A DNA stretch of 64,000 nt from Cytophagales bacterium (lineage in GTDB: Bacteria; Bacteroidota; Bacteroidia; Cytophagales; Thermoflexibacteraceae), in assembly GCA_013299115.1 (NCBI GenBank), contig JAAFKA010000002.1:248001-312000 (forward strand), in the 5' to 3' direction. A program made the position numbers and the translations under genes. The notes under the pieces were generated by a model that worked only from the letters and a program-made list of their open reading frames with translations, was not told the origin of the DNA and ran no database searches. This document shows, in pieces, positions 1-64,000 of this stretch. Numbering within the stretch: position 1 is the stretch's first letter; every line of letters begins with the position of its first letter.

Positions 1-1221
1 AATACTACCCAGCAAACCATTCAGGCTTTTTATTACTTGGGCAAAATCTAATTTTTGCATTGCCTTAAACAAGGCTTTTACAGGAGGCTTCACGTCTAAT
101 TGGTGGCAATATTCTGCCAACAAATATTGCAACATAGAATCTCGCACTTCTTGGTTGGGGTAGTCCAAAATATATGTATCGTCATCTTGCTCCACAATGG
201 TAAGGTAGCCTGTCTGAAAAAGCAAAGTTGGGGCTGGCAACTGTTCCAACCGAAAACTACTCAACTGGGCTGCCCCCACCACCATTTGCTCTATGTTAAA
301 CGTAAAATCCTCACTCAACAAGTTGATAAGCAAGGTCGGCGTGCCTGTTTCAAACCAATAGTTACGAAATTCGCCATTTTTGAGAAAGTTTAATATAGAA
401 GTTGGATTATATACTTTGTCTTTTCCATTCCACGAATAGCCATTGTACCAGAGTCGCATTTTGGCAAACAAGGCTTCATAAGTTAGCTGTTTTTCAGCTG
501 CTAACTCGTGTAACCTTTCATCAAAATAGTGGATAATTTCCTGTTCGGTATAACCTAATAAAGTGGCTGCTCGTGATGCAAGAGTCAGGTCTTCTAATTG
601 GTTAAGGTCAGAAAACAAAGACACTTTGCTAAACTTAGTGATGCCTGTGATGAACAAAAAACGCAGATAAGGGTCTAATTCTTTCAACGGAGAATAAAAA
701 TTTCGCAACCATTGCTTGTTTTCCTGGGCTACTGCTACTTCTGGCGTACCCAAATATTCGTTGATTGGCTTGTCATATTCGTCCACCAAAATTACTACTT
801 TTTGTTGGTATTTGTCATGTATTTTTTTTACTAATTCTGTCATTTTATTAGAGATACCTTCTTCTGTCAAACTAATACCATATTGATTGGCTTGTTCTTC
901 TATTTTGCTATGAATATCTTTTTGCAAGCCAATTTCTCTAAAACTCGACTGAATAAAGGTAAAATGGAGCACAGGGTAGTTCATTTCTGCCCAATTCACT
1001 TTGTCGGCAATCCACAAACCCTCAAATAACTCTTTCCTGCCCTGAAATAAATATTTGAAGGTGCTGAGCAACAAGGACTTACCAAAACGGCGAGGGTGAG
1101 AGTAAAAGTAAGTTTTACCCTGCCCCAACAGTTGGTAAATCTGTTCCGTTTTGTCCACATACACACAATTTAATGTGCGAAGTTCCTTAAAATCCTGAAT
1201 ACCGAGAGAATAGCGTTGCAT
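1..1221 (-). CDS. AAA-like ATPase / PD-(D/E)XK nuclease family protein (DUF1703 type), C-terminus beyond window
   Basis: The reading frame is open from an ATG at 1219-1221 to the left edge (407 codons, no in-frame stop on reading every codon). It aligns without a single indel to the next gene at a constant 1550-bp offset, differing only by scattered substitutions, so the two are a recent tandem duplication. The N-terminus carries the family's variant Walker A, PRRFGKS, and a Walker B-like VDEYDKP segment. The nuclease-like C-terminus lies outside the window. The sequences just 5' of the two start codons differ, so the duplication seems confined to the coding region. Only 14 bp separate it from the stop of the upstream copy, so the two are probably co-transcribed. 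The family (PF09820/PF08011) is abundant in Bacteroidota and its function is not established. Confidence 0.9.
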   Translation of the reverse strand, partial: MQRYSLGIQDFKELRTLNCVYVDKTEQIYQLLGQGKTYFYSHPRRFGKSLLLSTFKYLFQGRKELFEGLWIADKVNWAEMNYPVLHFTFIQSSFREIGLQKDIHSKIEEQANQYGISLTEEGISNKMTELVKKIHDKYQQKVVILVDEYDKPINEYLGTPEVAVAQENKQWLRNFYSPLKELDPYLRFLFITGITKFSKVSLFSDLNQLEDLTLASRAATLLGYTEQEIIHYFDERLHELAAEKQLTYEALFAKMRLWYNGYSWNGKDKVYNPTSILNFLKNGEFRNYWFETGTPTLLINLLSEDFTFNIEQMVVGAAQLSSFRLEQLPAPTLLFQTGYLTIVEQDDDTYILDYPNQEVRDSMLQYLLAEYCHQLDVKPPVKALFKAMQKLDFAQVIKSLNGLLGSI

Positions 1222-1235
1222 AATAATTTTTTGTT

Positions 1236-2771
1236 TTATTGATATTGTTGCACTTCATAGTCCGTAATTTTTTTGTCTTTGCAAACCACACCAATTAAAT
1301 AAATAGCTTTGCTGCTGCCTGCATAAGCTTGGTAATAGTGGCGGTTGTGTATCTGCTGCATGGCTTCTGCCACTGTGCCATCTACCTTAAACTCCCAAAT
1401 AAAAATGTGCTGGGCTGTTTCCACTACGGCATCTATTCTGCCTTCGCTTACACTGGGTTCTGCCTGGGCATAGTAGCCTAAGAGCCTGAAAGTGAGGAAA
1501 ATAACAGCATGGTAATATTTTTCTTGATTGGCTGCAAAAAGCTGATAAGGAATACTACCCAGCAAACCATTCAGGCTTTTTATTACTTGGGCAAAATCTA
1601 ATTTTTGCATAGCCTTAAACAAGGCTTTTACAGGTGGTTTCACGTCTAATTGGTGGCAATATTCTGCCAACAAATACTGCAACATAGAATCCCGCACTTC
1701 TTGATTGGGATAGTCCAATACATAAGTGTCGTCATCTTGCTCTACAATGGTGAGGTAGCCTGTTTGGAAGAGTAGGGTAGGGGCTGGCAACTGTTCCAGC
1801 CGAAAACTACTCAACTGAGCTGCTCCCACCACCATTTGCTCTATATTAAACGTAAAATCCTCACTCAACAAGTTGATAAGCAAGGTCGGCGTGCCTGTTT
1901 CAAACCAATAGTTACGAAATTCGCCTGCCGACAGAAAGTTGAGAATAGAGGTTGGATTATACACTTTGTCTTTTCCATTCCACGAATAGCCATTGTACCA
2001 AAGTCGCATTTTGGCAAACAAGGCTTCATAGCTGATTTGCCTTTCGGCTGCCAATTCTTGCAATCTTTCATCGAAATAGTGCCTAATTTCTTGTTCGGTA
2101 TAGCCCAATAGCGTAGCATACTCTCGATGCAGCGTAAGGTCTTGCAGTTGGTTGAGGTCAGAAAACAAAGATACTTTACTAAACTTAGCTATGCCTGTGA
2201 TGAACACAAACCGCAAATAAGGGTCTAATTCTTTCAACGGAGAATAAAAATTTCGCAACCACTGCTTGTTTTCTTGGGCTACTGCCACCTCTGGCGTACC
2301 CAAATATTCGTTAATAGGCTTGTCGTATTCGTCCACCAAAACCACCACTTTGCGTTGATACTTGTCGTGTATTTTTTGTACCAATTCAGTAATTTTAGCT
2401 GAAATATCTGTTTCTGTAAGAATAATACCATATATAGTAGCCTGTTCTTGTATTTTGTTATGGATATATCTTTGCAAGCCAATTTCTCTAAAACCAGATT
2501 GGATAAAGCTAAAATGCAGCACAGGGTAATTCATTTCTGCCCAATTCACTTTGTCGGCAATCCACAAACCCTCAAATAACTCTTTGCGACCTTGAAACAA
2601 GTATTTGAAAGTGCTGAGTAACAAGGACTTACCAAAACGGCGAGGGTGAGAGTAAAAATAAGTTTTACCTTGCCCCAACAGTTGGTAAATCTGTTCCGTT
2701 TTGTCCACATACACACAATTTAATGTGCGAAGTTCCTTAAAATCTTGAATACCCAGAGAATAGCGTTGCAT
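1236..2771 (-). CDS. AAA-like ATPase / PD-(D/E)XK nuclease family protein (DUF1703 type)
   Basis: This 511-aa protein is complete. Residues 43-49 form the variant Walker A PRRFGKS, and residues 142-150 form a Walker B-like strand ending in VDEYD. Near the C-terminus, Asp447 (GRIDAV) and Glu460-x-Lys462 (WEFK), followed by a QQI...YY helix, make a canonical PD-(D/E)XK nuclease core. ATPase and nuclease activities are therefore predicted, but no function is proven for the family. It is the upstream member of a tandem pair on the minus strand. It belongs to a different subfamily from the three copies at 56.9-64 kb, which begin MKKLSLPLNDF-like rather than MQRYSLGIQDF. The start is the first ATG and has no clear ribosome binding site, which is normal for the phylum. 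Confidence 0.9.
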   Translation of the reverse strand: MQRYSLGIQDFKELRTLNCVYVDKTEQIYQLLGQGKTYFYSHPRRFGKSLLLSTFKYLFQGRKELFEGLWIADKVNWAEMNYPVLHFSFIQSGFREIGLQRYIHNKIQEQATIYGIILTETDISAKITELVQKIHDKYQRKVVVLVDEYDKPINEYLGTPEVAVAQENKQWLRNFYSPLKELDPYLRFVFITGIAKFSKVSLFSDLNQLQDLTLHREYATLLGYTEQEIRHYFDERLQELAAERQISYEALFAKMRLWYNGYSWNGKDKVYNPTSILNFLSAGEFRNYWFETGTPTLLINLLSEDFTFNIEQMVVGAAQLSSFRLEQLPAPTLLFQTGYLTIVEQDDDTYVLDYPNQEVRDSMLQYLLAEYCHQLDVKPPVKALFKAMQKLDFAQVIKSLNGLLGSIPYQLFAANQEKYYHAVIFLTFRLLGYYAQAEPSVSEGRIDAVVETAQHIFIWEFKVDGTVAEAMQQIHNRHYYQAYAGSSKAIYLIGVVCKDKKITDYEVQQYQ

Positions 2772-2840
2772 CGTTTGTTATCTATTTGGGGTAAAATTAC
2801 AAAAAAATTGCTAATTTGTCGTAAGTATTTAGGTCTTAAT

Positions 2841-2887
2841 TTTTATACAATTGTCAAGGTGCAAAGCACCATTGCCAACGTATAAAA
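2841..2887. repeat. Dispersed imperfect palindrome, copy 1
   Basis: A 47-nt element running from TTTTATAC to GTATAAAA, with an inner GGTGC-aaa-GCACC hairpin. A close relative lies at 32907-32955, and a half-similar sequence (GCCATTGCCAACGTATT) lies near 5179-5195. A second short CCAACGTATAAAA follows at about 2898-2910. It is noncoding and sits between murA and the DUF1703 pair. Confidence 0.7.
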
Positions 2888-2912
2888 TTTGTCAAGCCAA
2901 CGTATAAAAATT

Positions 2913-2945
2913 AACCCCACAAGAGTTTTAAACTCTTGCGGGGTT
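2913..2945. repeat. TTTAAA-centred palindrome, probable murA terminator
   Basis: Two 16-nt arms (left AACCCCACAAGAGTTT, one mismatch) are separated by a single base. Reading along the murA transcript (minus strand), the hairpin is followed by a short T-run (complement of 2906-2910), as in an intrinsic terminator. It belongs to a five-member family in this window (also 9883, 13868, 19529 and 36481). Confidence 0.7.
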
Positions 2946-2967
2946 GCTACAAAATTTTTTGCAAACT

Positions 2968-4296
2968 TTACTCCTCCTCTATTCTCTTGATAGAAGCCCC
3001 CAAAGCATTGAGGCGGAGGTCTATGTGTTGGTAGCCCCTGTCTATTTGCTCTGCATTTTTGATAATGCTGGTGCCTGTGGCAGACAAAGCAGCAATGAGC
3101 AAAGAAACGCCAGCCCGAATATCAGGAGAAGACATAGAAATTCCTCGCAAGGGATAAGTTTTGTCTAAACCTATGACTGTGGCTCGGTGTGGGTCGCAAA
3201 GAATGATTTGGGCTCCCATATCTATTAGTTTATCTACAAAAAACAGTCGACTTTCGAACATTTTTTGGTGGATTAGCACCGTACCTTTTGCCTGTGTAGC
3301 CACTACCAAAACTATACTCAACAAATCTGGCGTAAAACCAGGCCAAGGGGCATCGGCTACGGTCAATACAGAACCGTCTATGAATTTGGTAATTTCATAG
3401 TTGGTTTGGGCAGGAATATAAATATCGTCATTGCGAAACTCCATTTGAATACCCAGTCGTTGAAAAACTAAGGGTATCATACCTAATTGGTGGATTTGGG
3501 CATTTTTTATGGTAATTTCGGAGTTGGTCATGGCTGCCAAACCTATGAAACTACCAATTTCTATCATATCGGGCAGCAAGGTGTGCGTCGTGCCACCTAA
3601 TTGGCTTACGCCTTCTATGGTCAGCAAATTAGAGCCAATGCCCGATATTTTTGCTCCCATTCGGTTGAGCATACTGCAAAGCTGTTGGAGGTAAGGCTCA
3701 CAGGCAGCATTGTAGATAGTGGTTTTGCCCTTTGCCAAGACCGCAGCCAAAATAATGTTGGCTGTTCCTGTAACCGAAGCCTCGTCTAACAACATATAAC
3801 AGCCTTGCAAATTGGAGGCATCTACCTGATAAAAAGCATCATCGGCATCATAGTTAAACTTTGCCCCCAACTTCTCGAAACCAATAAAGTGGGTATCTAA
3901 TCTACGCCTGCCAATTTTGTCGCCACCAGGTCTTGGTATTTTACCCTTGCCAAACCTTGCTAACAAAGAGCCTAAAATCATAACAGACCCTCGCAAAGCT
4001 GCTGCTTGTTGGCGGTATTCGGGTGTTTCTAAATAGGCAATGTCTATGTCTTTTGCTGTAAATTGGTAACTACTTCCTGCCGTTGTTTCGCCAATTTTTT
4101 GAACTTTTACGCCAAAACAGGCTAAGAGTTCTATCAATTTATTGACATCTCTGATGTCTGGCACATGGTGGACAGTAACAGTTTCAGGTGTGAGCAAAAC
4201 AGCACACAAAATTTGCAAGGCTTCGTTTTTTGCTCCTTGTGGCACAATGTCGCCTTTGAGTGATTTGCCTCCTATGATTTCGAAGGTGGTACGCAT
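2968..4296 (-). CDS. murA: UDP-N-acetylglucosamine 1-carboxyvinyltransferase
   Basis: MurA transfers enolpyruvate from PEP to UDP-GlcNAc, the first committed cytoplasmic step of peptidoglycan synthesis. The 442-aa length fits the family. Lys23-Asn24 in QGAKNEA match the substrate-binding Lys22-Asn23 of E. coli MurA. The catalytic loop reads RPGGDKIGRR, so Asp126 replaces the Cys that corresponds to E. coli Cys115, the residue alkylated by fosfomycin. Asp at this site is known to keep the enzyme active while making it insensitive to the drug, so intrinsic fosfomycin resistance at the target is expected. The gene stands alone on the minus strand, followed by a terminator-like palindrome at 2913-2945. 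The start codon fits the family N-terminus. Confidence 0.97.
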   Translation of the reverse strand: MRTTFEIIGGKSLKGDIVPQGAKNEALQILCAVLLTPETVTVHHVPDIRDVNKLIELLACFGVKVQKIGETTAGSSYQFTAKDIDIAYLETPEYRQQAAALRGSVMILGSLLARFGKGKIPRPGGDKIGRRRLDTHFIGFEKLGAKFNYDADDAFYQVDASNLQGCYMLLDEASVTGTANIILAAVLAKGKTTIYNAACEPYLQQLCSMLNRMGAKISGIGSNLLTIEGVSQLGGTTHTLLPDMIEIGSFIGLAAMTNSEITIKNAQIHQLGMIPLVFQRLGIQMEFRNDDIYIPAQTNYEITKFIDGSVLTVADAPWPGFTPDLLSIVLVVATQAKGTVLIHQKMFESRLFFVDKLIDMGAQIILCDPHRATVIGLDKTYPLRGISMSSPDIRAGVSLLIAALSATGTSIIKNAEQIDRGYQHIDLRLNALGASIKRIEEE

Positions 4297-4384
4297 AACA
4301 AACAGATAATTAAAAGTTGAAAATTGAGAGTTAATAATTTTTTATAGCATTAGACTTTGTTGGGCTAGGTCTTATTCTTATAAT

Positions 4385-5128
4385 TTACTTTCCAAGTATT
4401 TTGGTATATCGCAACAAAGTTTCTTTTACATTTTGGGCAATGAACAGAATAAAATCAGTTTTTGACTGCTGCGTTTGCACACTTTCTAAGGCAGTATAGT
4501 AGGCAATTCGGTTTTCATAACCGCCACCAATAATTGCCAGGGGAAAACCATGTTGCAGCAAAATTAAATTCATTACCAAACGTGCAGTTCTACCATTTCC
4601 GTCTATAAAAGGGTGTATCGTTACTAATTTTTCGTGCATTTCGGCACATAATACCACAGGGTGCATTGTTGTATGGTTTGATTCATAAAACAGAAAATAA
4701 TTTTCCATCATGCTTTCCAACAGATACGGCTGGGGAGGCAAATAGGGACTTCCTGCTATCATCACAGGCACTTTCCTATAAACCCCTGCATTTTCTCGGT
4801 CAATGCCGTACAAAACTAATGCGTGGAGTTGCTTTAAAGTATATGCGGAAAACTCTATTTTTTTGCTCGCCATATCTTCTATAAACAAAATAGCTTCTTT
4901 GTGGTTAATAGCCTCCAAATGTTCACGCATAGATTTTCCACTAATTGTAAATCCTTCATTCACAACTAATTGCGTTTCTCTCAATGTTAGTGTATTCCCT
5001 TCTATACGATTACTTTCATACAGAAACTCAATTTTCAATGCTTCCCGAATGGTTTGATTGTCTGCTTGTTGTCGCAATAAATCCAATTCGGTTTTTAGCA
5101 AATCTATTTCTTTGAGTAGCTTATCCAT
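4385..5128 (-). CDS. Fic family protein (predicted AMP-transferase, class II)
   Basis: Fic enzymes transfer AMP (or a related nucleotide part) to target hydroxyls. The complete catalytic motif HPFIDGNGRTAR lies at residues 172-183 of 247 aa. An N-terminal inhibitory helix motif, Ser39-x3-Glu43-Gly44 (SNRIEG), fits the [S/T]xxxE[G/N] rule. That places it in class II, where the inhibitory Glu sits in the same chain before the Fic core, so activity is probably restrained until it is relieved. The first 30 residues look like an amphipathic or coiled helix. No separate antitoxin gene adjoins it. It lies 88 bp upstream of murA on the same strand, with no sign of a functional link. The target is unknown. 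Confidence 0.92.
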   Translation of the reverse strand: MDKLLKEIDLLKTELDLLRQQADNQTIREALKIEFLYESNRIEGNTLTLRETQLVVNEGFTISGKSMREHLEAINHKEAILFIEDMASKKIEFSAYTLKQLHALVLYGIDRENAGVYRKVPVMIAGSPYLPPQPYLLESMMENYFLFYESNHTTMHPVVLCAEMHEKLVTIHPFIDGNGRTARLVMNLILLQHGFPLAIIGGGYENRIAYYTALESVQTQQSKTDFILFIAQNVKETLLRYTKILGK

Positions 5129-5251
5129 TTTTTGTAATTATTTAGGTACGTTGACGGGGCTGCCTAAGCCATTGCCAACGTATTTAACCAATAAAAAAAC
5201 GCCACAATTCCTTGCAGCGTCTTGTGATACAATTTCAGAAAAATTATTAAC

Positions 5252-5698
5252 CTATCTTGTGAAAATCAATTTCACATCAGGCGTATTTTTGTCTTCTGCT
5301 GTGGTGGCTTTCCAAGAAAGTTCCAAGGATTTACCATCTTGACTGATGCTAAAAGTTAGGTTTCTTGTATTGTCTAAGGTCAAAGTACCTCCGTTCACTG
5401 CCCATGTACCAGAGCCAGTTGATTGCAAAGAAGGTGTGTATTTAGATGTGCCTTTGGAAGAGGTATATGTACCGCCTTGTGTACCAGAAGTTAATGTAAA
5501 GCTAATGGTTAAGCCTGAAGCAGCAATGTTAGGAATAGGTACATTGTTTTCTGTACCCGAACTGATTTTCCAAGTAGCATTGAGCCTTTGGGCTGGAGTT
5601 TCTGGTGTGGCTGTACCTCCGCCACTTTTACAGCTGACAGAAACAGTTGCTACCAAGACCAACAAAAGAAATGTTTTGATAAGATGAATTGCTTTCAT
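5252..5698 (-). CDS. Small secreted lipoprotein, lipocalin-like
   Basis: A 148-aa protein with an N-terminal basic residue, a hydrophobic stretch and a relaxed lipobox ending at Cys23 (SVSC), so a membrane-anchored lipoprotein is predicted. The mature part is Gly/Thr/Ser-rich, with alternating strands (LNATWKISSG..., TLDNTRNLTFSISQDGKSL...) that resemble the small lipocalin-like domains common in Bacteroidota lipoproteins. This is a fold-level impression only. Lys-Ser-Gly after the Cys lacks the acidic surface-export signal known in some Bacteroidota, so a periplasm-facing location is more likely. It is monocistronic. No enzyme motif is visible. Confidence 0.75.
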   Translation of the reverse strand: MKAIHLIKTFLLLVLVATVSVSCKSGGGTATPETPAQRLNATWKISSGTENNVPIPNIAASGLTISFTLTSGTQGGTYTSSKGTSKYTPSLQSTGSGTWAVNGGTLTLDNTRNLTFSISQDGKSLELSWKATTAEDKNTPDVKLIFTR

Positions 5699-5804
5699 AC
5701 GATTAAAAATAAATTAGTTTGATTTTGTGTGTAAAATTTTTAAAGTTTTTTATGAACAAGGTAATTGTTTTGCAAAGCAAACAAAAATTTTTGTAAGTAC
5801 AAAA

Positions 5805-5855
5805 TTTGTTGTTACAGATGACATTTTTTTAAAAGATGTCATTTGTAACAACAAA
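5805..5855. repeat. Long inverted repeat with 20-nt arms
   Basis: The left arm 5805-5824 (TTTGTTGTTACAGATGACAT) pairs with 5836-5855, with 19 of 20 positions matching across an 11-nt loop. Weaker pairing extends outward to roughly 5786-5880. The core GATGTCATTT recurs in the element at 28901-28993. The gene-free stretch 5699-6062 holds only this element, the repeat at 5936-6043 and AT-rich sequence. Confidence 0.75.
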
Positions 5856-5935
5856 CTTCTCCTTACAACAAATTTTTGATAAATATAAAAACAAGTTTTG
5901 GAATTTAAGCAAAATATGCAAATATTTTTTTTAGT

Positions 5936-6043
5936 GTAGTGTGGACTTCAGTCCACACATGACTTTTAAACACCTATCTCTGTATAATCTATGCGAAATA
6001 TGGTTTTGTATGATTAAAATGTGTGGACTAAAGTCCACACTAC
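5936..6043. repeat. Nested-palindrome element (MITE-like), 108 bp
   Basis: The terminal inverted repeats 5937-5960 and 6019-6042 match at 23 of 24 positions. Each is itself a palindrome built on GTGTGGAC-TT(C/T)A-GTCCACAC. The interior has no meaningful ORF. It shares the GGACTTTAGTCC core with the element at 60117-60205. It lies between the subtilase 3' end and the lipoprotein gene. Confidence 0.8.
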
Positions 6044-6062
6044 AATTCTACACAATTTACAC

Positions 6063-7706
6063 TTACTTACTTTTTTTAGCTTGCCTTTTCTGTTTTTTGG
6101 CTTGTCTTTTTGCTTTGCGAGCCTCTTTTTTCATTTGTTTCTGCGTTTGCCCTTCCCAACGGATTTCTACCACTTCGTTGTTGTAACTTAGGGTGGTGTA
6201 AACTGTATTTTCAGGTCTATTGATGAGCAATTTGCCTTTTTCTGCTGTCAAAAAGTCTTGTTTGACTATAATGGTTGCATTTTTTTTGTGAAAGACTTGT
6301 ACCTTTGCTTTTTGGTCTTTTAGTTTCAGCGTATAAGTGTTATTTTTAGCACTTTGATAGCTAAGTATAGGCAGCGTTGCGGTGGTTGGCTGTTTGAGTA
6401 AGGTCAATACTTTGCTTGCTTTGGGAATACCATAACCGAGATAGTTGTTGCCGTAAGGATACAAGTGCGAACTTTGCTCTATCAACAAAAATACTTCTTT
6501 GTTGGTAGCTTTTTTGTTGTGTTGCATCAGACAGGCTGCAAAACCCGTGATGACAGGGGCGGAGTACGAAGTGCCATTGGTAGAGAAACAAGACACATTG
6601 GGCTTTAAGAAACTCAATAATTCGGGACCTATGCTGCTGTAACCAGCTTTGAGTCCGTTGGGCAACGTAGCCCCTACGGAAAGAGCCGAAGGAGAGTCGG
6701 CTGGTGTAGAAACCACTTGCCAATTATAATCATTGCCTTCGTTGCCTGCTGAAACTACCACCAACAGCCCTTTTTCTTCGGTGGCAATTTGGGTAGCTTT
6801 GCTGATGACGCTGGTTTTGCCGTCCATCTGCTCTGGTTTGTAGTTTTCAGTAGGATTGTCGAAACCCAAGGCATAGCCCAATGAGGTGTTGATAATTCTT
6901 ACGCCCAAACTGTCCATCCATTCCATAGCTGCCACCCAATAGTCTTCTTCGCCTCTAAATTCATTGTCGCCATGGTCTGTTCGGGCTAAGTAAAATTTGG
7001 ATTGGGTAGCAAAACCATATTGCGACCCACCTTTTTCAAAACCTGCTATCATCTGCAAAACGGTGTTGCCATGACTGTCGGAGTGAGTTTCAGGATATTT
7101 AAAATGCTCGACTCTTTGGGGATTTACGAGGTCTTTGATTGCCAAAATCCGTTTGTCGTCAAATAAATGCTGCAAATATTCGTTTTGCGATGCCCCTACA
7201 AAACCCGCATCTATTATGCCTATGGTAATTCCTTCGCCATTGAGTCCTGCTTTTACCATTTCTGCGGCTTCCATTTGCTCTAAGGCTAAGGCATATTCAC
7301 GGTCTTTGTCTGCGTCTAAGCGGGGCAGAGAAAGGATTTTAATTTTGCGATTGGTAGGTACAATTTGTTTGACAAAAGGCAACTGCTGCACTTGGCTGAT
7401 TTGCTCTTTTGTCAAAAGAGAAGTTACGGCATTGAGCCATTTAGACTGTTGCAAAACAACTAAACCATTTTTTTGGAGGGTTTGGAGGTAGTTTGCATTG
7501 AGAGGGATGTCGGTATATTGTACCAGAGCTACGCCTTGTTCGGTGCGTCTTTCTATTGCCTCTTCGCTTAGATGTTGCTGATAATCATAGTGTTGGGTTT
7601 CTTTGTCTGTAAAGAAAATCCAATATTTTTGCTCCTGCCCATAGCTTAGGGTGCAAAAAAGTTGGCAACTTAGGATACAAAGCCAAAAAGTAAACAGTTT
7701 GAACAT
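6063..7706 (-). CDS. Secreted subtilisin-like serine protease (S8)
   Basis: I place the start at the ATG at 7704-7706, which gives 547 aa with a clear signal peptide (MFKLFTFWLCILSC... ending near YGQ). A -7-like TACTTTTG box on the minus strand at 7743-7750 also argues against the upstream ATG at 7784. The catalytic set is complete: Asp166 (GIIDAG), His212 (DSHGNT), Asn322 (oxyanion, SAGNEG) and Ser380 (NGTSYSAP). Residues 30-125 look like an inhibitor-type propeptide. After the protease domain comes a small beta-rich region. The protein then ends in an extremely Lys/Arg/Gln/Ala-rich tail (from about residue 525) unlike the usual Bacteroidota secretion tails. Export to the periplasm or surface is predicted; the substrate is unknown. 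Confidence 0.92.
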   Translation of the reverse strand: MFKLFTFWLCILSCQLFCTLSYGQEQKYWIFFTDKETQHYDYQQHLSEEAIERRTEQGVALVQYTDIPLNANYLQTLQKNGLVVLQQSKWLNAVTSLLTKEQISQVQQLPFVKQIVPTNRKIKILSLPRLDADKDREYALALEQMEAAEMVKAGLNGEGITIGIIDAGFVGASQNEYLQHLFDDKRILAIKDLVNPQRVEHFKYPETHSDSHGNTVLQMIAGFEKGGSQYGFATQSKFYLARTDHGDNEFRGEEDYWVAAMEWMDSLGVRIINTSLGYALGFDNPTENYKPEQMDGKTSVISKATQIATEEKGLLVVVSAGNEGNDYNWQVVSTPADSPSALSVGATLPNGLKAGYSSIGPELLSFLKPNVSCFSTNGTSYSAPVITGFAACLMQHNKKATNKEVFLLIEQSSHLYPYGNNYLGYGIPKASKVLTLLKQPTTATLPILSYQSAKNNTYTLKLKDQKAKVQVFHKKNATIIVKQDFLTAEKGKLLINRPENTVYTTLSYNNEVVEIRWEGQTQKQMKKEARKAKRQAKKQKRQAKKSK

Positions 7707-7797
7707 AACGCAATGAAAGTTAGAAAGCTGATAGGTTTTGCTGCAAAAGTAATGAATTTTGCGAAATATTGCGTAGATTAGCAAAAAAAATGTATAA

Positions 7798-8436
7798 ATG
7801 GTAACAAAAGAAACTTTTTTTGCTACTGTCCAGCAAATGTTAGCAGCAGAAAGGCGTTGGAAACCTTTGCAGCCCTTGTTTGAGGAGTTGGCAACGATGC
7901 ACCAAGAACCGCAACGACATTACCACACCTTGCAACATATTGTTGCTTTGTTGGAACTGTGCCAAACTTACCAAGAACAGTTGGAAGACAAGGCGGTGGT
8001 GGCGTGGGCTGTTTGTTTTCACGATTGCGTGTATAACCCCAAAAGTAAAACCAATGAAGAAGATAGTGCTAAGTTTGCAAAACAAAAACTAAAAAAATTT
8101 AGAGCCTCTACTTATTTGCAACAGCAAGTAGAAACTTTTATTTTGGCAACCAAAACCCACCAAAACCCCGATAAAAACAGTGATTTGCAATGGTTTTTGG
8201 AGTTTGACTTAGCCATTTTGGGTAGCGAAGCTGCTGTTTATGAGCAATATAGCCAACAGATTAGGGAGGAATACAAGCACGTACCTACATGGCAATACAG
8301 GATAGGCAGACGCAAGGTTTTGCAACATTTTTTAGACCAACCCCGCTTGTTTAGCTTGCTACCTAACCACTACGAAACCCAAGCAAGGGAAAATCTGACA
8401 AAAGAAATGAGGTTTTGGAAATGGAAGTTTTGGTAA
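7798..8436 (+). CDS. Predicted metal-dependent HD-superfamily phosphohydrolase (COG4339 type)
   Basis: A 212-aa helical protein with the signature of this HD subgroup: His43 and His47 in HYHTLQHI, then His75-Asp76 in FHDCVYNP, which together would bind metal. The family is assumed to hydrolyse phosphate esters, but the natural substrate is not known. It is divergent from the subtilase, 91 bp from that gene's chosen start, and is not in an operon. The ATG start yields the conserved N-terminal helix that precedes HYHT. The product is soluble with no signal peptide. Length and motif order match the family. Confidence 0.88.
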   Translation: MVTKETFFATVQQMLAAERRWKPLQPLFEELATMHQEPQRHYHTLQHIVALLELCQTYQEQLEDKAVVAWAVCFHDCVYNPKSKTNEEDSAKFAKQKLKKFRASTYLQQQVETFILATKTHQNPDKNSDLQWFLEFDLAILGSEAAVYEQYSQQIREEYKHVPTWQYRIGRRKVLQHFLDQPRLFSLLPNHYETQARENLTKEMRFWKWKFW

Positions 8437-8469
8437 AAACAAAAAGGTAGTACCTTTGTTGTACCATAC

Positions 8470-8515
8470 CCTTCAGGGTGCAGGGTCGTAAATGCGTAAC
8501 CTTGCACCCTAAAGG
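8470..8515. repeat. Palindrome abutting the IS left end
   Basis: The left arm 8470-8486 (CCTTCAGGGTGCAGGGT) pairs with 8499-8515 at 15 of 17 positions across a 12-nt loop. The right arm overlaps the outermost bases of the insertion sequence's terminal repeat, so the IS appears to have landed at the edge of a palindrome. Confidence 0.65.
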
Positions 8516-9887
8516 TAGGCTGTTCAGAATTATTAAAAAAATTCCCCCTATATTTGTGTTGCTAAAACATCAATATAAGAAGGAATTATGCCTGTACAGA
8601 CAAGTAAAGCTAAGTTAAATAATTGGAAAATCAAAGCTGTTGAACGAAATAAAATTATTCGTCAGCTTTTGAAACGAATTCTAGCGTTAGAATAAAGTAG
8701 AGATTCTTGGAAACTTCGTTACAAGGATTTGCAAAATAGTTTGGTTACTGGTTCTGTGAATCGTGCAGATTCTGGCTTTGAAAAAGAGTGTGCCAAAGGT
8801 CATAGTTATGGGCTTATTTTGCGGATTGCCGCCCAGGTCTTATTTTGTGTACAATATTTGGGTTATGGGGCTCAAAGTTTTCGTGGTTGTGTACATAGTT
8901 TAGTGTGTCTTAATTTATGTTTTCGTTTAGCTTTTAAGAAAATTCCTAGCCACACGACGATACGGAACTGGGCTTGTAAGATGGGCTATTATCGTGTACA
9001 TAAGGAGGTTGAAAAAAGCAAAGAATTATGGTTAATTTTAATAGACGAAAGTATTAGTTTGGGGAATGAAAAAATCTTACTGGTCTTGGGTATGCCTTTG
9101 TCTAAAGTTGTTTTTGGGCAAGCACTACATTTATCGGAATTACGGGTGTTGTCAATGGAAGTTTGTAAAACTTGGACAGGTGAAACTATTCATTCAGTAT
9201 TGGAAAAAGTGTCAAAAAACTACCCTATTGGCTATATTATTAGTGATGAAGGTACTAATTAAAGAAAAGTTATGTACTGGGCAACCAATTACATATTCCT
9301 GATATTACGCACACCATGGCAAATATTTTGGCTGGTTTGTATGAAAAAGACGAATTTTTTATTGCTTTTTGTAAACAATGTAGCTTAGTTCGTCAGCGTT
9401 GGGTTTTGAGTAAATATGTTAAATTTATGCCACCAAGCCAGCGAAATAAACTACGCTTTGCTAATATTTTTGGCATTGTTTTATGGGCAAAAAAGCACTT
9501 AGCTAACTGGGATAAATTGCCCGAAGAGGTAAAAATAGGGCTTAGTTTTTTGCAGGATAACACGCTATTTTTAAACAAAAAACACAAGAATATTTAGGGG
9601 TTTTGGAAACAAAAAAGCCAGAAAATTTACCTACAATTCACTGTTCTTCTGATAGCATTGAGAGTGCCTTCGGGAAGCTTAAACAAAAAATAAACCCAAA
9701 GTCGAGTCGTCAGCTGACGGTTTTTGTACTCACTTTGGCAAGTATTGGTAGTGCTTATTCAGTAGAAGAAGTTAAAAAAGGTTTAGAAACTATTAAGGAA
9801 AAAGACCGAAAAAACTACCGAAAATCTCCCCCAGAATAGTGCTAAAAACTGGGGGAAAAACAGGGCTGATTCTGAACAGCCTACCTT
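8512..9887 (+). mobile_element. Degenerate insertion sequence, about 1.38 kb, family unassigned
   Basis: The ends carry perfect 19-bp terminal inverted repeats, AAGGTAGGCTGTTCAGAAT at 8512-8530 and its complement at 9869-9887. An alternative reading is a 13-bp repeat starting GGCTGTTCAG with a TA target duplication. It contains one broken DDE transposase. The right end merges into the palindrome at 9883-9913. The defects in the transposase mean it can move only if a related enzyme acts in trans. Confidence 0.85.
8588..9839 (+). pseudogene. DDE transposase, inactivated by one nonsense codon and two frameshifts
   Basis: A natural start exists at 8588 (MPVQTSKAKLNNW). The same frame meets a TAA at 8693-8695 and then continues with plausible coding (SRDSWKLRYKDLQ). 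The first part runs to 9262. A shift near 9257-9263 moves coding to the frame reading KKSYVLGNQLHIPDITHTMA and on to 9597. A second shift near 9570-9590 moves it to the last frame, which ends at 9839. Catalytic-type acids can be followed across the pieces: Asp in LILIDESISLG, Asp in YIISDEGTN and Glu in SIESAFGKLKQ. The reconstructed protein is about 417 aa. I could not assign an IS family. Confidence 0.85.
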
Positions 9888-9913
9888 ATAAGGTCTTTAA
9901 GACCTTATAAGGT
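9883..9913. repeat. TTTAAA-centred palindrome after the R-M gene
   Basis: Perfect 15-nt arms (ACCTTATAAGGTCTT and its complement) with a 1-nt spacer. Each arm also contains the self-complementary ACCTTATAAGGT. It lies 5 bp beyond the R-M stop codon, so it could stop that minus-strand transcript. Its outer side now joins the IS instead of a T-run. It belongs to the same family as 2913, 13868, 19529 and 36481. Confidence 0.75.
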
Positions 9914-9918
9914 TTAAC

Positions 9919-12900
9919 CTACAAATACCTTTTCAAAACTCCTTCTTTCTTTGCCTTTGCATCATTAATAACTCCTTGATTTTCAGTAATTTGCAATTCC
10001 AATTTTTCTATTTCGGAAACTAAGGTTGCTTGGGTAGAAAGAGGAGGAACAGGAATTTTATAGTCTGCATAAAAGTTTGCTGGAACTCTGCGGTGTCCAC
10101 TTGAACCTGTCATATTTTGTTCGGCTTCTTTGCGGATAACTTCCCTATTAAGCAAAGCAAAAATATACTTATTCAAAACCTCATCTTTTACACGAATAAC
10201 GTGAAACTCTGAACTTCCCATTCCCAAACTATTCGTTAGATTGGTTGCCAAAGCACATTTTCCGTTTTCCATACAAGGCGTAATTTTGGCAATAATAATA
10301 TCATTTTCAGCAAAATATGTATAACTTCCTTTTTTCAAATCTTTTAAAGGCGTATCTACTTTTTCGGCAATAAAACCGTCATTGCTAACCGAAGCCATTT
10401 CTACAAAAGAAACTATTGTATTTTCATCTACATTTTTGATTTCTGTTTTTGAAGGATTGAGCAAGCAAACATCTGCTAATTTCTTTTCAGGATAATTTCC
10501 AAAAACTCCCAAAACTTTGTTTTCAATTTCTTGTCTTATGTTGGCAATGTTTGTCTTTGCATTTTCCACCATTTTATCTATTGCCTCACATTCCAACACT
10601 ATTTTTTCTTGGATTTCCAAAGGAGGTAAAGGGATTTTGATTTGATTGATAGTAGAAGAAAGATTATTGATATTAGCACCAACACTATCATTTCTTACAA
10701 TATCACGAAATATAGTTGTATTTAATATTTCAAATAGATATTTAGGGTACACTACTTCTTCGAAAGGTCTTAAAATTCCCATAAAACCACCAGCAAAATA
10801 CGGTAAATCTTGTGTAATAAAGGCAACCTTACCAATATGTGCTTTGCTACCACTTGCAAAACACATAAAAATGTCGTTTTTGTATAATTTTTTACTCAAA
10901 TCAAATTGAACATAAGGAGCAATAGCAACTACTTTATTTAACTCAAACTCACCTGTTAAGGTAATGTTATCAGCAGTTAAAACAAGATTATCTGTTATTT
11001 CATTTGTTTCATCATTTTTAGCATAGGTTACACCTCTGATAATGGTACACAAATTTCCGAGTTGAACCGAATTATAGTTTGTTTCTAATAAAATAGTTTG
11101 TTTAGAGTTAAGAGAAATCGTTTTATTAAAGTCTATTTTGGTAAAATTAAGCAAATCCAATACTTTCACTTTGGAAGCATATTGTTGCAAATGTTCAGGA
11201 ATAGCAAACTCATTTTGTTGAAAACTTTGCTGTATCAAATAGCTAATTTTGCTTTGGTCGGCAGCATCTTTTGGGTTAAAGAGTGGTGTAATAATATCGT
11301 GAACAATGTCGCCACCGTTGTATTTGATGCCTTCGTGCTTTTGTCTTTCACTCCACTCATAGCCCAAAAATATTTTTTGTTCGGCTGCATCTGTTGGCGA
11401 TTTGATTAGCAAAACGTCTTGATTTTTTCCACAACCTCCATTGTTATACGCCAACAAAAAATAATAAAACTTGTCCATTTCTATTGCGTGTGTGTATTTG
11501 AGAAAACGCAAAGCAATTTCTTTTTCTTGTTCGGTTGCGGTTTTGACTTTGAAAGATTTACTTTCTTTCAGTTTGCGAATATCAGCACTTTTATCAAAAT
11601 CTGTTTGATACAACCTAAACACCTCATAATCAAGCAATTTATTGATTTGTTGAGGATTTTGATAAGGCGAAACCAACAAAAGTTGATAATCCTCAAAAGG
11701 AATATTGATATGTTGGCAATATCTTTTCAACAAATGCAAATCTTTGTATTCGCCACCTGCGGTAGCAATTTCGGTTTTGCCGTCATCAAAATAATCTTGT
11801 GTTCTGTTCCAAAAATGGTCTGCATATTCTGGTCTTTGGGCTTTTCTCCGCAAAAATAAAACGACTGTACTTGTGCTTTTAGACTTTCCAAATGTGCCTT
11901 TGCCCAATTCTGCAATACTAACAATATCAAAATATTTTAATAATAATTCTCTGGTTTGTCTATGTATGGTATCGTCATTAGACAAAACCGAAATAGGCAC
12001 AACAATTCCTGCCACGCCATTGGGCGCAAGCAGTTGTTTTGCCCTTTCCAAAAAGAAACATTGGATATTGTCCGTTGCCAAATTAGTTTTGCTTTGCTGA
12101 AAAAGAGCATATTTTTCTCGTCTGTCTGCGGGCAGCGTAGTCAAAAAGTTTTCAACCGCAAAAGGTGGATTTGCCACCAAAATATCTACGGTTTCGTCTT
12201 CCACCATCACGATTTTACTCTTGATTTCTTGCTGAATGTTGTTGAGGGCATCGCAATAAATGATGTTGATTTCGTCTTGTCCGTACATAAAAGCCGAAAT
12301 TTTGGCAACTTTGGACAACCGATACTCCTTCTCTACACCAAAAATATTTTGGTAATATTTCTTGATGTCTTGCTCTTTGCCCAAGCCTACGTATTTTTTG
12401 GCTTGCGTGGCATATTCAGTCAAAAAATGTCCTGAACCGCAAGCATAATCCATTACTTTTGGCGTTTTTGGGTGTTCTTTTATCATTTTTTCCAAAGGCA
12501 AGGATTGTAAAACAAACTTGCAAATCGGAATGGGCGTAAAAAATTGCCCTTCTGATTGTTTGAAACCTTTGTCCAAAAAGATTTCGAACATATCACTCAA
12601 AAACTGATTTTGTTGTTCGCCATTGAGTTGAAAATCTTGCCACATTCTCACGACATCAAGCAAAATTTCGGCATTTTGAAAAAAAAGTTTTTGGTTATGC
12701 ACTTCAATAAAACCAAAATCGGAATTGGTAAAATATTTTTGTTGCTTAAACAAATTTACAATATAATCTCTGGTCGCATTTCTGTTTTTGTAAAAACCAA
12801 ACCCATCAATCACCGTTTTGTTGTCAATATAAGTAATGGTTTCGCCCAAATATTCTTGCATACCTTCTTTATACAGTCTTTGCAGACGGTCGAGCAAGCT

Positions 12901-13827
12901 AAAATAGTCATCTGCATATTGCCCACGCCAATAAAAATCAAGTGGTTTGCCTGTAACGTGGCTTTCGGTTTCATCTACAATCTTGCACAAAAACAGCGTA
13001 ATCAATTTATCAAAAGCACTTTCTTTGCTGGACACATTGTATTTTCGCAAAATTTCGGCAAATTCATTAAATTTTGCCTTCATTTCACTGTTCGTAATGT
13101 AACGCAAATCTTGTAGCCTTATTTTTTCTTTGCCAATGTTATAGGCTTGTATGCTTTCCTCAAAAATACCAACTGTTTGGTAATCAAATAAATACGTATC
13201 TTTCCAAACTAAAAATCTTTGCTTTGCATCTTGGGCATCTTTATAAAAAACTCGTTTAATTTCCTTGTTGCTATCTTTTTCCACTTCGTTTTGAATATCC
13301 TTAATTGTAATGATATAATGCTCAAAACTTAGTTTTTGATTTGCAAAATCAGAAGCATACAAACACAAAAATTCAGTTCCAGAAATTTGTTGAGCATAGC
13401 TAAAAAGCTGCCCACCATCTTGCAAGGTTTCTTTCCACGCCTTTTCAAACTCCTTATCGGCAGTCTTACATTCTATCAGCAACAAAGGTTTATTTTCTTG
13501 ATTTCGCACCAAAATATCTGCACGTCCACCACTTGCCCCATGCCCTACTTTCCACTTCGGTTCGAGTTCTATATGTTGGGGCAAATACCCTTTTTCTAAC
13601 AAACGATGCACACACTCAAAAACCACAAAATTTTCGTTATCCGAAAAATTACAAGTTTGTCTTTCATTGATTATCAAGCCTTTATCTTCGGGATAAATTA
13701 GGATTTGTTTCTCAAAATCAACAGCTAATTTGCAGTCTTGGGCAGCAAAATGTTTGGTAAAAATCTTATTATCCTCCGTAAAGGTGAGAAAATGGAGTAG
13801 TTGCTGAAAATTATCTTTGGTTATCAT
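9919..13827 (-). CDS. Single-chain restriction-modification-specificity enzyme (Type IIB/IIG-like)
   Basis: This 1302-aa protein joins three modules. (1) An N-terminal nuclease of HsdR-N type, with Asp104 (GRADILV) and Glu119-x-Lys121 (LIECKT). (2) An HsdM-like N6-adenine methyltransferase, with SAM motif I around 458-470 (VMDYACGSGHFLTEY) and catalytic NPPF at 553-556. (3) A C-terminal Type I-like specificity region from about 930 with two target-recognition halves, each followed by a conserved helix (IPLPPLEIQEKI; IPVPPLSTQATL). Length and order resemble Type IIB enzymes such as AloI, which recognise a split site and cut on both sides; that is inference. All catalytic motifs are intact, so it may be active. 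No separate hsd genes adjoin it. Confidence 0.9.
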   Translation of the reverse strand: MITKDNFQQLLHFLTFTEDNKIFTKHFAAQDCKLAVDFEKQILIYPEDKGLIINERQTCNFSDNENFVVFECVHRLLEKGYLPQHIELEPKWKVGHGASGGRADILVRNQENKPLLLIECKTADKEFEKAWKETLQDGGQLFSYAQQISGTEFLCLYASDFANQKLSFEHYIITIKDIQNEVEKDSNKEIKRVFYKDAQDAKQRFLVWKDTYLFDYQTVGIFEESIQAYNIGKEKIRLQDLRYITNSEMKAKFNEFAEILRKYNVSSKESAFDKLITLFLCKIVDETESHVTGKPLDFYWRGQYADDYFSLLDRLQRLYKEGMQEYLGETITYIDNKTVIDGFGFYKNRNATRDYIVNLFKQQKYFTNSDFGFIEVHNQKLFFQNAEILLDVVRMWQDFQLNGEQQNQFLSDMFEIFLDKGFKQSEGQFFTPIPICKFVLQSLPLEKMIKEHPKTPKVMDYACGSGHFLTEYATQAKKYVGLGKEQDIKKYYQNIFGVEKEYRLSKVAKISAFMYGQDEINIIYCDALNNIQQEIKSKIVMVEDETVDILVANPPFAVENFLTTLPADRREKYALFQQSKTNLATDNIQCFFLERAKQLLAPNGVAGIVVPISVLSNDDTIHRQTRELLLKYFDIVSIAELGKGTFGKSKSTSTVVLFLRRKAQRPEYADHFWNRTQDYFDDGKTEIATAGGEYKDLHLLKRYCQHINIPFEDYQLLLVSPYQNPQQINKLLDYEVFRLYQTDFDKSADIRKLKESKSFKVKTATEQEKEIALRFLKYTHAIEMDKFYYFLLAYNNGGCGKNQDVLLIKSPTDAAEQKIFLGYEWSERQKHEGIKYNGGDIVHDIITPLFNPKDAADQSKISYLIQQSFQQNEFAIPEHLQQYASKVKVLDLLNFTKIDFNKTISLNSKQTILLETNYNSVQLGNLCTIIRGVTYAKNDETNEITDNLVLTADNITLTGEFELNKVVAIAPYVQFDLSKKLYKNDIFMCFASGSKAHIGKVAFITQDLPYFAGGFMGILRPFEEVVYPKYLFEILNTTIFRDIVRNDSVGANINNLSSTINQIKIPLPPLEIQEKIVLECEAIDKMVENAKTNIANIRQEIENKVLGVFGNYPEKKLADVCLLNPSKTEIKNVDENTIVSFVEMASVSNDGFIAEKVDTPLKDLKKGSYTYFAENDIIIAKITPCMENGKCALATNLTNSLGMGSSEFHVIRVKDEVLNKYIFALLNREVIRKEAEQNMTGSSGHRRVPANFYADYKIPVPPLSTQATLVSEIEKLELQITENQGVINDAKAKKEGVLKRYL

Positions 13828-13867
13828 AAAGCAAAGATAAATAAAAAAGTATGATAAAACAACAAAA

Positions 13868-13902
13868 AAACCTTACAAGGTTTTTAAAACCTTGTAAGGT
13901 TT
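13868..13902. repeat. TTTAAA-centred palindrome between the R-M and GCS2-CBS genes
   Basis: Perfect 17-nt arms (AAACCTTACAAGGTTTT and its complement) with a single-base spacer. It lies 6 bp beyond the stop of the minus-strand GCS2-CBS gene. On that strand it is followed by TTTTGTT, so it could act as a terminator. Confidence 0.75.
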
Positions 13903-13908
13903 ACTACC

Positions 13909-15840
13909 TTACAATCCTTTTTTCCTATCTCTATCCAATCTTTTCAACAAACTTGACGTGATATTGAGGAAGTTAGCTTCGGTAATGATACCCACCAAAT
14001 TGCCTTTATGCACCACAGGCAAACAACCTACTTGGTGTTTCATCATAATCTCTAAGGCTTCGCTTACCGTAGATTGAGGCGGAATGGTAATGGGGTCTTT
14101 TATCATCAAATCCTCGATGTGTTGCTTGTTTTTGGTGTCTTGGCGATGCTCCGACAAGAAGTGCCTCAACAACATACGGCTCGAAATCAAGCCCACCAAA
14201 TTGCCTTTCACGTCTTCCACAGGCAGGTAACGGATTTTTTGCCAATCCATCATGTCTGCACTCAGGTCGGGCAAATCGTCTTTGTTTACCGTAAACAGGT
14301 CGGTGGTCATAAACTCCTCCACCAACATCGATGAAGGTTCATACTCTGCTATATCGTCCATACTTGCCAATTCCCATTCGTGTACAGGTTTGTTTTGTTT
14401 TTGGTATTTCATTGTGGCAGAGGCAATGGCAATGCCCACACCTTCTTTTGAGGTTTCTTTCACCAATTTTGCGTAAGAGTTGAGCATCCATCTTGCCCCA
14501 GTATAGCCACTTTCGTTGCGGGCTTCTATGATGCCGAGATACTTGTCTATGTCCTCCGTATTCACATTGGCTTTTTTCAAGCCATGTCTTGCCAACGGCA
14601 ACAATTCTTTTGCTATTAACTCCACATCATTTATTTTTTTGCCCATCCAGTTGTACCTTACGCCCAAACCATTGCGAGCAGCCAACAAGAAATTGGATTT
14701 GGCATCGTCAAAATCCATTAGTTTTGTTACATCTTTGTAGGCATCTTCAAAACCATTCATCACGCCAATCCAAAATGCAGCATTCGATACTTCATCTACT
14801 ACGCTTGGTCCCGCAGGCAAGACTCTATTTTCTATCCGCAAGTGAGGTTTTCCATTTGGGCTGATGCCATAACAAGGTCTGTTCCAACGATATACAGTCG
14901 AGTTGTGTATGTTTAAGGCACGCAATTTTGGCGTAATTCCTTTCTCTACACACTGCATCACGTCTTCCTCTATGTCGGTCATAAAGATAACCCTAAACCG
15001 CATAATGTCTTCTTTGTAAAGCTCAATCAAGGAATTTTTTACCCATTTGTTGCCAAACATTACACGAGGGCTGCGTTCTCTGAGGTGTTCGGTAGCCACT
15101 CTGGTATCAATAGATTGGCGGAACAAAGCAATGCGGGTTTCACTCCACAGCCTTTTGCCGAAAAGCATAGGCGAATTGGTGCCTAACGCCAACACAGGGG
15201 CAGCTATGGCTTGGGCAGCGTTGTATTTGGCAGTAAAATCATCGGGTTTTATCTGCAAATGGACTTGAAAACTTGTGTTACAAGCCTCCACCAATGGCGA
15301 GTCGAGCATCACATTTAGTTCATCTACGCCCTCAATGCGGAGTTCATAACGGTCGCCACGCAAGTTGTTGATAGCCTCCATCAGAGAAAAATACCGCACC
15401 ACAGGGGTAAGGTTGTCCATGTTGATGTCAAACTTACGGATAGTTGGCAAAATTCCTGTCAATAATACGTCAATGTCAGGCATATCACCCAGCGTGGTTC
15501 GCAAAACGTCCATAAAGCCGTTGATACTTTTCTCCATATCGGAAAAACAAGTGCCTTTAAACTCCAATGGAGGCATATTTGCCTCGACATTAAACCGAGC
15601 CAATTCGGTGGTAAAGTTTGGATTATTGAGTTTTTCGAGAACCGCCAAGTTCGTAGAAGACGGTTTGCCATGCCTATCTACTAAGCACATTTCTTGCTCT
15701 GCCCCAATGCGAATAGGGTCTGTTTCAAACCAGCCCTCTCTGAGCATACGGTCAAGAGCCTGCACATCTTTGAGCAAAAACTGCGTAAAAGTATTTAGCT
15801 CGTCTTGATTTTTGGCTAATCGGACACTGAAATCTCCCAT
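13909..15840 (-). CDS. Glutamate-cysteine ligase family 2 (carboxylate-amine ligase) fused to a CBS pair
   Basis: A 643-aa protein. Residues about 40-420 form a GCS2-type ATP-grasp-like carboxylate-amine ligase core (IGAEQEMCLVD, EANMPPLEF, SFQVHLQIK, LRIENRVLPAGPSVVDE). Residues about 505-640 form two CBS repeats (FMTTDLFTVN...VGLIS; LMIKDPITIPP...VGIITEANF). CBS pairs bind adenine nucleotides, so ligase activity is probably tuned by AMP/ATP or a similar ligand. The ligated substrates are not known; glutamate plus an amine is the family expectation, and true glutathione synthesis is only one possibility. It is soluble and transcribed alone. The ATG lies within a sensible N-terminus (MGDFSVRLAKNQDE). 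Confidence 0.88.
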   Translation of the reverse strand: MGDFSVRLAKNQDELNTFTQFLLKDVQALDRMLREGWFETDPIRIGAEQEMCLVDRHGKPSSTNLAVLEKLNNPNFTTELARFNVEANMPPLEFKGTCFSDMEKSINGFMDVLRTTLGDMPDIDVLLTGILPTIRKFDINMDNLTPVVRYFSLMEAINNLRGDRYELRIEGVDELNVMLDSPLVEACNTSFQVHLQIKPDDFTAKYNAAQAIAAPVLALGTNSPMLFGKRLWSETRIALFRQSIDTRVATEHLRERSPRVMFGNKWVKNSLIELYKEDIMRFRVIFMTDIEEDVMQCVEKGITPKLRALNIHNSTVYRWNRPCYGISPNGKPHLRIENRVLPAGPSVVDEVSNAAFWIGVMNGFEDAYKDVTKLMDFDDAKSNFLLAARNGLGVRYNWMGKKINDVELIAKELLPLARHGLKKANVNTEDIDKYLGIIEARNESGYTGARWMLNSYAKLVKETSKEGVGIAIASATMKYQKQNKPVHEWELASMDDIAEYEPSSMLVEEFMTTDLFTVNKDDLPDLSADMMDWQKIRYLPVEDVKGNLVGLISSRMLLRHFLSEHRQDTKNKQHIEDLMIKDPITIPPQSTVSEALEIMMKHQVGCLPVVHKGNLVGIITEANFLNITSSLLKRLDRDRKKGL

Positions 15841-16025
15841 GATTGATATGAATTTTTGAGTTGTGTGCTTTGTGGAATATTACAAGACGAATAATAAGAG
15901 ATTTTTTTTTTCAAAACAAAGGCATTGTTAGTTTTTTTTTGGTAAGGTCAAGTTTTTAGTTGTTAGGTAAGTAGTTAGACTTAAATAATCGATAATATTT
16001 CAAGTGCTAAGTACCTGATTATCAG

Positions 16026-16058
16026 AATTATCCGACACCTCAAAGGTGTCGGATAATT
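16026..16058. repeat. Perfect 15-bp palindrome
   Basis: The arm AATTATCCGACACCT (16026-16040) pairs perfectly with 16044-16058 over a CAA loop. It closely resembles the TTATCGGACACTT hairpins at 56769 and 58487. The rest of the gap 15841-16132 is AT-rich and shows no gene. On the minus strand the element lies about 75 bp beyond the stop of the MBL-rhodanese gene and may terminate it. Confidence 0.7.
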
Positions 16059-16132
16059 AGGTTCAACTACTTAAGTTTCACATAAACTTTTATTAAAGTG
16101 TATGTTGATTAATTTTTCTTAAAACCTATCAA

Positions 16133-17527
16133 TTAGCTAATAATGTTGTTTGTAACAGGCACTTCTGTTTTTTTGATAGCTGCAAAACCGCCTGCCACTT
16201 CCACCAGATTGTGGTAGCCCCTTGCTTTGAGAATAGAAGCAGCCACCATAGAACGGTAGCCCCCTGCACAATGTATGTAGTTGGTTTGTTCTTTGGCAAA
16301 AGTAGCCATATAGTCGTTGAGGTATTGCAAAGGGGCATTGGCTGCACCTTCCAAATGCTCGGTTTCGTACTCGGTAGGTCGTCTAACATCTATCACTTTT
16401 AAATCATTGTTTTTGAGGGAGTTAGCAAATTCTGTGGCTGAAATAGAAACAATGCTGTCCGTTGCTTTTCCTGCTTGTTTCCACGCCTCCATACCTCCTG
16501 CCAAATAACCTATGCAGTTGTCGTAGCCCACTCTTGAAAGTCTTGTAATCACTTCCTCCTCTGTACCTTCGTCTGCCACCAAAAGCAAAGGTTGTTGAAT
16601 ATCGGAGATTAAAGTGCCAACCCAAGGAGCAAAATCTCCTTTTAGCCCTATGTTAATGGCACGAGGCACAAAACCATCTTTGAATGTTTGGGCAGTGCGG
16701 GTGTCTATGATTAAAGCACCTGTTTCTTCGGCTGCTGCTTCGAAGGCTGCGGGACTCAGGGCTTGCAACCCTCTTTTCATCACCACCGAAAGACTTTCGT
16801 AACCTTGTTTGTTGAGCTGCACATTCTTTGGAAAATAAGCTGGCGGCGGCAACAAACCTTCGGTAACTTCCTTGACAAATTGGGCTTTGGTGGCTGCTTT
16901 GAGTGCATAATTTACCTCTTTTTGGTGTCCCAGCGTATCAAAAGTTTCTTTGCTCATATTTTTTCCGCAAGCCGACCCAGCCCCATGTGCAGGATAAACC
17001 AATACATCATCTGCCAAAGGCAGAATTTTATTGTGCAAAGAATCGTAGAGCAAACCTGCCAAGTCGTCTTGACTAAGGTGTGATTTGGCTGCTAAGTCGG
17101 GTCTGCCCACATCACCAATGAACAGCGTATCACCTGTAAAAATAGCGTAATCCTTGCCATTTTCGTCTTTTAGCAAGTAACAAGTCGACTCTAAGGTATG
17201 CCCAGGCGTGTGCAAAGCCTTAATTGTAACTTTGCCCACTTTCAACTCCTGTCCATCAGCTATTTTCATTGTTTCAAAATACGGTTGAGCATTTTCGCCA
17301 TAGACAATGGTAGCCCCTGTAGCTTTTTGGAGATCTAAATGCCCCGATACAAAATCGGCGTGAAAATGTGTTTCTAAAATATACTTGATAGTTGCTTGGT
17401 CTTTTTTTGCCCTATCCAAATAAGGCTGCACCTCACGCAAAGGGTCTATGACCACTGCCTCGCCCGCCGATTCTATGTAGTAAGCACCTTGTGCCAAACA
17501 ACCTGTATAAATTTGTTCTACTTTCAT
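16133..17527 (-). CDS. Persulfide dioxygenase-like MBL hydrolase fused to two rhodanese domains (CstB-like)
   Basis: A 464-aa protein. Residues 1-245 are a metallo-beta-lactamase fold with the metal motif THFHADFVSGH (His54, His56, Asp58), typical of ETHE1/persulfide dioxygenases, which oxidise persulfides to sulfite. Two rhodanese domains follow. The first (about 262-355) has LVADEGTEEE where the Cys loop should be, so it is catalytically dead. The second (about 370-455) keeps the active-site loop IHCAGGYRS with Cys420. The MBL-rhodanese-rhodanese order matches staphylococcal CstB, which turns persulfide into thiosulfate. A cytoplasmic role in sulfide/persulfide clearance is inferred. It is a single gene; no sulfide:quinone reductase adjoins it. 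Confidence 0.9.
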   Translation of the reverse strand: MKVEQIYTGCLAQGAYYIESAGEAVVIDPLREVQPYLDRAKKDQATIKYILETHFHADFVSGHLDLQKATGATIVYGENAQPYFETMKIADGQELKVGKVTIKALHTPGHTLESTCYLLKDENGKDYAIFTGDTLFIGDVGRPDLAAKSHLSQDDLAGLLYDSLHNKILPLADDVLVYPAHGAGSACGKNMSKETFDTLGHQKEVNYALKAATKAQFVKEVTEGLLPPPAYFPKNVQLNKQGYESLSVVMKRGLQALSPAAFEAAAEETGALIIDTRTAQTFKDGFVPRAINIGLKGDFAPWVGTLISDIQQPLLLVADEGTEEEVITRLSRVGYDNCIGYLAGGMEAWKQAGKATDSIVSISATEFANSLKNNDLKVIDVRRPTEYETEHLEGAANAPLQYLNDYMATFAKEQTNYIHCAGGYRSMVAASILKARGYHNLVEVAGGFAAIKKTEVPVTNNIIS

Positions 17528-17567
17528 TTGAGTTAGTAAATTTTAATGTAAGTTGTGAAGAATGTAA

Positions 17568-17685
17568 TAGAGGTTATTACGATTTGTACCGTACCCTTTG
17601 GCGGGGGTTGCCTCCAACTGCAAGGTCAATCAACTGAAAATCAACAAGTTAATTTTCTATACAAAAATTATCGTAATAACCTCTA
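17568..17685. repeat. MITE-like element, 118 bp
   Basis: Perfect 16-bp terminal inverted repeats, TAGAGGTTATTACGAT at 17568-17583 and its complement at 17670-17685. The interior is about 86 bp with no gene. It occupies most of the gap between gmhB and the MBL-rhodanese gene. Its TAGAG end resembles the element at 28901-28993. Confidence 0.75.
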
Positions 17686-17709
17686 ATATACACTTTACTT
17701 TTCCAATTA

Positions 17710-18270
17710 TCAAAAGTTGCAAACTATTTTTTGCCCCAAAAACTCGTCCACTGCCTGCCAATCTGCCAATCGAATATCTATGTTTTGTAGAGATTTTGGC
17801 TCTTTGTTGCCAAAAAATATTGTTTTCATACCAACTTTTTTGCCAAACTCCATATCAGAAAGGCTGTCGCCAATCATTACTGCTTTTTGCAAGTCTATTT
17901 TGGGGAAATCTTTTTTGGCTTGCAAAGCCATACCAATTTCAGGTTTTCGGTTTGGGCTTTGGTTGGCTACCAAATCGGGGCAATAATAAATTTGGTCTAT
18001 CAGCACCTCATCAGACAATTCCATTTGCATCTGCCAATGAATTTTGAGCAGGTCGTTGTCGTTCATCAAGCCTTTGCCTATGCCTTGTTGGTTGGTAACA
18101 ACAAAGCAAAAGCCAAATTGCAACCGCAACTTCGGCAACACTTCTTTGGCGTGAGGCATAAAAACAAATTGGCTGAAATCTTTTACATAATCATCTTCTA
18201 ATTTTTGGTTGATTACGCCATCTCTATCCAAAAAAAGTGACCAAGTTTTATCTATTTTGAAGTTTGTCAT
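17710..18270 (-). CDS. HAD-superfamily phosphatase, GmhB/HisB-N-like
   Basis: A 186-aa protein with the HAD nucleophile motif LFLDRDGVIN (Asp15, Asp17), motif II VVTNQQGIGKG and motif III MIGDSLSDMEFG. It resembles D-glycero-D-manno-heptose 1,7-bisphosphate 7-phosphatase, used in LPS heptose synthesis. The zinc loop of typical GmhB (CPH...CxCRKP) is reduced to CPDLVANQSPNRKP, so the structural zinc site is missing and the substrate could differ. Its ATG overlaps the TGA of the upstream receiver-Hpt gene by 4 bp, so the two are translationally coupled. It ends 25 bp from the repeat at 17568-17685. Confidence 0.82.
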   Translation of the reverse strand: MTNFKIDKTWSLFLDRDGVINQKLEDDYVKDFSQFVFMPHAKEVLPKLRLQFGFCFVVTNQQGIGKGLMNDNDLLKIHWQMQMELSDEVLIDQIYYCPDLVANQSPNRKPEIGMALQAKKDFPKIDLQKAVMIGDSLSDMEFGKKVGMKTIFFGNKEPKSLQNIDIRLADWQAVDEFLGQKIVCNF

Positions 18271-19439
18271 ATCGTAATTTTTTCGTTAATTTTTTTGCAA
18301 ATTGTAGCCATTTCTTGTTTGAATAGTTCCAACAAAGCTACTTGCTCGAAGTTGTTTTTTTCGGCATTTTCTACCAATGTATTCAGTTGTTTGTGGAAAG
18401 TGTTGAGTTGGTAGGTTTCCAAATGTGGTTTTATTTTGTGTCGCAACCTTTTGATGGTTTCTAAATCTTGTTGTTGCCACACTTCCAAAAACTGAACTTC
18501 GAATTGCTTAAACTCTACCAAAGTCATTTTGAGCATATTTTGAATAAACGTAGGGTTGTTATTGGCAGCAACTACCAAAAAATCTAAGTTTAACTCCTCT
18601 TTTATTGGTTGCTTGCCCGCCAATTCTTTCAAAATTTCTTGCAATTTGGCTTGATTGACAGGCTTTGTCAAAACTGCATTCAGCCCTAATTCTTGCACAG
18701 TTTCTTGTATTCTATCCGATATTTCGGCAGTCATGGTCGCCACAAAAAGGTCTTTGTTTTGCTGCTGTTCTCTGATAAATTTTGCAACATCAAACCCGTC
18801 TATATCAGGCAGTTGTATATCGAGCAAGACCAAATCAAATTGTTTTTGTTGCAGTTTTTCTATGGCTGCTTTGCCTGTGCCAGCCACTTCAAACTGCACC
18901 CCTGCATTGGTTAGCAACTTACTAATAATAATTTGGTAAGATAACACATCTTCCACCACCAAAACTTTGAGGTGGGCAAAACCATCAGGGGTTATTTTTT
19001 TGGTGGCTGTTCCATTAGTTGTATTTTTTAATTGCAAAAGGTGAGCAGCCAACAAATTGGCAATCAAAATAAGTTGCGACTGAGCTTCGGGGTAGGTTGT
19101 CAAACGTAGTTGCTCTTGATTGGCAATGACCAATACGCCTTGTGCTTGCTGGCGAAAATAAACAGGAATAAAAATAACTTCCTGATAATCAAACTTTTGC
19201 TTTATGTCTTGTACTTGTTGCAAGGCTTCGGTAGTTCGCAAATAGCCATTAAAATCTCTTATGCTTTGGTTTATTTTCCACGCCTGCTCACTGCCCCAAA
19301 ACTCCTGCCAATCCTGCTGAGTTGGTGCAGCGGAGTCTATGTTTTTGGTAGCCACCCAATAAGCCAACTGTTCGCCGTAGCCTTGTTCTTTCAAAAAATC
19401 AAAGGTGTATTGAAAAAGTTGGGCGGCTTGCGTAGCCAT
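18267..19439 (-). CDS. GAF-like sensor / receiver / Hpt protein
   Basis: The start at 19437-19439 (MATQAAQLFQYTF) is preferred over a longer form from 19520, because the extra 27 residues look like translated leader. The product is 390 aa. Residues about 10-140 resemble a degenerate GAF sensor (VIFIPVYFRQQAQGVLVIAN). Residues 158-270 are a complete receiver domain with the acid pair Glu163-Asp164, phospho-acceptor Asp207 (LVLLDIQLPD), a TMTA switch Thr and the conserved Lys in LTKP. Residues about 285-385 are a helical Hpt-like module with His334 (RLRHKIKPHL). No kinase or DNA-binding domain is present, so it is probably a phosphorelay intermediate. It is coupled to gmhB by a 4-bp overlap. 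Confidence 0.82.
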   Translation of the reverse strand: MATQAAQLFQYTFDFLKEQGYGEQLAYWVATKNIDSAAPTQQDWQEFWGSEQAWKINQSIRDFNGYLRTTEALQQVQDIKQKFDYQEVIFIPVYFRQQAQGVLVIANQEQLRLTTYPEAQSQLILIANLLAAHLLQLKNTTNGTATKKITPDGFAHLKVLVVEDVLSYQIIISKLLTNAGVQFEVAGTGKAAIEKLQQKQFDLVLLDIQLPDIDGFDVAKFIREQQQNKDLFVATMTAEISDRIQETVQELGLNAVLTKPVNQAKLQEILKELAGKQPIKEELNLDFLVVAANNNPTFIQNMLKMTLVEFKQFEVQFLEVWQQQDLETIKRLRHKIKPHLETYQLNTFHKQLNTLVENAEKNNFEQVALLELFKQEMATICKKINEKITI

Positions 19440-19528
19440 ATTAAAAGTTTGTACAAGTTTGTTAGTGCTATGCCACATGAGAAACGAAAGAATAAAAGCT
19501 AAATTTCCTATAAAAACCACTTATCAAC

Positions 19529-19561
19529 AACCCTGCAAGAGCTTTAAGCCCTTGCAGGGTT
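19529..19561. repeat. TTTAAA-centred palindrome after lolD
   Basis: Arms 19529-19544 (AACCCTGCAAGAGCTT) and 19546-19561 pair with a single G:T-type mismatch over a 1-nt spacer. It lies 44 bp past the lolD stop on the minus strand. It is very close in sequence to the element at 2913-2945. Confidence 0.7.
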
Positions 19562-19605
19562 AAGGTTTTGTGAGTTTACAAAAATAATAGAATAATTACA
19601 AAAAA

Positions 19606-20274
19606 CTATACTTTCACTTTCCCTTTTTCCAATATAATAGTTCTATCCGCCTGTTGAGCTAATTGTGGGTTGTGGGTTACAATGACAAAGGTTTGGTTAA
19701 ATTCTTTGCGGAGTCTGAAAAAAAGTTGGTGCAATTCTTCTGCGTGTTTTGCATCTAAATTTCCTGAAGGTTCGTCAGCAAAAACCAGCATGGGTTCGTT
19801 AATCAATGCCCTTGCTACGGCTATGCGTTGTTGCTCGCCGCCCGACAATTCAGAGGGTTTGTGGTCTTTTCGGGCAGTCATATTGAGCAAATCTAAGAGG
19901 TACATGGCTCGTTGTTCGGTTTGTACTTTTTGGCTGCTGGTATTGCCTGTACGCAGAAAGGCGGGCAAACAAATATTTTCTAAGGCTGTAAATTCAGGCA
20001 ATAAATTGTGAAATTGAAAGACAAAACCAATGTGGCGGTTGCGAAAAACAGCCAGCTGGTCGGCATTAAGTTTGGTTGTTACAGTGCCTTGTAACTTGAT
20101 TTCACCTTGGTCAGGTTGGTCTAAAGTGCCTAAAATATGTAGTAACGTGCTTTTGCCTGCACCTGAAGCCCCCACGATTGCCGTAATTTCGGCTTGGGCT
20201 ATGGACAAGTCTATGCCTTGCAAAACAGCTAATTGATTAAAACTTTTGTGAATATTGCTAGCTTGTAATAACAC
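19606..20274 (-). CDS. lolD: Lipoprotein-releasing ABC transporter ATP-binding subunit
   Basis: A 222-aa ABC ATPase with Walker A GASGAGKST, Q-loop FQFHNLLPEF, signature LSGGEQQRIAVARAL, Walker B LVFADEPSGNLD and switch His in VTHNPQ. Sequence and size place it in the LolD/MacB-type subgroup, which powers the extraction of lipoproteins from the inner membrane. LolD is the best match in a Gram-negative lipoprotein-rich phylum, although an export ATPase for another FtsX-like permease cannot be excluded. The permease genes (lolC/lolE) are not adjacent, so the complex must be assembled from distant loci. It is monocistronic. Confidence 0.88.
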   Translation of the reverse strand: MLLQASNIHKSFNQLAVLQGIDLSIAQAEITAIVGASGAGKSTLLHILGTLDQPDQGEIKLQGTVTTKLNADQLAVFRNRHIGFVFQFHNLLPEFTALENICLPAFLRTGNTSSQKVQTEQRAMYLLDLLNMTARKDHKPSELSGGEQQRIAVARALINEPMLVFADEPSGNLDAKHAEELHQLFFRLRKEFNQTFVIVTHNPQLAQQADRTIILEKGKVKV

Positions 20275-20369
20275 AGGAATAAATATGAAATATTAGGTGT
20301 AAAAATAAAATTAAAATATTGATAATCAATTACTTATGAAATAAAGAGCTACGCACTAAAACAAAGTCA

Positions 20370-20999
20370 TTAATACAACAAATCCACTGCCCCCAACCCT
20401 TCGCGTATGACCTCAAACTGGTCGTTGGTGCAATCTATGACTGTGGAAGGTTCTATGCCTCCAATGCCTCCATCGATAACCATATCGACTAAGTTTGCAT
20501 ATTGTTCATAAATCAACGAAGGGTCTGTGAGGTGTTCGCCGCCCTGCTGCTCATCTTTTACAGAGGTTGTTAAGATTGGATTACCCAATTCTTTGACTAT
20601 CATTCGCGGAATTAAATGGTCGGGAACTCTGATGCCTACTTGTTTCTTTTTCACGTCAAAAATCTTAGGGACTTCGCCACTTGATTCGAGAATAAAAGTA
20701 TAAGCACCTGGTAAGGCTTTTTTCATCAACCGAAAAGTGGCAGTATTCACGTGCTTTGCATATTTGCTAATATCACTCAAATCATAGCAAATAAAAGAGA
20801 GGTGCATTTTGGCAGGTTTTATGCCTTTGAGTCTGCATAGTTTTTCTATGGCTTTTGGGTTGTAGAGGTCGCAACCAATTCCATAGACCGTATCGGTTGG
20901 GTAGATAACAAGACCTCCCTCTCGAATACAAGCTACGACTTTGCGAATCTTGTTTTCTTCGGGGTTAATGGGGTGTATGGTTAAATATTCTGCTTTCAC
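20370..20999 (-). CDS. YciO/Sua5/YrdC-family L-threonylcarbamoyladenylate synthase
   Basis: A 209-aa YrdC-fold protein. The conserved core GLVIYPTDTVYGIGCDL, the KGIKPAKMHLSF loop, the motif PGAYTFIL and the nucleotide-contacting VGIRVPDH are all present. The family makes threonylcarbamoyl-AMP from Thr, bicarbonate and ATP for the t6A37 modification of ANN-decoding tRNAs. The sequence looks closer to YciO than to TsaC, so it may be a paralogue with weaker activity. No Sua5 C-terminal domain is present. It is transcribed on the minus strand, divergent from ftsH, across a 197-bp gap that carries the ftsH promoter. Confidence 0.88.
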   Translation of the reverse strand: MKAEYLTIHPINPEENKIRKVVACIREGGLVIYPTDTVYGIGCDLYNPKAIEKLCRLKGIKPAKMHLSFICYDLSDISKYAKHVNTATFRLMKKALPGAYTFILESSGEVPKIFDVKKKQVGIRVPDHLIPRMIVKELGNPILTTSVKDEQQGGEHLTDPSLIYEQYANLVDMVIDGGIGGIEPSTVIDCTNDQFEVIREGLGAVDLLY

Positions 21000-21073
21000 G
21001 ATTGTTGATTTAGGTTGGTGCTTACTGCCAATTTAGGTTTCATTTAGCAAAAATATGTTTTTTTTCCTGAAAT

Positions 21074-21106
21074 TTTGTCAGGATTAAAAAAAATACTCTA
21101 AATTTG
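21074..21106 (+). promoter_or_regulatory. Probable ftsH promoter (Bacteroidota type)
   Basis: TTTG at 21074-21077, a 21-nt gap and TAAATTTG at 21099-21106 match the phylum's -33/-7 consensus. Transcription would start near 21113 and leave a leader of about 84 nt. Confidence 0.5.
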
Positions 21107-21196
21107 TGATTATTACCTAAGAGCTAGTGCTATTTTTGGTTTTCACATCATTGAGAAAACTTCTCTATTTTACCTTTAGCCTTTACACATCTACTC

Positions 21197-23224
21197 ATGT
21201 CAGAAAATAACAAAAACGAGGAAAAAAAGAACAATAACAACGCAAACAATTATTTCCAAAAGCCTCCGCAAAATGCACGAGGCAACTATCAGATTTGGCT
21301 TTTAGTGAGCTTGGTGATTTTAATTTTGGGTCTAACTTACTTTAATCAAGCCAATACGACAGTCGAAATCTCCCAAAAAAGATTTGAAAAGATGTTGAAG
21401 GCAGGCGAAGTAAAAGAAGTGGTGATAGTAAACGAACAGTTTGTCGAGGTTTTTCTTACTCCCGAAGCCTTAGCCAAATTGCAGCCTACCCCTGTGCAAC
21501 CTTCGCCTTTGCGTTTTTCACCATTGGGGGCGCAGTATAAGTTTAGCATTATCTCTGCCGAATCTTTTAAAGAGGATTTGGAAAGGTTGCAAAAAGATGT
21601 ACCCGAACCTGATAGACTACCCTATAAAGTAGATAAAACTCGTACCGACTTTATTAGCTGGTTGTTGGGACCAGGTTTAATGCTTATTTTGTTGCTTTTA
21701 GGCTCTTATTTACTCTTACGCCGCATGGGTGGTGCAGGAGCAGGTGGGCAAATTTTCAACATAGGCAAGTCCAGAGCAGCTCTTTTTGACGCTGAAAATA
21801 AAGTAAAAGTTACTTTCAAAGATGTGGCAGGTTTAGACGAGGCAAAAGAGGAAGTAGAAGAAGTTGTAGATTTTTTGAGAAACCCCAACAAATATACTTC
21901 TTTGGGAGGCAAAATTCCAAAAGGCGTATTATTAGTAGGTCCTCCTGGAACAGGTAAAACTTTGTTGGCAAAAGCCGTAGCAGGTGAGGCTGGCGTGCCG
22001 TTTTTCTCCTTATCAGGTTCAGATTTTGTAGAGATGTTTGTAGGCGTAGGAGCAGCAAGGGTAAGAGATTTGTTCCGCCAAGCCAAAGAAAAAGCCCCTT
22101 GCATCGTTTTCATAGACGAAATAGATGCCATTGGTAGGTCGCGGGGACGTGGGGCAATGCCTGGCTCGAATGACGAAAGAGAAAACACCCTAAACTCTTT
22201 GTTGGTAGAAATGGACGGTTTCGGTACAGACTCTGGCGTAATCATCATGGCAGCTACCAACAGACCCGATGTATTAGATTCAGCCCTGATGCGTCCAGGT
22301 CGTTTCGATAGACAAATTTCTATAGACGTGCCAGACATTAACGGCAGAGAGGCTATTTTTAAAGTGCATTTGCAACCTTTGAAACTTTCTGAAAACGTAA
22401 ATGTAAACAAATTGGCAGCCCAAACTCCTGGTTTTGCTGGGGCAGAGTTGGCAAATGTGTGCAACGAAGCAGCCTTGATTGCAGCCCGCAGAGGAAAAGA
22501 AATGATTGATATGCAAGATTTTCAAGATGCCATAGACAGAGTAATTGGTGGTTTGGAAAAGAAAAACAAAATCATTTCTCCCGAAGAGAAAAAAATAGTT
22601 GCCTATCACGAGGCTGGTCATGCCTTGGTCGGTTGGTTTTTAGAACATACACACCCCTTAGTGAAAGTAAGCATTGTGCCACGCGGCGTGGCTGCATTGG
22701 GTTACGCCCAATATCTGCCAAAAGAGCAGTTTTTATACACAACCGAACAACTTTTAGACGATATGTGCATGACATTGGGCGGAAGGGCTGCGGAGGAAAT
22801 CACGTTTGCACGTATCTCCACAGGTGCGTTGAGTGATTTGGAAAGAATTACCAAAATGGCATACAGTATGGTTACAGTCTATGGTATGAACGAAAAATTG
22901 GGCAATATTTCGTTTTACGACTCCAAAAAATCTGAATATACCTTTGACAAACCTTATTCGGAGGCTACTGCGGAGTTGATAGACAAAGAAGTCAAAATTT
23001 TGATAGACAAAGCCTATATTCGCACCAAAGAACTCATACAGCATCATGTGGCAGGTTTGGAAGCAATAGCCCAAGAACTGTTGAAAAAAGAAGTGATTTT
23101 TCAAGACGACCTCGAAAGGTTGCTTGGCAAACGTCCTTTTGGCAACCCAACCTTAGACTATATTCGCACCAGCAACAACAACGGACAGGCGAAGGAAAAT
23201 ATAGATTTGAATAAGGTGGCGTAA
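21197..23224 (+). CDS. ftsH: ATP-dependent zinc metalloprotease
   Basis: A 675-aa membrane protease that unfolds and degrades membrane and unstable cytoplasmic proteins. Its layout is an Asn/Lys-rich cytosolic start, TM1 (about 31-47), a periplasmic region, TM2 (about 153-173), then an AAA module with Walker A GPPGTGKT, Walker B CIVFIDEIDAIG, pore loop FVG and second region of homology ATNRPDVLDSALMRPGRFD. It ends with an M41 protease domain carrying the zinc motif HEAGH. Length and all motifs are normal. A Bacteroidota promoter lies at 21074-21106. A nested palindrome at 23236-23342 begins 12 bp after the stop and could end the transcript. Confidence 0.98.
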   Translation: MSENNKNEEKKNNNNANNYFQKPPQNARGNYQIWLLVSLVILILGLTYFNQANTTVEISQKRFEKMLKAGEVKEVVIVNEQFVEVFLTPEALAKLQPTPVQPSPLRFSPLGAQYKFSIISAESFKEDLERLQKDVPEPDRLPYKVDKTRTDFISWLLGPGLMLILLLLGSYLLLRRMGGAGAGGQIFNIGKSRAALFDAENKVKVTFKDVAGLDEAKEEVEEVVDFLRNPNKYTSLGGKIPKGVLLVGPPGTGKTLLAKAVAGEAGVPFFSLSGSDFVEMFVGVGAARVRDLFRQAKEKAPCIVFIDEIDAIGRSRGRGAMPGSNDERENTLNSLLVEMDGFGTDSGVIIMAATNRPDVLDSALMRPGRFDRQISIDVPDINGREAIFKVHLQPLKLSENVNVNKLAAQTPGFAGAELANVCNEAALIAARRGKEMIDMQDFQDAIDRVIGGLEKKNKIISPEEKKIVAYHEAGHALVGWFLEHTHPLVKVSIVPRGVAALGYAQYLPKEQFLYTTEQLLDDMCMTLGGRAAEEITFARISTGALSDLERITKMAYSMVTVYGMNEKLGNISFYDSKKSEYTFDKPYSEATAELIDKEVKILIDKAYIRTKELIQHHVAGLEAIAQELLKKEVIFQDDLERLLGKRPFGNPTLDYIRTSNNNGQAKENIDLNKVA

Positions 23225-23235
23225 GTTTTTTGTTT

Positions 23236-23342
23236 CCCCACGTTGCACGTGGGGCTATTGATGTTCAACCTCTTCGAGGTTGTAAAAATACAGACAACCT
23301 CGAAGAGGTTGAACTCTGAACTTCCCCACGTGCAACGTGGGG
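23236..23342. repeat. Fully nested palindromic element, 107 bp
   Basis: The outer arms 23236-23254 (CCCCACGTTGCACGTGGGG) and 23324-23342 are perfect reverse complements, and each is itself a palindrome around TTGCA. The inner arms 23263-23283 and 23294-23314 are perfect 21-bp reverse complements, and each contains the palindrome AACCTC-TTC-GAGGTT. The centre is only 10 nt. The element can therefore fold either as one long hairpin or as four small ones. It sits between ftsH and lysA and has no coding content. Confidence 0.9.
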
Positions 23343-23366
23343 AAGTGTTAATTATCTTGTCACTCC

Positions 23367-24521
23367 ATGCCAATCAATTCCCAAAAAATAACAGAGTTTC
23401 GCAGCATAGAAACGCCGTTTTTTTATTACGACCTTCGTTTGTTGCAACAAACCTTAGATTCTATCAAACAGCATAGCAAAACTCACAATTTTGTAGTACA
23501 TTATGCTCTAAAAGCCAATGCCAATGCAGAAATACTGCAAACTATTGTCAAAAATGGTTTGGGAGCAGATTGTGTAAGTGGCAATGAGGTTTTGCACGCC
23601 GTAGCAAATGGTTTTGCACCAAATCACATAGCTTTTGCAGGTGTTGGCAAAACAGATAAAGAAATAGCTATTGGATTAGCTCACAATATCTTTTCGTTTA
23701 ATTGCGAGTCTGTTCCCGAATTGCAAGTAATCAATGAATTGGCAGCTACACACAATAAAATTGCCCACATTGCCTTGCGACTAAACCCTAATGTGGAGGC
23801 ACAAACCCACCAATACATAGCCACAGGCAAGGAGGAAAACAAATTTGGAATTCATACCAACGAATTGGCACAGGTTTTTGAGATTTTGCCTTCGTTGCCC
23901 CATATCAAATTGACAGGTATTCATTTTCATATTGGGTCGCAAATTCGCAATTTAGATAATTTCATAGCCCTCTGCCACCGAATCAACGAGTTGCAAGGTG
24001 TGTTTGTAGCACAAGGTTTGCCTTTGGAACATATCAACGTAGGGGGAGGTTTGGGTATTAACTACCAAAATCCCGACTCCGAACCCATTGCTGATTTTGA
24101 AACTTATTTTGGTATTTTTGCTAAACATTTGCAGCTTTTACCAAAACAAGAAGTACATTTTGAGTTGGGTCGTGCCATTGTGGGGCAGTGTGGAAGCCTG
24201 ATAACCAAAGTTTTATATGTAAAATCAAGCGGAGGAAAACAGTTTGTGATTCTCGATGCGGGTATGACCGAACTCATACGCCCTGCCTTGTACCAAGCCT
24301 ATCACCACATAGAAAACCTAACTGCTGCTGGCGAAAACAGCCAATTATATGATGTAGTAGGTCCTATTTGCGAGTCGTCTGATTGTTTTGCAAAAAACAT
24401 TACCTTGCCTTTCACCCAACGCAATGATTTGGTAGCCATTCGGTCTGCGGGTGCATACGGCGAGGTTATGTCTTCGCAATATAATTTGAGAGAAAAGGCA
24501 AAGGCAGTGTATAGAAAGTAA
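23367..24521 (+). CDS. lysA: Diaminopimelate decarboxylase
   Basis: A 384-aa PLP enzyme with an alanine-racemase-like barrel that converts meso-diaminopimelate to L-lysine. The PLP Lys lies in VVHYALKANAN. The phosphate-binding GGG motif (NVGGGLGINY), HFHIGSQI, the acid ExGR-type loop (HFELGRAIVG) and the C-terminal CESSD motif with the active-site Cys (VGPICESSD) are present. The SAGAYG motif near the end, which closes the active site of the neighbouring subunit, is also intact. The protein is slightly short for the family but has no gap in conserved blocks. It is monocistronic and lies between a nested palindrome and hppD. Confidence 0.95.
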   Translation: MPINSQKITEFRSIETPFFYYDLRLLQQTLDSIKQHSKTHNFVVHYALKANANAEILQTIVKNGLGADCVSGNEVLHAVANGFAPNHIAFAGVGKTDKEIAIGLAHNIFSFNCESVPELQVINELAATHNKIAHIALRLNPNVEAQTHQYIATGKEENKFGIHTNELAQVFEILPSLPHIKLTGIHFHIGSQIRNLDNFIALCHRINELQGVFVAQGLPLEHINVGGGLGINYQNPDSEPIADFETYFGIFAKHLQLLPKQEVHFELGRAIVGQCGSLITKVLYVKSSGGKQFVILDAGMTELIRPALYQAYHHIENLTAAGENSQLYDVVGPICESSDCFAKNITLPFTQRNDLVAIRSAGAYGEVMSSQYNLREKAKAVYRK

Positions 24522-24587
24522 AAATAGCAAAGTGATGAGTATGTAAACCTGATACCAAATGACTAAAACTTCAACTTTGCATCATAT

Positions 24588-24621
24588 TTTGTGAAATGCA
24601 ATAATTTTTTTATTACCTTTG
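24588..24621 (+). promoter_or_regulatory. Probable hppD promoter
   Basis: TTTG at 24588-24591, a 22-nt gap and TACCTTTG at 24614-24621, 36 bp before the hppD ATG, fit the Bacteroidota consensus. Confidence 0.45.
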
Positions 24622-24657
24622 CTCACAATCCAATAACCCAAAACTTCCATAAATACC

Positions 24658-25752
24658 ATGGCAACACAGGATTTTTTGCCCCTCAAAGGGACAGATTACG
24701 TAGAGATGTATGTAGGCAATGCAAAACAGACTGCCTACTTCTACATGACAGCCTTTGGCTTTGAGTGCGTAGCATACGCAGGACCCGAAACAGGAATCCG
24801 CGATAGGGTTTCGTATGTACTCAAACAAGGCAAAATTCGTTTTGTTATCACAGGGGCTATGACTCCCGACTCGCCAATAGCCGACCACGTCAAGCTACAT
24901 GGCGATGGCGTGAAGGTGCTTGCCCTTTGGGTAGATGATGCCGAACAAGCCTTTTACGAAACGATGAAACGCGGAGCAAAAGAGGCTGCAAAACCCCAAA
25001 AATTGACTGATTCTTTTGGTGAAGTGGTGGTTTCGTCTATCTGTACTTACGGAGAAACCATCCATACGTTTGTGGAAAGAACCAACTACAAAGGTGCTTT
25101 TCTGCCTGGTTATGAAGAACGTAAAATGACTTTCTCAAAACCTATTGGCTTGCAACACATAGACCACTGTGTAGGTAATGTAGAGTTGGGCAAAATGGAT
25201 ACGTGGGTTGAGTTTTACGAAAAAGTCATGGGCTTTAAGCTACTCTTGACTTTCGATGACAAAGATATTTCGACAGAATACTCTGCCCTGATGTCTAAGG
25301 TGGTATCAAACGGCAATGGTTATATCAAATTCCCGATAAACGAGCCAGCCGATGGACGTAGAAAATCGCAAATAGAGGAATACATAGAGTTTTACAAAGG
25401 AGCAGGTGTGCAGCATATTGCCATTGCAACCAACGACATTATTCACACCATATCCGAATTGCGGGCAAGAGGCGTAGAGTTTTTGACTGTTCCCCAAACT
25501 TATTACGAAGATTTGTTAGACAGAGTGGGCAAAATAGACGAGGAACTGAAACCTTTGCGAGATTTGAATATTTTAGTGGACAGAGATGAGGAGGGTTATT
25601 TGCTCCAAATTTTTACCAAACCTTTGGTGGACAGACCTACTTTGTTCTTCGAAATTATCCAACGCAAAGGAGCTACTTCTTTCGGCAAAGGCAATTTCAA
25701 GGCTTTGTTTGAATCCATAGAAAGAGAACAAGCCCTAAGAGGAAACCTGTAA
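24658..25752 (+). CDS. hppD: 4-hydroxyphenylpyruvate dioxygenase
   Basis: A 364-aa non-haem iron enzyme that converts 4-hydroxyphenylpyruvate to homogentisate in tyrosine breakdown. Two vicinal-oxygen-chelate domains are visible. The iron ligands lie in the C-terminal domain: His in LQHIDHCVGN, His in VQHIAIATND and Glu in LFFEIIQRKG. The length is typical. Other homogentisate-pathway genes (hmgA, fahA) are not nearby, so the gene is again separated from its usual partners. The start ATG at 24658 lies 36 bp after a good -7 box. Confidence 0.97.
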   Translation: MATQDFLPLKGTDYVEMYVGNAKQTAYFYMTAFGFECVAYAGPETGIRDRVSYVLKQGKIRFVITGAMTPDSPIADHVKLHGDGVKVLALWVDDAEQAFYETMKRGAKEAAKPQKLTDSFGEVVVSSICTYGETIHTFVERTNYKGAFLPGYEERKMTFSKPIGLQHIDHCVGNVELGKMDTWVEFYEKVMGFKLLLTFDDKDISTEYSALMSKVVSNGNGYIKFPINEPADGRRKSQIEEYIEFYKGAGVQHIAIATNDIIHTISELRARGVEFLTVPQTYYEDLLDRVGKIDEELKPLRDLNILVDRDEEGYLLQIFTKPLVDRPTLFFEIIQRKGATSFGKGNFKALFESIEREQALRGNL

Positions 25753-25805
25753 ATTAATGTTCAGCACTAACAGTTCTCTAAGAATATTAATGTTGGTATT
25801 TAAAT

Positions 25806-25876
25806 AATGTAAGTTGCGTGGTGCTGTAGTTGCGGGCTTTAGCCCAATGCTAAAATTTCACTACGCAACTTACATT
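25806..25876. repeat. MITE-like element with internal GGGCTTTAGCCC palindrome
   Basis: Terminal inverted repeats 25806-25823 and 25859-25876 (AATGTAAGTTGCGT...) match at 17 of 18 positions, with weaker pairing beyond. The loop contains the perfect palindrome GGGCTTTAGCCC at 25834-25845. A related AATGTAAGTTG occurs near 17545. It lies between hppD and the DUF3822 gene. Confidence 0.75.
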
Positions 25877-25971
25877 AAATAGCAAAACCCACAAAAAAGG
25901 TAAAAACTTTGCAAAGTATAGTCAAAATATACAACTTGCAAGCACTCAAACATATTTTAGCACTTGATAGT

Positions 25972-26847
25972 ATGCAGACCCACAAATTAAAGACGAAGGT
26001 AAGAGATGATTTATTCAATGCCGACACCATAGCTCATTACTTTCTGTGCCTAAAATTAGGCAAACAACACATAGAAGTAGCCGTTTTTGACACCAAAATA
26101 GACCGTTGTATGCTTTACGAATACCACGACTTTTTGACCGAAGACGAGTCTTTGCAAGTGGTGGGTTTAGCTAATTTTATCAAGTCGCACCCATTTTTGC
26201 CTACGGCTAACTGGAAGGCTATCTACCTGATGGACTGCAATTTGCATTACAGTTTTGTGCCAGACGAATATCACCATGCCAATTATGGGGCTACTTTTCT
26301 CCGCCTTAATACTGAGATAGACTCCAAACCTTTTGCCCTCCAACACACCAAACACTTGGGGCAGGGCTGTTATTGTCATTTTGGGGTGCAAAAACCTGTT
26401 TATGAGTGGAGCAAAAATCTGTACAGAGATAGGGAAGTAATTTGGGTACACCAAACAGGTGCTTTTTTTGAGGGCGTAAGCAAAAATCCCGATAGATTGG
26501 ACAGCAATCACCTGCACGTATTGGTCAATGAGGATAATATTTGTATTGCCAATTTTAGAAGTGGCAAACTCAATTTTTTAAATTCTTTTGCTTATCAAGA
26601 TGCAATGGACATGGTTTATTTCGTGCTATTGGTAGCCAAAGAACTGGGGCTTGACAATACAGACGTAAAATTGTGGCTCTATGGCGGAGCAGAAAATGCA
26701 AAAACTTTGCTCACGCCACTCTCACAATATATTAAGCAAATTAAAATGGCTACCCGACCCAAAAATCAAAACTTCGGCTACCGTTTCGATGACATTGAAA
26801 ATTGGCAGGGCTATGATGTATTTAGCAGCTATTATTTTACGAAGTAA
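25972..26847 (+). CDS. DUF3822 family protein
   Basis: A 291-aa protein of a Bacteroidota-restricted family of unknown function, which looks like an actin/ASKHA-type fold without clear catalytic residues. I chose the ATG at 25972 (MQTHKLKTKVRDDLF) over an upstream TTG at 25909, because family members start close to this point. Typical segments are LGKQHIEVAVFDTKIDRCMLYEYHDF near the start and LWLYGGAENAKTLLTPLSQYIKQI near the end. It overlaps the next gene by 32 bp, so both are probably co-translated. The usual genomic partner of this family (an RsmD-type rRNA methyltransferase) is not next to it. Confidence 0.8.
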   Translation: MQTHKLKTKVRDDLFNADTIAHYFLCLKLGKQHIEVAVFDTKIDRCMLYEYHDFLTEDESLQVVGLANFIKSHPFLPTANWKAIYLMDCNLHYSFVPDEYHHANYGATFLRLNTEIDSKPFALQHTKHLGQGCYCHFGVQKPVYEWSKNLYRDREVIWVHQTGAFFEGVSKNPDRLDSNHLHVLVNEDNICIANFRSGKLNFLNSFAYQDAMDMVYFVLLVAKELGLDNTDVKLWLYGGAENAKTLLTPLSQYIKQIKMATRPKNQNFGYRFDDIENWQGYDVFSSYYFTK

Positions 26848-28813
26848 AATTTTGCGTTGTTGTTATTTTCTACTCTGTTTTATTCTACCTCACTTAGCTT
26901 GTTCGCAAGAAATTCAGTGGGCATACAGGCTGTTGGGGTTTTCGTCAGAACACCAAGAGGGCAACCACCCCGCAGCATATAGTGCCAAACAAGTGTTAGG
27001 AAAACCAAACAAATTGCCTGCCTTTGGCATGAGTGCAGTGGCGTGGTTGCCAAAGGCAATAGACAAAGCAATGGCTAACGGCGAGGAGGAATGGGTAAAA
27101 ATTGGTTTTCGCAAACAAATGAAAATCAGGCAAATAGCCGTTGGCGAAAATTGCAGTGTGGGGAGTATCACCCAAATTTGGTTGTACGATACAGAAAGCA
27201 ACGCCTACCTTGTCTATGGCGACACCTTACCTACGACCAATCATTTGCCTATACAATCAACACAAAAAACAGAGGAAAAGATACAAGGAAATCCCGCAGG
27301 GGCATGGTTGCGTGTATTTTTGCCCTTAACCAATTATGAGGTCGTAGCTGCCAAAGTTGTGTTGAATTCAATGAAAAATTGGGGGCAAAACCAAATAGAT
27401 GCCATCGGGATTAGCGACTCTGAAAATCCAATAGAAGCCACCATTGTATTGCCTGAAATTATCCAAAAAACTGCACAAGATACAACACAAGCAACAGGGC
27501 AAAACAATCTTGCAAGACCCGAAAAATTGCCTGCCACTATCAATACTTCGTATAATGAACTGTTGCCTGTGATTGCACCTGATGGAAAAACTTTGTACTT
27601 CGACAGGCAAGCCCACCCCGAAAATACCGCAGGAAAATTTGTAAATGATGATATTTGGGTGGCAAATCGCAACGAAACAGGCAGTTTTGGTTTGGCGTGG
27701 CGGTTGCCAGCCCCACTGAATAATGCCAACCACAACTACGTCTGCTCGGTGAGTGCCGATGGCAATACCTTGCTCCTTGCTAATGCCTACCAAGACTCAA
27801 CCAAACAAGTTAGGGAGCAAACTATTCAACAAGCTACTGAAGATACCAACCCAAATGCAGCAAACAATTCAGCGTGGCGTGGCGGCGTGGCTTTGGTGCA
27901 AAAAACTGCAAAAGGTACGTGGACTGCACCCGAAAATCTAAACCTAAGAGCCTACTATAACCTAAGTCCTCATGCCGAATTTCAACTGACGAACAACAAC
28001 CAAATTTTATTGTTGGCAATAGAGCAATTTGAGGGCTACGGAGGTCGTGATTTGTATGTAAGTTTTTTGGAAACAGACCGCAAAACGTGGACAAAACCTA
28101 AAAATTTGGGGGCTATACTCAATACAGCAGCCTCCGAAATTACGCCTTTTTTGGCTGCCGATAACAAAACTTTGTACTTTGCCTCCAATGGTTTCAGTGG
28201 CTATGGCGACATGGATATGTTTATGAGCAAAAGATTAGACGATACGTGGACAAACTGGACACCACCCGTCAATCTCGGCAAGCCTTTTAACACCGCCAAC
28301 TGGGACGCAGCCTATACCCTCGATGCAAGCGGAGAAACGGCTTACTTTGTTCGCCAATCAGACGACAAAGATACGGATATATGGCAGGTGAAACTACCGC
28401 CTCAACTTCGCCCCGAACTACCCGAAAAAATAAGTCCGCATCACTTATTGCCCGAAAAATTGGAAGTGGGGCAGGTATTGCGGTTGCAAACCATTCTGTT
28501 CGAGCAGGGAACAGCCAATTTATTGGTGGTTTCTTACCAAGAACTCGACGAGATAGTAAAAGCAATGCTATCAACACCAACGCTGGAAATCGAGGTCATT
28601 GGGCATACAGATATAGAAGGGTCGCCAATGGATAATATGAAACTTTCCAAAGACAGGGTGCAACGGATTCAAACGTATTTGGTGCAGCAAGGCATAGCCA
28701 CCCAACGAATAAAAACTAAGGCTTTTGGCTCGCAACGTCCCCTAACCCGCCAAAGAGATGAGCAGAGCAAGCAGCTCAACAGGAGAGTAGAGATTAAGGT
28801 GTTGAAAAAGTAG
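26816..28813 (+). CDS. OmpA-family outer-membrane protein with PD40 repeats
   Basis: The start is placed at the ATG at 26816 (MYLAAIILRSKILRCCY...), which gives a signal peptide ending near LACSQE and a 665-aa protein; upstream in-frame codons run inside DUF3822. A discoidin/carbohydrate-binding-like N-terminal region (about 35-200) is followed by several PD40/WD40-like beta-propeller strands (APDGKTLYFDRQAH, SADGNTLLLANAY, AADNKTLYFASNGF, DASGETAYFVRQ). A C-terminal OmpA domain (about 560-665) carries the peptidoglycan-binding signature IEVIGHTDIEG...LSKDRVQ and closing NRRVEIKV. It probably links the outer membrane to peptidoglycan. Its role is unknown. It overlaps DUF3822 by 32 bp. Confidence 0.85.
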   Translation: MYLAAIILRSKILRCCYFLLCFILPHLACSQEIQWAYRLLGFSSEHQEGNHPAAYSAKQVLGKPNKLPAFGMSAVAWLPKAIDKAMANGEEEWVKIGFRKQMKIRQIAVGENCSVGSITQIWLYDTESNAYLVYGDTLPTTNHLPIQSTQKTEEKIQGNPAGAWLRVFLPLTNYEVVAAKVVLNSMKNWGQNQIDAIGISDSENPIEATIVLPEIIQKTAQDTTQATGQNNLARPEKLPATINTSYNELLPVIAPDGKTLYFDRQAHPENTAGKFVNDDIWVANRNETGSFGLAWRLPAPLNNANHNYVCSVSADGNTLLLANAYQDSTKQVREQTIQQATEDTNPNAANNSAWRGGVALVQKTAKGTWTAPENLNLRAYYNLSPHAEFQLTNNNQILLLAIEQFEGYGGRDLYVSFLETDRKTWTKPKNLGAILNTAASEITPFLAADNKTLYFASNGFSGYGDMDMFMSKRLDDTWTNWTPPVNLGKPFNTANWDAAYTLDASGETAYFVRQSDDKDTDIWQVKLPPQLRPELPEKISPHHLLPEKLEVGQVLRLQTILFEQGTANLLVVSYQELDEIVKAMLSTPTLEIEVIGHTDIEGSPMDNMKLSKDRVQRIQTYLVQQGIATQRIKTKAFGSQRPLTRQRDEQSKQLNRRVEIKVLKK

Positions 28814-28900
28814 AGATAAATATCAACCAAACGGACTAAAAAACGTAGTGTAAGAATATGAAAAAAATTTGTACCTTTGTGTATTGAAAAATATTTACAA

Positions 28901-28993
28901 TAGAGTTTATGAATAATTTTCGAAAGATGTCATTTTTTTGAAAAATGACATCTTTTTTCAAACCTCATAACAAAAATTTATTCATAAACTCTA
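28901..28993. repeat. MITE-like element, 93 bp
   Basis: Perfect 16-bp terminal inverted repeats (TAGAGTTTATGAATAA at 28901-28916, complement at 28978-28993) flank a strong inner hairpin, AAGATGTCATTTTT (28924-28937) with 28941-28954. The inner GATGTCATTT is shared with the inverted repeat at 5805-5855. It occupies the gap between the OmpA gene and the TPR-phosphatase gene. Confidence 0.8.
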
Positions 28994-29055
28994 ATAGGAA
29001 AATACATCAATCCATATACTGATTTTGGTAAATTAAAAATTTAAAACTACTTTTT

Positions 29056-31143
29056 ATGCGTTGGCTTTTATTTTTTATACTTTTTTTGGGTGTTTTACTT
29101 CCAATTTTTGCCCAGAAACCGAGCAAGGCAGACAGTTTGCGACAACTTTTGCAAACTGCAAAGGCTGATAGCACCCAAATTCAGTTGCAGGTGCATTTGG
29201 CTCGTGAGGTGAGAAAAACACCAGAGGCTATGGAGTTGCTTCGCCTTGCCCGCCAACAAGCCAAACAAACCAATTATGTGAAGGGCGAAGTATTGGTTTT
29301 ATTGGTGCAAGGCATTGTTTACAGAGATTCGTCTAAGTATGAGCAAGCCATTGAAGTATTGGAACAAGTCATCGAACTGAGTAAAACACTGCCCGAAAAA
29401 CAGTATTTGGCAGAGGCTTACAACGACATAGGCTCGGTTTACAGACGCATGGACAACTACGAACAAAGCCTCGACTACTACCTCAAAGGGCTGCAAACTT
29501 CTGAAACTTATCGTGATGAACCCAATTATGGCAAGGCTCTCAACGGCGTGGGCAATAATTATAGGCAGTTGAAAAACTTTAAAGAGGCTATCAAATATTT
29601 CGAAAAAGCCTTAGATTATGAGAAAAAAAGGGGCAACCAATTTGGGGTTTCGGTCAATCTAAACAATTTGGGCAAGGTCTATTTCGACCTGAACGAAAAC
29701 GAAAAATCTCTTGCTTTTATGCTCCAAGCCTTGAAAATGAACGAGGACATGAACAATCCGCGCGGGGCTACCTCTTGCCTCAATACCATTGGCGAAATTT
29801 ACAGACGCAAAAAAGACTACGACAAAGCAAAAGCTACCTTAGAAAGAGCCGTAAAAACAGATGAACAGTTGGGAGATAGACGTTATTTGATAGACAGCTA
29901 TATTAATTTGGGCGAATTGTATGGCGATATGGGCAACTATTCGGCAGGGATTCAATACACAAACAAAGCCTTGCAACTTGCTTTCGATATTAAAACCAAA
30001 TCCAAAATTCAGGCTACTTACGAGCATTTGGCAGATTTATACAAAAAAACGGGAGAATATGCACAAGCTTTGGCTATGTACGAAAAATCTATTTTGTTTA
30101 AAGATAGCATTTTGAACGAAAAAAATCACGAAAGTATAGCCAAAATGCAAAGCCAATTTGAGGCAGAGTCGCAAAAAAATAAAATAGCTTTATTGGAAAA
30201 AGACAAGGCAATGCAGGCAAGTGAAAGTAGCAAACAAATGAATTTGATGGTGGCTATTGCACTTTTTTTCTTTTTGGTAGCTCTTGGGTTTTATATCAAC
30301 TTCAACAACAAGAAAAAAGCAAACGAACAGTTGCAATCCCAAAACCAACTGATTCAGAGTCAAAACAAGGAAATTGAGTATATCAACGAAAATCTTACGT
30401 CGAGTATCAATTATGCCAAACGGATTCAGTTTGCAATGTTGCCTTACCGAGAAAACATTATCAAGTTTTTGCCCGAAAAATTTATCTTTTTTCGCCCACG
30501 CGACATTGTAAGTGGCGACTTTTATTGGTTTTATCAAGTAGATGAGCAACAGGCTCTGATTGCCTGCGTAGATTGTACGGGGCATGGCGTGCCTGGGGCT
30601 TTTATGTCTATGCTGGGGCAAACTTTGCTGTCGAAAATAGTAGAAAACAAAAAAATTTACCAACCCAACCAAATACTCAATACCTTGCACGCTGAAATTA
30701 CCAACAGTTTGCAACAAGAAAAAAGTGAAAACAGAGATGGCATGGACATTACCGTTTGCCACATAGACAAAACTACCAAAACTTTGCAGTTTGCGGGGGC
30801 TTGCAATCCTTTGTTTTACTTCCAAAAAAATACTTTGCACGAAATAAAAGGCGACAAACTGCCCATTGGCGGTTTGCAACTCGATGACCAACGCAACTAC
30901 ACCAATCATACGGTTTCGTTTGAAACTCCTACCATGTTTTATACCTTTACAGACGGCTACCAAGATCAATTTGGGGGCAAGGAAGGTAGAAAAATGATGA
31001 TAAAACGTATGCGTACTTTGTTCCAAACTATTCACGAACAACCTTTGCCTGAACAAAAACAGGCAATAGAACAGCAATTAGTGGAGTGGCAAGGCAGAGA
31101 AGCACAGGTAGATGATATATTGATTATGGGATTTAGGTTGTAA
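29056..31143 (+). CDS. TPR-repeat membrane protein with C-terminal SpoIIE/PP2C serine phosphatase
   Basis: A 695-aa protein. A signal peptide (MRWLLFFILFLGVLLPIFAQ) is followed by about seven TPRs (AYNDIGSVYRRMDNYEQSLDYY and similar, about 80-370). One transmembrane helix follows (MNLMVAIALFFFLVALGFYI), then a coiled linker (QLQSQNQLIQSQNKEIEYI) and a phosphatase domain with metal-binding acids in VSGDFYWFYQ, DCTGHGVPGAFMS, NRDGMDITVC and TFTDGYQDQFGG. TPRs would lie in the periplasm and the phosphatase in the cytoplasm, a layout suited to sensing through the membrane. Such proteins often act on anti-sigma-antagonist phosphoproteins. No partner switch genes are adjacent. A paralogue lies at 60231-62507. 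Confidence 0.9.
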   Translation: MRWLLFFILFLGVLLPIFAQKPSKADSLRQLLQTAKADSTQIQLQVHLAREVRKTPEAMELLRLARQQAKQTNYVKGEVLVLLVQGIVYRDSSKYEQAIEVLEQVIELSKTLPEKQYLAEAYNDIGSVYRRMDNYEQSLDYYLKGLQTSETYRDEPNYGKALNGVGNNYRQLKNFKEAIKYFEKALDYEKKRGNQFGVSVNLNNLGKVYFDLNENEKSLAFMLQALKMNEDMNNPRGATSCLNTIGEIYRRKKDYDKAKATLERAVKTDEQLGDRRYLIDSYINLGELYGDMGNYSAGIQYTNKALQLAFDIKTKSKIQATYEHLADLYKKTGEYAQALAMYEKSILFKDSILNEKNHESIAKMQSQFEAESQKNKIALLEKDKAMQASESSKQMNLMVAIALFFFLVALGFYINFNNKKKANEQLQSQNQLIQSQNKEIEYINENLTSSINYAKRIQFAMLPYRENIIKFLPEKFIFFRPRDIVSGDFYWFYQVDEQQALIACVDCTGHGVPGAFMSMLGQTLLSKIVENKKIYQPNQILNTLHAEITNSLQQEKSENRDGMDITVCHIDKTTKTLQFAGACNPLFYFQKNTLHEIKGDKLPIGGLQLDDQRNYTNHTVSFETPTMFYTFTDGYQDQFGGKEGRKMMIKRMRTLFQTIHEQPLPEQKQAIEQQLVEWQGREAQVDDILIMGFRL

Positions 31144-31182
31144 ACAGTGAGCAGTTAAGTAGTTGTAAATTTTTTTATTTAT

Positions 31183-31357
31183 ATTAGACTTGTTGCAAAA
31201 GCCCAAAAAGAGGGTGTCTAAAAAGTCAAAATATGTACCACAGACTTCAGTTTATAAATATATAAGTAGTTGCTAATCAGCACCTAACAGACTAAAATCT
31301 GTGATACATTCTTACTTTTCGGACACACTCTTGTTGGACTTTTGCAAGAAGTCTAAT
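31183..31357. repeat. Long palindromic MITE-like element, 175 bp
   Basis: The ends begin ATTAGACTT and close AAGTCTAAT. Imperfect pairing extends inward over about 70 bp per side (TTGCAAAAG, GGTGTC, ACAGACT...). The right half contains the small palindrome ACAGACTAAAATCTGT. It accounts for most of the gap 31144-31450, in which no gene is visible. Confidence 0.75.
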
Positions 31358-31450
31358 GTAGTTTTAGCATATTTATTTGCATAAAACTCTGCGTAGTTGA
31401 TTCTACTTTGCAAATAAACTCCATACACTTAATATATGATTGGTATCATA

Positions 31451-32764
31451 CTACCCGTTTACCACTTGGCGACCAATGCTGTTGTAATACCAGCCTTGTC
31501 CTTGCAAAGTTTTGAGGTTATAGAGATTCCGCCCATCAAAAATGACCTTTTGTTTCATTAAACCTGCCATTTTTTCGAAGTCTGGGGTGCGAAACTCTGT
31601 CCACTCCGTAATAATTGCTAAAGCATCAGCCTTTTCTATTGCAGCATATTCATCTGTGGCTAAAGTAATGCGGTTGCCAAATATTTTCTTGATATTAGGC
31701 ATACCTTCGGGGTCGAAGGCTACTATTTCTGCCCCAGCCTCTAACAAGGCATTAATCGTGTAAATGGCGGGTGCTTCACGCACATCATCAGTATTGGGTT
31801 TGAAAGCCAAGCCCCAAATAGCTATGCGTTTGCCTTTGATACTTTCGCCAAAATATTTTTTGATTTTGTGGGCAATTACCATTCTTTGCTCTTCATTTAC
31901 AGCCATTACGGAGTCTAAAACTCTGAAATCATAGCTGTATTCCGTAGCCATTTTGCTCAATGCTTGCACGTCTTTGGGGAAACAGCTACCGCCATAACCC
32001 ACACCTGGGAACAAGAAACGGCTACCAATTCTTTTGTCTGAGCCTATTCCTTTGCGTACCATGTCCACATCTGCACCTAATTTTTCGCAAAGATTGGCAA
32101 TTTCGTTCATAAACGTAATGCGAGTTGCTAAGTAGGCATTACCTGCATATTTGGTCATTTCGGCTGACCTTTCGTCCATAAAAATAATGGGATTGCCCTG
32201 CCTTACATAAGGTTCATAGAGAGTCTGCATCACTTCTTTTGCCTTCGCAGATGTTGTGCCTACCACCACTCTGTCGGGTTTCATAAAATCCTCTACGGCT
32301 GCTCCTTCCCTCAAAAACTCTGGATTTGATACTACATCGAAGCTGCAAGTGGCGTGTTTGGCTACGGCTGCGTGTACCAATTCGGCTGTGCCTACGGGTA
32401 CTGTGCTTTTGTCCACAATTACTTTGTAATCTTTTATCAACTTACCTATGTCTTCGGCAGCACCCAAAACGTAAGACAAGTCGGCAGACCCGTCTTCACC
32501 TGGTGGCGTGGGCAATGCCAAAAAGATGATTTTAGCTTGGGCTATGGCTGCTGCCAAATCCATAGTAAATTTCAGCCTTCCGTGTTTGATATTTCTTTCA
32601 AACAAAACCTCCAATCCGGGTTCGTAGATGGGAATTTCGCCTTTTTGCATCTTTGCAACCTTTTCGGCATTAATATCTACACAAGTTACATAATTGCCTG
32701 TTTCGGCAAAGCAAGTGCCAGAAACCAAACCTACATAGCCTGTGCCTATAACTGCTATATTCAT
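31451..32764 (-). CDS. ugd: UDP-glucose 6-dehydrogenase
   Basis: A 437-aa NAD-dependent enzyme that oxidises UDP-glucose to UDP-glucuronate for capsule or exopolysaccharide. The N-terminal Rossmann motif IGTGYVG is intact, as are VDKSTVPVGTAE, the NPEFLREG motif and the catalytic Cys loop PGVGYGGSCFPKDV. The C-terminal UDP-binding domain (IWGLAFKPNTDDVREAP) is complete. The length is normal. No polysaccharide cluster surrounds it. It runs on the minus strand between two repeat-containing gaps (31183-31357 and 32887-32955). Confidence 0.97.
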   Translation of the reverse strand: MNIAVIGTGYVGLVSGTCFAETGNYVTCVDINAEKVAKMQKGEIPIYEPGLEVLFERNIKHGRLKFTMDLAAAIAQAKIIFLALPTPPGEDGSADLSYVLGAAEDIGKLIKDYKVIVDKSTVPVGTAELVHAAVAKHATCSFDVVSNPEFLREGAAVEDFMKPDRVVVGTTSAKAKEVMQTLYEPYVRQGNPIIFMDERSAEMTKYAGNAYLATRITFMNEIANLCEKLGADVDMVRKGIGSDKRIGSRFLFPGVGYGGSCFPKDVQALSKMATEYSYDFRVLDSVMAVNEEQRMVIAHKIKKYFGESIKGKRIAIWGLAFKPNTDDVREAPAIYTINALLEAGAEIVAFDPEGMPNIKKIFGNRITLATDEYAAIEKADALAIITEWTEFRTPDFEKMAGLMKQKVIFDGRNLYNLKTLQGQGWYYNSIGRQVVNG

Positions 32765-32886
32765 TGTTGTTTATTTTTTAAGCTGCAAAGGTAGTATTTA
32801 TTTCAGAAAATATGCTAACGACATTTTAAATTTGTTTGTAACTATTCACTTGCGTTGGCAATAACTGGCAGTACTGTATTTTTCAT

Positions 32887-32955
32887 ACCTTGACAATCGT
32901 AGCCACTTTTATACGATTGTCAAGGTGTGGAAAGCACCATTGCCAACGTATAAAA
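32887..32955. repeat. Dispersed imperfect palindrome, copy 2, with added hairpin
   Basis: Positions 32907-32955 match the element at 2841-2887 almost base for base. In addition, ACCTTGACAATCGT (32887-32900) is the perfect complement of 32913-32926, so two alternative hairpins compete. Located between ugd and the aminotransferase. Confidence 0.7.
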
Positions 32956-32981
32956 GTTTATAACTGAAAAGCATCTAAACT

Positions 32982-34178
32982 TTACACCAACTTTGCCAAA
33001 GCAACTTTTACCCTCCGCATAGCTTCTGTAATGTGTTCTTCGGAGGCAGCATTGGAGATACGCAAGCAATTTGGCTCACCAAAACCTTCGCCATCGACTA
33101 AGGAAACATGAGCCTCGTTGAGCAAATAAATACAGAGGTCGTAAGAAGTTTTTATTTTGTAATCTTGGTACGACTTGCCAAAATAAGCACTTACATCTGG
33201 GAAAATATAAAAAGCACCTTGTGGGTTGTTTGCTTTTACACCGGGTATTTCATCTAAGAGTTTTTTAATTAAATCTCTGCGTCTTTTGTAGGCTTCCGAC
33301 ATTTTTTGGGTGTCTTCTCGGTTGCCTGTGATGGCAGCTAAGGCTGCGTGTTGGGTGATAGAGCAAGTGCCTGATGTAACTTGTCCTTGCATTTTGTCGC
33401 AAGCATCGGCTATGGATTTTGCAGCCCCAATATAGCCTGCACGCCAGCCTGTCATAGCAAATCCTTTGGAAAAACCATTGACTGTTACAACTCTGTCTTT
33501 GATAAAAGGCAAAGAACCAATACTAAAATGCTTGCCTGTGAAATTGATATATTCGTAAATTTCATCGGCAATGACGTAAATATTGCTGTGTGGTTCTATC
33601 ACTTTGGCTATGGCGGTTAGTTCTTGTTCAGAAAACACTGCTCCCGTAGGATTGCAAGGCGAAGAATACAAAATAGCCCTTGTTTTGGGTGTAATGGCTG
33701 CTTTCACTTGCTCGGCAGTAACTTTGTATTCGTTTTCCAAAGAACCTTTGATAACCACAGGCACACCTTCGGCTAATTTGACCATTTCGTAATAAGAAAC
33801 CCAATAAGGAGCAAAGATAATGACCTCATCGCCAGGGTTTACCAAACACATCAGGGCATTGACTAAGGACTGTTTTGCACCTGTGGACACCACCACATTT
33901 TCGGCTTTCATGTCGGTCAAGCCGTTTTCTTTTTGCAATTTTTCGGCTATTGCTTTCCGCAATTCTGCTATGCCCGACACAGGTGTATAAAAAGAGTAGC
34001 CCGAATCTATGGCTTTTTTAGCTGCTTCCTTGATGTGTTGCGGCGTTTGAAAATCTGGCTCTCCCAAGTTCAGGCTGATAACATCTACGCCTTTGGCTTT
34101 TAATTCTCTTGCTTTTTTCGCCATTTCTAAGGTTTGCGATTCGGCAAGTGCATTGATACGGTTAGATAAGGTGTGCAT
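32982..34178 (-). CDS. Class I pyridoxal-phosphate aminotransferase, probable aspartate aminotransferase
   Basis: The start is placed at the ATG at 34176-34178 (MHTLSNRINALAESQTL), where homologues begin; 11 extra upstream residues seem untranslated. The 398-aa protein has the N-terminal substrate motif SLNLGEPDFQTP, the conserved Asn/Asp segment YSSPCNPTGAVFS...VIADEIYEY, the PLP Lys in NGFSKGFAMTGWRAGYIG and the C-terminal carboxylate-binding Arg in NCLRISNA. This fits the thermophile/cyanobacterial-type AspC group (subgroup I-gamma), which uses aspartate and, in some members, prephenate. The exact amino donor cannot be fixed from sequence. It is monocistronic. Confidence 0.92.
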   Translation of the reverse strand: MHTLSNRINALAESQTLEMAKKARELKAKGVDVISLNLGEPDFQTPQHIKEAAKKAIDSGYSFYTPVSGIAELRKAIAEKLQKENGLTDMKAENVVVSTGAKQSLVNALMCLVNPGDEVIIFAPYWVSYYEMVKLAEGVPVVIKGSLENEYKVTAEQVKAAITPKTRAILYSSPCNPTGAVFSEQELTAIAKVIEPHSNIYVIADEIYEYINFTGKHFSIGSLPFIKDRVVTVNGFSKGFAMTGWRAGYIGAAKSIADACDKMQGQVTSGTCSITQHAALAAITGNREDTQKMSEAYKRRRDLIKKLLDEIPGVKANNPQGAFYIFPDVSAYFGKSYQDYKIKTSYDLCIYLLNEAHVSLVDGEGFGEPNCLRISNAASEEHITEAMRRVKVALAKLV

Positions 34179-34477
34179 TGAAATAGAAAATATGAATAAG
34201 TTAAATGACAACTGAATAGATTTTGCAGAGCAAAGATAATTATAAAATTACAAATAGGAAATTGAATAACAGACTTTAGCCTTTTTTAATACTACTAAAA
34301 CTCATTTAAGAGTTTATTACTTACTAAATCAGACAGGTTAAAAGTTAGGCAAAATTAGTGTAATTTATTGAAAAAATGCAATTAACTTTGTTAATTGTTT
34401 GTGAAGGCACAGGCAATAGTGTAAAATTCGTAATTGACCTAATTCAAAACTAAAAATTCAAAAATTCAACATTAATC
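34179..34477. other. Intergenic gap between divergent genes
   Basis: This 299-bp AT-rich stretch separates the minus-strand aminotransferase from the plus-strand symporter, so it must hold both promoters. A TAACTTTG box near 34386-34400 is the only recognisable -7-like element, and no matching -33 was found. A weak AAACTC/GAGTTT hairpin lies at 34298-34315. No gene is visible. Confidence 0.5.
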
Positions 34478-35914
34478 ATGTCGCCAAGCCTAATTTTTAC
34501 TGTTATTTCGCTGTACTTTCTTGCCCTGATAGTCATAGCCTACTTTACCTCAAAGGGAGCAGACACCGAAGGATTTTTTACAGCAGACAAAAAAGCTGCA
34601 TGGTACGTGGTGGCTTTTGGTATGATAGGGGCTTCATTGTCGGGAGTTACGTTTATTTCTGTGCCTGGGGACGTGGGGACAGGGCAATTTGCCTATTTCC
34701 AAATGGTGTTGGGCTATTTGGCGGGCTATGCAGTCATTGGTTGGGTGCTGTTGCCTTTGTATTATAGGCTGAATTTGGTATCTATCTACACCTACCTCGA
34801 CCAGAGATTTGGCTTTTGGTCATACAAAACAGGGTCGTCTTTTTTCTTGCTTTCTCGCACCATTGGCTCTGCTTTTCGGCTCTATTTGGTGGCGGCGGTG
34901 TTGCAAATTGGTATTTTTGACCCTTTGGGCATACCTTTTTTTGTCAATGTGCTGCTAACCATTGCCTTGATTTGGGTCTATACTTTCAAAGGAGGTATGA
35001 AAACTATTATTTGGACAGATACTTTCCAAACTTTTTTCCTTGTGGCTGCCGTTGTGATGAGTGTGGTGCTGATAGCACAACAGTTGGAATTAGATTTTTG
35101 GGGACTTGTCAAAACAGTGAAAGAAAGTAATTACTCGCAAATATTTTTCTGGGATTGGCAGGATAAAAGGTTTTTTCTCAAACAGTTTTTGGCGGGTATG
35201 TTTATTGCCATCACCATGACAGGCTTAGACCAAGACCTGATGCAGAAAAATTTGGCTTGCAAAAATATCAAAGAGGCACAAAAAAATATGCTTTCTTTTG
35301 TGGTGGTATTGGTTGCTGTTAATTTTTTGTTTATCACGTTGGGGGCTTTGCTCTATATCTACGCCAACCAAAAAGGCATACCTATTCCCGAAAGAGCAGA
35401 TTATTTGTACCCTACCTTAGCCCTTAACCTGCATTTTGGTACGGTGGCTGCGGTTTTTTTCTTGCTCGGCATCATTGCCTCGTCTTATGCAAGTGCAGAT
35501 TCTGCCTTAGCCTCGCTGACCACTGCCTTTTGCATAGATTTTTTGAATTTTGCAGACAAGGTAGAAAGTTTGCGACAAAAGCTAAAATTTTGGGTGCATT
35601 TGGGCTTTTCGGTGCTATTGTTTTTTGTGATTTTGCTTTTTCAGGCAATCAACAAAGCAAGTGTAATTAAAGCCGTTTTTACGGCGGCGGGCTACACTTA
35701 TGGTCCCTTGTTGGGTCTGTTTGCCTTTGGGTTGTTTACCAAGTATGCCGTAAAAGACCGTTATGTACCATTGGTTTGTGTAGCCTCACCTGTTCTATGT
35801 TACTTGCTGAATTTGTACTCCGAACAGCTATTATTCGGCTATAAATTTGGTTTCGAATTGCTGTTATTCAACGGCTTGCTCACTTTTTTAGGGCTGTGGG
35901 CGGTGCGGAGGTAA
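34478..35914 (+). CDS. Sodium:solute symporter family protein
   Basis: A 478-aa polytopic membrane protein with about 13 hydrophobic segments, typical of the SSS (LeuT-fold) family. Characteristic segments are the N-terminal FFTADKKAAWYVVAFGMIGASLSGVTFISVPG, and GLDQDLMQKNLACKN and SYASADSALASLTTAF, which carry the Na+-site residues of TM8. It would take up an organic solute with sodium; the substrate is not deducible (Bacteroidota members are close to sialic acid, sugar or proline carriers). It overlaps the convergent gene 35888-36403 by 27 bp. Confidence 0.9.
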   Translation: MSPSLIFTVISLYFLALIVIAYFTSKGADTEGFFTADKKAAWYVVAFGMIGASLSGVTFISVPGDVGTGQFAYFQMVLGYLAGYAVIGWVLLPLYYRLNLVSIYTYLDQRFGFWSYKTGSSFFLLSRTIGSAFRLYLVAAVLQIGIFDPLGIPFFVNVLLTIALIWVYTFKGGMKTIIWTDTFQTFFLVAAVVMSVVLIAQQLELDFWGLVKTVKESNYSQIFFWDWQDKRFFLKQFLAGMFIAITMTGLDQDLMQKNLACKNIKEAQKNMLSFVVVLVAVNFLFITLGALLYIYANQKGIPIPERADYLYPTLALNLHFGTVAAVFFLLGIIASSYASADSALASLTTAFCIDFLNFADKVESLRQKLKFWVHLGFSVLLFFVILLFQAINKASVIKAVFTAAGYTYGPLLGLFAFGLFTKYAVKDRYVPLVCVASPVLCYLLNLYSEQLLFGYKFGFELLLFNGLLTFLGLWAVRR

Positions 35915-36403
35915 TAGCTGCACAGGGAGGGTTGTTAGGCTCAAATCCGTAGTTTCCCAAAGATTTTTTGCCATTTGCTCTGAAAAACCACGAGCTTCCT
36001 CAAATTTTTGGAACTTTACAGCCTGAATGTTGCTGGTTTGTTTTGCCTCTATCATTTTTTCTAAGGTCAGTTTTGCAAATATACTTTCAGCTTCTAAAAC
36101 AGCTTCGGCTTTCAGCCCATATTTTGCAGCAGGAGCATACCAATTTTTGTGTATCCACGCCAACACCTCTGGCGTTACGACTTTCAGGTGCGAATGGTCA
36201 GAAATCATTACTTTTATTCGTTTTTCTCTGATAAACTCCACCGAGTATTTCATATCTTTCAGAAACACTGCGTTATCTAATTTGAAAAAACCTTTCCAAA
36301 ACGCAAAAGCCGTATGCGGTATTTCTCTCCGCATATCATACAAAGTGCAAAATTCGCTATCATACACTAACGGATAGGCTGCTAAACTTTCTACATTGGT
36401 CAT
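35888..36403 (-). CDS. Conserved hypothetical protein, STAS/SpoIIAA-like
   Basis: A 171-aa soluble protein that I do not recognise as a named family. The first 130 residues alternate strands and helices in a way that resembles SpoIIAA/STAS-like regulators of Bacteroidota (LVYDSEFCTLYDMRREIPHTAFAFWKGFF...VMISDHSHLKVVTPEVLAWIHKNW). The last 20 residues are Pro/Leu-rich and are encoded within the 27-bp overlap with the convergent symporter gene, so the C-terminus may be variable. No catalytic motif is visible. Coding is supported by an uninterrupted frame and protein-like composition. Confidence 0.7.
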   Translation of the reverse strand: MTNVESLAAYPLVYDSEFCTLYDMRREIPHTAFAFWKGFFKLDNAVFLKDMKYSVEFIREKRIKVMISDHSHLKVVTPEVLAWIHKNWYAPAAKYGLKAEAVLEAESIFAKLTLEKMIEAKQTSNIQAVKFQKFEEARGFSEQMAKNLWETTDLSLTTLPVQLLPPHRPQP

Positions 36404-36480
36404 TGGTTGTTTGGTATAAATTGAGCATAAATAAAATTGGGTAAAGTAAATGATTGCGTTGGTGGTTGTCTTGCTACTTT

Positions 36481-36513
36481 AAACCTATAAGGTTTTTAAA
36501 ATCTTATAGGTTT
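36481..36513. repeat. TTTAAA-centred palindrome in a divergent promoter gap
   Basis: Arms 36481-36496 (AAACCTATAAGGTTTT) and 36498-36513 pair except for one G:T-type mismatch, with a 1-nt spacer. Unlike its four relatives it lies between divergent genes (36403 minus, 36607 plus), so it is not placed as a terminator there. Confidence 0.7.
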
Positions 36514-36606
36514 AGATTTTAAAAACAGCAAAAATCATTCTAAAAATGTTTTTTTTGAAAATATAAATTGGTAAATAGCAGGTAAATTCACGAATAATAA
36601 AGTCTT

Positions 36607-36798
36607 ATGAAAACAATCAATTTATCTGATGAGGATTTTGAAAAGTTGCTGCATCTTTCAATGGAACACGATGAAATATATGGCAATGAAAATGAAACTG
36701 TTTGGAATTTTGATGATGTAGAAAATTTACGTCAAATTGGAACAGAATTTATATCTTTGCTCACAACTTATTTGAAACAAGCACCAAATAATGCCTAA
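36607..36798 (+). CDS. Small acidic protein upstream of a nuclease-like gene
   Basis: A 63-aa, strongly acidic, predicted helical protein (MKTINLSDEDFEKLLHLSMEHDE...). It has no recognised family. Its stop overlaps the start of the following nuclease-like gene by 8 bp (36791-36798), which indicates translational coupling and a shared function. Size, charge and position resemble an antitoxin or a protein inhibitor, but nothing in the sequence proves this. The ATG is the first in the frame and follows AT-rich leader DNA. Confidence 0.65.
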   Translation: MKTINLSDEDFEKLLHLSMEHDEIYGNENETVWNFDDVENLRQIGTEFISLLTTYLKQAPNNA

Positions 36799-37747
36799 AT
36801 TATTTTCTACTACTAACAAAAAATTCCTTAAACAGGTAAATAAACCTGAAAGTGAGTTAAATAAGTTCATTTGTGAAAATTGGACTTCGTTGTTCCCCAA
36901 CCTTGTACTTGTAACAGGCGAATTCCCTTTAAAAGGAAATGTTAGAAGCATTGGTACAAGTGGGAGAATAGATATTTTGGCATATAACCCCAAGTCTAAA
37001 AGGTTTGTAATTTTTGAGTTAAAAAAAGATTACGATAAAAATATAACAGAACAAGCAGCAGATTACAGGGAATATATTGAAGACAATTTTGCTGATGTTT
37101 ATTTAAAAACGTCACAATTGTATAATATTGAATTGCCCAAATTTCAAGAAATTGACATAAAGCAAATTGAAATTGTATTGATAGCCAAAAAATTTTCTAT
37201 CACTCAGATTGAAAGAGTAAAGAAAAATAAAGAAAATAATATTACGCTGATAAAGTATTTTTGGTTTGAAGATGATTTAGTTTTCATTGATTATCTAAAC
37301 AATGACCCTGACGAAGAAAAAATAGAAGCAGCAGATAGCAAAAAAATTCGTTTGGTTAAGGAAATAGTCAATCAAGACCCTGATTTATACGAAATCGACA
37401 GATTTTTTAATCTCAAACAAGAGAGCAAAGATGTTTTTCTTATTTTCTACAACTGGTTGAAAAAATTGGGGGATGTAAAAATTACACCAAGACAAGTGTT
37501 ATTAAAAGTTGAATTTAAAGAACATACTTTTTCTGCGGTGGGCTACGCAGGCAAAGTTGCGAGTAAGCAAATTTTGCAAATTAATACTAATATCAACTTA
37601 ATGAATAGTAGTGGTATTTTGGTAGAGGATAGAGTGCGAGCAGGGCAAAAGAAGAAGGGTAGTTTAGCCTCTGAAAGATACGAAATCAGATTGCGAAGTG
37701 CTAATGAAATGCAAATAATGATAAATGCTTTAAAAGACAAAATGTGA
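36791..37747 (+). CDS. PD-(D/E)XK nuclease-domain protein
   Basis: A 318-aa protein. Residues about 18-110 carry a PD-(D/E)XK core: an acidic helix (ESELNKFICENW), GRIDILAYN (Asp), FVIFELKKDY (Glu-x-Lys) and a QAADYREYI helix, the Q-x(3)-Y pattern of restriction-like nucleases. It resembles NucS/DUF91-like and DUF5655-associated enzymes. The rest is a helical region followed by a beta-rich C-terminal domain (KITPRQVLLKVEFKEHTFSAVG...YEIRLRSANEMQIMINALK) that could bind DNA or protein. It is coupled to the 63-aa gene by an 8-bp overlap. A DNA-targeting role in defence, repair or toxin action is possible; none is shown. Confidence 0.8.
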   Translation: MPKLFSTTNKKFLKQVNKPESELNKFICENWTSLFPNLVLVTGEFPLKGNVRSIGTSGRIDILAYNPKSKRFVIFELKKDYDKNITEQAADYREYIEDNFADVYLKTSQLYNIELPKFQEIDIKQIEIVLIAKKFSITQIERVKKNKENNITLIKYFWFEDDLVFIDYLNNDPDEEKIEAADSKKIRLVKEIVNQDPDLYEIDRFFNLKQESKDVFLIFYNWLKKLGDVKITPRQVLLKVEFKEHTFSAVGYAGKVASKQILQINTNINLMNSSGILVEDRVRAGQKKKGSLASERYEIRLRSANEMQIMINALKDKM

Positions 37748-37787
37748 TTTGATTGTACGTATATTCGAACTTTAAAAACCAATATTT

Positions 37788-38693
37788 ATGCAATTAATAG
37801 ATGGCAAATTCGTTTCGGCACAAATTCAGGAAGAAATAGCCTTAGAAGTCGATGCCCTCAAAGCAAGTGGCAAAAGAGTACCCCATTTGGCTGCTGTCTT
37901 GGTGGGCAATGATGGGGCAAGTGAAACCTACGTAGCAAGCAAAGTAAAGAGTTGCGAAAAAGTTGGCTTTTCGTCTTCTTTGTTGCGTTTCGATGCCAAT
38001 ATTTCGGAGGCTGCCCTGCTCAAAGTGGTGCAAGACCTGAACGAAAACCCCGAAATAGATGGTTTCATTGTGCAGTTGCCTCTGCCCAAACACATAGACG
38101 CAAACAAAATTTTGTTGGCTATTGACCCCGACAAAGATGTAGATGGTTTTCACCCCGCTAATGTGGGCAAAATGGTGCTGAACTTGCCCTGTTTTATTCC
38201 TGCCACGCCTTACGGCATTTTGCTTTTGATAGAAAGATACAAAATAGAAACCGCAGGCAAACATTGTGTAGTCATTGGGCGTAGCAATATTGTAGGTTTC
38301 CCTATGACTATTCTCATGGGACGCAACACCTACCCTGGCAACTGCACTGTAACCATGACCCACAGCAAAACCAAAGATTTGCAAGCCGAAGCCCTCAGAG
38401 CCGATATTTTGATTGCTGCTTTGGGAAGACCCGAATTTGTAACGGCTAATATGGTCAAACAAGGGGCAGTGGTTATAGACGTAGGCATTACCAGAGTGGT
38501 TGATACTACCAAAAAGTCGGGCTTTGCTCTCAAAGGAGATGTAAAATTTGACGAGGTGCTGCCTAAATGCAGCTACATTACCCCTGTACCCGGTGGCGTA
38601 GGACTGATGACTGTTACGGCTTTGCTAAAAAATACTTTGCAAGCCTACTACAACAGAATGGGAACTACTGAAAAATTGTTTTTTGAGTTTTAA
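37788..38693 (+). CDS. folD: Bifunctional methylenetetrahydrofolate dehydrogenase / methenyltetrahydrofolate cyclohydrolase
   Basis: FolD interconverts 5,10-methylene-, 5,10-methenyl- and 10-formyl-THF in one-carbon metabolism. The 301-aa protein has the catalytic Lys-containing segment [15 protein letters not shown], the signature [23 protein letters not shown] and the nucleotide-binding stretch [14 protein letters not shown]. The C-terminal [18 protein letters not shown] is complete. The length is normal. The next gene, a DUF4199 membrane protein, starts 4 bp after the stop, so they may share a transcript. Confidence 0.97.
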
Positions 38694-38697
38694 AACT

Positions 38698-39213
38698 ATG
38701 AACAAAGTAATTTATCTTCGTACCACCTTAGCCACAGGATTTTTTACAGGTTTAGTAGCCTTTGCCTTAGCTTTGCTCTTGTTTCAAGTGGGCTTAAAAC
38801 CTTTGGGCAAACACTTGTTTTTGTTCTTGCCTGTCTATGCAGCAGGCATGATGCTGGGCTTAACCTACTTTCGAAATTTCAAGAACAAGGGCATTTTGCA
38901 TGGTTATCAAAGTTTACCTATGACATTGCTAATCAATGTGTTAGCCTCTATTTTGTATGCAAGTGCTGTCTATTTATTCCTACGTTTTGTAAGTGATGAA
39001 ATGTTAAGGCAACACCACCAAGATTTATTGCAACTCTTAGAAACCAACCGAACTGCTATGATTGCCCAAACCAGCAAAGAAATGTTTGAAGAAAAATTAA
39101 ATAGTATCAAAGAAGTTTCCATTGCTAGCATTTCAGTAGATATTTTTCTTAAATCTTCATTGCTTGGTGTCTTTGTAGCAGGGCTGATGGGGCTGGGATT
39201 GCGAAAGGTATGA
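38698..39213 (+). CDS. DUF4199-family membrane protein
   Basis: A 171-aa protein starting at the ATG at 38698 (MNKVIYLRTTLATGFFTG), 4 bp after the folD stop. Four hydrophobic helices are visible (about 9-30, 38-55, 75-98, 148-168), with a polar stretch rich in Gln, Glu and Lys between the third and fourth (MLRQHHQDLLQLLETNRTAM). This layout fits DUF4199, a Bacteroidota inner-membrane family with no known role. The short gap to folD suggests co-transcription without an obvious metabolic link. A gene-free stretch follows that contains the twin promoters upstream of the ECF sigma gene. Confidence 0.78.
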   Translation: MNKVIYLRTTLATGFFTGLVAFALALLLFQVGLKPLGKHLFLFLPVYAAGMMLGLTYFRNFKNKGILHGYQSLPMTLLINVLASILYASAVYLFLRFVSDEMLRQHHQDLLQLLETNRTAMIAQTSKEMFEEKLNSIKEVSIASISVDIFLKSSLLGVFVAGLMGLGLRKV

Positions 39214-39349
39214 TGAGGGAAATATCAAAAAACTACCAGAAATCAAGAGATTACGCATTTCGAGAAGCTTGAGAAACCCAAGAGGATTCAATACAACAGT
39301 TAGAAATATGGTTAATTTAGTCTTTTGTTTAATTATTATAAAAAAAAAT

Positions 39350-39391
39350 TAAACAAAATTTTGTTTATTATTTTGTTTAGTTTTATATTTG
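39350..39391 (+). promoter_or_regulatory. Upstream palindrome-promoter P1
   Basis: A perfect 18-nt palindrome, TAAACAAAATTTTGTTTA (39350-39367), overlaps the -33 TTTG (39360-39363). A 20-nt gap leads to TATATTTG (39384-39391), a perfect Bacteroidota -7 box. A protein bound to the palindrome would cover the -33. Transcription would begin near 39398. Confidence 0.65.
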
Positions 39392-39397
39392 TATTCT

Positions 39398-39550
39398 TCA
39401 ACAAAGTAATGAAAAGTAATCTTTGTGGTATGCTTTTGTGATATACTTCAGAGTAGTTTGTGGGTTTAATTTAAACAAAGTAGAATGATTAAAAATAGTC
39501 TGAAAAGACTAAAAACACGCAAAAAAGCCTTATTTTAAGGCTTTTTTCGT
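39398..39550 (+). ncRNA. Candidate small RNA or leader transcript between P1 and its terminator
   Basis: About 150 nt run from the expected P1 start to a strong intrinsic terminator at 39521-39547. The only ORF is ten codons from the ATG at 39409 (MKSNLCGMLL), so it is either a leader peptide or none. A small AGTC-tgaaaa-GACT hairpin precedes the terminator. This is inferred from signals only; no RNA family is recognised. Confidence 0.45.
39521..39547 (+). terminator. Strong intrinsic terminator
   Basis: AAAAAAGCCTTA, a TTT loop and TAAGGCTTTTTT form a perfect 12-bp stem ending in a T-run. It separates P1 from P2. Confidence 0.85.
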
Positions 39551-39598
39551 TTTTTCAGAATTTTATTTAGTTTTGTTTAATATATTTTCAAAAATAGT

Positions 39599-39640
39599 TA
39601 AACAAAAATTTGTTTATTTGTTTAATCTTATATAGTTTTG
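39599..39640 (+). promoter_or_regulatory. Palindrome-promoter P2 of the ECF sigma gene
   Basis: The near-perfect palindrome TAAACAAAAATTTGTTTA (39599-39616) overlaps -33 TTTG (39609-39612). Exactly 20 nt later lies TAGTTTTG (39633-39640). The geometry is identical to P1. Transcription would start near 39647, leaving a leader of about 23 nt before the sigma ATG. Confidence 0.65.
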
Positions 39641-39669
39641 TTCCCATAAATCTTAAACAGATAAGGATT

Positions 39670-40179
39670 ATGTCTCCATCAGAATTTAATTCGACCCTCA
39701 GCCAAATGATAAGCAGTTTGAAGCCATTTGCGTTGAAACTCACAAGAGATGCAGAAGATGCAAATGACTTGTTGCAAGAAACAATGTTAAAAGCCTACAC
39801 CAATCGGGAGAAATTTGCAGAAGGCACAAACCTTAAAGCATGGCTTTATACCATCATGCGTAATACTTTCATTACCAACTACCAACGCCTATTGCGAAGA
39901 AATACTTTCATCGATACCACCGAAAACTTGCATTACATTAATTCTAATGAAAGTATTACCCAAAATTTGGCTTATTCTACTTTTGCTATGCAAGACATAG
40001 AAAAAGCAATGAAGACGGTAGATGAGGCATATAGCACACCCTTTGTGATGTATTTTAGAGGTTTTAAATATCACGAAATTGCAGAAAAACTACACATTCC
40101 AATTGGTACTGTAAAAAACAGAATACATATTGCTCGTCAAGAACTCAAAGACAAATTGCAAATGTATAAGTACAAATAA
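39670..40179 (+). CDS. ECF-type sigma-70 family RNA polymerase sigma factor
   Basis: The ATG at 39670 (MSPSEFNSTLSQMI), preceded by AGGATT, gives 169 aa; an upstream ATG at 39610 falls inside the promoter P2 and is rejected. Region 2 is clear (FALKLTRDAEDANDLLQETMLKAYTNREKF...LKAWLYTIMRNTFITNYQR), as is region 4 (VMYFRGFKYHEIAEKLHIPIGTVKNRIHIARQEL). No anti-sigma gene follows, so it is probably not of the classical membrane-sequestered type. Control appears to be transcriptional, through the palindrome that covers the -33 of P2. The target promoters are unknown. It is monocistronic, with a terminator at 40292-40318. Confidence 0.92.
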   Translation: MSPSEFNSTLSQMISSLKPFALKLTRDAEDANDLLQETMLKAYTNREKFAEGTNLKAWLYTIMRNTFITNYQRLLRRNTFIDTTENLHYINSNESITQNLAYSTFAMQDIEKAMKTVDEAYSTPFVMYFRGFKYHEIAEKLHIPIGTVKNRIHIARQELKDKLQMYKYK

Positions 40180-40291
40180 TAAAAAATATTTTTAGTAAGT
40201 TACTCATCATGTGGCTTTGAGTAGTAAGATGAACAAGAAATACACAATTTTCAGAAACAACTACTATACTTCCAAAATTGTAAAGCTCAAG

Positions 40292-40318
40292 CCTGAAACT
40301 GCACAAGTTTCAGGTTTT
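40292..40318 (+). terminator. Intrinsic terminator after the sigma gene
   Basis: CCTGAAACT (40292-40300) pairs perfectly with AGTTTCAGG (40306-40314) and is followed by TTTTGTTGTT. It lies about 110 bp downstream of the stop. Confidence 0.7.
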
Positions 40319-40362
40319 GTTGTTATATTGTGTCTGCTAAAACGTATGCTACATTTTGACCA

Positions 40363-40410
40363 ACTGACTAACTACTAACTGACTAACTACCAACTGACTA
40401 ACTACCAACT
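40363..40410. repeat. Three-copy 15-16-nt tandem repeat
   Basis: The unit AACTGACTAACTACC is repeated three times, the first with a one-base variant (CTACT), ending in a partial AACTG. It lies immediately upstream of the TTG start of the FecCD permease gene, where a ribosome-binding site would normally be. Confidence 0.8.
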
Positions 40411-40413
40411 GTT

Positions 40414-41409
40414 TTGCCTCGTCATTTTATTTTTTTGTTACTTTGTTTGACTTGCTTGTGCTTAGTCGACATCGCCATAGGCAGTGTGTATATTCCTGTG
40501 TGGTCTGTTGTACAAATACTATTTGATAAACAAGCAATTCATTCGGCAAGTTGGGAGTTGATAGTCCTCGATTACAGACTGCCAAAAACTTTAACGGCTG
40601 TTTTGGCGGGGGCAGGACTTGCTGTTGGTGGTTTGCAGATGCAAACTTTGTTTCGCAATCCCCTTGCCTCACCAGATTTGTTGGGCATTTCTGCGGGTGC
40701 TTCGTTGGGCGTTGCTGTTGTCATTTTTCTAAAAAATAGTTTGCCTACGTGGGCGTGGTTGCAAGGACAGTGGCTCTTGATTGGAGCTGCTACGGCTGGG
40801 GCAGTAGCTGTTTTGTTGGTTTTGTTGTGGGTTGCTCACCATGTTTCAGCCACTTCGCTGTTGGTCATGGGTTTTTTGTTTACGGCTTTGATTGGTGCTT
40901 TTGTCAATTTGTTGCAATATTTCAGCCGTCCCGATACGTTGCAACAATATATGATTTGGACTTTTGGCTCTCTGCATAGCACTTCTTGGCAGCAACTCCC
41001 CTATTTGGCAGTGGTGGTAAGTTTGGGTTTGGGCTTGGCTTATCTCCTCCAAAAACCTCTGAATACTTGGCTTTTGGGAGAACAATACGCCCAAAGTATG
41101 GGTGTAAACAGCCAACAAGTCAAAATTTTGCTTATGTTGTCCGTTGGATTATTGGCAGGAGGAATTACAGCTTTTTGTGGTTTTATCAGTTTTGTGGCTG
41201 TAGCAGTCCCACATTTGGCTTTTTATTGGTTGCGAACAGCCAATCTGAAACTATTGTTGCCTATGACAGCCTTGTTGGGTGCTATTGTCTTGTTGGCTTG
41301 CGATATTTTATGTAGTCTTTCGCCCAGCAGTCATATTTTGCCTATCAACATTGTAACAGCTTTGTTGGGTTCTCCTGTAGTGTTAGGTTTGCTTTGGCGA
41401 AAAGGATAA
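40414..41409 (+). CDS. FecCD-family ABC transporter permease (iron siderophore/haem/cobalamin type)
   Basis: A 331-aa inner-membrane protein with about nine to ten hydrophobic helices. It shows the family motifs DYRLPKTLTAVLAGAGLAVGGLQMQTLFRNPLASPDLLGISAGASLG at the N-terminus and LLAGGITAFCGFISFVAVAVPHLAFY in the conserved coupling region. It must start at TTG 40414 (MPRHFIFLLLCL); no in-frame ATG exists before residues 70-80, and family alignment needs this N-terminus. The three 15-nt repeats directly precede the start. The binding protein and ATPase that complete such importers are not adjacent. The substrate is unknown. Confidence 0.9.
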   Translation: MPRHFIFLLLCLTCLCLVDIAIGSVYIPVWSVVQILFDKQAIHSASWELIVLDYRLPKTLTAVLAGAGLAVGGLQMQTLFRNPLASPDLLGISAGASLGVAVVIFLKNSLPTWAWLQGQWLLIGAATAGAVAVLLVLLWVAHHVSATSLLVMGFLFTALIGAFVNLLQYFSRPDTLQQYMIWTFGSLHSTSWQQLPYLAVVVSLGLGLAYLLQKPLNTWLLGEQYAQSMGVNSQQVKILLMLSVGLLAGGITAFCGFISFVAVAVPHLAFYWLRTANLKLLLPMTALLGAIVLLACDILCSLSPSSHILPINIVTALLGSPVVLGLLWRKG

Positions 41410-41430
41410 TTATTATGGCTTTTTAGATAT

Positions 41431-42609
41431 TTACTTCAACATTTTTTGTGCAAATAACATATCATTGGCTATGTTTAGCACATCTTGCATGACTTCGGCT
41501 GCTGTTTTTTCAGAGTCTATGTATTGATTTAGAGATTTAAACCTGTCTTGCGATACATAACGCATCGTTTTTTCGTCCCAGTTTGCCAGCAATTCGTCAT
41601 ACACTTTTTTGGCATCGCCATCAGTGCAAACAATGGGAATAATAGGCACTTGTTCTTGTTTGGCATATTGGTAGGTTTCGTAAGTTCCGCCCACACCCCC
41701 AATCAAAATGACAATAGCTGCTTTTTCCAAACAAGCCAACCATTCGTCTGCTCCTGCCTTAACGGTTTGGATTTTGCCTCCCTTAAATTCAGGAGTTTTG
41801 CCTTCGGGGACTACTTGCAATAATTTAGCTGAAAGTGCTTCTCTACGTTGGGCTTGTACTTGGGCAAAACTTTCTGCCACCACATAATCTACGCCCTGCC
41901 AACCACCAGAAATAAGGTTATAATTGTAGTCGCCAATTAACTTGCCCAAATGTTTGGCACACCAATAAATAGGCTGGGGTAAGTCGTACCTGCCTGTACC
42001 CACTACGTAAATACTTTGCTCGGTTCGGCTTTTTTCGGCTGCTTGCTGCATTTGGGCGGTGATGCTGCCCACAAAACCCTCTAAATTTGTTTCGGCATCT
42101 ATTGACAATTTATCACTAACAAAAACTATAAAATCGTCTATCGTATCGGCAATTTCTTTAAATTGAGCCACTATTTCGTTTAGAGCAAAGTTTTCCTCTT
42201 TGTCTGTGGTAGAATCAACCATTTTTTTCAATTTGGTGTATTGCTCTTTCCAATATTGAATGTAAGCCAATTTGCCCTCGTGAGCATAAATGGAGGCATC
42301 AGACAAGATAATAGGAAAAATTTGTTGGGCGTATTGCTTGCTGTGTTTCATTATCTCTACGGCTTCGAACATACAATACTCTGACCGCAAATATTTATCA
42401 CTGATGACAATAATCAGGTAATTGCCTCGCCCTATTTCTCGCATAAAATCCTTGATACTGTTGCCCAAGACAAGGTGATTTTTATCTCTGATGAGTTTGT
42501 ATTTTTGCTCTACCAAACGGTTACAAATTTTATCTACCAATACTTCACGTTGTTTGCCTACTTCGGTTTTTTGGTCTTTCCAAGCGTAGGAAATATAAAT
42601 ATTGTTCAT
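41431..42609 (-). CDS. TIR-SLOG fusion protein, candidate NAD-linked defence effector
   Basis: The ATG at 42607-42609 (MNNIYISYAWKD) puts the TIR fold at its usual distance from the N-terminus; an ATG 8 codons upstream is also possible. In the resulting 392 aa, residues 1-140 are a TIR domain with box 1 IYISYAW and the helix SEYCMFEAVE, whose Glu82 matches the NADase Glu of catalytic TIRs. Residues 180-390 form a SLOG/LOG-like Rossmann domain with a glycine loop (ISGGWQGVDYVVAESF) and a second nucleotide motif (ILIGGVGGTYETYQYA). In Thoeris defence a SLOG domain in ThsA senses a signal made by a TIR protein; here both sit in one chain. Convergent with fecCD; no helper gene is visible. Confidence 0.88.
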   Translation of the reverse strand: MNNIYISYAWKDQKTEVGKQREVLVDKICNRLVEQKYKLIRDKNHLVLGNSIKDFMREIGRGNYLIIVISDKYLRSEYCMFEAVEIMKHSKQYAQQIFPIILSDASIYAHEGKLAYIQYWKEQYTKLKKMVDSTTDKEENFALNEIVAQFKEIADTIDDFIVFVSDKLSIDAETNLEGFVGSITAQMQQAAEKSRTEQSIYVVGTGRYDLPQPIYWCAKHLGKLIGDYNYNLISGGWQGVDYVVAESFAQVQAQRREALSAKLLQVVPEGKTPEFKGGKIQTVKAGADEWLACLEKAAIVILIGGVGGTYETYQYAKQEQVPIIPIVCTDGDAKKVYDELLANWDEKTMRYVSQDRFKSLNQYIDSEKTAAEVMQDVLNIANDMLFAQKMLK

Positions 42610-42618
42610 GGTTTTTGG

Positions 42619-42649
42619 TTGGTTTGGTTGCAAAAAAGTTCTACCTTTG
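42619..42649 (+). promoter_or_regulatory. Probable promoter of the GT-C gene
   Basis: TTG at 42619-42621, a 20-nt gap and TACCTTTG at 42642-42649, about 75 bp before the ATG at 42725. It lies just upstream of the divergent TIR-SLOG start. Confidence 0.45.
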
Positions 42650-42724
42650 TAAAATAGAGAAAAGTTTATGAAAAAAGCAATGTGGCACTATCATAAAAAA
42701 ATTAAAAATTAAAAAATTAGCTCA

Positions 42725-44449
42725 ATGACTTCTTCTGCACAACCTTCGGCTAATGCCCTGTTTTATAAAGACAAAGCCTCTGCACAAGCCACCCAAGCCA
42801 AATGGGGAAAATACGGCATTTGGTTAGTGCTTGCCCTCACTTTTCTTGCCTTTGCCAATGCCATAGGCAATGATTTTGTGAATTGGGACGACGATACGTA
42901 TTTGGTAAAAAACCCAGTCATCAAAGATTTGTCTTGGGAAGGTATCAAACGAATATTTACAGTGCCTATTGGCGAATACAATATTTACCGACCTTTGATT
43001 TATTTGGGCTATGCCGTAGAATATGCTTTGTGGGGCTTAAATCCCAAAGGCTACCACCTTACCAGCATTTTGCTGCACTTGGCTTGCGTATTTTTCACTT
43101 TTCGTTTTATCAAATTGCTTACCAATCAGGTGTATGTAGCTCTTTTTACGGCTTTGTTTTTTGCCATTCACCCCATGCGTGTGGAGTCTGTAACGTGGAT
43201 TTTGGCAAGAGTCGACCCGCAATACGGCTTGTTTTTTCTCTTAGGGCTTATCAACTACCTCTATTACCGCAGCAAAGAGCAAAGGAGTTATTTGGTTTAC
43301 GCCTTCATTTGGTTTGCCCTTTCCTTGCTCTCCAAACCTTCGGCAGTTGTGTTCCCTGTGGTTTTGGTTTTGATAGATTATTGGCAACAACGCCAACTAA
43401 CAGCCCGAATGATAATAGAAAAAGTGCCTTTCTTTTTGGCAAGTTTGGCTTTTGGTTTGTTTACTGTCAAAGTGCAAAGTGGTACGGCAGGGGATTTTTC
43501 TCAATTTTTTAGTTTGGTAGATAGATTTTTTATTGTCTGTTATGCCTTGAGTTTCTATATTTATACTTCGCTTGTACCTTATCCTCTGAGTATTTTGAAT
43601 AATTTACCAAATAAAGTTGATGGTTTATTGCCAACTATCTATTATTTTTCTCCTCTTGTGCCTTTATTAGTGGGGGCATTGGTATTTTATTTCAAAAATT
43701 ACAGACGAGAAATTATATTTTGCTTGGCTACTTTTGTTGTTCATTTGGGTTTGGTTATTCAAATTATTCCCTACGGGCAAGCAGTCGTAGCAGACCGTTA
43801 TACTTATTTGCCTCACATCAGTTTGTTTTTGTTGTTGTTTTGGGCAATGCAAGAATGGGGTAAACACAAACCAAACTTACAAGGTTATTTTTATACATTG
43901 ATTGCAGCAACTACGCTGACTTTTATGGGGCTAACTTTTTTCCGCAACCAAATTTGGCGAAATAGCTTTGCTTTGTGGAGTGATGCCATTGCAAAAAACC
44001 CTAACTATTATTTGCCTTATGCAGCCCGAGGAAATTACCATTACGAAAGAGGAAATTATGCGGCTGCCTTACCAGATTTTGAAAAAGCAGTAAGTTTTGA
44101 ACCAAAAAGTAGTTCTGTTTATAGTAATATGGGACTTTATTATTATAACAATCGGCAGTATATGACTGCCTTAAAATATTTTTTGATTGCTATAAAATTT
44201 GCTCATAAAGACGGTGAAGTTTTTTATAATTTGGGCAACACCTATTATATGTTGCAAGACTACGCCCAAGCCGTAAAAGCCTACGACAAAGCTATTTTGC
44301 TAATACCCACACACCCGATGGCACACCAATACAGAGGTTTATGTCATCTGGCAATGCAAAATGCCACGCAAGGCTGTGCAGACCTCCAAAAAGCTGCCGA
44401 TTTGGGCAATGTGGCAGCAGCCGAAAATAAAAAACAGTTTTGTAAGTAG
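42725..44449 (+). CDS. GT-C-fold membrane glycosyltransferase with C-terminal TPRs (TMTC-like)
   Basis: A 574-aa polytopic protein. After a short cytosolic start, about ten to eleven hydrophobic helices follow (from about residue 30 to 430). The first outer loop carries an acidic catalytic-type motif (NDFVNWDDDTYLVKNPVI) and the next HPMRVESVTWILARVDPQYG, both typical of TMTC/PMT-like enzymes. Residues about 440-560 contain three TPRs (PYAARGNYHYERGNYAAALPDFEKA and so on). Such enzymes transfer sugars from a polyprenyl-phosphate donor to proteins or glycans outside the cytoplasm. The GT2 gene at 45159 could make that donor. Specificity is unknown. Confidence 0.82.
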   Translation: MTSSAQPSANALFYKDKASAQATQAKWGKYGIWLVLALTFLAFANAIGNDFVNWDDDTYLVKNPVIKDLSWEGIKRIFTVPIGEYNIYRPLIYLGYAVEYALWGLNPKGYHLTSILLHLACVFFTFRFIKLLTNQVYVALFTALFFAIHPMRVESVTWILARVDPQYGLFFLLGLINYLYYRSKEQRSYLVYAFIWFALSLLSKPSAVVFPVVLVLIDYWQQRQLTARMIIEKVPFFLASLAFGLFTVKVQSGTAGDFSQFFSLVDRFFIVCYALSFYIYTSLVPYPLSILNNLPNKVDGLLPTIYYFSPLVPLLVGALVFYFKNYRREIIFCLATFVVHLGLVIQIIPYGQAVVADRYTYLPHISLFLLLFWAMQEWGKHKPNLQGYFYTLIAATTLTFMGLTFFRNQIWRNSFALWSDAIAKNPNYYLPYAARGNYHYERGNYAAALPDFEKAVSFEPKSSSVYSNMGLYYYNNRQYMTALKYFLIAIKFAHKDGEVFYNLGNTYYMLQDYAQAVKAYDKAILLIPTHPMAHQYRGLCHLAMQNATQGCADLQKAADLGNVAAAENKKQFCK

Positions 44450-44502
44450 TTGTAAATATAGAGTTTAATCTGTTTTTAATTGTTGTAACCCTATTAGTTC
44501 AA

Positions 44503-45105
44503 ATGTTTTTATACTGTTTTTGTTTAGTATTACTCCATCTTTGCTCTTACCAACCCAGTAGGTGGCAGCCAGCAAAAGATGATGACGGCATTGTGATTAT
44601 GCACCGCCCTTACCAAAATACATCTTTTAGAGAAGTGCGAGGGGTTATGTATGTGAAAAACAGTCCACAAAGTCTGCTGGCATTGATTAAAGATGCAGAA
44701 GCAGGCACAGCCTGGATAAACAGAATGAGTGTTTTCCAGACCCTTCAAATCGTATCGGCGCAAGAATGGTACACCTATGGCGAATTAGCCATACCTTTTC
44801 CATTCCAAAACCGCGATTTAATTAGTCAAAATATAGTAATCATCACACCACAATATACCAAAGTCAGCATAACTTCTGTACCCAATTACTTGCCCGAAAA
44901 AGCAAACAAAGTCCGTATTAAAAAATCGGAAGGGTTTTGGCAGTTTACCCCACAGCCAAATGGCACAACGGAGGTAGCATATCAATTTTATACAGAACCC
45001 AATATTAGTTTGCCACGTTGGTTTACAGAGCCTTTGGTCGTTAGCGGCATTCATAAAACTATGCGTAATCTGCGTGAATATGTAAAGAAAGAAAAGTACA
45101 AATAA
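44503..45105 (+). CDS. START-domain (SRPBCC) lipid-binding-like protein
   Basis: A 200-aa protein with a short N-terminal hydrophobic stretch (MFLYCFCLVLLHLC), possibly a signal peptide. The remainder is a START-like fold: DGIVIMHRPYQNTSFREVRGVMYVKNSPQSLLALIKD, then WYTYGELAIPFPFQNRDLISQNIV, a typical beta-sheet and helix pattern. START domains hold a hydrophobic ligand such as a lipid or sterol. No residue defines the ligand here. It starts 53 bp after the GT-C gene and is followed by the GT2 gene, all on the plus strand, so a co-transcribed membrane-lipid or glycan group is plausible. Confidence 0.8.
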   Translation: MFLYCFCLVLLHLCSYQPSRWQPAKDDDGIVIMHRPYQNTSFREVRGVMYVKNSPQSLLALIKDAEAGTAWINRMSVFQTLQIVSAQEWYTYGELAIPFPFQNRDLISQNIVIITPQYTKVSITSVPNYLPEKANKVRIKKSEGFWQFTPQPNGTTEVAYQFYTEPNISLPRWFTEPLVVSGIHKTMRNLREYVKKEKYK

Positions 45106-45158
45106 TTTATTAAGTACCCAACAAAGTATGTATTTTTGCTACTGAATTATTTTCTTCC

Positions 45159-46121
45159 ATGCAACCAACCTTAGACGTTTCTGTTGTTATACCCTTGTTT
45201 AACGAGGAGGAATCACTGCCCGAATTACACGAGTGGTTAGTACGTGTACTTTCTGCCCATCAATTTAGTTACGAAATTATTATGGTCGACGATGGCAGCA
45301 AAGACTCTTCGTGGCAAGTCATCAAGCAGTTAGCCTCCCAAAATTCCTGTGTGAAAGGTATTAGTTTTACTCGCAATTATGGCAAATCTGCTGCTTTGCA
45401 TACGGGTTTTCAGGCTGTCAATGGCAAAGTGGTTATTACGATGGATGCAGACCTGCAAGATAGTCCCGATGAAATTCCTGAATTATATCGGTTAATTACA
45501 GACGAAAACTTCGATTTGGTGTCGGGCTGGAAGAAAAAACGACATGACCCTTTGTCTAAAACTTTGCCAACTAAACTTTTTAACTACATGACTCGACTGT
45601 TTTCGGGTATTTATCTCCACGATTTTAATTGTGGGTTGAAAGCCTACAAATATAAAGTGGTAAAAAATATAGAGGTTTATGGCGAAATGCACCGCTATAT
45701 TCCTGTCATAGCCAAATGGAATGGTTTTGGTAAAATAGGCGAAAAAGTGGTAGAACATAGGGCAAGAAAATATGGGACAACCAAATTTGGTTTAGAAAGA
45801 TTTGTCAATGGTTTTTTAGATTTACTTTCTATTACCTTTGTAACAAGATTTAAAAAACGACCTATGCACTTTTTTGGGAGTATGGGCATTTTGTCGTTTT
45901 TGGCAGGTTTTATGATAACTTGCGGACTAATTGCCGAAAAAATGTACAAAGCTGCTCATCAGTTGCACCTGCGAGATGTAACGGCACAACCTTTATTTTT
46001 CTTGGCTTTGGTTGCCCTTATCATTGGTACTCAACTATTCTTGGCGGGCTTTTTGGCTGAAATGATTTCGCTAAATTCGCCTAAACGGAATGATTATTTG
46101 ATAGAAGAAAAAACTTACTAA
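45159..46121 (+). CDS. Family 2 glycosyltransferase, polyprenyl-phosphate sugar synthase-like (DPM1/ArnC type)
   Basis: A 320-aa protein with a GT-A domain starting VSVVIPLFNEEESL, nucleotide-sugar motif VDDGSKDSS, the metal-binding DxD in TMDADLQDSP and the acceptor-loop HRYIPVIAKWNGF. Two C-terminal TM helices (about 235-255 and 270-300) anchor it to the membrane, as in enzymes that charge polyprenyl phosphate with a sugar at the inner face. That product could feed the GT-C transferase 2.4 kb upstream. The exact sugar is not deducible. It lies 53 bp after the START-domain gene and 93 bp before crtI. Confidence 0.9.
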   Translation: MQPTLDVSVVIPLFNEEESLPELHEWLVRVLSAHQFSYEIIMVDDGSKDSSWQVIKQLASQNSCVKGISFTRNYGKSAALHTGFQAVNGKVVITMDADLQDSPDEIPELYRLITDENFDLVSGWKKKRHDPLSKTLPTKLFNYMTRLFSGIYLHDFNCGLKAYKYKVVKNIEVYGEMHRYIPVIAKWNGFGKIGEKVVEHRARKYGTTKFGLERFVNGFLDLLSITFVTRFKKRPMHFFGSMGILSFLAGFMITCGLIAEKMYKAAHQLHLRDVTAQPLFFLALVALIIGTQLFLAGFLAEMISLNSPKRNDYLIEEKTY

Positions 46122-46214
46122 TAAGTATTAAATCAAAATCTAACTAAAAATAAAATTGCTTTTCAAGATTTAATCTTCAAATTATAGACTTACAACGACA
46201 CATCTTTTCCATTC

Positions 46215-47702
46215 ATGAGCAACCAAAATAAAAAAATTATCGTCATCGGGGCAGGTTTTGCAGGTTTGTCCGCCGCCACCACCTTAGCCAGCGAAGGCTT
46301 TGACGTACAAATCATAGAGAAAAACGAGATGGCAGGGGGCAGAGCCAGAGTCTTTTCGGCACAAGGCTTTACGTTTGACATGGGTCCCAGTTGGTACTGG
46401 ATGCCCGATATTTTTGATAAATATTTTGCTCATTTTGGTAAAAAAACCTCCGATTATTACCAATTAGTTCGTTTGTCCCCGTCTTATACAGTAGTTTTTG
46501 GCGAAAATGATTTTGTGGATATTCCTGAAAATATGGCTGCTTTACGCCAATTATTTGAAAGTTATGAAGCTGGAAGTGCTGCCCGTTTAGACAAGTTTTT
46601 GGCACAAGCCGAGTACAAATACAGAGTCGGTATAGACGAATTTGTAAACAAACCCAGTCTTTCTATCTTGGAGTTTTTACAACCCAACTATCTATTTGAT
46701 GCTTTGCGTTTGCAAATATTTCAATCTTTTCATACACACGCAAGAAAATTCTTTTCTCACCCCAAGTTGTTGAAAATAGTAGAGTTTCCTGTCTTGTTTT
46801 TGGGTGCTGTGCCTCAAAACACACCTGCTATGTATAGCCTGATGAACTATGCAGACATGGCATTAGGCACATGGTATCCAATGGGTGGTATGCACGAGAT
46901 AGTGCGGGCAATGGTCAAGTTGGCTGAGGAAAAAGGAGTGAAATTTCATTATAATCAGGCAGTTAGCAAAATAGAGTTTAGTGGCAAAACAGCCAAAAGA
47001 GTAATCACTTCGGAGCAGACCTTTGAGGCAGATGCAGTGATTGGCGGGGCAGACTATCACCACATAGAGCAGCAGATTCTACCTGCGGAGTTTCAGACTT
47101 ACGACAAAGCCTATTGGGACAGTCGAGTCATGGCACCTTCTTCTCTAATTTTTTATTTGGGAATTAATAAAAAATTACAAAACTTACATCATCACAATTT
47201 GTTTTTTGACGAGGATTTTGCTTTGCACGCAGAAGAAATTTATAGCCAACCGCAATGGCCTTCTAAACCTTTGTTTTATGTTTCTGCCCCTTCGCAGACC
47301 GATGCCAGCGTAGCCCCCGAAGGTTGCGAAAACCTGTTTGTGTTAATACCTGTTGCCCCCAATATTCAAGATACGGAGGAAATCAGGGAACATTATTACA
47401 AGGTGGTAATGGACAGATTGGAAAAACTTACGCAGCAATCCATTCGTCCTCATGTGATTTATAAACGGAGCTATGCCCACAAAGATTTTATTTCAGATTA
47501 TAATTCGTTTAAGGGCAATGCTTACGGCTTGGCAAATACGCTAAGACAGACGGCTATTTTGAAACCTACACTTAAAAATAAAAAAACAACTAACCTCTAC
47601 TTTACAGGGCAACTAACTGTACCAGGTCCTGGTGTACCTCCTTCTTTAATTTCAGGGCAAGTGGTGGCAAAAGAGGTGAAGAATATGTTGGAGAAAAGTT
47701 AA
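46215..47702 (+). CDS. crtI: Phytoene desaturase / CrtI-like carotenoid oxidoreductase
   Basis: A 495-aa FAD enzyme. The dinucleotide-binding motif IVIGAGFAGLSAATTLA opens the protein and continues with IIEKNEMAGGRARVFS; family landmarks DMGPSWYWMPD and the closing NLYFTGQLTVPGPGVPPSLISGQ are intact. Members of this group desaturate phytoene or modify carotenoids, giving the yellow-to-orange pigment of many Bacteroidota. Whether it is crtI or a related carotenoid desaturase/ketolase cannot be settled without the rest of the pathway; phytoene synthase (crtB) is absent here. The start ATG leaves a normal N-terminus. Confidence 0.87.
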   Translation: MSNQNKKIIVIGAGFAGLSAATTLASEGFDVQIIEKNEMAGGRARVFSAQGFTFDMGPSWYWMPDIFDKYFAHFGKKTSDYYQLVRLSPSYTVVFGENDFVDIPENMAALRQLFESYEAGSAARLDKFLAQAEYKYRVGIDEFVNKPSLSILEFLQPNYLFDALRLQIFQSFHTHARKFFSHPKLLKIVEFPVLFLGAVPQNTPAMYSLMNYADMALGTWYPMGGMHEIVRAMVKLAEEKGVKFHYNQAVSKIEFSGKTAKRVITSEQTFEADAVIGGADYHHIEQQILPAEFQTYDKAYWDSRVMAPSSLIFYLGINKKLQNLHHHNLFFDEDFALHAEEIYSQPQWPSKPLFYVSAPSQTDASVAPEGCENLFVLIPVAPNIQDTEEIREHYYKVVMDRLEKLTQQSIRPHVIYKRSYAHKDFISDYNSFKGNAYGLANTLRQTAILKPTLKNKKTTNLYFTGQLTVPGPGVPPSLISGQVVAKEVKNMLEKS

Positions 47703-47735
47703 ACAAAAAAATATGCTTTCAGTTTCCTGAAAGCA
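47702..47735 (-). terminator. Intrinsic terminator of the cold-shock gene
   Basis: On the minus strand, the perfect 9-bp stem TGCTTTCAG/CTGAAAGCA (47714-47722 with 47727-47735) is followed by TATTTTTTTGTTT. It lies 47 bp past the csp stop and may also affect crtI from the other strand. Confidence 0.75.
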
Positions 47736-47781
47736 CATCAGTTTTGTAAGGAGAAAAAAGTATTTCAGAAGCTACAACAGC

Positions 47782-47979
47782 TTAGATTTTCGATACATTA
47801 ACTGCATTCAAACCTTTTTTACCTGTTTTCAATTCGAAAGACACATTGTCATTTTCCATTAATCTTACTCCATTAGTAATAGAACTAATGTGAACGAAGA
47901 TGTCTTTTTTAGAATCGTCATCAACGATGAATCCAAAACCTTTAGACTCATTAAAAAACTTTACTTTACCAGTTTTCAT
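47782..47979 (-). CDS. Cold-shock domain protein (CspA family)
   Basis: A 65-aa single-domain nucleic-acid-binding protein. RNP1 reads SKGFGFIVDD and RNP2 reads DIFVHISSI, the two single-stranded RNA/DNA contact motifs. Such proteins melt RNA structure, often after cold or in stationary phase. The C-terminal VSFELKTGKKGLNAVNV is typical. It is monocistronic, with a terminator at 47702-47735 and a long leader in the divergent gap toward sdhC. Paralogue-specific function is not deducible. Confidence 0.95.
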   Translation of the reverse strand: MKTGKVKFFNESKGFGFIVDDDSKKDIFVHISSITNGVRLMENDNVSFELKTGKKGLNAVNVSKI

Positions 47980-48343
47980 TAAAAGAAGAAATTAGAATTT
48001 AATAAATTTGTTTTCAATAGGTAGAAGTAAAGCATTGATTTGTTTGCAGAATTTGTTTGCAGACTTATTTACAAAAACTTTTTACTCTACTATTTGCGTG
48101 TAAAGGTAAGCAACTTAAATGAAAGTGCCTAATCTTTTTGGAAATTTAATTTAAAAAATGTGAAAATAATTTTATGACCTTACAAACTTGGGCAGTTAGG
48201 AAGGCTATAAGCTAAATTCTTTGCTCTTTTTTTGTAACTTATTTGCGAGTAAACAAAATTACACAAAATTTTGTTTTACTTTTGGTTTGAAAATTCAAAT
48301 TATTACTAACTTTCGCCATTCAAAACACAAACGAAAAAAATCT
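47980..48343. other. Divergent regulatory gap between csp and sdhC
   Basis: This 364-bp gene-free stretch must hold the csp leader/promoter (minus) and the sdhC promoter (plus). It includes repeated TTTGTTTGCAGA-like words near 48038-48065. Near 48250-48279, GTAAACAAAATTACAC...TTTTGTTTTAC resembles the operator palindromes at 39350 and 39599 but is interrupted. A TACTTTTG -7-like box lies at 48277-48284 without a -33. Nothing else is seen. Confidence 0.45.
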
Positions 48344-49024
48344 ATGGAATGGGTAACACAAACACTCAGCAGTACAATAGGACGTAAAGTCATCATGGCA
48401 TTGACAGGACTATTTATGTGTACGTTTTTGGTCGTACACTTAATAGGCAATTTGCAACTCCTGAAAGATGATGCAGGTCAGGCTTTCAATATTTATGCAG
48501 CCTTTATGACCTCCAATCCGCTAATCAAAATCATTTCTTACGGCAACTATGCTATCATTTTGTTGCACGTTTTTGATGGCTTGTTTCTTACGCTGCACAA
48601 CCGCAAGGCAAGACCTGTGCAGTATGCTTATGCCCAACCTAAAGTAGGAGCTACTTGGTCTTCCAGAAATATGGGCATTTTGGGTACTTTGATTTTAGTT
48701 TTTATTGTAATACACATGAAAAATTTTTGGTATGAAATGCACTTTGGTTCTCTGCCTATGGCAACTTATGAGGGCAAAGCATACAAAGATTTATACCAAA
48801 TTGTAATTTTTGCTTTCCAAAACCCTGTTTATGTAGTATTTTATGTGGCTTCTATGGTAGCTATTGGTTTCCACTTAATACACGGTTTTGCAAGTGCTTT
48901 CCAATCTTTAGGTTTACACCACAGCAAATACAACCAATTTATCAAATTAGTAGGTTTAGTTTTTGCTACCCTCATTCCTTTCTTGTATGCTGTCATACCT
49001 GTTTATGCAATGGTCGTAAAATAA
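48344..49024 (+). CDS. sdhC: Succinate dehydrogenase/fumarate reductase cytochrome b subunit
   Basis: The ATG at 48344 (MEWVTQTLSSTIGRKVIMALTG) gives the 226-aa Bacteroidota-type cytochrome b subunit; 41 more upstream codons are leader. Five hydrophobic helices are visible, with His residues suited to haem binding (VVHLIGNLQ, LLHVFDGL, VIHMKNFW, FHLIHGFASAFQ). In complex II it anchors the flavoprotein and iron-sulfur subunits and passes electrons to or from menaquinone. The sdhA and sdhB genes, which normally follow directly in this phylum, are absent; a TPR gene follows instead. Confidence 0.93.
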   Translation: MEWVTQTLSSTIGRKVIMALTGLFMCTFLVVHLIGNLQLLKDDAGQAFNIYAAFMTSNPLIKIISYGNYAIILLHVFDGLFLTLHNRKARPVQYAYAQPKVGATWSSRNMGILGTLILVFIVIHMKNFWYEMHFGSLPMATYEGKAYKDLYQIVIFAFQNPVYVVFYVASMVAIGFHLIHGFASAFQSLGLHHSKYNQFIKLVGLVFATLIPFLYAVIPVYAMVVK

Positions 49025-49120
49025 TGATAGGAAACTTTTTGCAAAAAAATTGTTAAGCAGCTAAAATATGCACCTTATTTGCTTAGCTATTATATATCAT
49101 TCTTAAAATAAATTGTGTCT

Positions 49121-50731
49121 ATGAATAAATGGATTTTGAGTTTTGCACTTTTGCTGATAGTGCAACTGCTACATGGTCAAAGTTGGGCTGAACTCAACAA
49201 ACAAGGCATAGCCCAACTCAAACAAGGTGCTTTTAAAGAGGCTGCCCAAACTTTGGAGAAAGCCTTGACTGCTGCCGAAACACAATTTGGCAACAAACAC
49301 GACAACTATCAGGCTACGCTGATGACTCTGGGCGATGCCTATAATGGGCTAAACACCCACGATAAGGCTCGTAATTGCTACCTGACTTTGTTGCAAATTA
49401 AAAAAGATATTAAAAAAGACAACAACATAGAGTATGCTAATTTGCTCAACCAAATTGCAAGGTCTTATGTAGGGAGCAAAAATTTGATAGACGGCGAAGT
49501 GTATTTTACCGAATGTCTAAATTCACGCAAAAAAATTCAGAAGGAAACTCACCCCGATTATATACGCACTCGCCATGAGTTGGCAGATATGTATAAAAAT
49601 GCGGGCAGATTCGACAAAGCTGAACAAGAGTACCAAGCCATTTTGCAACCCGCAAAAGATATATTGGGCATAAAAAGTGAAGACTACGTAGAAATTCTTA
49701 GTGATGTGGCTGATGTTTCGTTTGGTCGCAAAAAATACGAGAAAGCCGTAGAACAATACGAAACTTTTTTGGCTGCTATCAAAGCTGGGGGCAAAAAACC
49801 TACTGAAATAGCGCAAACTTACACCAACTTGGCAGATGCGTACAGATACACCAAAAACTTTGACAAGGCAGTAGTTTATTACAACGAAGCCCTAACAGCC
49901 ACAGGAGAAAATGACCCCAAATATGTGGAAAGTCTTAACAAAACTATCAAAATTTTTGGTGAGATGTACAAAGGCGAAGACTCCGAAAAATTGTTAGTCA
50001 AAAAAGGAGAGTTGATAAAAAAATCTAAAGGCGAAAAAAGTGTAGAATTTTTGCAAAATGCGGTGGATTTGGGTGATGTCTATTTGGGTATGAAAAAAAA
50101 TGGAGAAGCCGAAAAACAATACCGCAACGCCTTAGAAAGTATGAAAGGCATGGGCAAAGAAAAAGACCCTTTGTATGCTGATATGTTGGACAAAGTGGCA
50201 AAACTCAACTTGGCTGATGGCAAAAAAGATGCTGCCGAAAAGTTATTTTTGGAGGCTATGGCTCAACGCAAGGTGAGCTTGACCGAAAAAAATCCTGAAT
50301 ACACCAAAAGAATGGATAGTTTGGCGGTTTATTATGAGCAAGATGGCAAATTGGAAAAAGCCGACTCGTTGTTTAAAGCAGCAATGGAAATTCGCAAAAA
50401 AGTACCCGGTGTACGTTCTCCTGATTATGCTTCTTCGCTGAATAATATTGGCAAGTTGCTCATCAAAAAAGACAAATTTGCAGAAGGCGAAACTTTAATG
50501 AAACAAGCCTCGCAAATTTATATGACTTACTACGGAGGCAGAAGTGTTGAATATACCAAAAATCAACACGAAATGGCAGACCTTTATTACAAGGCAAAAA
50601 ATTATACAGAGGCAATGAAAATGTACCGTAAAGTATTGGAATTGCGTAAACCTTTGGGAGAAAGCAACCCTGAATACCAAGCCGTACAACAACAAATTAA
50701 CTTGCTTACAGAAGAAATGAATAAAAAATAA
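49121..50731 (+). CDS. Secreted TPR-repeat protein (kinesin-light-chain-like)
   Basis: The ATG at 49121 (MNKWILSFALLLIVQLLHGQ), which gives a signal peptide, is preferred to a GTG two codons earlier. The 536-aa protein then consists almost entirely of about eleven TPRs of roughly 42 residues, each with a paired-helix pattern (QATLMTLGDAYNGLNTHDKARNCY; EYTKNQHEMADLYYKAKNYTEAMKMY), similar to kinesin light chain-type arrays. No enzyme domain is present, in contrast to the TPR-phosphatases elsewhere in the window. It is likely a periplasmic scaffold. A clear terminator follows at 50763-50796. Confidence 0.85.
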   Translation: MNKWILSFALLLIVQLLHGQSWAELNKQGIAQLKQGAFKEAAQTLEKALTAAETQFGNKHDNYQATLMTLGDAYNGLNTHDKARNCYLTLLQIKKDIKKDNNIEYANLLNQIARSYVGSKNLIDGEVYFTECLNSRKKIQKETHPDYIRTRHELADMYKNAGRFDKAEQEYQAILQPAKDILGIKSEDYVEILSDVADVSFGRKKYEKAVEQYETFLAAIKAGGKKPTEIAQTYTNLADAYRYTKNFDKAVVYYNEALTATGENDPKYVESLNKTIKIFGEMYKGEDSEKLLVKKGELIKKSKGEKSVEFLQNAVDLGDVYLGMKKNGEAEKQYRNALESMKGMGKEKDPLYADMLDKVAKLNLADGKKDAAEKLFLEAMAQRKVSLTEKNPEYTKRMDSLAVYYEQDGKLEKADSLFKAAMEIRKKVPGVRSPDYASSLNNIGKLLIKKDKFAEGETLMKQASQIYMTYYGGRSVEYTKNQHEMADLYYKAKNYTEAMKMYRKVLELRKPLGESNPEYQAVQQQINLLTEEMNKK

Positions 50732-50762
50732 AATAAAATAAAGTAGTTGCAAAAATAGCATA

Positions 50763-50796
50763 AATGGGATTGTCCAAAAAATTGGATAATCCCATT
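50763..50796 (+). terminator. Intrinsic terminator-like hairpin
   Basis: AATGGGATTGTCCAA (50763-50777) pairs with 50782-50796 with one G:T-type mismatch over a 4-nt loop. It lies 32 bp after the TPR gene stop. Confidence 0.65.
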
Positions 50797-50821
50797 CCGT
50801 TTGTAAACTTAGCACAAAATT

Positions 50822-50851
50822 TTTGAACTTTCAATAATTTTTATAACTTTG
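50822..50851 (+). promoter_or_regulatory. Probable promoter of the GYDIA kinase gene
   Basis: TTTG at 50822-50825, an 18-nt gap and TAACTTTG at 50844-50851 match the Bacteroidota consensus. The start codon lies 77 bp downstream. Confidence 0.45.
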
Positions 50852-50928
50852 CAAGGATTTTGTAGTTATTAATAAAAATAAGTCTTTTATTTATTTTTGA
50901 TTATCCTATCATCTTAACTTACAAAGTT

Positions 50929-51858
50929 GTGCAGCATTATCATGGCAATGGAAAACTACTTTTGAGTAGTGAATATTATGTGTTAGACGGTGCCTTAGCC
51001 TTGGCACTACCCACCACAGTCGGGCAGAGATTAAAAGTAACGACCATTCCTTCCGAACACCGCGTATTGCACTGGCGGAGTTATGATAGTGATGGAGCTG
51101 TTTGGTTTGAAGCAAAGTTTGATGTAGATACTTTTGAGTGTTTAGACCAGTACGTTTCACAAAAATCTATTTTACTACAAAAAATTCTCCGCAAAACCAG
51201 AGATTTAAGCAAAAATTTTTTACACGCCAACCAATATGTGTTAGTAGAAACTCACCTCGAATTTCCTCGTCTTTGGGGCTTAGGGAGTAGTTCTACCCTG
51301 ATTCACAACATTGCAAAATGGGCAAATGTTAATGCTTTTGAGCTGCTTTTTAAAACAATGGGTGGCTCTGGGTATGATGTAGCTTGTGCAGAAGCTGATA
51401 GACCTATTTTGTATGAAAAGCCAAAAATTGGGCAACCCACAGCCAAAGAAGTATTGTTTAACCCCCCTTTTAAAGAACAAATTTATTTTGTCTATTTGGG
51501 CAAAAAACAAAGTTCCAAAGAAGGAATAGATTATTACAAGTCTTTGACCCAACAAAAAGATGAATTGGTTACAAAACTAACTTCTATTACCCAAAAATTT
51601 TTGGAGGTGCAGACCTTAGCAGAGTTTGATGACCTCATACGCCAGCACGAAACTTTGATTTCGCAAAGTTTACATTTAGAAAGGGTAAAAAATACATTAT
51701 TTCCTGATTTTTGGGGCGAAGTAAAATCTCTTGGGGCTTGGGGTGGAGATTTCATCTTGGTAACAAGTACCAAAACCAAAAAAGAAACACAGGCTTATTT
51801 TGCTACCAAAGGTTTGACTGTGTTTTTGGGCTATGACCAGTTGATAAAACAAGAGTAA
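50929..51858 (+). CDS. GYDIA-family GHMP kinase (mevalonate-kinase-like)
   Basis: A 309-aa protein of the GHMP kinase superfamily, specific to Bacteroidota and named for its GYDIA motif, which here reads GSGYDVACAEA. The N-terminal HGNGKLLLSSEYYVLDGALALALPT and the ATP-loop-like LWGLGSSSTLIHNIA are present. It starts at GTG 50929; family alignment puts the first residue within one or two of this codon and no ATG fits. The substrate is not known. The family often accompanies isoprenoid genes in related genomes, but here it stands alone. Confidence 0.85.
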   Translation: MQHYHGNGKLLLSSEYYVLDGALALALPTTVGQRLKVTTIPSEHRVLHWRSYDSDGAVWFEAKFDVDTFECLDQYVSQKSILLQKILRKTRDLSKNFLHANQYVLVETHLEFPRLWGLGSSSTLIHNIAKWANVNAFELLFKTMGGSGYDVACAEADRPILYEKPKIGQPTAKEVLFNPPFKEQIYFVYLGKKQSSKEGIDYYKSLTQQKDELVTKLTSITQKFLEVQTLAEFDDLIRQHETLISQSLHLERVKNTLFPDFWGEVKSLGAWGGDFILVTSTKTKKETQAYFATKGLTVFLGYDQLIKQE

Positions 51859-52025
51859 AACTAAGTTGTAATAGCCTTGTTGCCACGTATGCTTACCTAT
51901 GCGTGCATTATACCAACTTATAAAAAAGCCCTTTAAACAATATCAATCGTTGCCACAAAGCCATTTTGAAATTATCAGACAAAGCAAAATTTAGTTTAAT
52001 CACAAAGAAGATAGCAAGAACAATA

Positions 52026-52733
52026 ATGCAATACCTTTATTTTCAACGGGTTCAATATACTATCCGCACTCTTTGGGCTGGGGCTGCTTTGACTTTACAG
52101 CACTTCAAAAAAAGTGTTGTGCGGCGAAACAATGCAGTTTCTGTAATGGATAATCAATATTTTGCTGTTTCTGAAGGCTTGGTTACCTTGCAATACCCTC
52201 ACGAAAAATTGCCCGTACCCGATGCAGGGAGGTATCAACTGCATAATGAAATGGCAGACTGTATCGTTTGTGATAAGTGTGCCAAAATATGCCCTGTGAA
52301 CTGCATAGACATAGAGCCTATCAAAGCTACCGAACAAATTGGCACAACTTCCGACGGCTCACCTATTCGCCTCTATGCTGCCAAATTTGATATCGACATG
52401 GCTAAATGCTGCTTTTGCGGACTTTGTACAACGGTCTGTCCTACTGAATGTTTGACGATGACTCCCTTATATGACGTAAGCACGTATAGTTTGGAAGAAA
52501 TGAACTTCAAATTTTCAGAGATGACTACCCAAGAAATTACAGAAAAAAAGCAAGCCTATGAAGACCACCAAGCCAAAAAAGCTGCCGAAAAGGAAATATT
52601 AGAAGTGTCAATAACAAAAAGTAAAGCAGAAGAACAAAAAAACAACCAACCGAATAATCAAGATGACAAGCAAGTAGTTACACCAACTACACCCCACCAA
52701 CCAAGACCTGTATTTAAGCCAAAGATGAAATAA
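52026..52733 (+). CDS. nuoI: NuoI-like 4Fe-4S ferredoxin subunit with charged C-terminal extension
   Basis: The ATG at 52026 gives 235 aa; an in-frame TTG at 51966 would add 20 residues. Two 4Fe-4S motifs, CIVCDKCAKICPVNC and CCFCGLCTTVCPTEC, each with four Cys, match the complex I subunit that carries clusters N6a and N6b from NADH dehydrogenase to the quinone module. The first 70 residues contain the usual amphipathic start. After about residue 165 the protein has an extra Lys/Glu/Gln-rich tail (KKAAEKEILEVSITKSKAEEQKNN), longer than typical NuoI. None of the other nuo genes is adjacent. An alternative is a different two-cluster ferredoxin subunit. Confidence 0.82.
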   Translation: MQYLYFQRVQYTIRTLWAGAALTLQHFKKSVVRRNNAVSVMDNQYFAVSEGLVTLQYPHEKLPVPDAGRYQLHNEMADCIVCDKCAKICPVNCIDIEPIKATEQIGTTSDGSPIRLYAAKFDIDMAKCCFCGLCTTVCPTECLTMTPLYDVSTYSLEEMNFKFSEMTTQEITEKKQAYEDHQAKKAAEKEILEVSITKSKAEEQKNNQPNNQDDKQVVTPTTPHQPRPVFKPKMK

Positions 52734-52788
52734 GAATTTGATTTTATAAGTTTTGCATAGGATAGTAGAAAATAATTTTCAAAAAAAC

Positions 52789-52818
52789 TTGTTTTATCCT
52801 AAAAACTTTCATAGATTT
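52789..52818 (+). promoter_or_regulatory. Probable rpoB promoter
   Basis: TTG at 52789-52791, a 19-nt gap and TAGATTTG at 52811-52818 fit the phylum consensus. Transcription would begin near 52825, about 50 nt before the start codon, consistent with rpoB being transcribed on its own. Confidence 0.5.
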
Positions 52819-52875
52819 GCAGTTCTCTGAAAAATAGCGTATTTTCATTGTCAAATCTCAAACCCCACAACGGCT

Positions 52876-55800
52876 TTGGCACACATTGATAAAAACGGCA
52901 GATTTAGTTTTGCTAAAACCAAAACGGTGATAGAATATCCCGACTTTTTGGACATTCAAGTTCAGTCTTTTCAAGACTTTTTTCAGTTGGAAACTCCAGC
53001 CGAAAATCGAGCAAAAGAAGGACTATATAAGGTATTCATGGAGAATTTTCCTATCATGGACTCCCGCGAAAACTTTAAACTCGAATTTATCGACTACACC
53101 ATTGACCCTCCCAAATATTCGGTTGATGAGTGTATAGAAAGAGGCTTGACTTATTCCGTTCCTCTCAAATCAAAGTTAAAACTTTCTTGCAATGACGAGG
53201 ACAATGACGACTTTCAAACCATAGAGCAGGAGGTCTTTTTGGGCAATATTCCGTATATGACCGAAAGAGGTTCTTTTGTTATCAACGGAGCAGAAAGGGT
53301 AATTGTATCGCAGTTGCACCGTTCACCAGGAGTGTTTTTTGCCCAAAGCAAGCACACCAACGGCACAAAGTTGTACTCTGCACGTATTATTCCGTTCAAA
53401 GGTTCTTGGATTGAGTTTGCGACAGACGTAAACAATGTGATGTATGCCTATATTGACCGCAAAAAGAAATTTCCTGTTACAACCTTGTTGCGTGCCATTG
53501 GTTTTGGGTCAGATAGAGAAATCTTAGAGTTGTTTGGGTTGTCAGAAGAAGTGAAAAACGACAGAGCTACTATTACGCAAAAAGTAGGTCGCAAATTAGC
53601 TGCAAGGGTACTCAAAACTTGGACAGAAGACTTTGTAGATGAGGACACAGGCGAAGTGGTATCAATAGACCGAAATGAAATCTTGATGGAGAGAGACTCT
53701 ATCATTTCAGAAGAAGACATCAGCACCATTTTGGAATCAAGTGCAGACAAAATCATTTTGCACCGCGAAGACATTAATATTACAGACTACGCAATTATCT
53801 ACAATACTTTGCAAAAAGATAATTGTAACTCCGAAAAAGAGGCTGTTGAGCAGATTTATCGCCAATTAAGAAATACAGAAGCACCCGACGAAGCTACGGC
53901 AAGAGAAATTATACAAAGTTTGTTTTTCAGCGACAAAAGATATGATTTGGGCGAAGTAGGTCGTTACAGAATAAATAAAAAATTGAGTTTGCCCCTTACT
54001 AATGACGTAAGAGTGCTAACCAGAGAAGATATTATTGAGATTATCAAATACCTCATCACGTTGATAAATTCACGTGCCGTAGTCGATGATATTGACCATT
54101 TGAGTAATCGTAGGGTGCGTACTGTTGGCGAACAACTTTACGGACAGTTCGGGGTGGGTTTGGCTCGTATGGCTCGTACTATCAAAGAACGTATGAATGT
54201 ACGTGATAATGAGGACTTTAAGCCAATAGATTTGATTAATGCACGTACTTTGTCGTCTGTGATTAACTCTTTCTTTGGTACAAACCAACTTTCTCAGTTC
54301 ATGGACCAAACCAATCCTTTGGCAGAAATTACGCACAAACGCCGTATGTCTGCACTCGGACCTGGTGGTTTGTCGAGAGAAAGGGCTGGTTTTGAGGTTC
54401 GTGACGTACACTATACGCACTATGGTCGTTTGTGTACGATTGAAACTCCTGAAGGTCCTAACATTGGTTTGATTTCGTCTTTATGTGTTCACGCCAAAGT
54501 AAACGGCATGGGCTTTATAGAAACACCGTATCGAGTAATCAAAGACGGCAAAATAGACGTAAACGTAGGTGTAAAATATTTGACTGCCGAAGAAGAAGAT
54601 GGCAAAAACATAGCCCAAGCAAGTGCTACGGTTGATGATGATGGTACTTTTTTGGTGGAAAGAGTAAAAGCAAGGTACGAAGGCGACTTCCCATTGGTAG
54701 AGCCAAGTGGTTTGCAATATATGGATATTGCCCCTAATCAAATTGTTTCGGTTGCTGCCTCTATGATTCCATTTTTGGAGCATGATGATGCGAACAGGGC
54801 TTTGATGGGTTCGAATATGCAACGTCAAGCAGTGCCTTTGCTCAGACCACAAGCCCCTATTGTGGGTACAGGTTTGGAGGGCAGAGTGGCAGTCGACTCT
54901 CGTACTTTGGTTACAGCCGAACACGATGGCGAAGTGGAATATGTGGACGCAAACAAAGTAGTCATGCGTTACGACTATTCAGATGACCAATTATTGGTAA
55001 GTTTTGACGGCAACGTAAAAAGCTACAAGTTGATTAAGTTCCGCAGAACCAATCAAGATACTTGCATCAACTTGAAACCTATTGTGAAAAAAGGGCAAAG
55101 AGTTGTCAAAGGACAAGTATTGTGTGAAGGTTATGCAACAGAAAATGGCGAATTGGCTTTGGGTCGCAACCTGAAAGTGGCTTTTATGCCTTGGCAGGGT
55201 TATAACTTCGAAGATGCTATTGTGATTTCTGAAAAAGTAGTTCGTGATGATATTTTCACGTCTATTCACATAGAAGAATTTGAGTTGGAGGTGCGTGATA
55301 CCAAACGCGGCGAAGAAGAATTGACTTCTGAAATTCCAAACGTGAGTGAGGAAGCTGTAAGAAATCTCGATGAAAATGGTATTGTTCGCATTGGTTCGGA
55401 GATAAAAGAGGGAGATATTATGATTGGTAAAATTACACCAAAAGGCGAAACTGACCCAACTCCCGAAGAAAAGTTATTGCGTGCTATCTTTGGCGACAAA
55501 GCTGGTGATGTGAAAGATGCGTCTTTGAAAGCCTCGCCTTCTTTGCGTGGTGTAATTATAGATACCAAATTGTTTTCTCGTCCTAAAAAAGACAAAGATT
55601 TGCGTATAAAAGCCAAAAAAGAAGTAGAAGACTTGAAACGCAAGTATGCAAAAGGCTTGATGGGTGTGCGTGAAGAAATGATAAACAAAATGCACGACTT
55701 GCTCGATGGCAGAAGTTCTTTGGGTATCAAACACAAATTTGGTGATGAAATTGTGCCAAAAGGTGTAAGATTCAACCGTACAAACATAGAAAAAAATCTG

Positions 55801-56748
55801 TTCCCCGAAAAAAATGTTTATAGAGATGAAAGTAGCTACAACGTACCCGAAGAAGCTAACTTGATTGCAGACATTATTTTGGAGCATTGGACAGACGACC
55901 CACATACTAATTCGTTGTTAGTAGAGTTAGTAAAAAGCTACAACAAAAAACGCAACGAAATTGCAGGTAAATTCAAACGTGATAGGTTTACCTTAGAGGT
56001 AGGCGATGAATTGCCCGCAGGTATTGTGCAGTTGGCAAAAGTTTATGTAGCCAAAAAACGCAAGCTAAAAGTGGGTGATAAAATGGCTGGTCGACATGGT
56101 AACAAAGGTGTAGTGGCAAGAATAGTGAGAGAGGAAGATATGCCTTTCTTAGCAGACGGTAGCCCTATGGACATTGTATTAAACCCTCTTGGCGTACCTT
56201 CAAGGATGAACATTGGGCAGATATACGAAACTGTGTTGGGCTGGGCTGGGCAAAAACTGAACAGAAAATATGCTACACCAATTTTCGATGGAGCAACGGA
56301 AGACGAAGTTTCTTATGAATTAGACAAGGCTCGTTTGCCTGAATGGGGACGTACAGAGTTGTTTGATGGTTTGACAGGTGATAAATTCGACCAAAAAGTA
56401 ACGGTTGGTATTATCTATATGTTGAAACTCGGACACTTGGTAGATGATAAGATGCACGCAAGGTCTATTGGTCCTTATTCACTCATTACTCAACAGCCTT
56501 TGGGTGGTAAAGCCCAATTTGGTGGTCAAAGATTTGGGGAGATGGAAGTTTGGGCGTTGGAGGCTTTTGGTGCTGCCAATATCTTGCAAGAAATCTTAAC
56601 TGTAAAATCTGATGACGTGGTGGGTAGAGCAAAAGCCTACGAAGCCATTGTAAAAGGTGAAAATATGCCAAAACCAAATATTCCAGAGTCTTTCAACGTA
56701 TTGATTCACGAATTAAGAGGCTTGGCATTGGAAATCACAATGGATTAA
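52876..56748 (+). CDS. rpoB: DNA-directed RNA polymerase beta subunit
   Basis: A full-length 1290-aa beta subunit ending in the normal ...[14 protein letters not shown]. The rifampicin pocket is wild-type in type ([20 protein letters not shown], then [17 protein letters not shown]), so no resistance substitution is evident. It begins at TTG 52876 ([24 protein letters not shown]); a TAG lies in frame at 52834-52836 and no ATG lies between, so the TTG is the best start. In nearly all bacteria rpoB follows rplJL and precedes rpoC. Here a ferredoxin gene precedes it, two hairpins follow, and the next gene is an unrelated nuclease-like protein, so the operon is broken. Confidence 0.97.
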
Positions 56749-56768
56749 TTTGTTTAATAGCAAGTGAT

Positions 56769-56797
56769 TTATCGGACACTTTTGAAGTGTCCGATAA
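56769..56797 (+). repeat. Perfect 13-bp palindrome, left of DUF1703 copy 3
   Basis: TTATCGGACACTT pairs perfectly with 56785-56797 over a TTG loop. The same arms recur at 58487-58514, and a close relative occurs at 16026-16058. It is the first hairpin after rpoB. Confidence 0.75.
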
Positions 56798-56820
56798 GTT
56801 TAGTTTTTAGTATAATTAGC

Positions 56821-56864
56821 AAAGTGCTTGAAGTTTAGTTTGACTTCAAGCACTTTGTTTTTTT
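56821..56864 (+). terminator. Strong intrinsic terminator after rpoB
   Basis: AAAGTGCTTGAAGT (56821-56834) pairs perfectly with 56843-56856 and is followed by GTTTTTTT. It isolates rpoB from the downstream gene. Confidence 0.85.
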
Positions 56865-56911
56865 ATTTTTCCTACATTTTGCGTATCTTTGTAAAATAAT
56901 TTTATAACCCA

Positions 56912-58456
56912 ATGAAAAAATTATCTTTACCTCTCAATGACTTTGCCGATGTCATTACAGGCAATCGTATTTATGTGGACAAAACAATGTTTTTGCTTCC
57001 TCTAATAGAACAAAAAGGCTTTTATTTCCTTTCTCGTCCCCGCCGTTTTGGTAAGTCTTTGTTGTTGAGTACGTTTAAGTATATTTTTCAAGGTCGCAAA
57101 GAGTTGTTTGCAGGGTTGTATATCGAGGACAAAATTGAGTGGAAAACCTATCCTGTTATTCATTTAGATTTTTTGAATATTAGTTACAAAGATAGTACGT
57201 TGGCAGAAGGCCTCAAAAGCTATTTACACGACGAAGGCAAAAAGGAAGATATTGTTTTAGAAAAAGATACGCCCAGAGAATTACTGAAAGAGTTTATTAC
57301 CAAACTCAAAGCAAAATATCAACAAAATGTAGTCATTTTAATAGACGAATATGACAAAAGTATCATAGACTACATAGACGAACCAGCCCAAGCTGCAATT
57401 AATCGAGATACACTCAAACATTTCTTTGGTACATTGAAAGGAATGACTGCTGACTTGCAATTTATTTTCTTGACGGGGGTTTCTAAGTTTAGTAAAGTTT
57501 CGCTGTTTTCTGACCTTAATAATTTGGTGGATTTGACCCTTGACGATAATTTTGCTACTTTATTGGGCTACACACAATGTGAAGTAGAAACTTATTTTGC
57601 AGATTATTTAGAACAACATAGGATAGAAAAAAATATGTCTTTGCCTGATTTGTTGGCAGAGATTAAACGGTGGTACAATGGCTATTCGTGGAGTGGCGTG
57701 GATAGTGTCTATAATCCTTATTCTATTCTCAATTTGCTGTACAGTGGCAAATTTCTTAACCATTGGTTTAGCACAGGCACGCCGACGATGGTGGTGAAAC
57801 TGCTAAATAAAAGGTATTTGCAAGATTTTAAAGATGTTCCTTTAGATATTTTTGAATTAGAAAGATACGATATTACCCAAATAGAAAAACATTTGGTGTC
57901 GTTGCTTTTTCAAACAGGTTACTTGACTATTACCACCAAAGTAGATGCCGAAACCTTTTTGCTTAACTACCCCAACAAAGAAGTGCGTGATTCTTTCAAT
58001 TATTTTCGAGTGGCAGAATACATTGAGGGAAATGAAAGTTTGGCAAAGTTGAAATACAACCTCAAAACCAGCTTATACGAGGGTAATATGGATTTGTTTG
58101 TAGAAACCCTCACGATTTTATTTGCCCAAATTCCGTATCAAATCACAATTCCAAATCGGGAGGCTTATTATCAACTGATTATTTATTTGACTTTAAAAAT
58201 ATTAGGCTTAGAAATTATTGCAGAGGACAACACCAACAAAGGCAGAATTGATGCCGTTATTTTCGTGCCTAACTATATTTACATCATAGAATTTAAGTTT
58301 TCGAGTAGCACCAAACAGGCTTTGTTGCAAATTAAGGACAAGAAATATTACGAAAAGTACCTTGCTGATAGCCGACAGGTTTGTTTGGTGGGTATGAACT
58401 TTGATTACGAAAACCGAACTGTGGTGGAGTGTGTGATGGAGAAAGTGGAGAAATAA
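56912..58456 (+). CDS. AAA-like ATPase / PD-(D/E)XK nuclease family protein, right-hand copy 1
   Basis: A 514-aa protein of the DUF1703 type, closely similar to the next two copies. Variant Walker A SRPRRFGKS is near residues 41-49, Walker B-like VVILIDEYDKS near 145-155. The nuclease core is GRIDAVIF (Asp447) with IIEFKF (Glu460-x-Lys462) and the QALLQIKDKKYY helix. A conserved leader precedes it, with -7-like TATCTTTG at 56884-56891 followed by GTAAAATAATTTTATAA, shared with the other two copies; the promoter therefore duplicated with the gene. The 13-bp palindromes at 56769 and 58487 bracket it. Function is unknown. Confidence 0.92.
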   Translation: MKKLSLPLNDFADVITGNRIYVDKTMFLLPLIEQKGFYFLSRPRRFGKSLLLSTFKYIFQGRKELFAGLYIEDKIEWKTYPVIHLDFLNISYKDSTLAEGLKSYLHDEGKKEDIVLEKDTPRELLKEFITKLKAKYQQNVVILIDEYDKSIIDYIDEPAQAAINRDTLKHFFGTLKGMTADLQFIFLTGVSKFSKVSLFSDLNNLVDLTLDDNFATLLGYTQCEVETYFADYLEQHRIEKNMSLPDLLAEIKRWYNGYSWSGVDSVYNPYSILNLLYSGKFLNHWFSTGTPTMVVKLLNKRYLQDFKDVPLDIFELERYDITQIEKHLVSLLFQTGYLTITTKVDAETFLLNYPNKEVRDSFNYFRVAEYIEGNESLAKLKYNLKTSLYEGNMDLFVETLTILFAQIPYQITIPNREAYYQLIIYLTLKILGLEIIAEDNTNKGRIDAVIFVPNYIYIIEFKFSSSTKQALLQIKDKKYYEKYLADSRQVCLVGMNFDYENRTVVECVMEKVEK

Positions 58457-58486
58457 ATTTTCAATTCGTTAGAGGAGTGGACAAAT

Positions 58487-58514
58487 TTATCGGACACTTT
58501 TAAGTGTCCGATAA
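58487..58514 (+). repeat. Perfect 13-bp palindrome, right of DUF1703 copy 3
   Basis: TTATCGGACACTT (58487-58499) and its complement (58502-58514) flank a TT loop. It has the same arms as 56769-56797. The pair encloses 56912-58456. Confidence 0.75.
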
Positions 58515-58571
58515 TTGATTTCCAGTTTCTCTTGTAGTCTTTTTATCTTTGTAAAATAATTTTGTAAACCA

Positions 58572-60113
58572 ATGAAAGAATTATCCTTACCTCTCAACGA
58601 TTTTGCCGATGTCATCACAGGCAATCGTATTTATGTGGACAAAACAAAGTTTTTGCTCCCTCTAATCCAAAGAAAAGGCTTTTATTTTCTTTCTCGTCCC
58701 CGTCGTTTTGGTAAATCACTACTATTGAGTACGTTTAAGTATATTTTTCAAGGTCGCAAAGAATTGTTTGCAGGCTTGTATATCGAGGATAAAATAGATT
58801 GGAAGACTTACCCTGTCATTCATTTAGATTTTTTAAATATTAGTTACAAAGATACAACCTTAGCGGAAGGGCTTAAGCATTACTTGCACATACAGGCAGA
58901 AGATGAAAATATTGTTTTGAATAGTGATAGCCCAAGAGATTTGCTATTTGAATTGATTAGAAAACTCAAAGCAAAATTCCAACAAAATGTGGTCATTTTG
59001 ATAGACGAATACGACAAAAGTATTATTGACTACATAGACGAACCAGCCCAAGCTGCAATTAATCGTGATACCCTCAAAAACTTTTTCGGTACATTAAAGG
59101 GACTTACTGCCGACTTACAATTTATTTTCCTCACAGGCGTATCCAAATTCAGCAAGGTTTCGCTGTTCTCTGACCTCAATAATTTGGTAGATTTAACTCT
59201 TGATAAAAACTATACAACGCTATTGGGCTATACGCAAAATGAAGTAGAAACCTATTTTGTGGATTACTTAGAACAACATAGGATAGAAAAAAATATGTCT
59301 TTGTCTGATTTGTTGGCAGAAATCAAACGGTGGTACAATGGCTATTCGTGGAATGGGGTTGATAGTGTCTATAATCCCTACTCAATTCTTAACTTTTTAT
59401 ATAGTGGCGAATTTCTAAACCATTGGTTTAGCACAGGCACGCCTACCATGGTGGTAAAGCTACTAAACCAAAAGTATCTAAAAGATTTTAAAGATGTGCC
59501 ATTTGGTATTTTTGAGTTAGAAAGGTACGATATTACGCAAATAGAAAAACATCTGGTGTCTTTGCTTTTCCAAACAGGTTATTTGACCATAACCACCAAA
59601 GTAGATGCAGAAACATTTTTGCTCAATTATCCCAATAAAGAGGTGAGGGACTCTTTCAATTATTTTCGGGTTGCCGAATACATTGAAGGGAATACAAGTT
59701 TGGAAGAACTAAAATACAACCTCAAAACCAGCTTGTTTGCAGGCAATATGGACTTATTTGTCGAGAATCTTACCATTTTATTTGCCCAAATTCCTTACCA
59801 AATCACAATCCCAAACAGGGAGGCTTATTATCAACTGATTATTTATTTGACTTTGAAAATATTAGGTTTAGAAATTATAGCCGAAGACAACACCAACAAA
59901 GGCAGAATTGATGCCGTTATTTTCGTGCCTAACTATATTTACATCATAGAATTTAAGTTTTCGAGCAGCACCAAACAAGCACTGTTGCAAATCAAAGACA
60001 AAAAATATTATGAAAAGTATCTTTCCGATAGCCGACAGGTTTGTTTGGTGGGCATGAACTTTGACTACGAAAACCGAACTGTGGTGGAGTGTGTGATGGA
60101 GAAAATTGCATAA
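58572..60113 (+). CDS. AAA-like ATPase / PD-(D/E)XK nuclease family protein, right-hand copy 2
   Basis: A 513-aa protein nearly identical in large blocks to the preceding copy, with the same SRPRRFGKS, VDEYDKS-type and GRIDAVIF/IIEFKF motifs. Differences concentrate in residues about 95-125 (KHYLHIQAEDENIVLNSDSPRDL against SYLHDEGKKEDIVLEKDTPREL), which suggests a variable surface patch between the two nucleotide motifs. The leader again carries TATCTTTG at 58544-58551. The end of the gene adjoins the nested palindrome at 60117-60205. Confidence 0.92.
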   Translation: MKELSLPLNDFADVITGNRIYVDKTKFLLPLIQRKGFYFLSRPRRFGKSLLLSTFKYIFQGRKELFAGLYIEDKIDWKTYPVIHLDFLNISYKDTTLAEGLKHYLHIQAEDENIVLNSDSPRDLLFELIRKLKAKFQQNVVILIDEYDKSIIDYIDEPAQAAINRDTLKNFFGTLKGLTADLQFIFLTGVSKFSKVSLFSDLNNLVDLTLDKNYTTLLGYTQNEVETYFVDYLEQHRIEKNMSLSDLLAEIKRWYNGYSWNGVDSVYNPYSILNFLYSGEFLNHWFSTGTPTMVVKLLNQKYLKDFKDVPFGIFELERYDITQIEKHLVSLLFQTGYLTITTKVDAETFLLNYPNKEVRDSFNYFRVAEYIEGNTSLEELKYNLKTSLFAGNMDLFVENLTILFAQIPYQITIPNREAYYQLIIYLTLKILGLEIIAEDNTNKGRIDAVIFVPNYIYIIEFKFSSSTKQALLQIKDKKYYEKYLSDSRQVCLVGMNFDYENRTVVECVMEKIA

Positions 60114-60116
60114 TAT

Positions 60117-60205
60117 CTGTAGAACGGACTTTAGTCCGTTTCTTGCAAATGAGAATAAGACTTTGAAGTAAAAATGCCAAAAACGGACTAAAGTCCGTTC
60201 TACAG
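60117..60205. repeat. Nested-palindrome element, 89 bp
   Basis: Perfect 25-bp terminal inverted repeats at 60117-60141 and 60181-60205. Each contains the palindrome AACGGACTTTAGTCCGTT. It lies between DUF1703 copy 4 and the second TPR-phosphatase and shares the GGACTTTAGTCC core with 5936-6043. Confidence 0.85.
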
Positions 60206-60230
60206 TTATTGCACAACCAATTTTACCATT

Positions 60231-62507
60231 ATGAAAAACCTCTACCTATTACTTTTGCTTATTTGTTGTTTTGCCCAACAAGCATTTTGCCAAAACAGAA
60301 AAGTAATAGACAGCCTGATGCATGTCTATCACACCGCCAAGCACGACACGACAAAAGTGTTGGCACTTAATGCTATTGCCTATGAATATAGAAATACAAA
60401 ACCTGATACGTGCATTGCCCTTGTCGAAAAAGCTGTTACTGAAAGTGAAAAAATAGGTTTTGAGCAAGGCAAGGCGTGGGCGTGGTGTAGCGTGGCAAGA
60501 GTAAAAATAATACAAGGAGATTTTGAAGCAGTCAAAGTTTTGTTAGCAAAAGCTCAACAAATTTTTGAAAAAGCAGAAAATATGAAAGGGCAGGCTTGGT
60601 GTTGTCAAATTTGGGGCAATTTCTATCAAGCACAATCCAACTATGCTTTGGGAATAGAAAAACATGAGCAAGCTATTGCTATTTGTAAAAAAATAAAAGA
60701 TGAACAAAACTTGTATAGAAACATAGCCAGCATAGGCATGATACATCTCAACCAAAGTAATTATACCAAAGCCTTGACCTATTATCAGCAAGGTTTAGCT
60801 TATGCAGAAAAAGCAGGCAATAAAGAAGACATAGCTCGTTATCTGGCTAATATAGGAGTTATTTACAATGAACAAGAAAACCTACCCAAAGCCTTAGCCT
60901 ATTATAAACGTAGTTTGAAAGTGGGAGAAGAGATGGGGAATAAAATAAATATGGCTGCTAATCTGAATAATATTGCCATCACTTACCAAAAGCAAAATGA
61001 TGATGCCGAAGCCTTAGCCTACTATGAACGTAGTATTGTGGTATATAAAGAAATAGGCAACAAAAATGCTATTGCACTTCCGTTGAATAATATTGGTGGT
61101 ATTTATGCAAGGCAAAAAAATTATACCAAAGCCTTAGTTTATTATAAACAAAGTGTAGAATTATTGGAAAAAATAGGAAATAGAAAAGACTTAACTTATC
61201 CCTTGACAGGCATAGCAGAGGTCTATCAGCATAGAAAAGACTATGAAAAAAGTATTGAATATGCAACACGAAGTTTGCAAATTGCCCAAGAAATCAATGC
61301 AATTATCAATATCAGAGAAACAAGCCACGTTCTTTTCCAAACCTACAAACTCAAGGGAGATGCTGCCAAAGCCCTCGAATACCACGAACTATATAAACAA
61401 ATGAATGATAGTATTTTCAATATTGAGAATACAGAGAAAATAACCAATATAGAAAACAAAGCTGCAACAGCAGCCAAAGAAAAAGAAATAGAGTGGCTGA
61501 ACAAAAATCAGGAAATACTGAAAAAAGATGGCGAATTGCAACGTATGATTATCTACATTATTGTTGTTTTTTCTGGGATTGGCATGGTGGTTTCTTATTT
61601 TCTCTTTATCAGTCGCAAACGAAATATCAGGGCAAAAAATGTGGCAAAAGAATTGGCAAAAAAAATAGAGTTGCAGCGGCAGGCAATTAGCCAACAGGCA
61701 GACGAATTGCATATTACTTTGCAAACCGTTGAAAAACAACGAGATGACATCACCGCCTCCATTGCTTACGCCCTGCGCATACAACAAGCCATATTGCCCC
61801 TACCTGAACACATCACCCAGCATTTGCCTGCGCACTTTGTGCTGTTCAAGCCTCGTGATGTGGTCAGCGGAGATTTTTATTATTTTGAGGAGAAAAAAGG
61901 CAAACTCATCTTAGCTGCTGTTGATTGCACAGGGCATGGCATTCCTGGGGCATTCATGACGATGATTGCCTCCGAAATACTGAACGAAATTATCCAACAC
62001 AAAGACATTGTAGCACCTGATACTATTCTCAACGAACTGCACAAAAGAGTAAGGCTTGCCCTTAAACAACAAGAATCCCAAAACAGAGATGGAATGGATT
62101 TGTCTTTGGTAGTCATTGACAAAAAAGCAAAAACAATGGACTTTGCAGGGGCAAAAAATCCTTTGCTTTACATTCAAAACAACGAAATTATCCAACTCAA
62201 AGCCGACAAAATGCCTATTGGTGGCGAACAAACCGAAGCAGAAAGAGTTTTTACGAAACAGACGATTAACTTAGACCAGTCTACCACTGTTTACTTGTTT
62301 TCTGACGGCTACCAAGACCAATTTGGCGGAACAGCCAACAAAAAGTTTATGATTGCCAACATGAGAAATTTGTTTTTGCAAATTTACCAACAGCCCATGC
62401 ACACGCAAAAGGAAATCTTAGACCACACTATCAATGAATGGATAAAAGCAGGCAAAGAGGAGCAAATAGACGATATTTTGGTGATTGGGCTGCGATTGGA
62501 GTTGTAA
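60231..62507 (+). CDS. TPR-repeat membrane protein with C-terminal SpoIIE/PP2C serine phosphatase, paralogue
   Basis: A 758-aa protein with the same plan as 29056-31143. A signal peptide (MKNLYLLLLLICCFAQQAFC) precedes about eight TPRs (residues about 60-390). A transmembrane helix follows (MIIYIIVVFSGIGMVVSYFL), then a coiled linker and a phosphatase with SGDFYYFEEK, DCTGHGIPGAFMT, NRDGMDLSLV and LFSDGYQDQFGG, all metal-binding acids present. The TPRs would sense something in the periplasm and control the cytoplasmic phosphatase. The gene interrupts the DUF1703 array. The target is unknown. Confidence 0.9.
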   Translation: MKNLYLLLLLICCFAQQAFCQNRKVIDSLMHVYHTAKHDTTKVLALNAIAYEYRNTKPDTCIALVEKAVTESEKIGFEQGKAWAWCSVARVKIIQGDFEAVKVLLAKAQQIFEKAENMKGQAWCCQIWGNFYQAQSNYALGIEKHEQAIAICKKIKDEQNLYRNIASIGMIHLNQSNYTKALTYYQQGLAYAEKAGNKEDIARYLANIGVIYNEQENLPKALAYYKRSLKVGEEMGNKINMAANLNNIAITYQKQNDDAEALAYYERSIVVYKEIGNKNAIALPLNNIGGIYARQKNYTKALVYYKQSVELLEKIGNRKDLTYPLTGIAEVYQHRKDYEKSIEYATRSLQIAQEINAIINIRETSHVLFQTYKLKGDAAKALEYHELYKQMNDSIFNIENTEKITNIENKAATAAKEKEIEWLNKNQEILKKDGELQRMIIYIIVVFSGIGMVVSYFLFISRKRNIRAKNVAKELAKKIELQRQAISQQADELHITLQTVEKQRDDITASIAYALRIQQAILPLPEHITQHLPAHFVLFKPRDVVSGDFYYFEEKKGKLILAAVDCTGHGIPGAFMTMIASEILNEIIQHKDIVAPDTILNELHKRVRLALKQQESQNRDGMDLSLVVIDKKAKTMDFAGAKNPLLYIQNNEIIQLKADKMPIGGEQTEAERVFTKQTINLDQSTTVYLFSDGYQDQFGGTANKKFMIANMRNLFLQIYQQPMHTQKEILDHTINEWIKAGKEEQIDDILVIGLRLEL

Positions 62508-62515
62508 AGGCGTTG

Positions 62516-62546
62516 TTTGATATTTGCAACTAATTTCTTATCTTTG
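62516..62546 (+). promoter_or_regulatory. Probable promoter of DUF1703 copy 5
   Basis: TTTG at 62516-62519, a 19-nt gap and TATCTTTG at 62539-62546; the ATG lies 20 bp further on. The -7 and leader match those of the two preceding right-hand copies. Confidence 0.5.
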
Positions 62547-62566
62547 CAAAATAATTTTATAAACCA

Positions 62567-64000
62567 ATGAAAAAATTATCCTTACCTCTCAACGATTTTG
62601 CCAATGTGATAGAAGGCAATCGTATTTATGTGGACAAAACAAGGTTCTTGCTTCCTTTAATAGAAAGTCAAGGCTTTTATTTCCTTTCCCGTCCTCGCCG
62701 TTTTGGTAAGTCTTTGTTGTTGAGTACGTTTAAGTATATTTTTCAAGGTCGCAAAGAGTTGTTTGCAGGGTTGTATATCGAGGACAAGATTGATTGGAAA
62801 ACTTATCCTGTCATTCATTTAGATTTTTTGAATATTAGCTACAAAGATACCACCCTGGCAGAAGGGCTGAAAACTTATTTGCGTGGCGAAGCTAAAAAAG
62901 AAAATATTGAGTTACAGGGAGATTCTCCGAGAGAATTTCTAAAATGCTTAATAACAGAGTTGAAGGCAAAATACCAACAAAATGTAGTCATTTTAATAGA
63001 TGAATACGACAAAAGTATTATTGACTACATAGACGAACCAGCCCAAGCTGCTGTCAATCGGGATACGCTAAAAAATTTCTTTGGTACTCTCAAAGGTATG
63101 ACTGCCGACTTGCAATTCATTTTCCTCACAGGCGTATCCAAATTTAGTAAAGTTTCGTTGTTTTCTGACCTTAATAATTTGGTGGATTTAACTCTTGATA
63201 AAAACTATACAACGCTATTGGGCTATACGCAAAGTGAAGTAGAAACTTATTTTGTGGATTACTTAGAACAACATAGGATAGAAAAAAATATGTCTTTGTC
63301 TGATTTGTTGGCAGAAATCAAACGGTGGTACAATGGTTATTCGTGGAATGGAGTGGATAGTGTCTATAATCCTTACTCTATCCTCAATTTTCTATACAGT
63401 GGCGAATTCTTGAACCATTGGTTTAGCACAGGCACACCGACTATGGTGGTCAAGATGCTCAATAACAGGTACATAGAGGATTTACAAGATGTACCCTTTG
63501 GCGTATTTGAATTAGAAAGATACAAAATAGAGGAAGTGGAAAAGCATTTGGTGTCTTTGTTGTTTCAGACGGGCTACTTAACAATTACAGAAAAATTAGA
63601 CCCTCAAAATTTTTTGCTCAACTATCCAAATAAAGAAGTTCGGGATTCTTTCAACTATTTTCGGGTTGCCGAATACATAGAAGGAGATGTGAGTTTGGCA
63701 AAATTGAAATACAATCTGAAAAAAAGTTTGGAGGTCGGCAACATGGACTTATTTGTCGAGAACCTTACGATTTTGTTTGCCCAAATCCCCTATCAAATTG
63801 TAATATCTAATCGGGAGGCTTATTATCAACTCATTATCTACCTAACTTTAAAAATATTAGGTTTAGAAATTATTGCAGAGGACAACACCAACAAAGGCAG
63901 AATTGATGCTGTAATTTTTGTACCAGACTACATCTACATCATAGAATTTAAGTTTTCGAGCAGTACCAAACAAGCACTGTTGCAAATAAAAGACAAGAAA
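62567..64000 (+). CDS. AAA-like ATPase / PD-(D/E)XK nuclease family protein, right-hand copy 3, 3' end beyond window
   Basis: The frame is open from the ATG at 62567 to the right edge (478 codons). It has the same SRPRRFGKS and IDEYDKS nucleotide motifs and enters the nuclease core (GRIDAV, IIEFKF) shortly before the edge. The variable region between the Walker motifs again differs (RGEAKKENIELQGDSPREF). Close to the end it diverges somewhat from the other two copies (NRYIEDLQDVPFG, LERYKIEEVEKH). Its own promoter is seen at 62516-62546. The last 35 or so residues are outside the window. Confidence 0.9.
   Translation, partial: MKKLSLPLNDFANVIEGNRIYVDKTRFLLPLIESQGFYFLSRPRRFGKSLLLSTFKYIFQGRKELFAGLYIEDKIDWKTYPVIHLDFLNISYKDTTLAEGLKTYLRGEAKKENIELQGDSPREFLKCLITELKAKYQQNVVILIDEYDKSIIDYIDEPAQAAVNRDTLKNFFGTLKGMTADLQFIFLTGVSKFSKVSLFSDLNNLVDLTLDKNYTTLLGYTQSEVETYFVDYLEQHRIEKNMSLSDLLAEIKRWYNGYSWNGVDSVYNPYSILNFLYSGEFLNHWFSTGTPTMVVKMLNNRYIEDLQDVPFGVFELERYKIEEVEKHLVSLLFQTGYLTITEKLDPQNFLLNYPNKEVRDSFNYFRVAEYIEGDVSLAKLKYNLKKSLEVGNMDLFVENLTILFAQIPYQIVISNREAYYQLIIYLTLKILGLEIIAEDNTNKGRIDAVIFVPDYIYIIEFKFSSSTKQALLQIKDKK

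Follow-up and report, generated by a model that had tools for sequence, protein, structure and literature searches.

A conserved inverted repeat upstream of a Cytophagales ECF sigma factor gene and its probable place in a light regulon of the Bacteroidia

The window analysed here is a stretch of 64,000 nucleotides from the genome of a Cytophagales bacterium (GenBank assembly GCA_013299115.1, contig JAAFKA010000002.1, positions 248,001 to 312,000 of the forward strand), and it contains a gene for an extracytoplasmic function (ECF) sigma factor preceded by a densely patterned intergenic region. A sequence-only reading of this region had described two 18-nt palindromes with the same geometry, and both are present: in each, a TTTG stands exactly 20 nt before a TAnnTTTG box, a type of box that we take to be the Bacteroidota housekeeping promoter. 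The corresponding promoters are called P1 (distal) and P2 (next to the sigma factor gene), and their features, with the palindromes taken by direct reading of the window, are as follows (match values refer to the inverted 9-mer arms discussed below).

39324..39357, no strand: P1 upstream (distal) dyad, TTTGTTTAA-N16-TTAAACAAA, 18/18
39350..39367, no strand: palindrome 1, TAAACAAAATTTTGTTTA, formed by the right arm of the distal dyad and a further left half-site containing the -33 TTTG; together with its twin, unique in the genome
39372..39405, no strand: P1 promoter dyad, TTTGTTTAG-N16-TTCAACAAA, 16/18, overlapping the -7 box
39384..39391, plus strand: P1 -7 box, TATATTTG, 20 nt after the TTTG at 39360-39363
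39398..39547, plus strand: candidate short P1 transcript, fold z -3.0 with the terminator included
39409..39441, plus strand: putative ten-codon open reading frame, MKSNLCGMLL, read from the sequence
39521..39547, both strands: hairpin resembling an intrinsic terminator, 12 pairs (3 G-C), then a T run
39572..39606, no strand: P2 upstream dyad, TTTGTTTAA-N17-TTAAACAAA, 18/18
39599..39616, no strand: palindrome 2, TAAACAAAAATTTGTTTA, formed by the right arm of the P2 upstream dyad and a further left half-site containing the -33 TTTG
39617..39650, no strand: P2 promoter dyad, N16, 14/18, left arm perfect, right arm degenerate (TCCCATAAA)
39633..39640, plus strand: P2 -7 box, TAGTTTTG, 20 nt after the TTTG at 39609-39612
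39670..40179, plus strand: ECF sigma factor gene, 169 aa, whose orthologue is followed by crtI at 52 of the 80 named loci
46215..47702, plus strand: crtI, phytoene desaturase, 760.6 bits to NF058655 (CrtID) against a cut-off of 640

Elsewhere in the window, positions 41431-42633 on the minus strand encode a protein in which a TIR domain is joined to one of the SLOG/STALD type (Pfam TIR_2 and STALD); TIR-SLOG/STALD proteins are of a kind seen in anti-phage defence.

The palindrome pair and its 20-nt geometry are real and not a product of chance, since the palindrome pattern TAAACAAAWWTTTGTTTA occurs at only two places in the genome of 5,499,092 bases and the reversed control pattern at none; palindrome 2 is imperfect at its two central bases. 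The sequence TTTTGTTTA is present 16 times in the window, as against 5.89 expected and a number reached in none of 100 shuffles, and six of the 16 copies fall between 39323 and 39607. A scan for TTGACA/TATAAT, which is unsuited to Bacteroidota promoters, gave fewer sites in the window than in shuffles. Each palindrome consists of the right arm of an upstream dyad joined to a further left half-site, from which the -33 TTTG comes, and it is at this point that the earlier description needs revision: the palindromes exist, but judged from the sequences compared the conserved unit is instead a dyad of 34-35 bp, TTTGTTTAA-N16/17-TTAAACAAA, composed of inverted 9-mers. Window dyads matching at 16/18 or better (N15-18, same orientation) lie only in the region 39324-39650.

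Evidence for the dyad as the conserved unit comes from the sigma factor gene in related bacteria, for which we compared 80 named loci, the best 80 of 504 places encoding a relative, with best-segment protein identities of 68-80%. Among the 81 sigma upstream regions (these 80 and the window), a dyad of at least 15/18 is found with spacing N16 in 71 (shuffle mean 2.1) and with spacing N17 in 62 (shuffle mean 1.55), by far the two highest of all spacings. Lower peaks also exceed shuffles, including those at N2-N7 (up to 34/81), N12 and N18 and at a number of outward spacings (up to 25/81), and on account of these other spacings and outward half-site pairs the exact binding unit is not settled. 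A proximal dyad of at least 16/18 is present in 63 of the 80 loci, as against 0.05 in shuffles; tandem dyads (both at least 14/18) 41-48 nt apart and within 160 nt of the start codon, as in the window, are present in 31 of 80, and some of the remaining loci have one clear dyad only. The TAnnTTTG box lies inside the proximal dyad 40 times among the 66 loci with a good one, 8-10 nt before the right arm, such that the right arm covers the likely transcription start. The P2 box, which starts 9 nt before the right arm, conforms to this arrangement, whereas the P1 box starts 13 nt before it. The degenerate right arm of the P2 promoter dyad has a similarly degenerate counterpart in a same-genus relative (locus L033), where a second, different sigma-factor-like gene was seen by eye directly after the first (L033:2518-3204). 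Helical phasing of the distal with respect to the proximal dyads was considered and dropped, as by eye it seemed absent.

The dyad is not confined to sigma factor genes. At the level of the order, the exact dyad (N14-18) occurs in 29 of 59 genomes, that of the window included, and the reversed control pattern in one (G047). Counted by coordinates, 30 of the 41 order-level dyads lie at the sigma factor gene, and the neighbours of the remaining 11 include PTPS-folE (in the window's own genome, G047 and G025), a photolyase gene (G022), carH (G039), carH-crtI (G026) and genes for DUF4397 proteins (G015, G038 and G053); the photolyase and the Amino_oxidase crtI frame were identified by Pfam and the other neighbours by eye. 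In the window's own genome this dyad stands between PTPS-folE, with the PTPS start 280 nt away, and a thioredoxin-like gene; the genes diverge from the dyad, so its target is ambiguous. The stretch from this dyad to PTPS-folE includes a short tandem array in which a peptide-like frame repeats (L114:1232-1480).

Across the class, the exact N16/17 dyad was found in 121 of 395 Bacteroidia genomes, representing 76 of 197 genera, and the reversed pattern in two genomes; with a wrong spacing (N20-24) the dyad was found in 4 of 395 and its reversed pattern in 10. Searches for exact matches undercount the dyad. From the search listing we examined 65 loci with 68 dyads, which are not a random sample, and scanned 83 flanking genes. 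These include 16 with sigma-70 region 2, nine Amino_oxidase genes (all nine matching the window's crtI), seven fasciclin, five PTPS, four bacteriorhodopsin, four DUF4397 and two with MerR and B12-binding domains, among 25 of 65 families. Photolyase, folE, flavin reductase and msrA (methionine sulfoxide reductase) each appear as single dyad neighbours, and one dyad is common to a beta-carotene 15,15'-dioxygenase gene (blh) and a divergent rhodopsin gene. Rhodopsin genes number a few at most among the thousands of genes in a genome, an estimate made without a random-gene control set, and for this reason the gene content beside the dyads looks far from random. Other neighbours have no obvious link to light, namely fasciclin, DUF4397, tRNA synthetase, ATP-grasp ligase and further genes; a lysyl-tRNA-synthetase-like gene lies across a dyad from a sigma factor gene, and four dyad loci have no gene within reach. 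Secreted DUF4397 and fasciclin-domain proteins recur beside the dyad at many class loci, as judged by eye (L208, L214, L215, L221, L235, L250, L254, L261, L263 and L270).

The regulator that reads these dyads is most likely a MerR protein of the CarH/LitR kind, to judge from gene neighbourhood and co-occurrence. The sigma factor itself or a TetR/MarR-type regulator had been put forward at first, and it is the position of carH beside the dyads, together with its presence in the same genomes, that turns us from both. Of the 65 class loci, 18 have a carH-like gene immediately beside the dyad, and the gene order varies: eight are carH-dyad-ECF (found by script), eight carH-dyad-crtI and two dyad-carH-crtI (found by coordinates). 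In the 80 named loci, carH lies upstream of the ECF sigma factor gene in 20 and crtI downstream in 52, and neither is found in the examined flanks of 28. With carH called at E <= 1e-20, the 395 class genomes comprise 119 with both dyad and carH, two with the dyad alone, 134 with carH alone and 140 with neither; carH is thus present in 119 of 121 dyad genomes as against 134 of 274 others (Fisher p 2.7e-26, with shared ancestry ignored). Family f30 (g56) has carH in 10 of its 15 genomes and family f31 (g57) in 8 of its 9, yet the exact dyad occurs in 0 of these 24, from which it follows that the pairing is not universal or that the site drifts. The operator has possibly changed in these two families.

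The same evidence has to be weighed against a different dimeric regulator, of the CRP/FNR, TetR/MarR or a similar family, which would bind the dyad and have carH merely as one of its targets. A symmetric dimer of the ordinary kind would fit an inverted repeat, the dyad stands before carH itself in several genomes as it would before any target, 134 carH genomes are without an exact dyad, and a CRP/FNR protein is also described as involved in Thermus, as far as the sources drawn on here go. Against such a regulator stand the recurrence of carH beside the dyad in several gene orders and its presence in nearly all dyad genomes; the TAAACA of the half-site fits the CarH repeat core TnnACA, and among the 25 of 65 flanking families no regulator family other than the sigma factor and MerR/B12 was met. 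We therefore consider a different regulator unlikely and retain the CarH/LitR-like protein.

In the window's own genome, MerR and B12-binding domains are combined in the product of a single gene (G000:C23), which is unlinked to the sigma factor gene and has no dyad of at least 14/18 in the 4.7-kb stretch examined. Its product matches MerR_1 (50.4 bits) and B12-binding_2 (37.6 bits), both above cut-off, and Pfam gave no B12-binding Rossmann domain in it. A profile search of PDB sequences returned best matches at E ~1e-17 with CarH among them, the CarH chains in question being presumably those from Thermus, and the NCBIfam CarH equivalog NF052513 gave 86.9 bits against a cut-off of 400. By these profiles the protein has the MerR helix-turn-helix and a B12-binding-type region, yet it is not filed as CarH. 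The W-x9-EH motif, which lies over the B12 upper face, is present in all 53 carH-like rows compared (some rows being the same gene twice). Of the B12-ligand motif E/DxHxxG, the histidine of ExHxx is present in 52 of 53 rows and the following Gly in 7 of 53, its place being taken otherwise by Ser, Thr or Ala; given ExHxxS/T/A in most rows and a Rossmann domain absent from the Pfam results for the window genome's protein, a B12-independent sensor is possible.

Directly after the sigma factor gene, the window encodes a FecCD-type ABC permease (40414-41409, plus strand) whose best NCBIfam match is the vitamin B12 permease BtuC, at 189 bits and so below the cut-off of 334. A BtuC-like permease beside a possible B12-type regulator is suggestive.

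The distal half of the region can now be considered. In 37 of the 80 named loci, a distal dyad of at least 16/18 lies 140-350 nt upstream of the start codon (shuffle mean 0.3), so that palindrome 1 is part of a conserved distal operator; these 37 and the window make up 38 distal-dyad loci. With the same dyad before the sigma factor gene in most of the 80 loci and its distal copy in 37, the proposal that one regulator controls both P1 and P2 is well supported. In Larkinella, Spirosoma and Rudanella, repeated TTCCACA/TGTGGAA-type palindromes were noticed by eye immediately following the distal dyad, at loci L101, L103, L104, L106, L107, L089 and L092.

A further proposal, that a functional small RNA some 150 nt long arises from P1, acting on the sigma factor mRNA or its targets, we consider improbable, more so than a different regulator. 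In its favour, the promoter box, the terminator and the fold are all present in the window, and P1, having full operators, would be co-regulated with the sigma factor gene. A TAnnTTTG box also follows the distal dyad of the same-genus relative, so the distal promoter may be common to the genus, and P1 may well be transcribed in the window species. Comparison with relatives, to which the sequence-only reading had tied its proposal, upholds the operators and counts against the RNA. Searched against 28 relatives, a 181-nt window stretch gave nothing at the sigma locus among the matches listed (E to ~0.5), those listed being short AT-rich or terminator-like. At 4 of the 38 loci (the window, the same-genus L033, L062 and L083) the distal dyad is followed by a TAnnTTTG at no more than 60 nt, and at 3 of 38 (the window, L101 and L104) a terminator-like hairpin stands between the distal dyad and the proximal promoter, the window being counted in both; in the same-genus relative no terminator was found between the distal and proximal sites, and its upstream gene is divergent. 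Rfam gave nothing above gathering scores in the window. A conserved small RNA is not supported, the sequences outside the window lending it little.

Least probable of all, and in our view very unlikely, is autoregulation, in which the ECF sigma factor would recognise the half-sites as its own promoter elements. They do occur often upstream of the sigma factor gene, and TTTGTTTAA stands at a near-fixed distance from the TAnnTTTG box. Against this, the motif has two-fold symmetry and its right arm coincides with the likely start or lies beyond it, and it also precedes crtI, rhodopsin, folE and photolyase genes at loci where no sigma factor gene was seen adjoining it, though those genomes may have one elsewhere.

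Returning to a CarH/LitR-like repressor as the reader of the dyads, we hypothesize that the sequence 39324-39650 serves to regulate an ECF sigma factor gene belonging to a light or photo-oxidation regulon of the Bacteroidia, a reading that we hold to be probable. The tandem dyads cover the core promoter, with TAnnTTTG inside the proximal one and the right arm of the latter at the likely start; another, distal pair is located upstream of them. In the dark, the repressor (G000:C23) would bind the dyads and block RNA polymerase; light, through B12 or another chromophore, would release it; and the sigma factor would then switch on crtI and other carotenoid genes, and perhaps more. The genes folE, photolyase and rhodopsin would be under direct control of the dyad, as would crtI at loci without a sigma factor gene. 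The distal cluster, with palindrome 1, would most likely strengthen repression through cooperative binding or looping, and the transcript of its P1 promoter, which in the window would end at 39547, has a candidate role only. The window's crtI, 6 kb downstream of the sigma factor gene, is a possible target of the sigma factor; visual inspection of the sequence preceding it revealed no clear motif that would mark an ECF target promoter. A second crtI-family frame, with one internal TAA, lies elsewhere in the same genome (G000:C56:20863-22359, L122).

At a larger scale, and with somewhat less assurance, we lean towards the view that a light regulon spanning a class of the Bacteroidota is wired by a single inverted-repeat operator, TTTGTTTAA-N16/17-TTAAACAAA, with a CarH/LitR-like protein as its reader. 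The regulon would take in the genes for carotenoids, for rhodopsin together with the enzyme that supplies its retinal, for photolyases and pterins, and for the secreted fasciclin and DUF4397 proteins, with an ECF relay in the Cytophagales and some other families and a direct carH-dyad-crtI arrangement elsewhere. If this is true, one short site predicts light-responsive genes in many pigmented or rhodopsin-bearing Bacteroidota and names a candidate for their regulator. Such an operator or regulon in Bacteroidota was not recognised in the literature, which was searched in part, mostly by title and the start of the abstract. In the flavobacterium Chryseobacterium lacus, also of the Bacteroidota, carotenoid pigment is induced by light, and its authors, in the part of the paper cited, write of a light-regulated mechanism of unknown pattern (PMC7064467). 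Two other leads were set aside: MliR of Bizionia, a MerR-like protein of the Bacteroidota, is in the cited part described without an effector domain and in connection with iron (PMC9478572), and a match to TTTGTTTAA in PMC6692529 lies, in the portion concerned, within a gene sequence and is not a motif.

Among known systems, the closest in circuit is LitR-LitS-crt of Streptomyces coelicolor, in which, according to the cited part of the account, a regulator of MerR/B12 type acts on an ECF sigma factor gene and through it on carotenoid genes (PMC12705666). The 80 named loci include 20 at which the carH-like gene is followed by the ECF gene and then by crtI, and part of the loci share the gene adjacency of LitR-LitS in this way; in the window's genome carH is unlinked and crtI lies 6 kb away. 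The window system differs in belonging to another phylum, in its Bacteroidota promoter type and in its inverted-repeat operator. Activated LitR is moreover said, in the part cited, to promote transcription of litS (PMC12705666), whereas the site geometry in the window suggests repression.

CarH and CarA of Myxococcus, Thermus and Bacillus resemble the proposed regulator in joining a MerR DNA-binding domain to a C-terminal part of B12-binding type, and their operators, as far as the cited part of the source describes them, likewise lie over the promoter, include the TnnACA found in the half-site and serve crt targets (PMC9304148). The same part gives the CarH operators of Thermus and Bacillus as tandem 11-bp direct repeats, nnnnTnnACAn, and mentions inverted repeats of M. 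xanthus for CarH/CarA as well (PMC9304148). The arms described here are by contrast inverted, of 9 bp and separated by N16/17, and ExHxxG is mostly ExHxxS/T in the carH-like rows.

The class II LitR proteins PplR and PmlR of Pseudomonas control, in the cited part of the report, a regulon that includes phrB, folE and cryB, PplR binding paired hexamers, T(G/A)TACA-N12-TGTA(C/T)A, on the promoter (PMC9758184). The likeness lies in a light regulon with photolyase, folE and cryptochrome genes and in paired sites over the promoter; the differences are another arm sequence and spacing, a short LOV protein as partner and, in the portion cited, no report of an ECF relay (PMC9758184). On this comparison, the window system would combine a relay like that of LitR-LitS with a regulon content like that of PplR, under an operator unlike those of both CarH and PplR.
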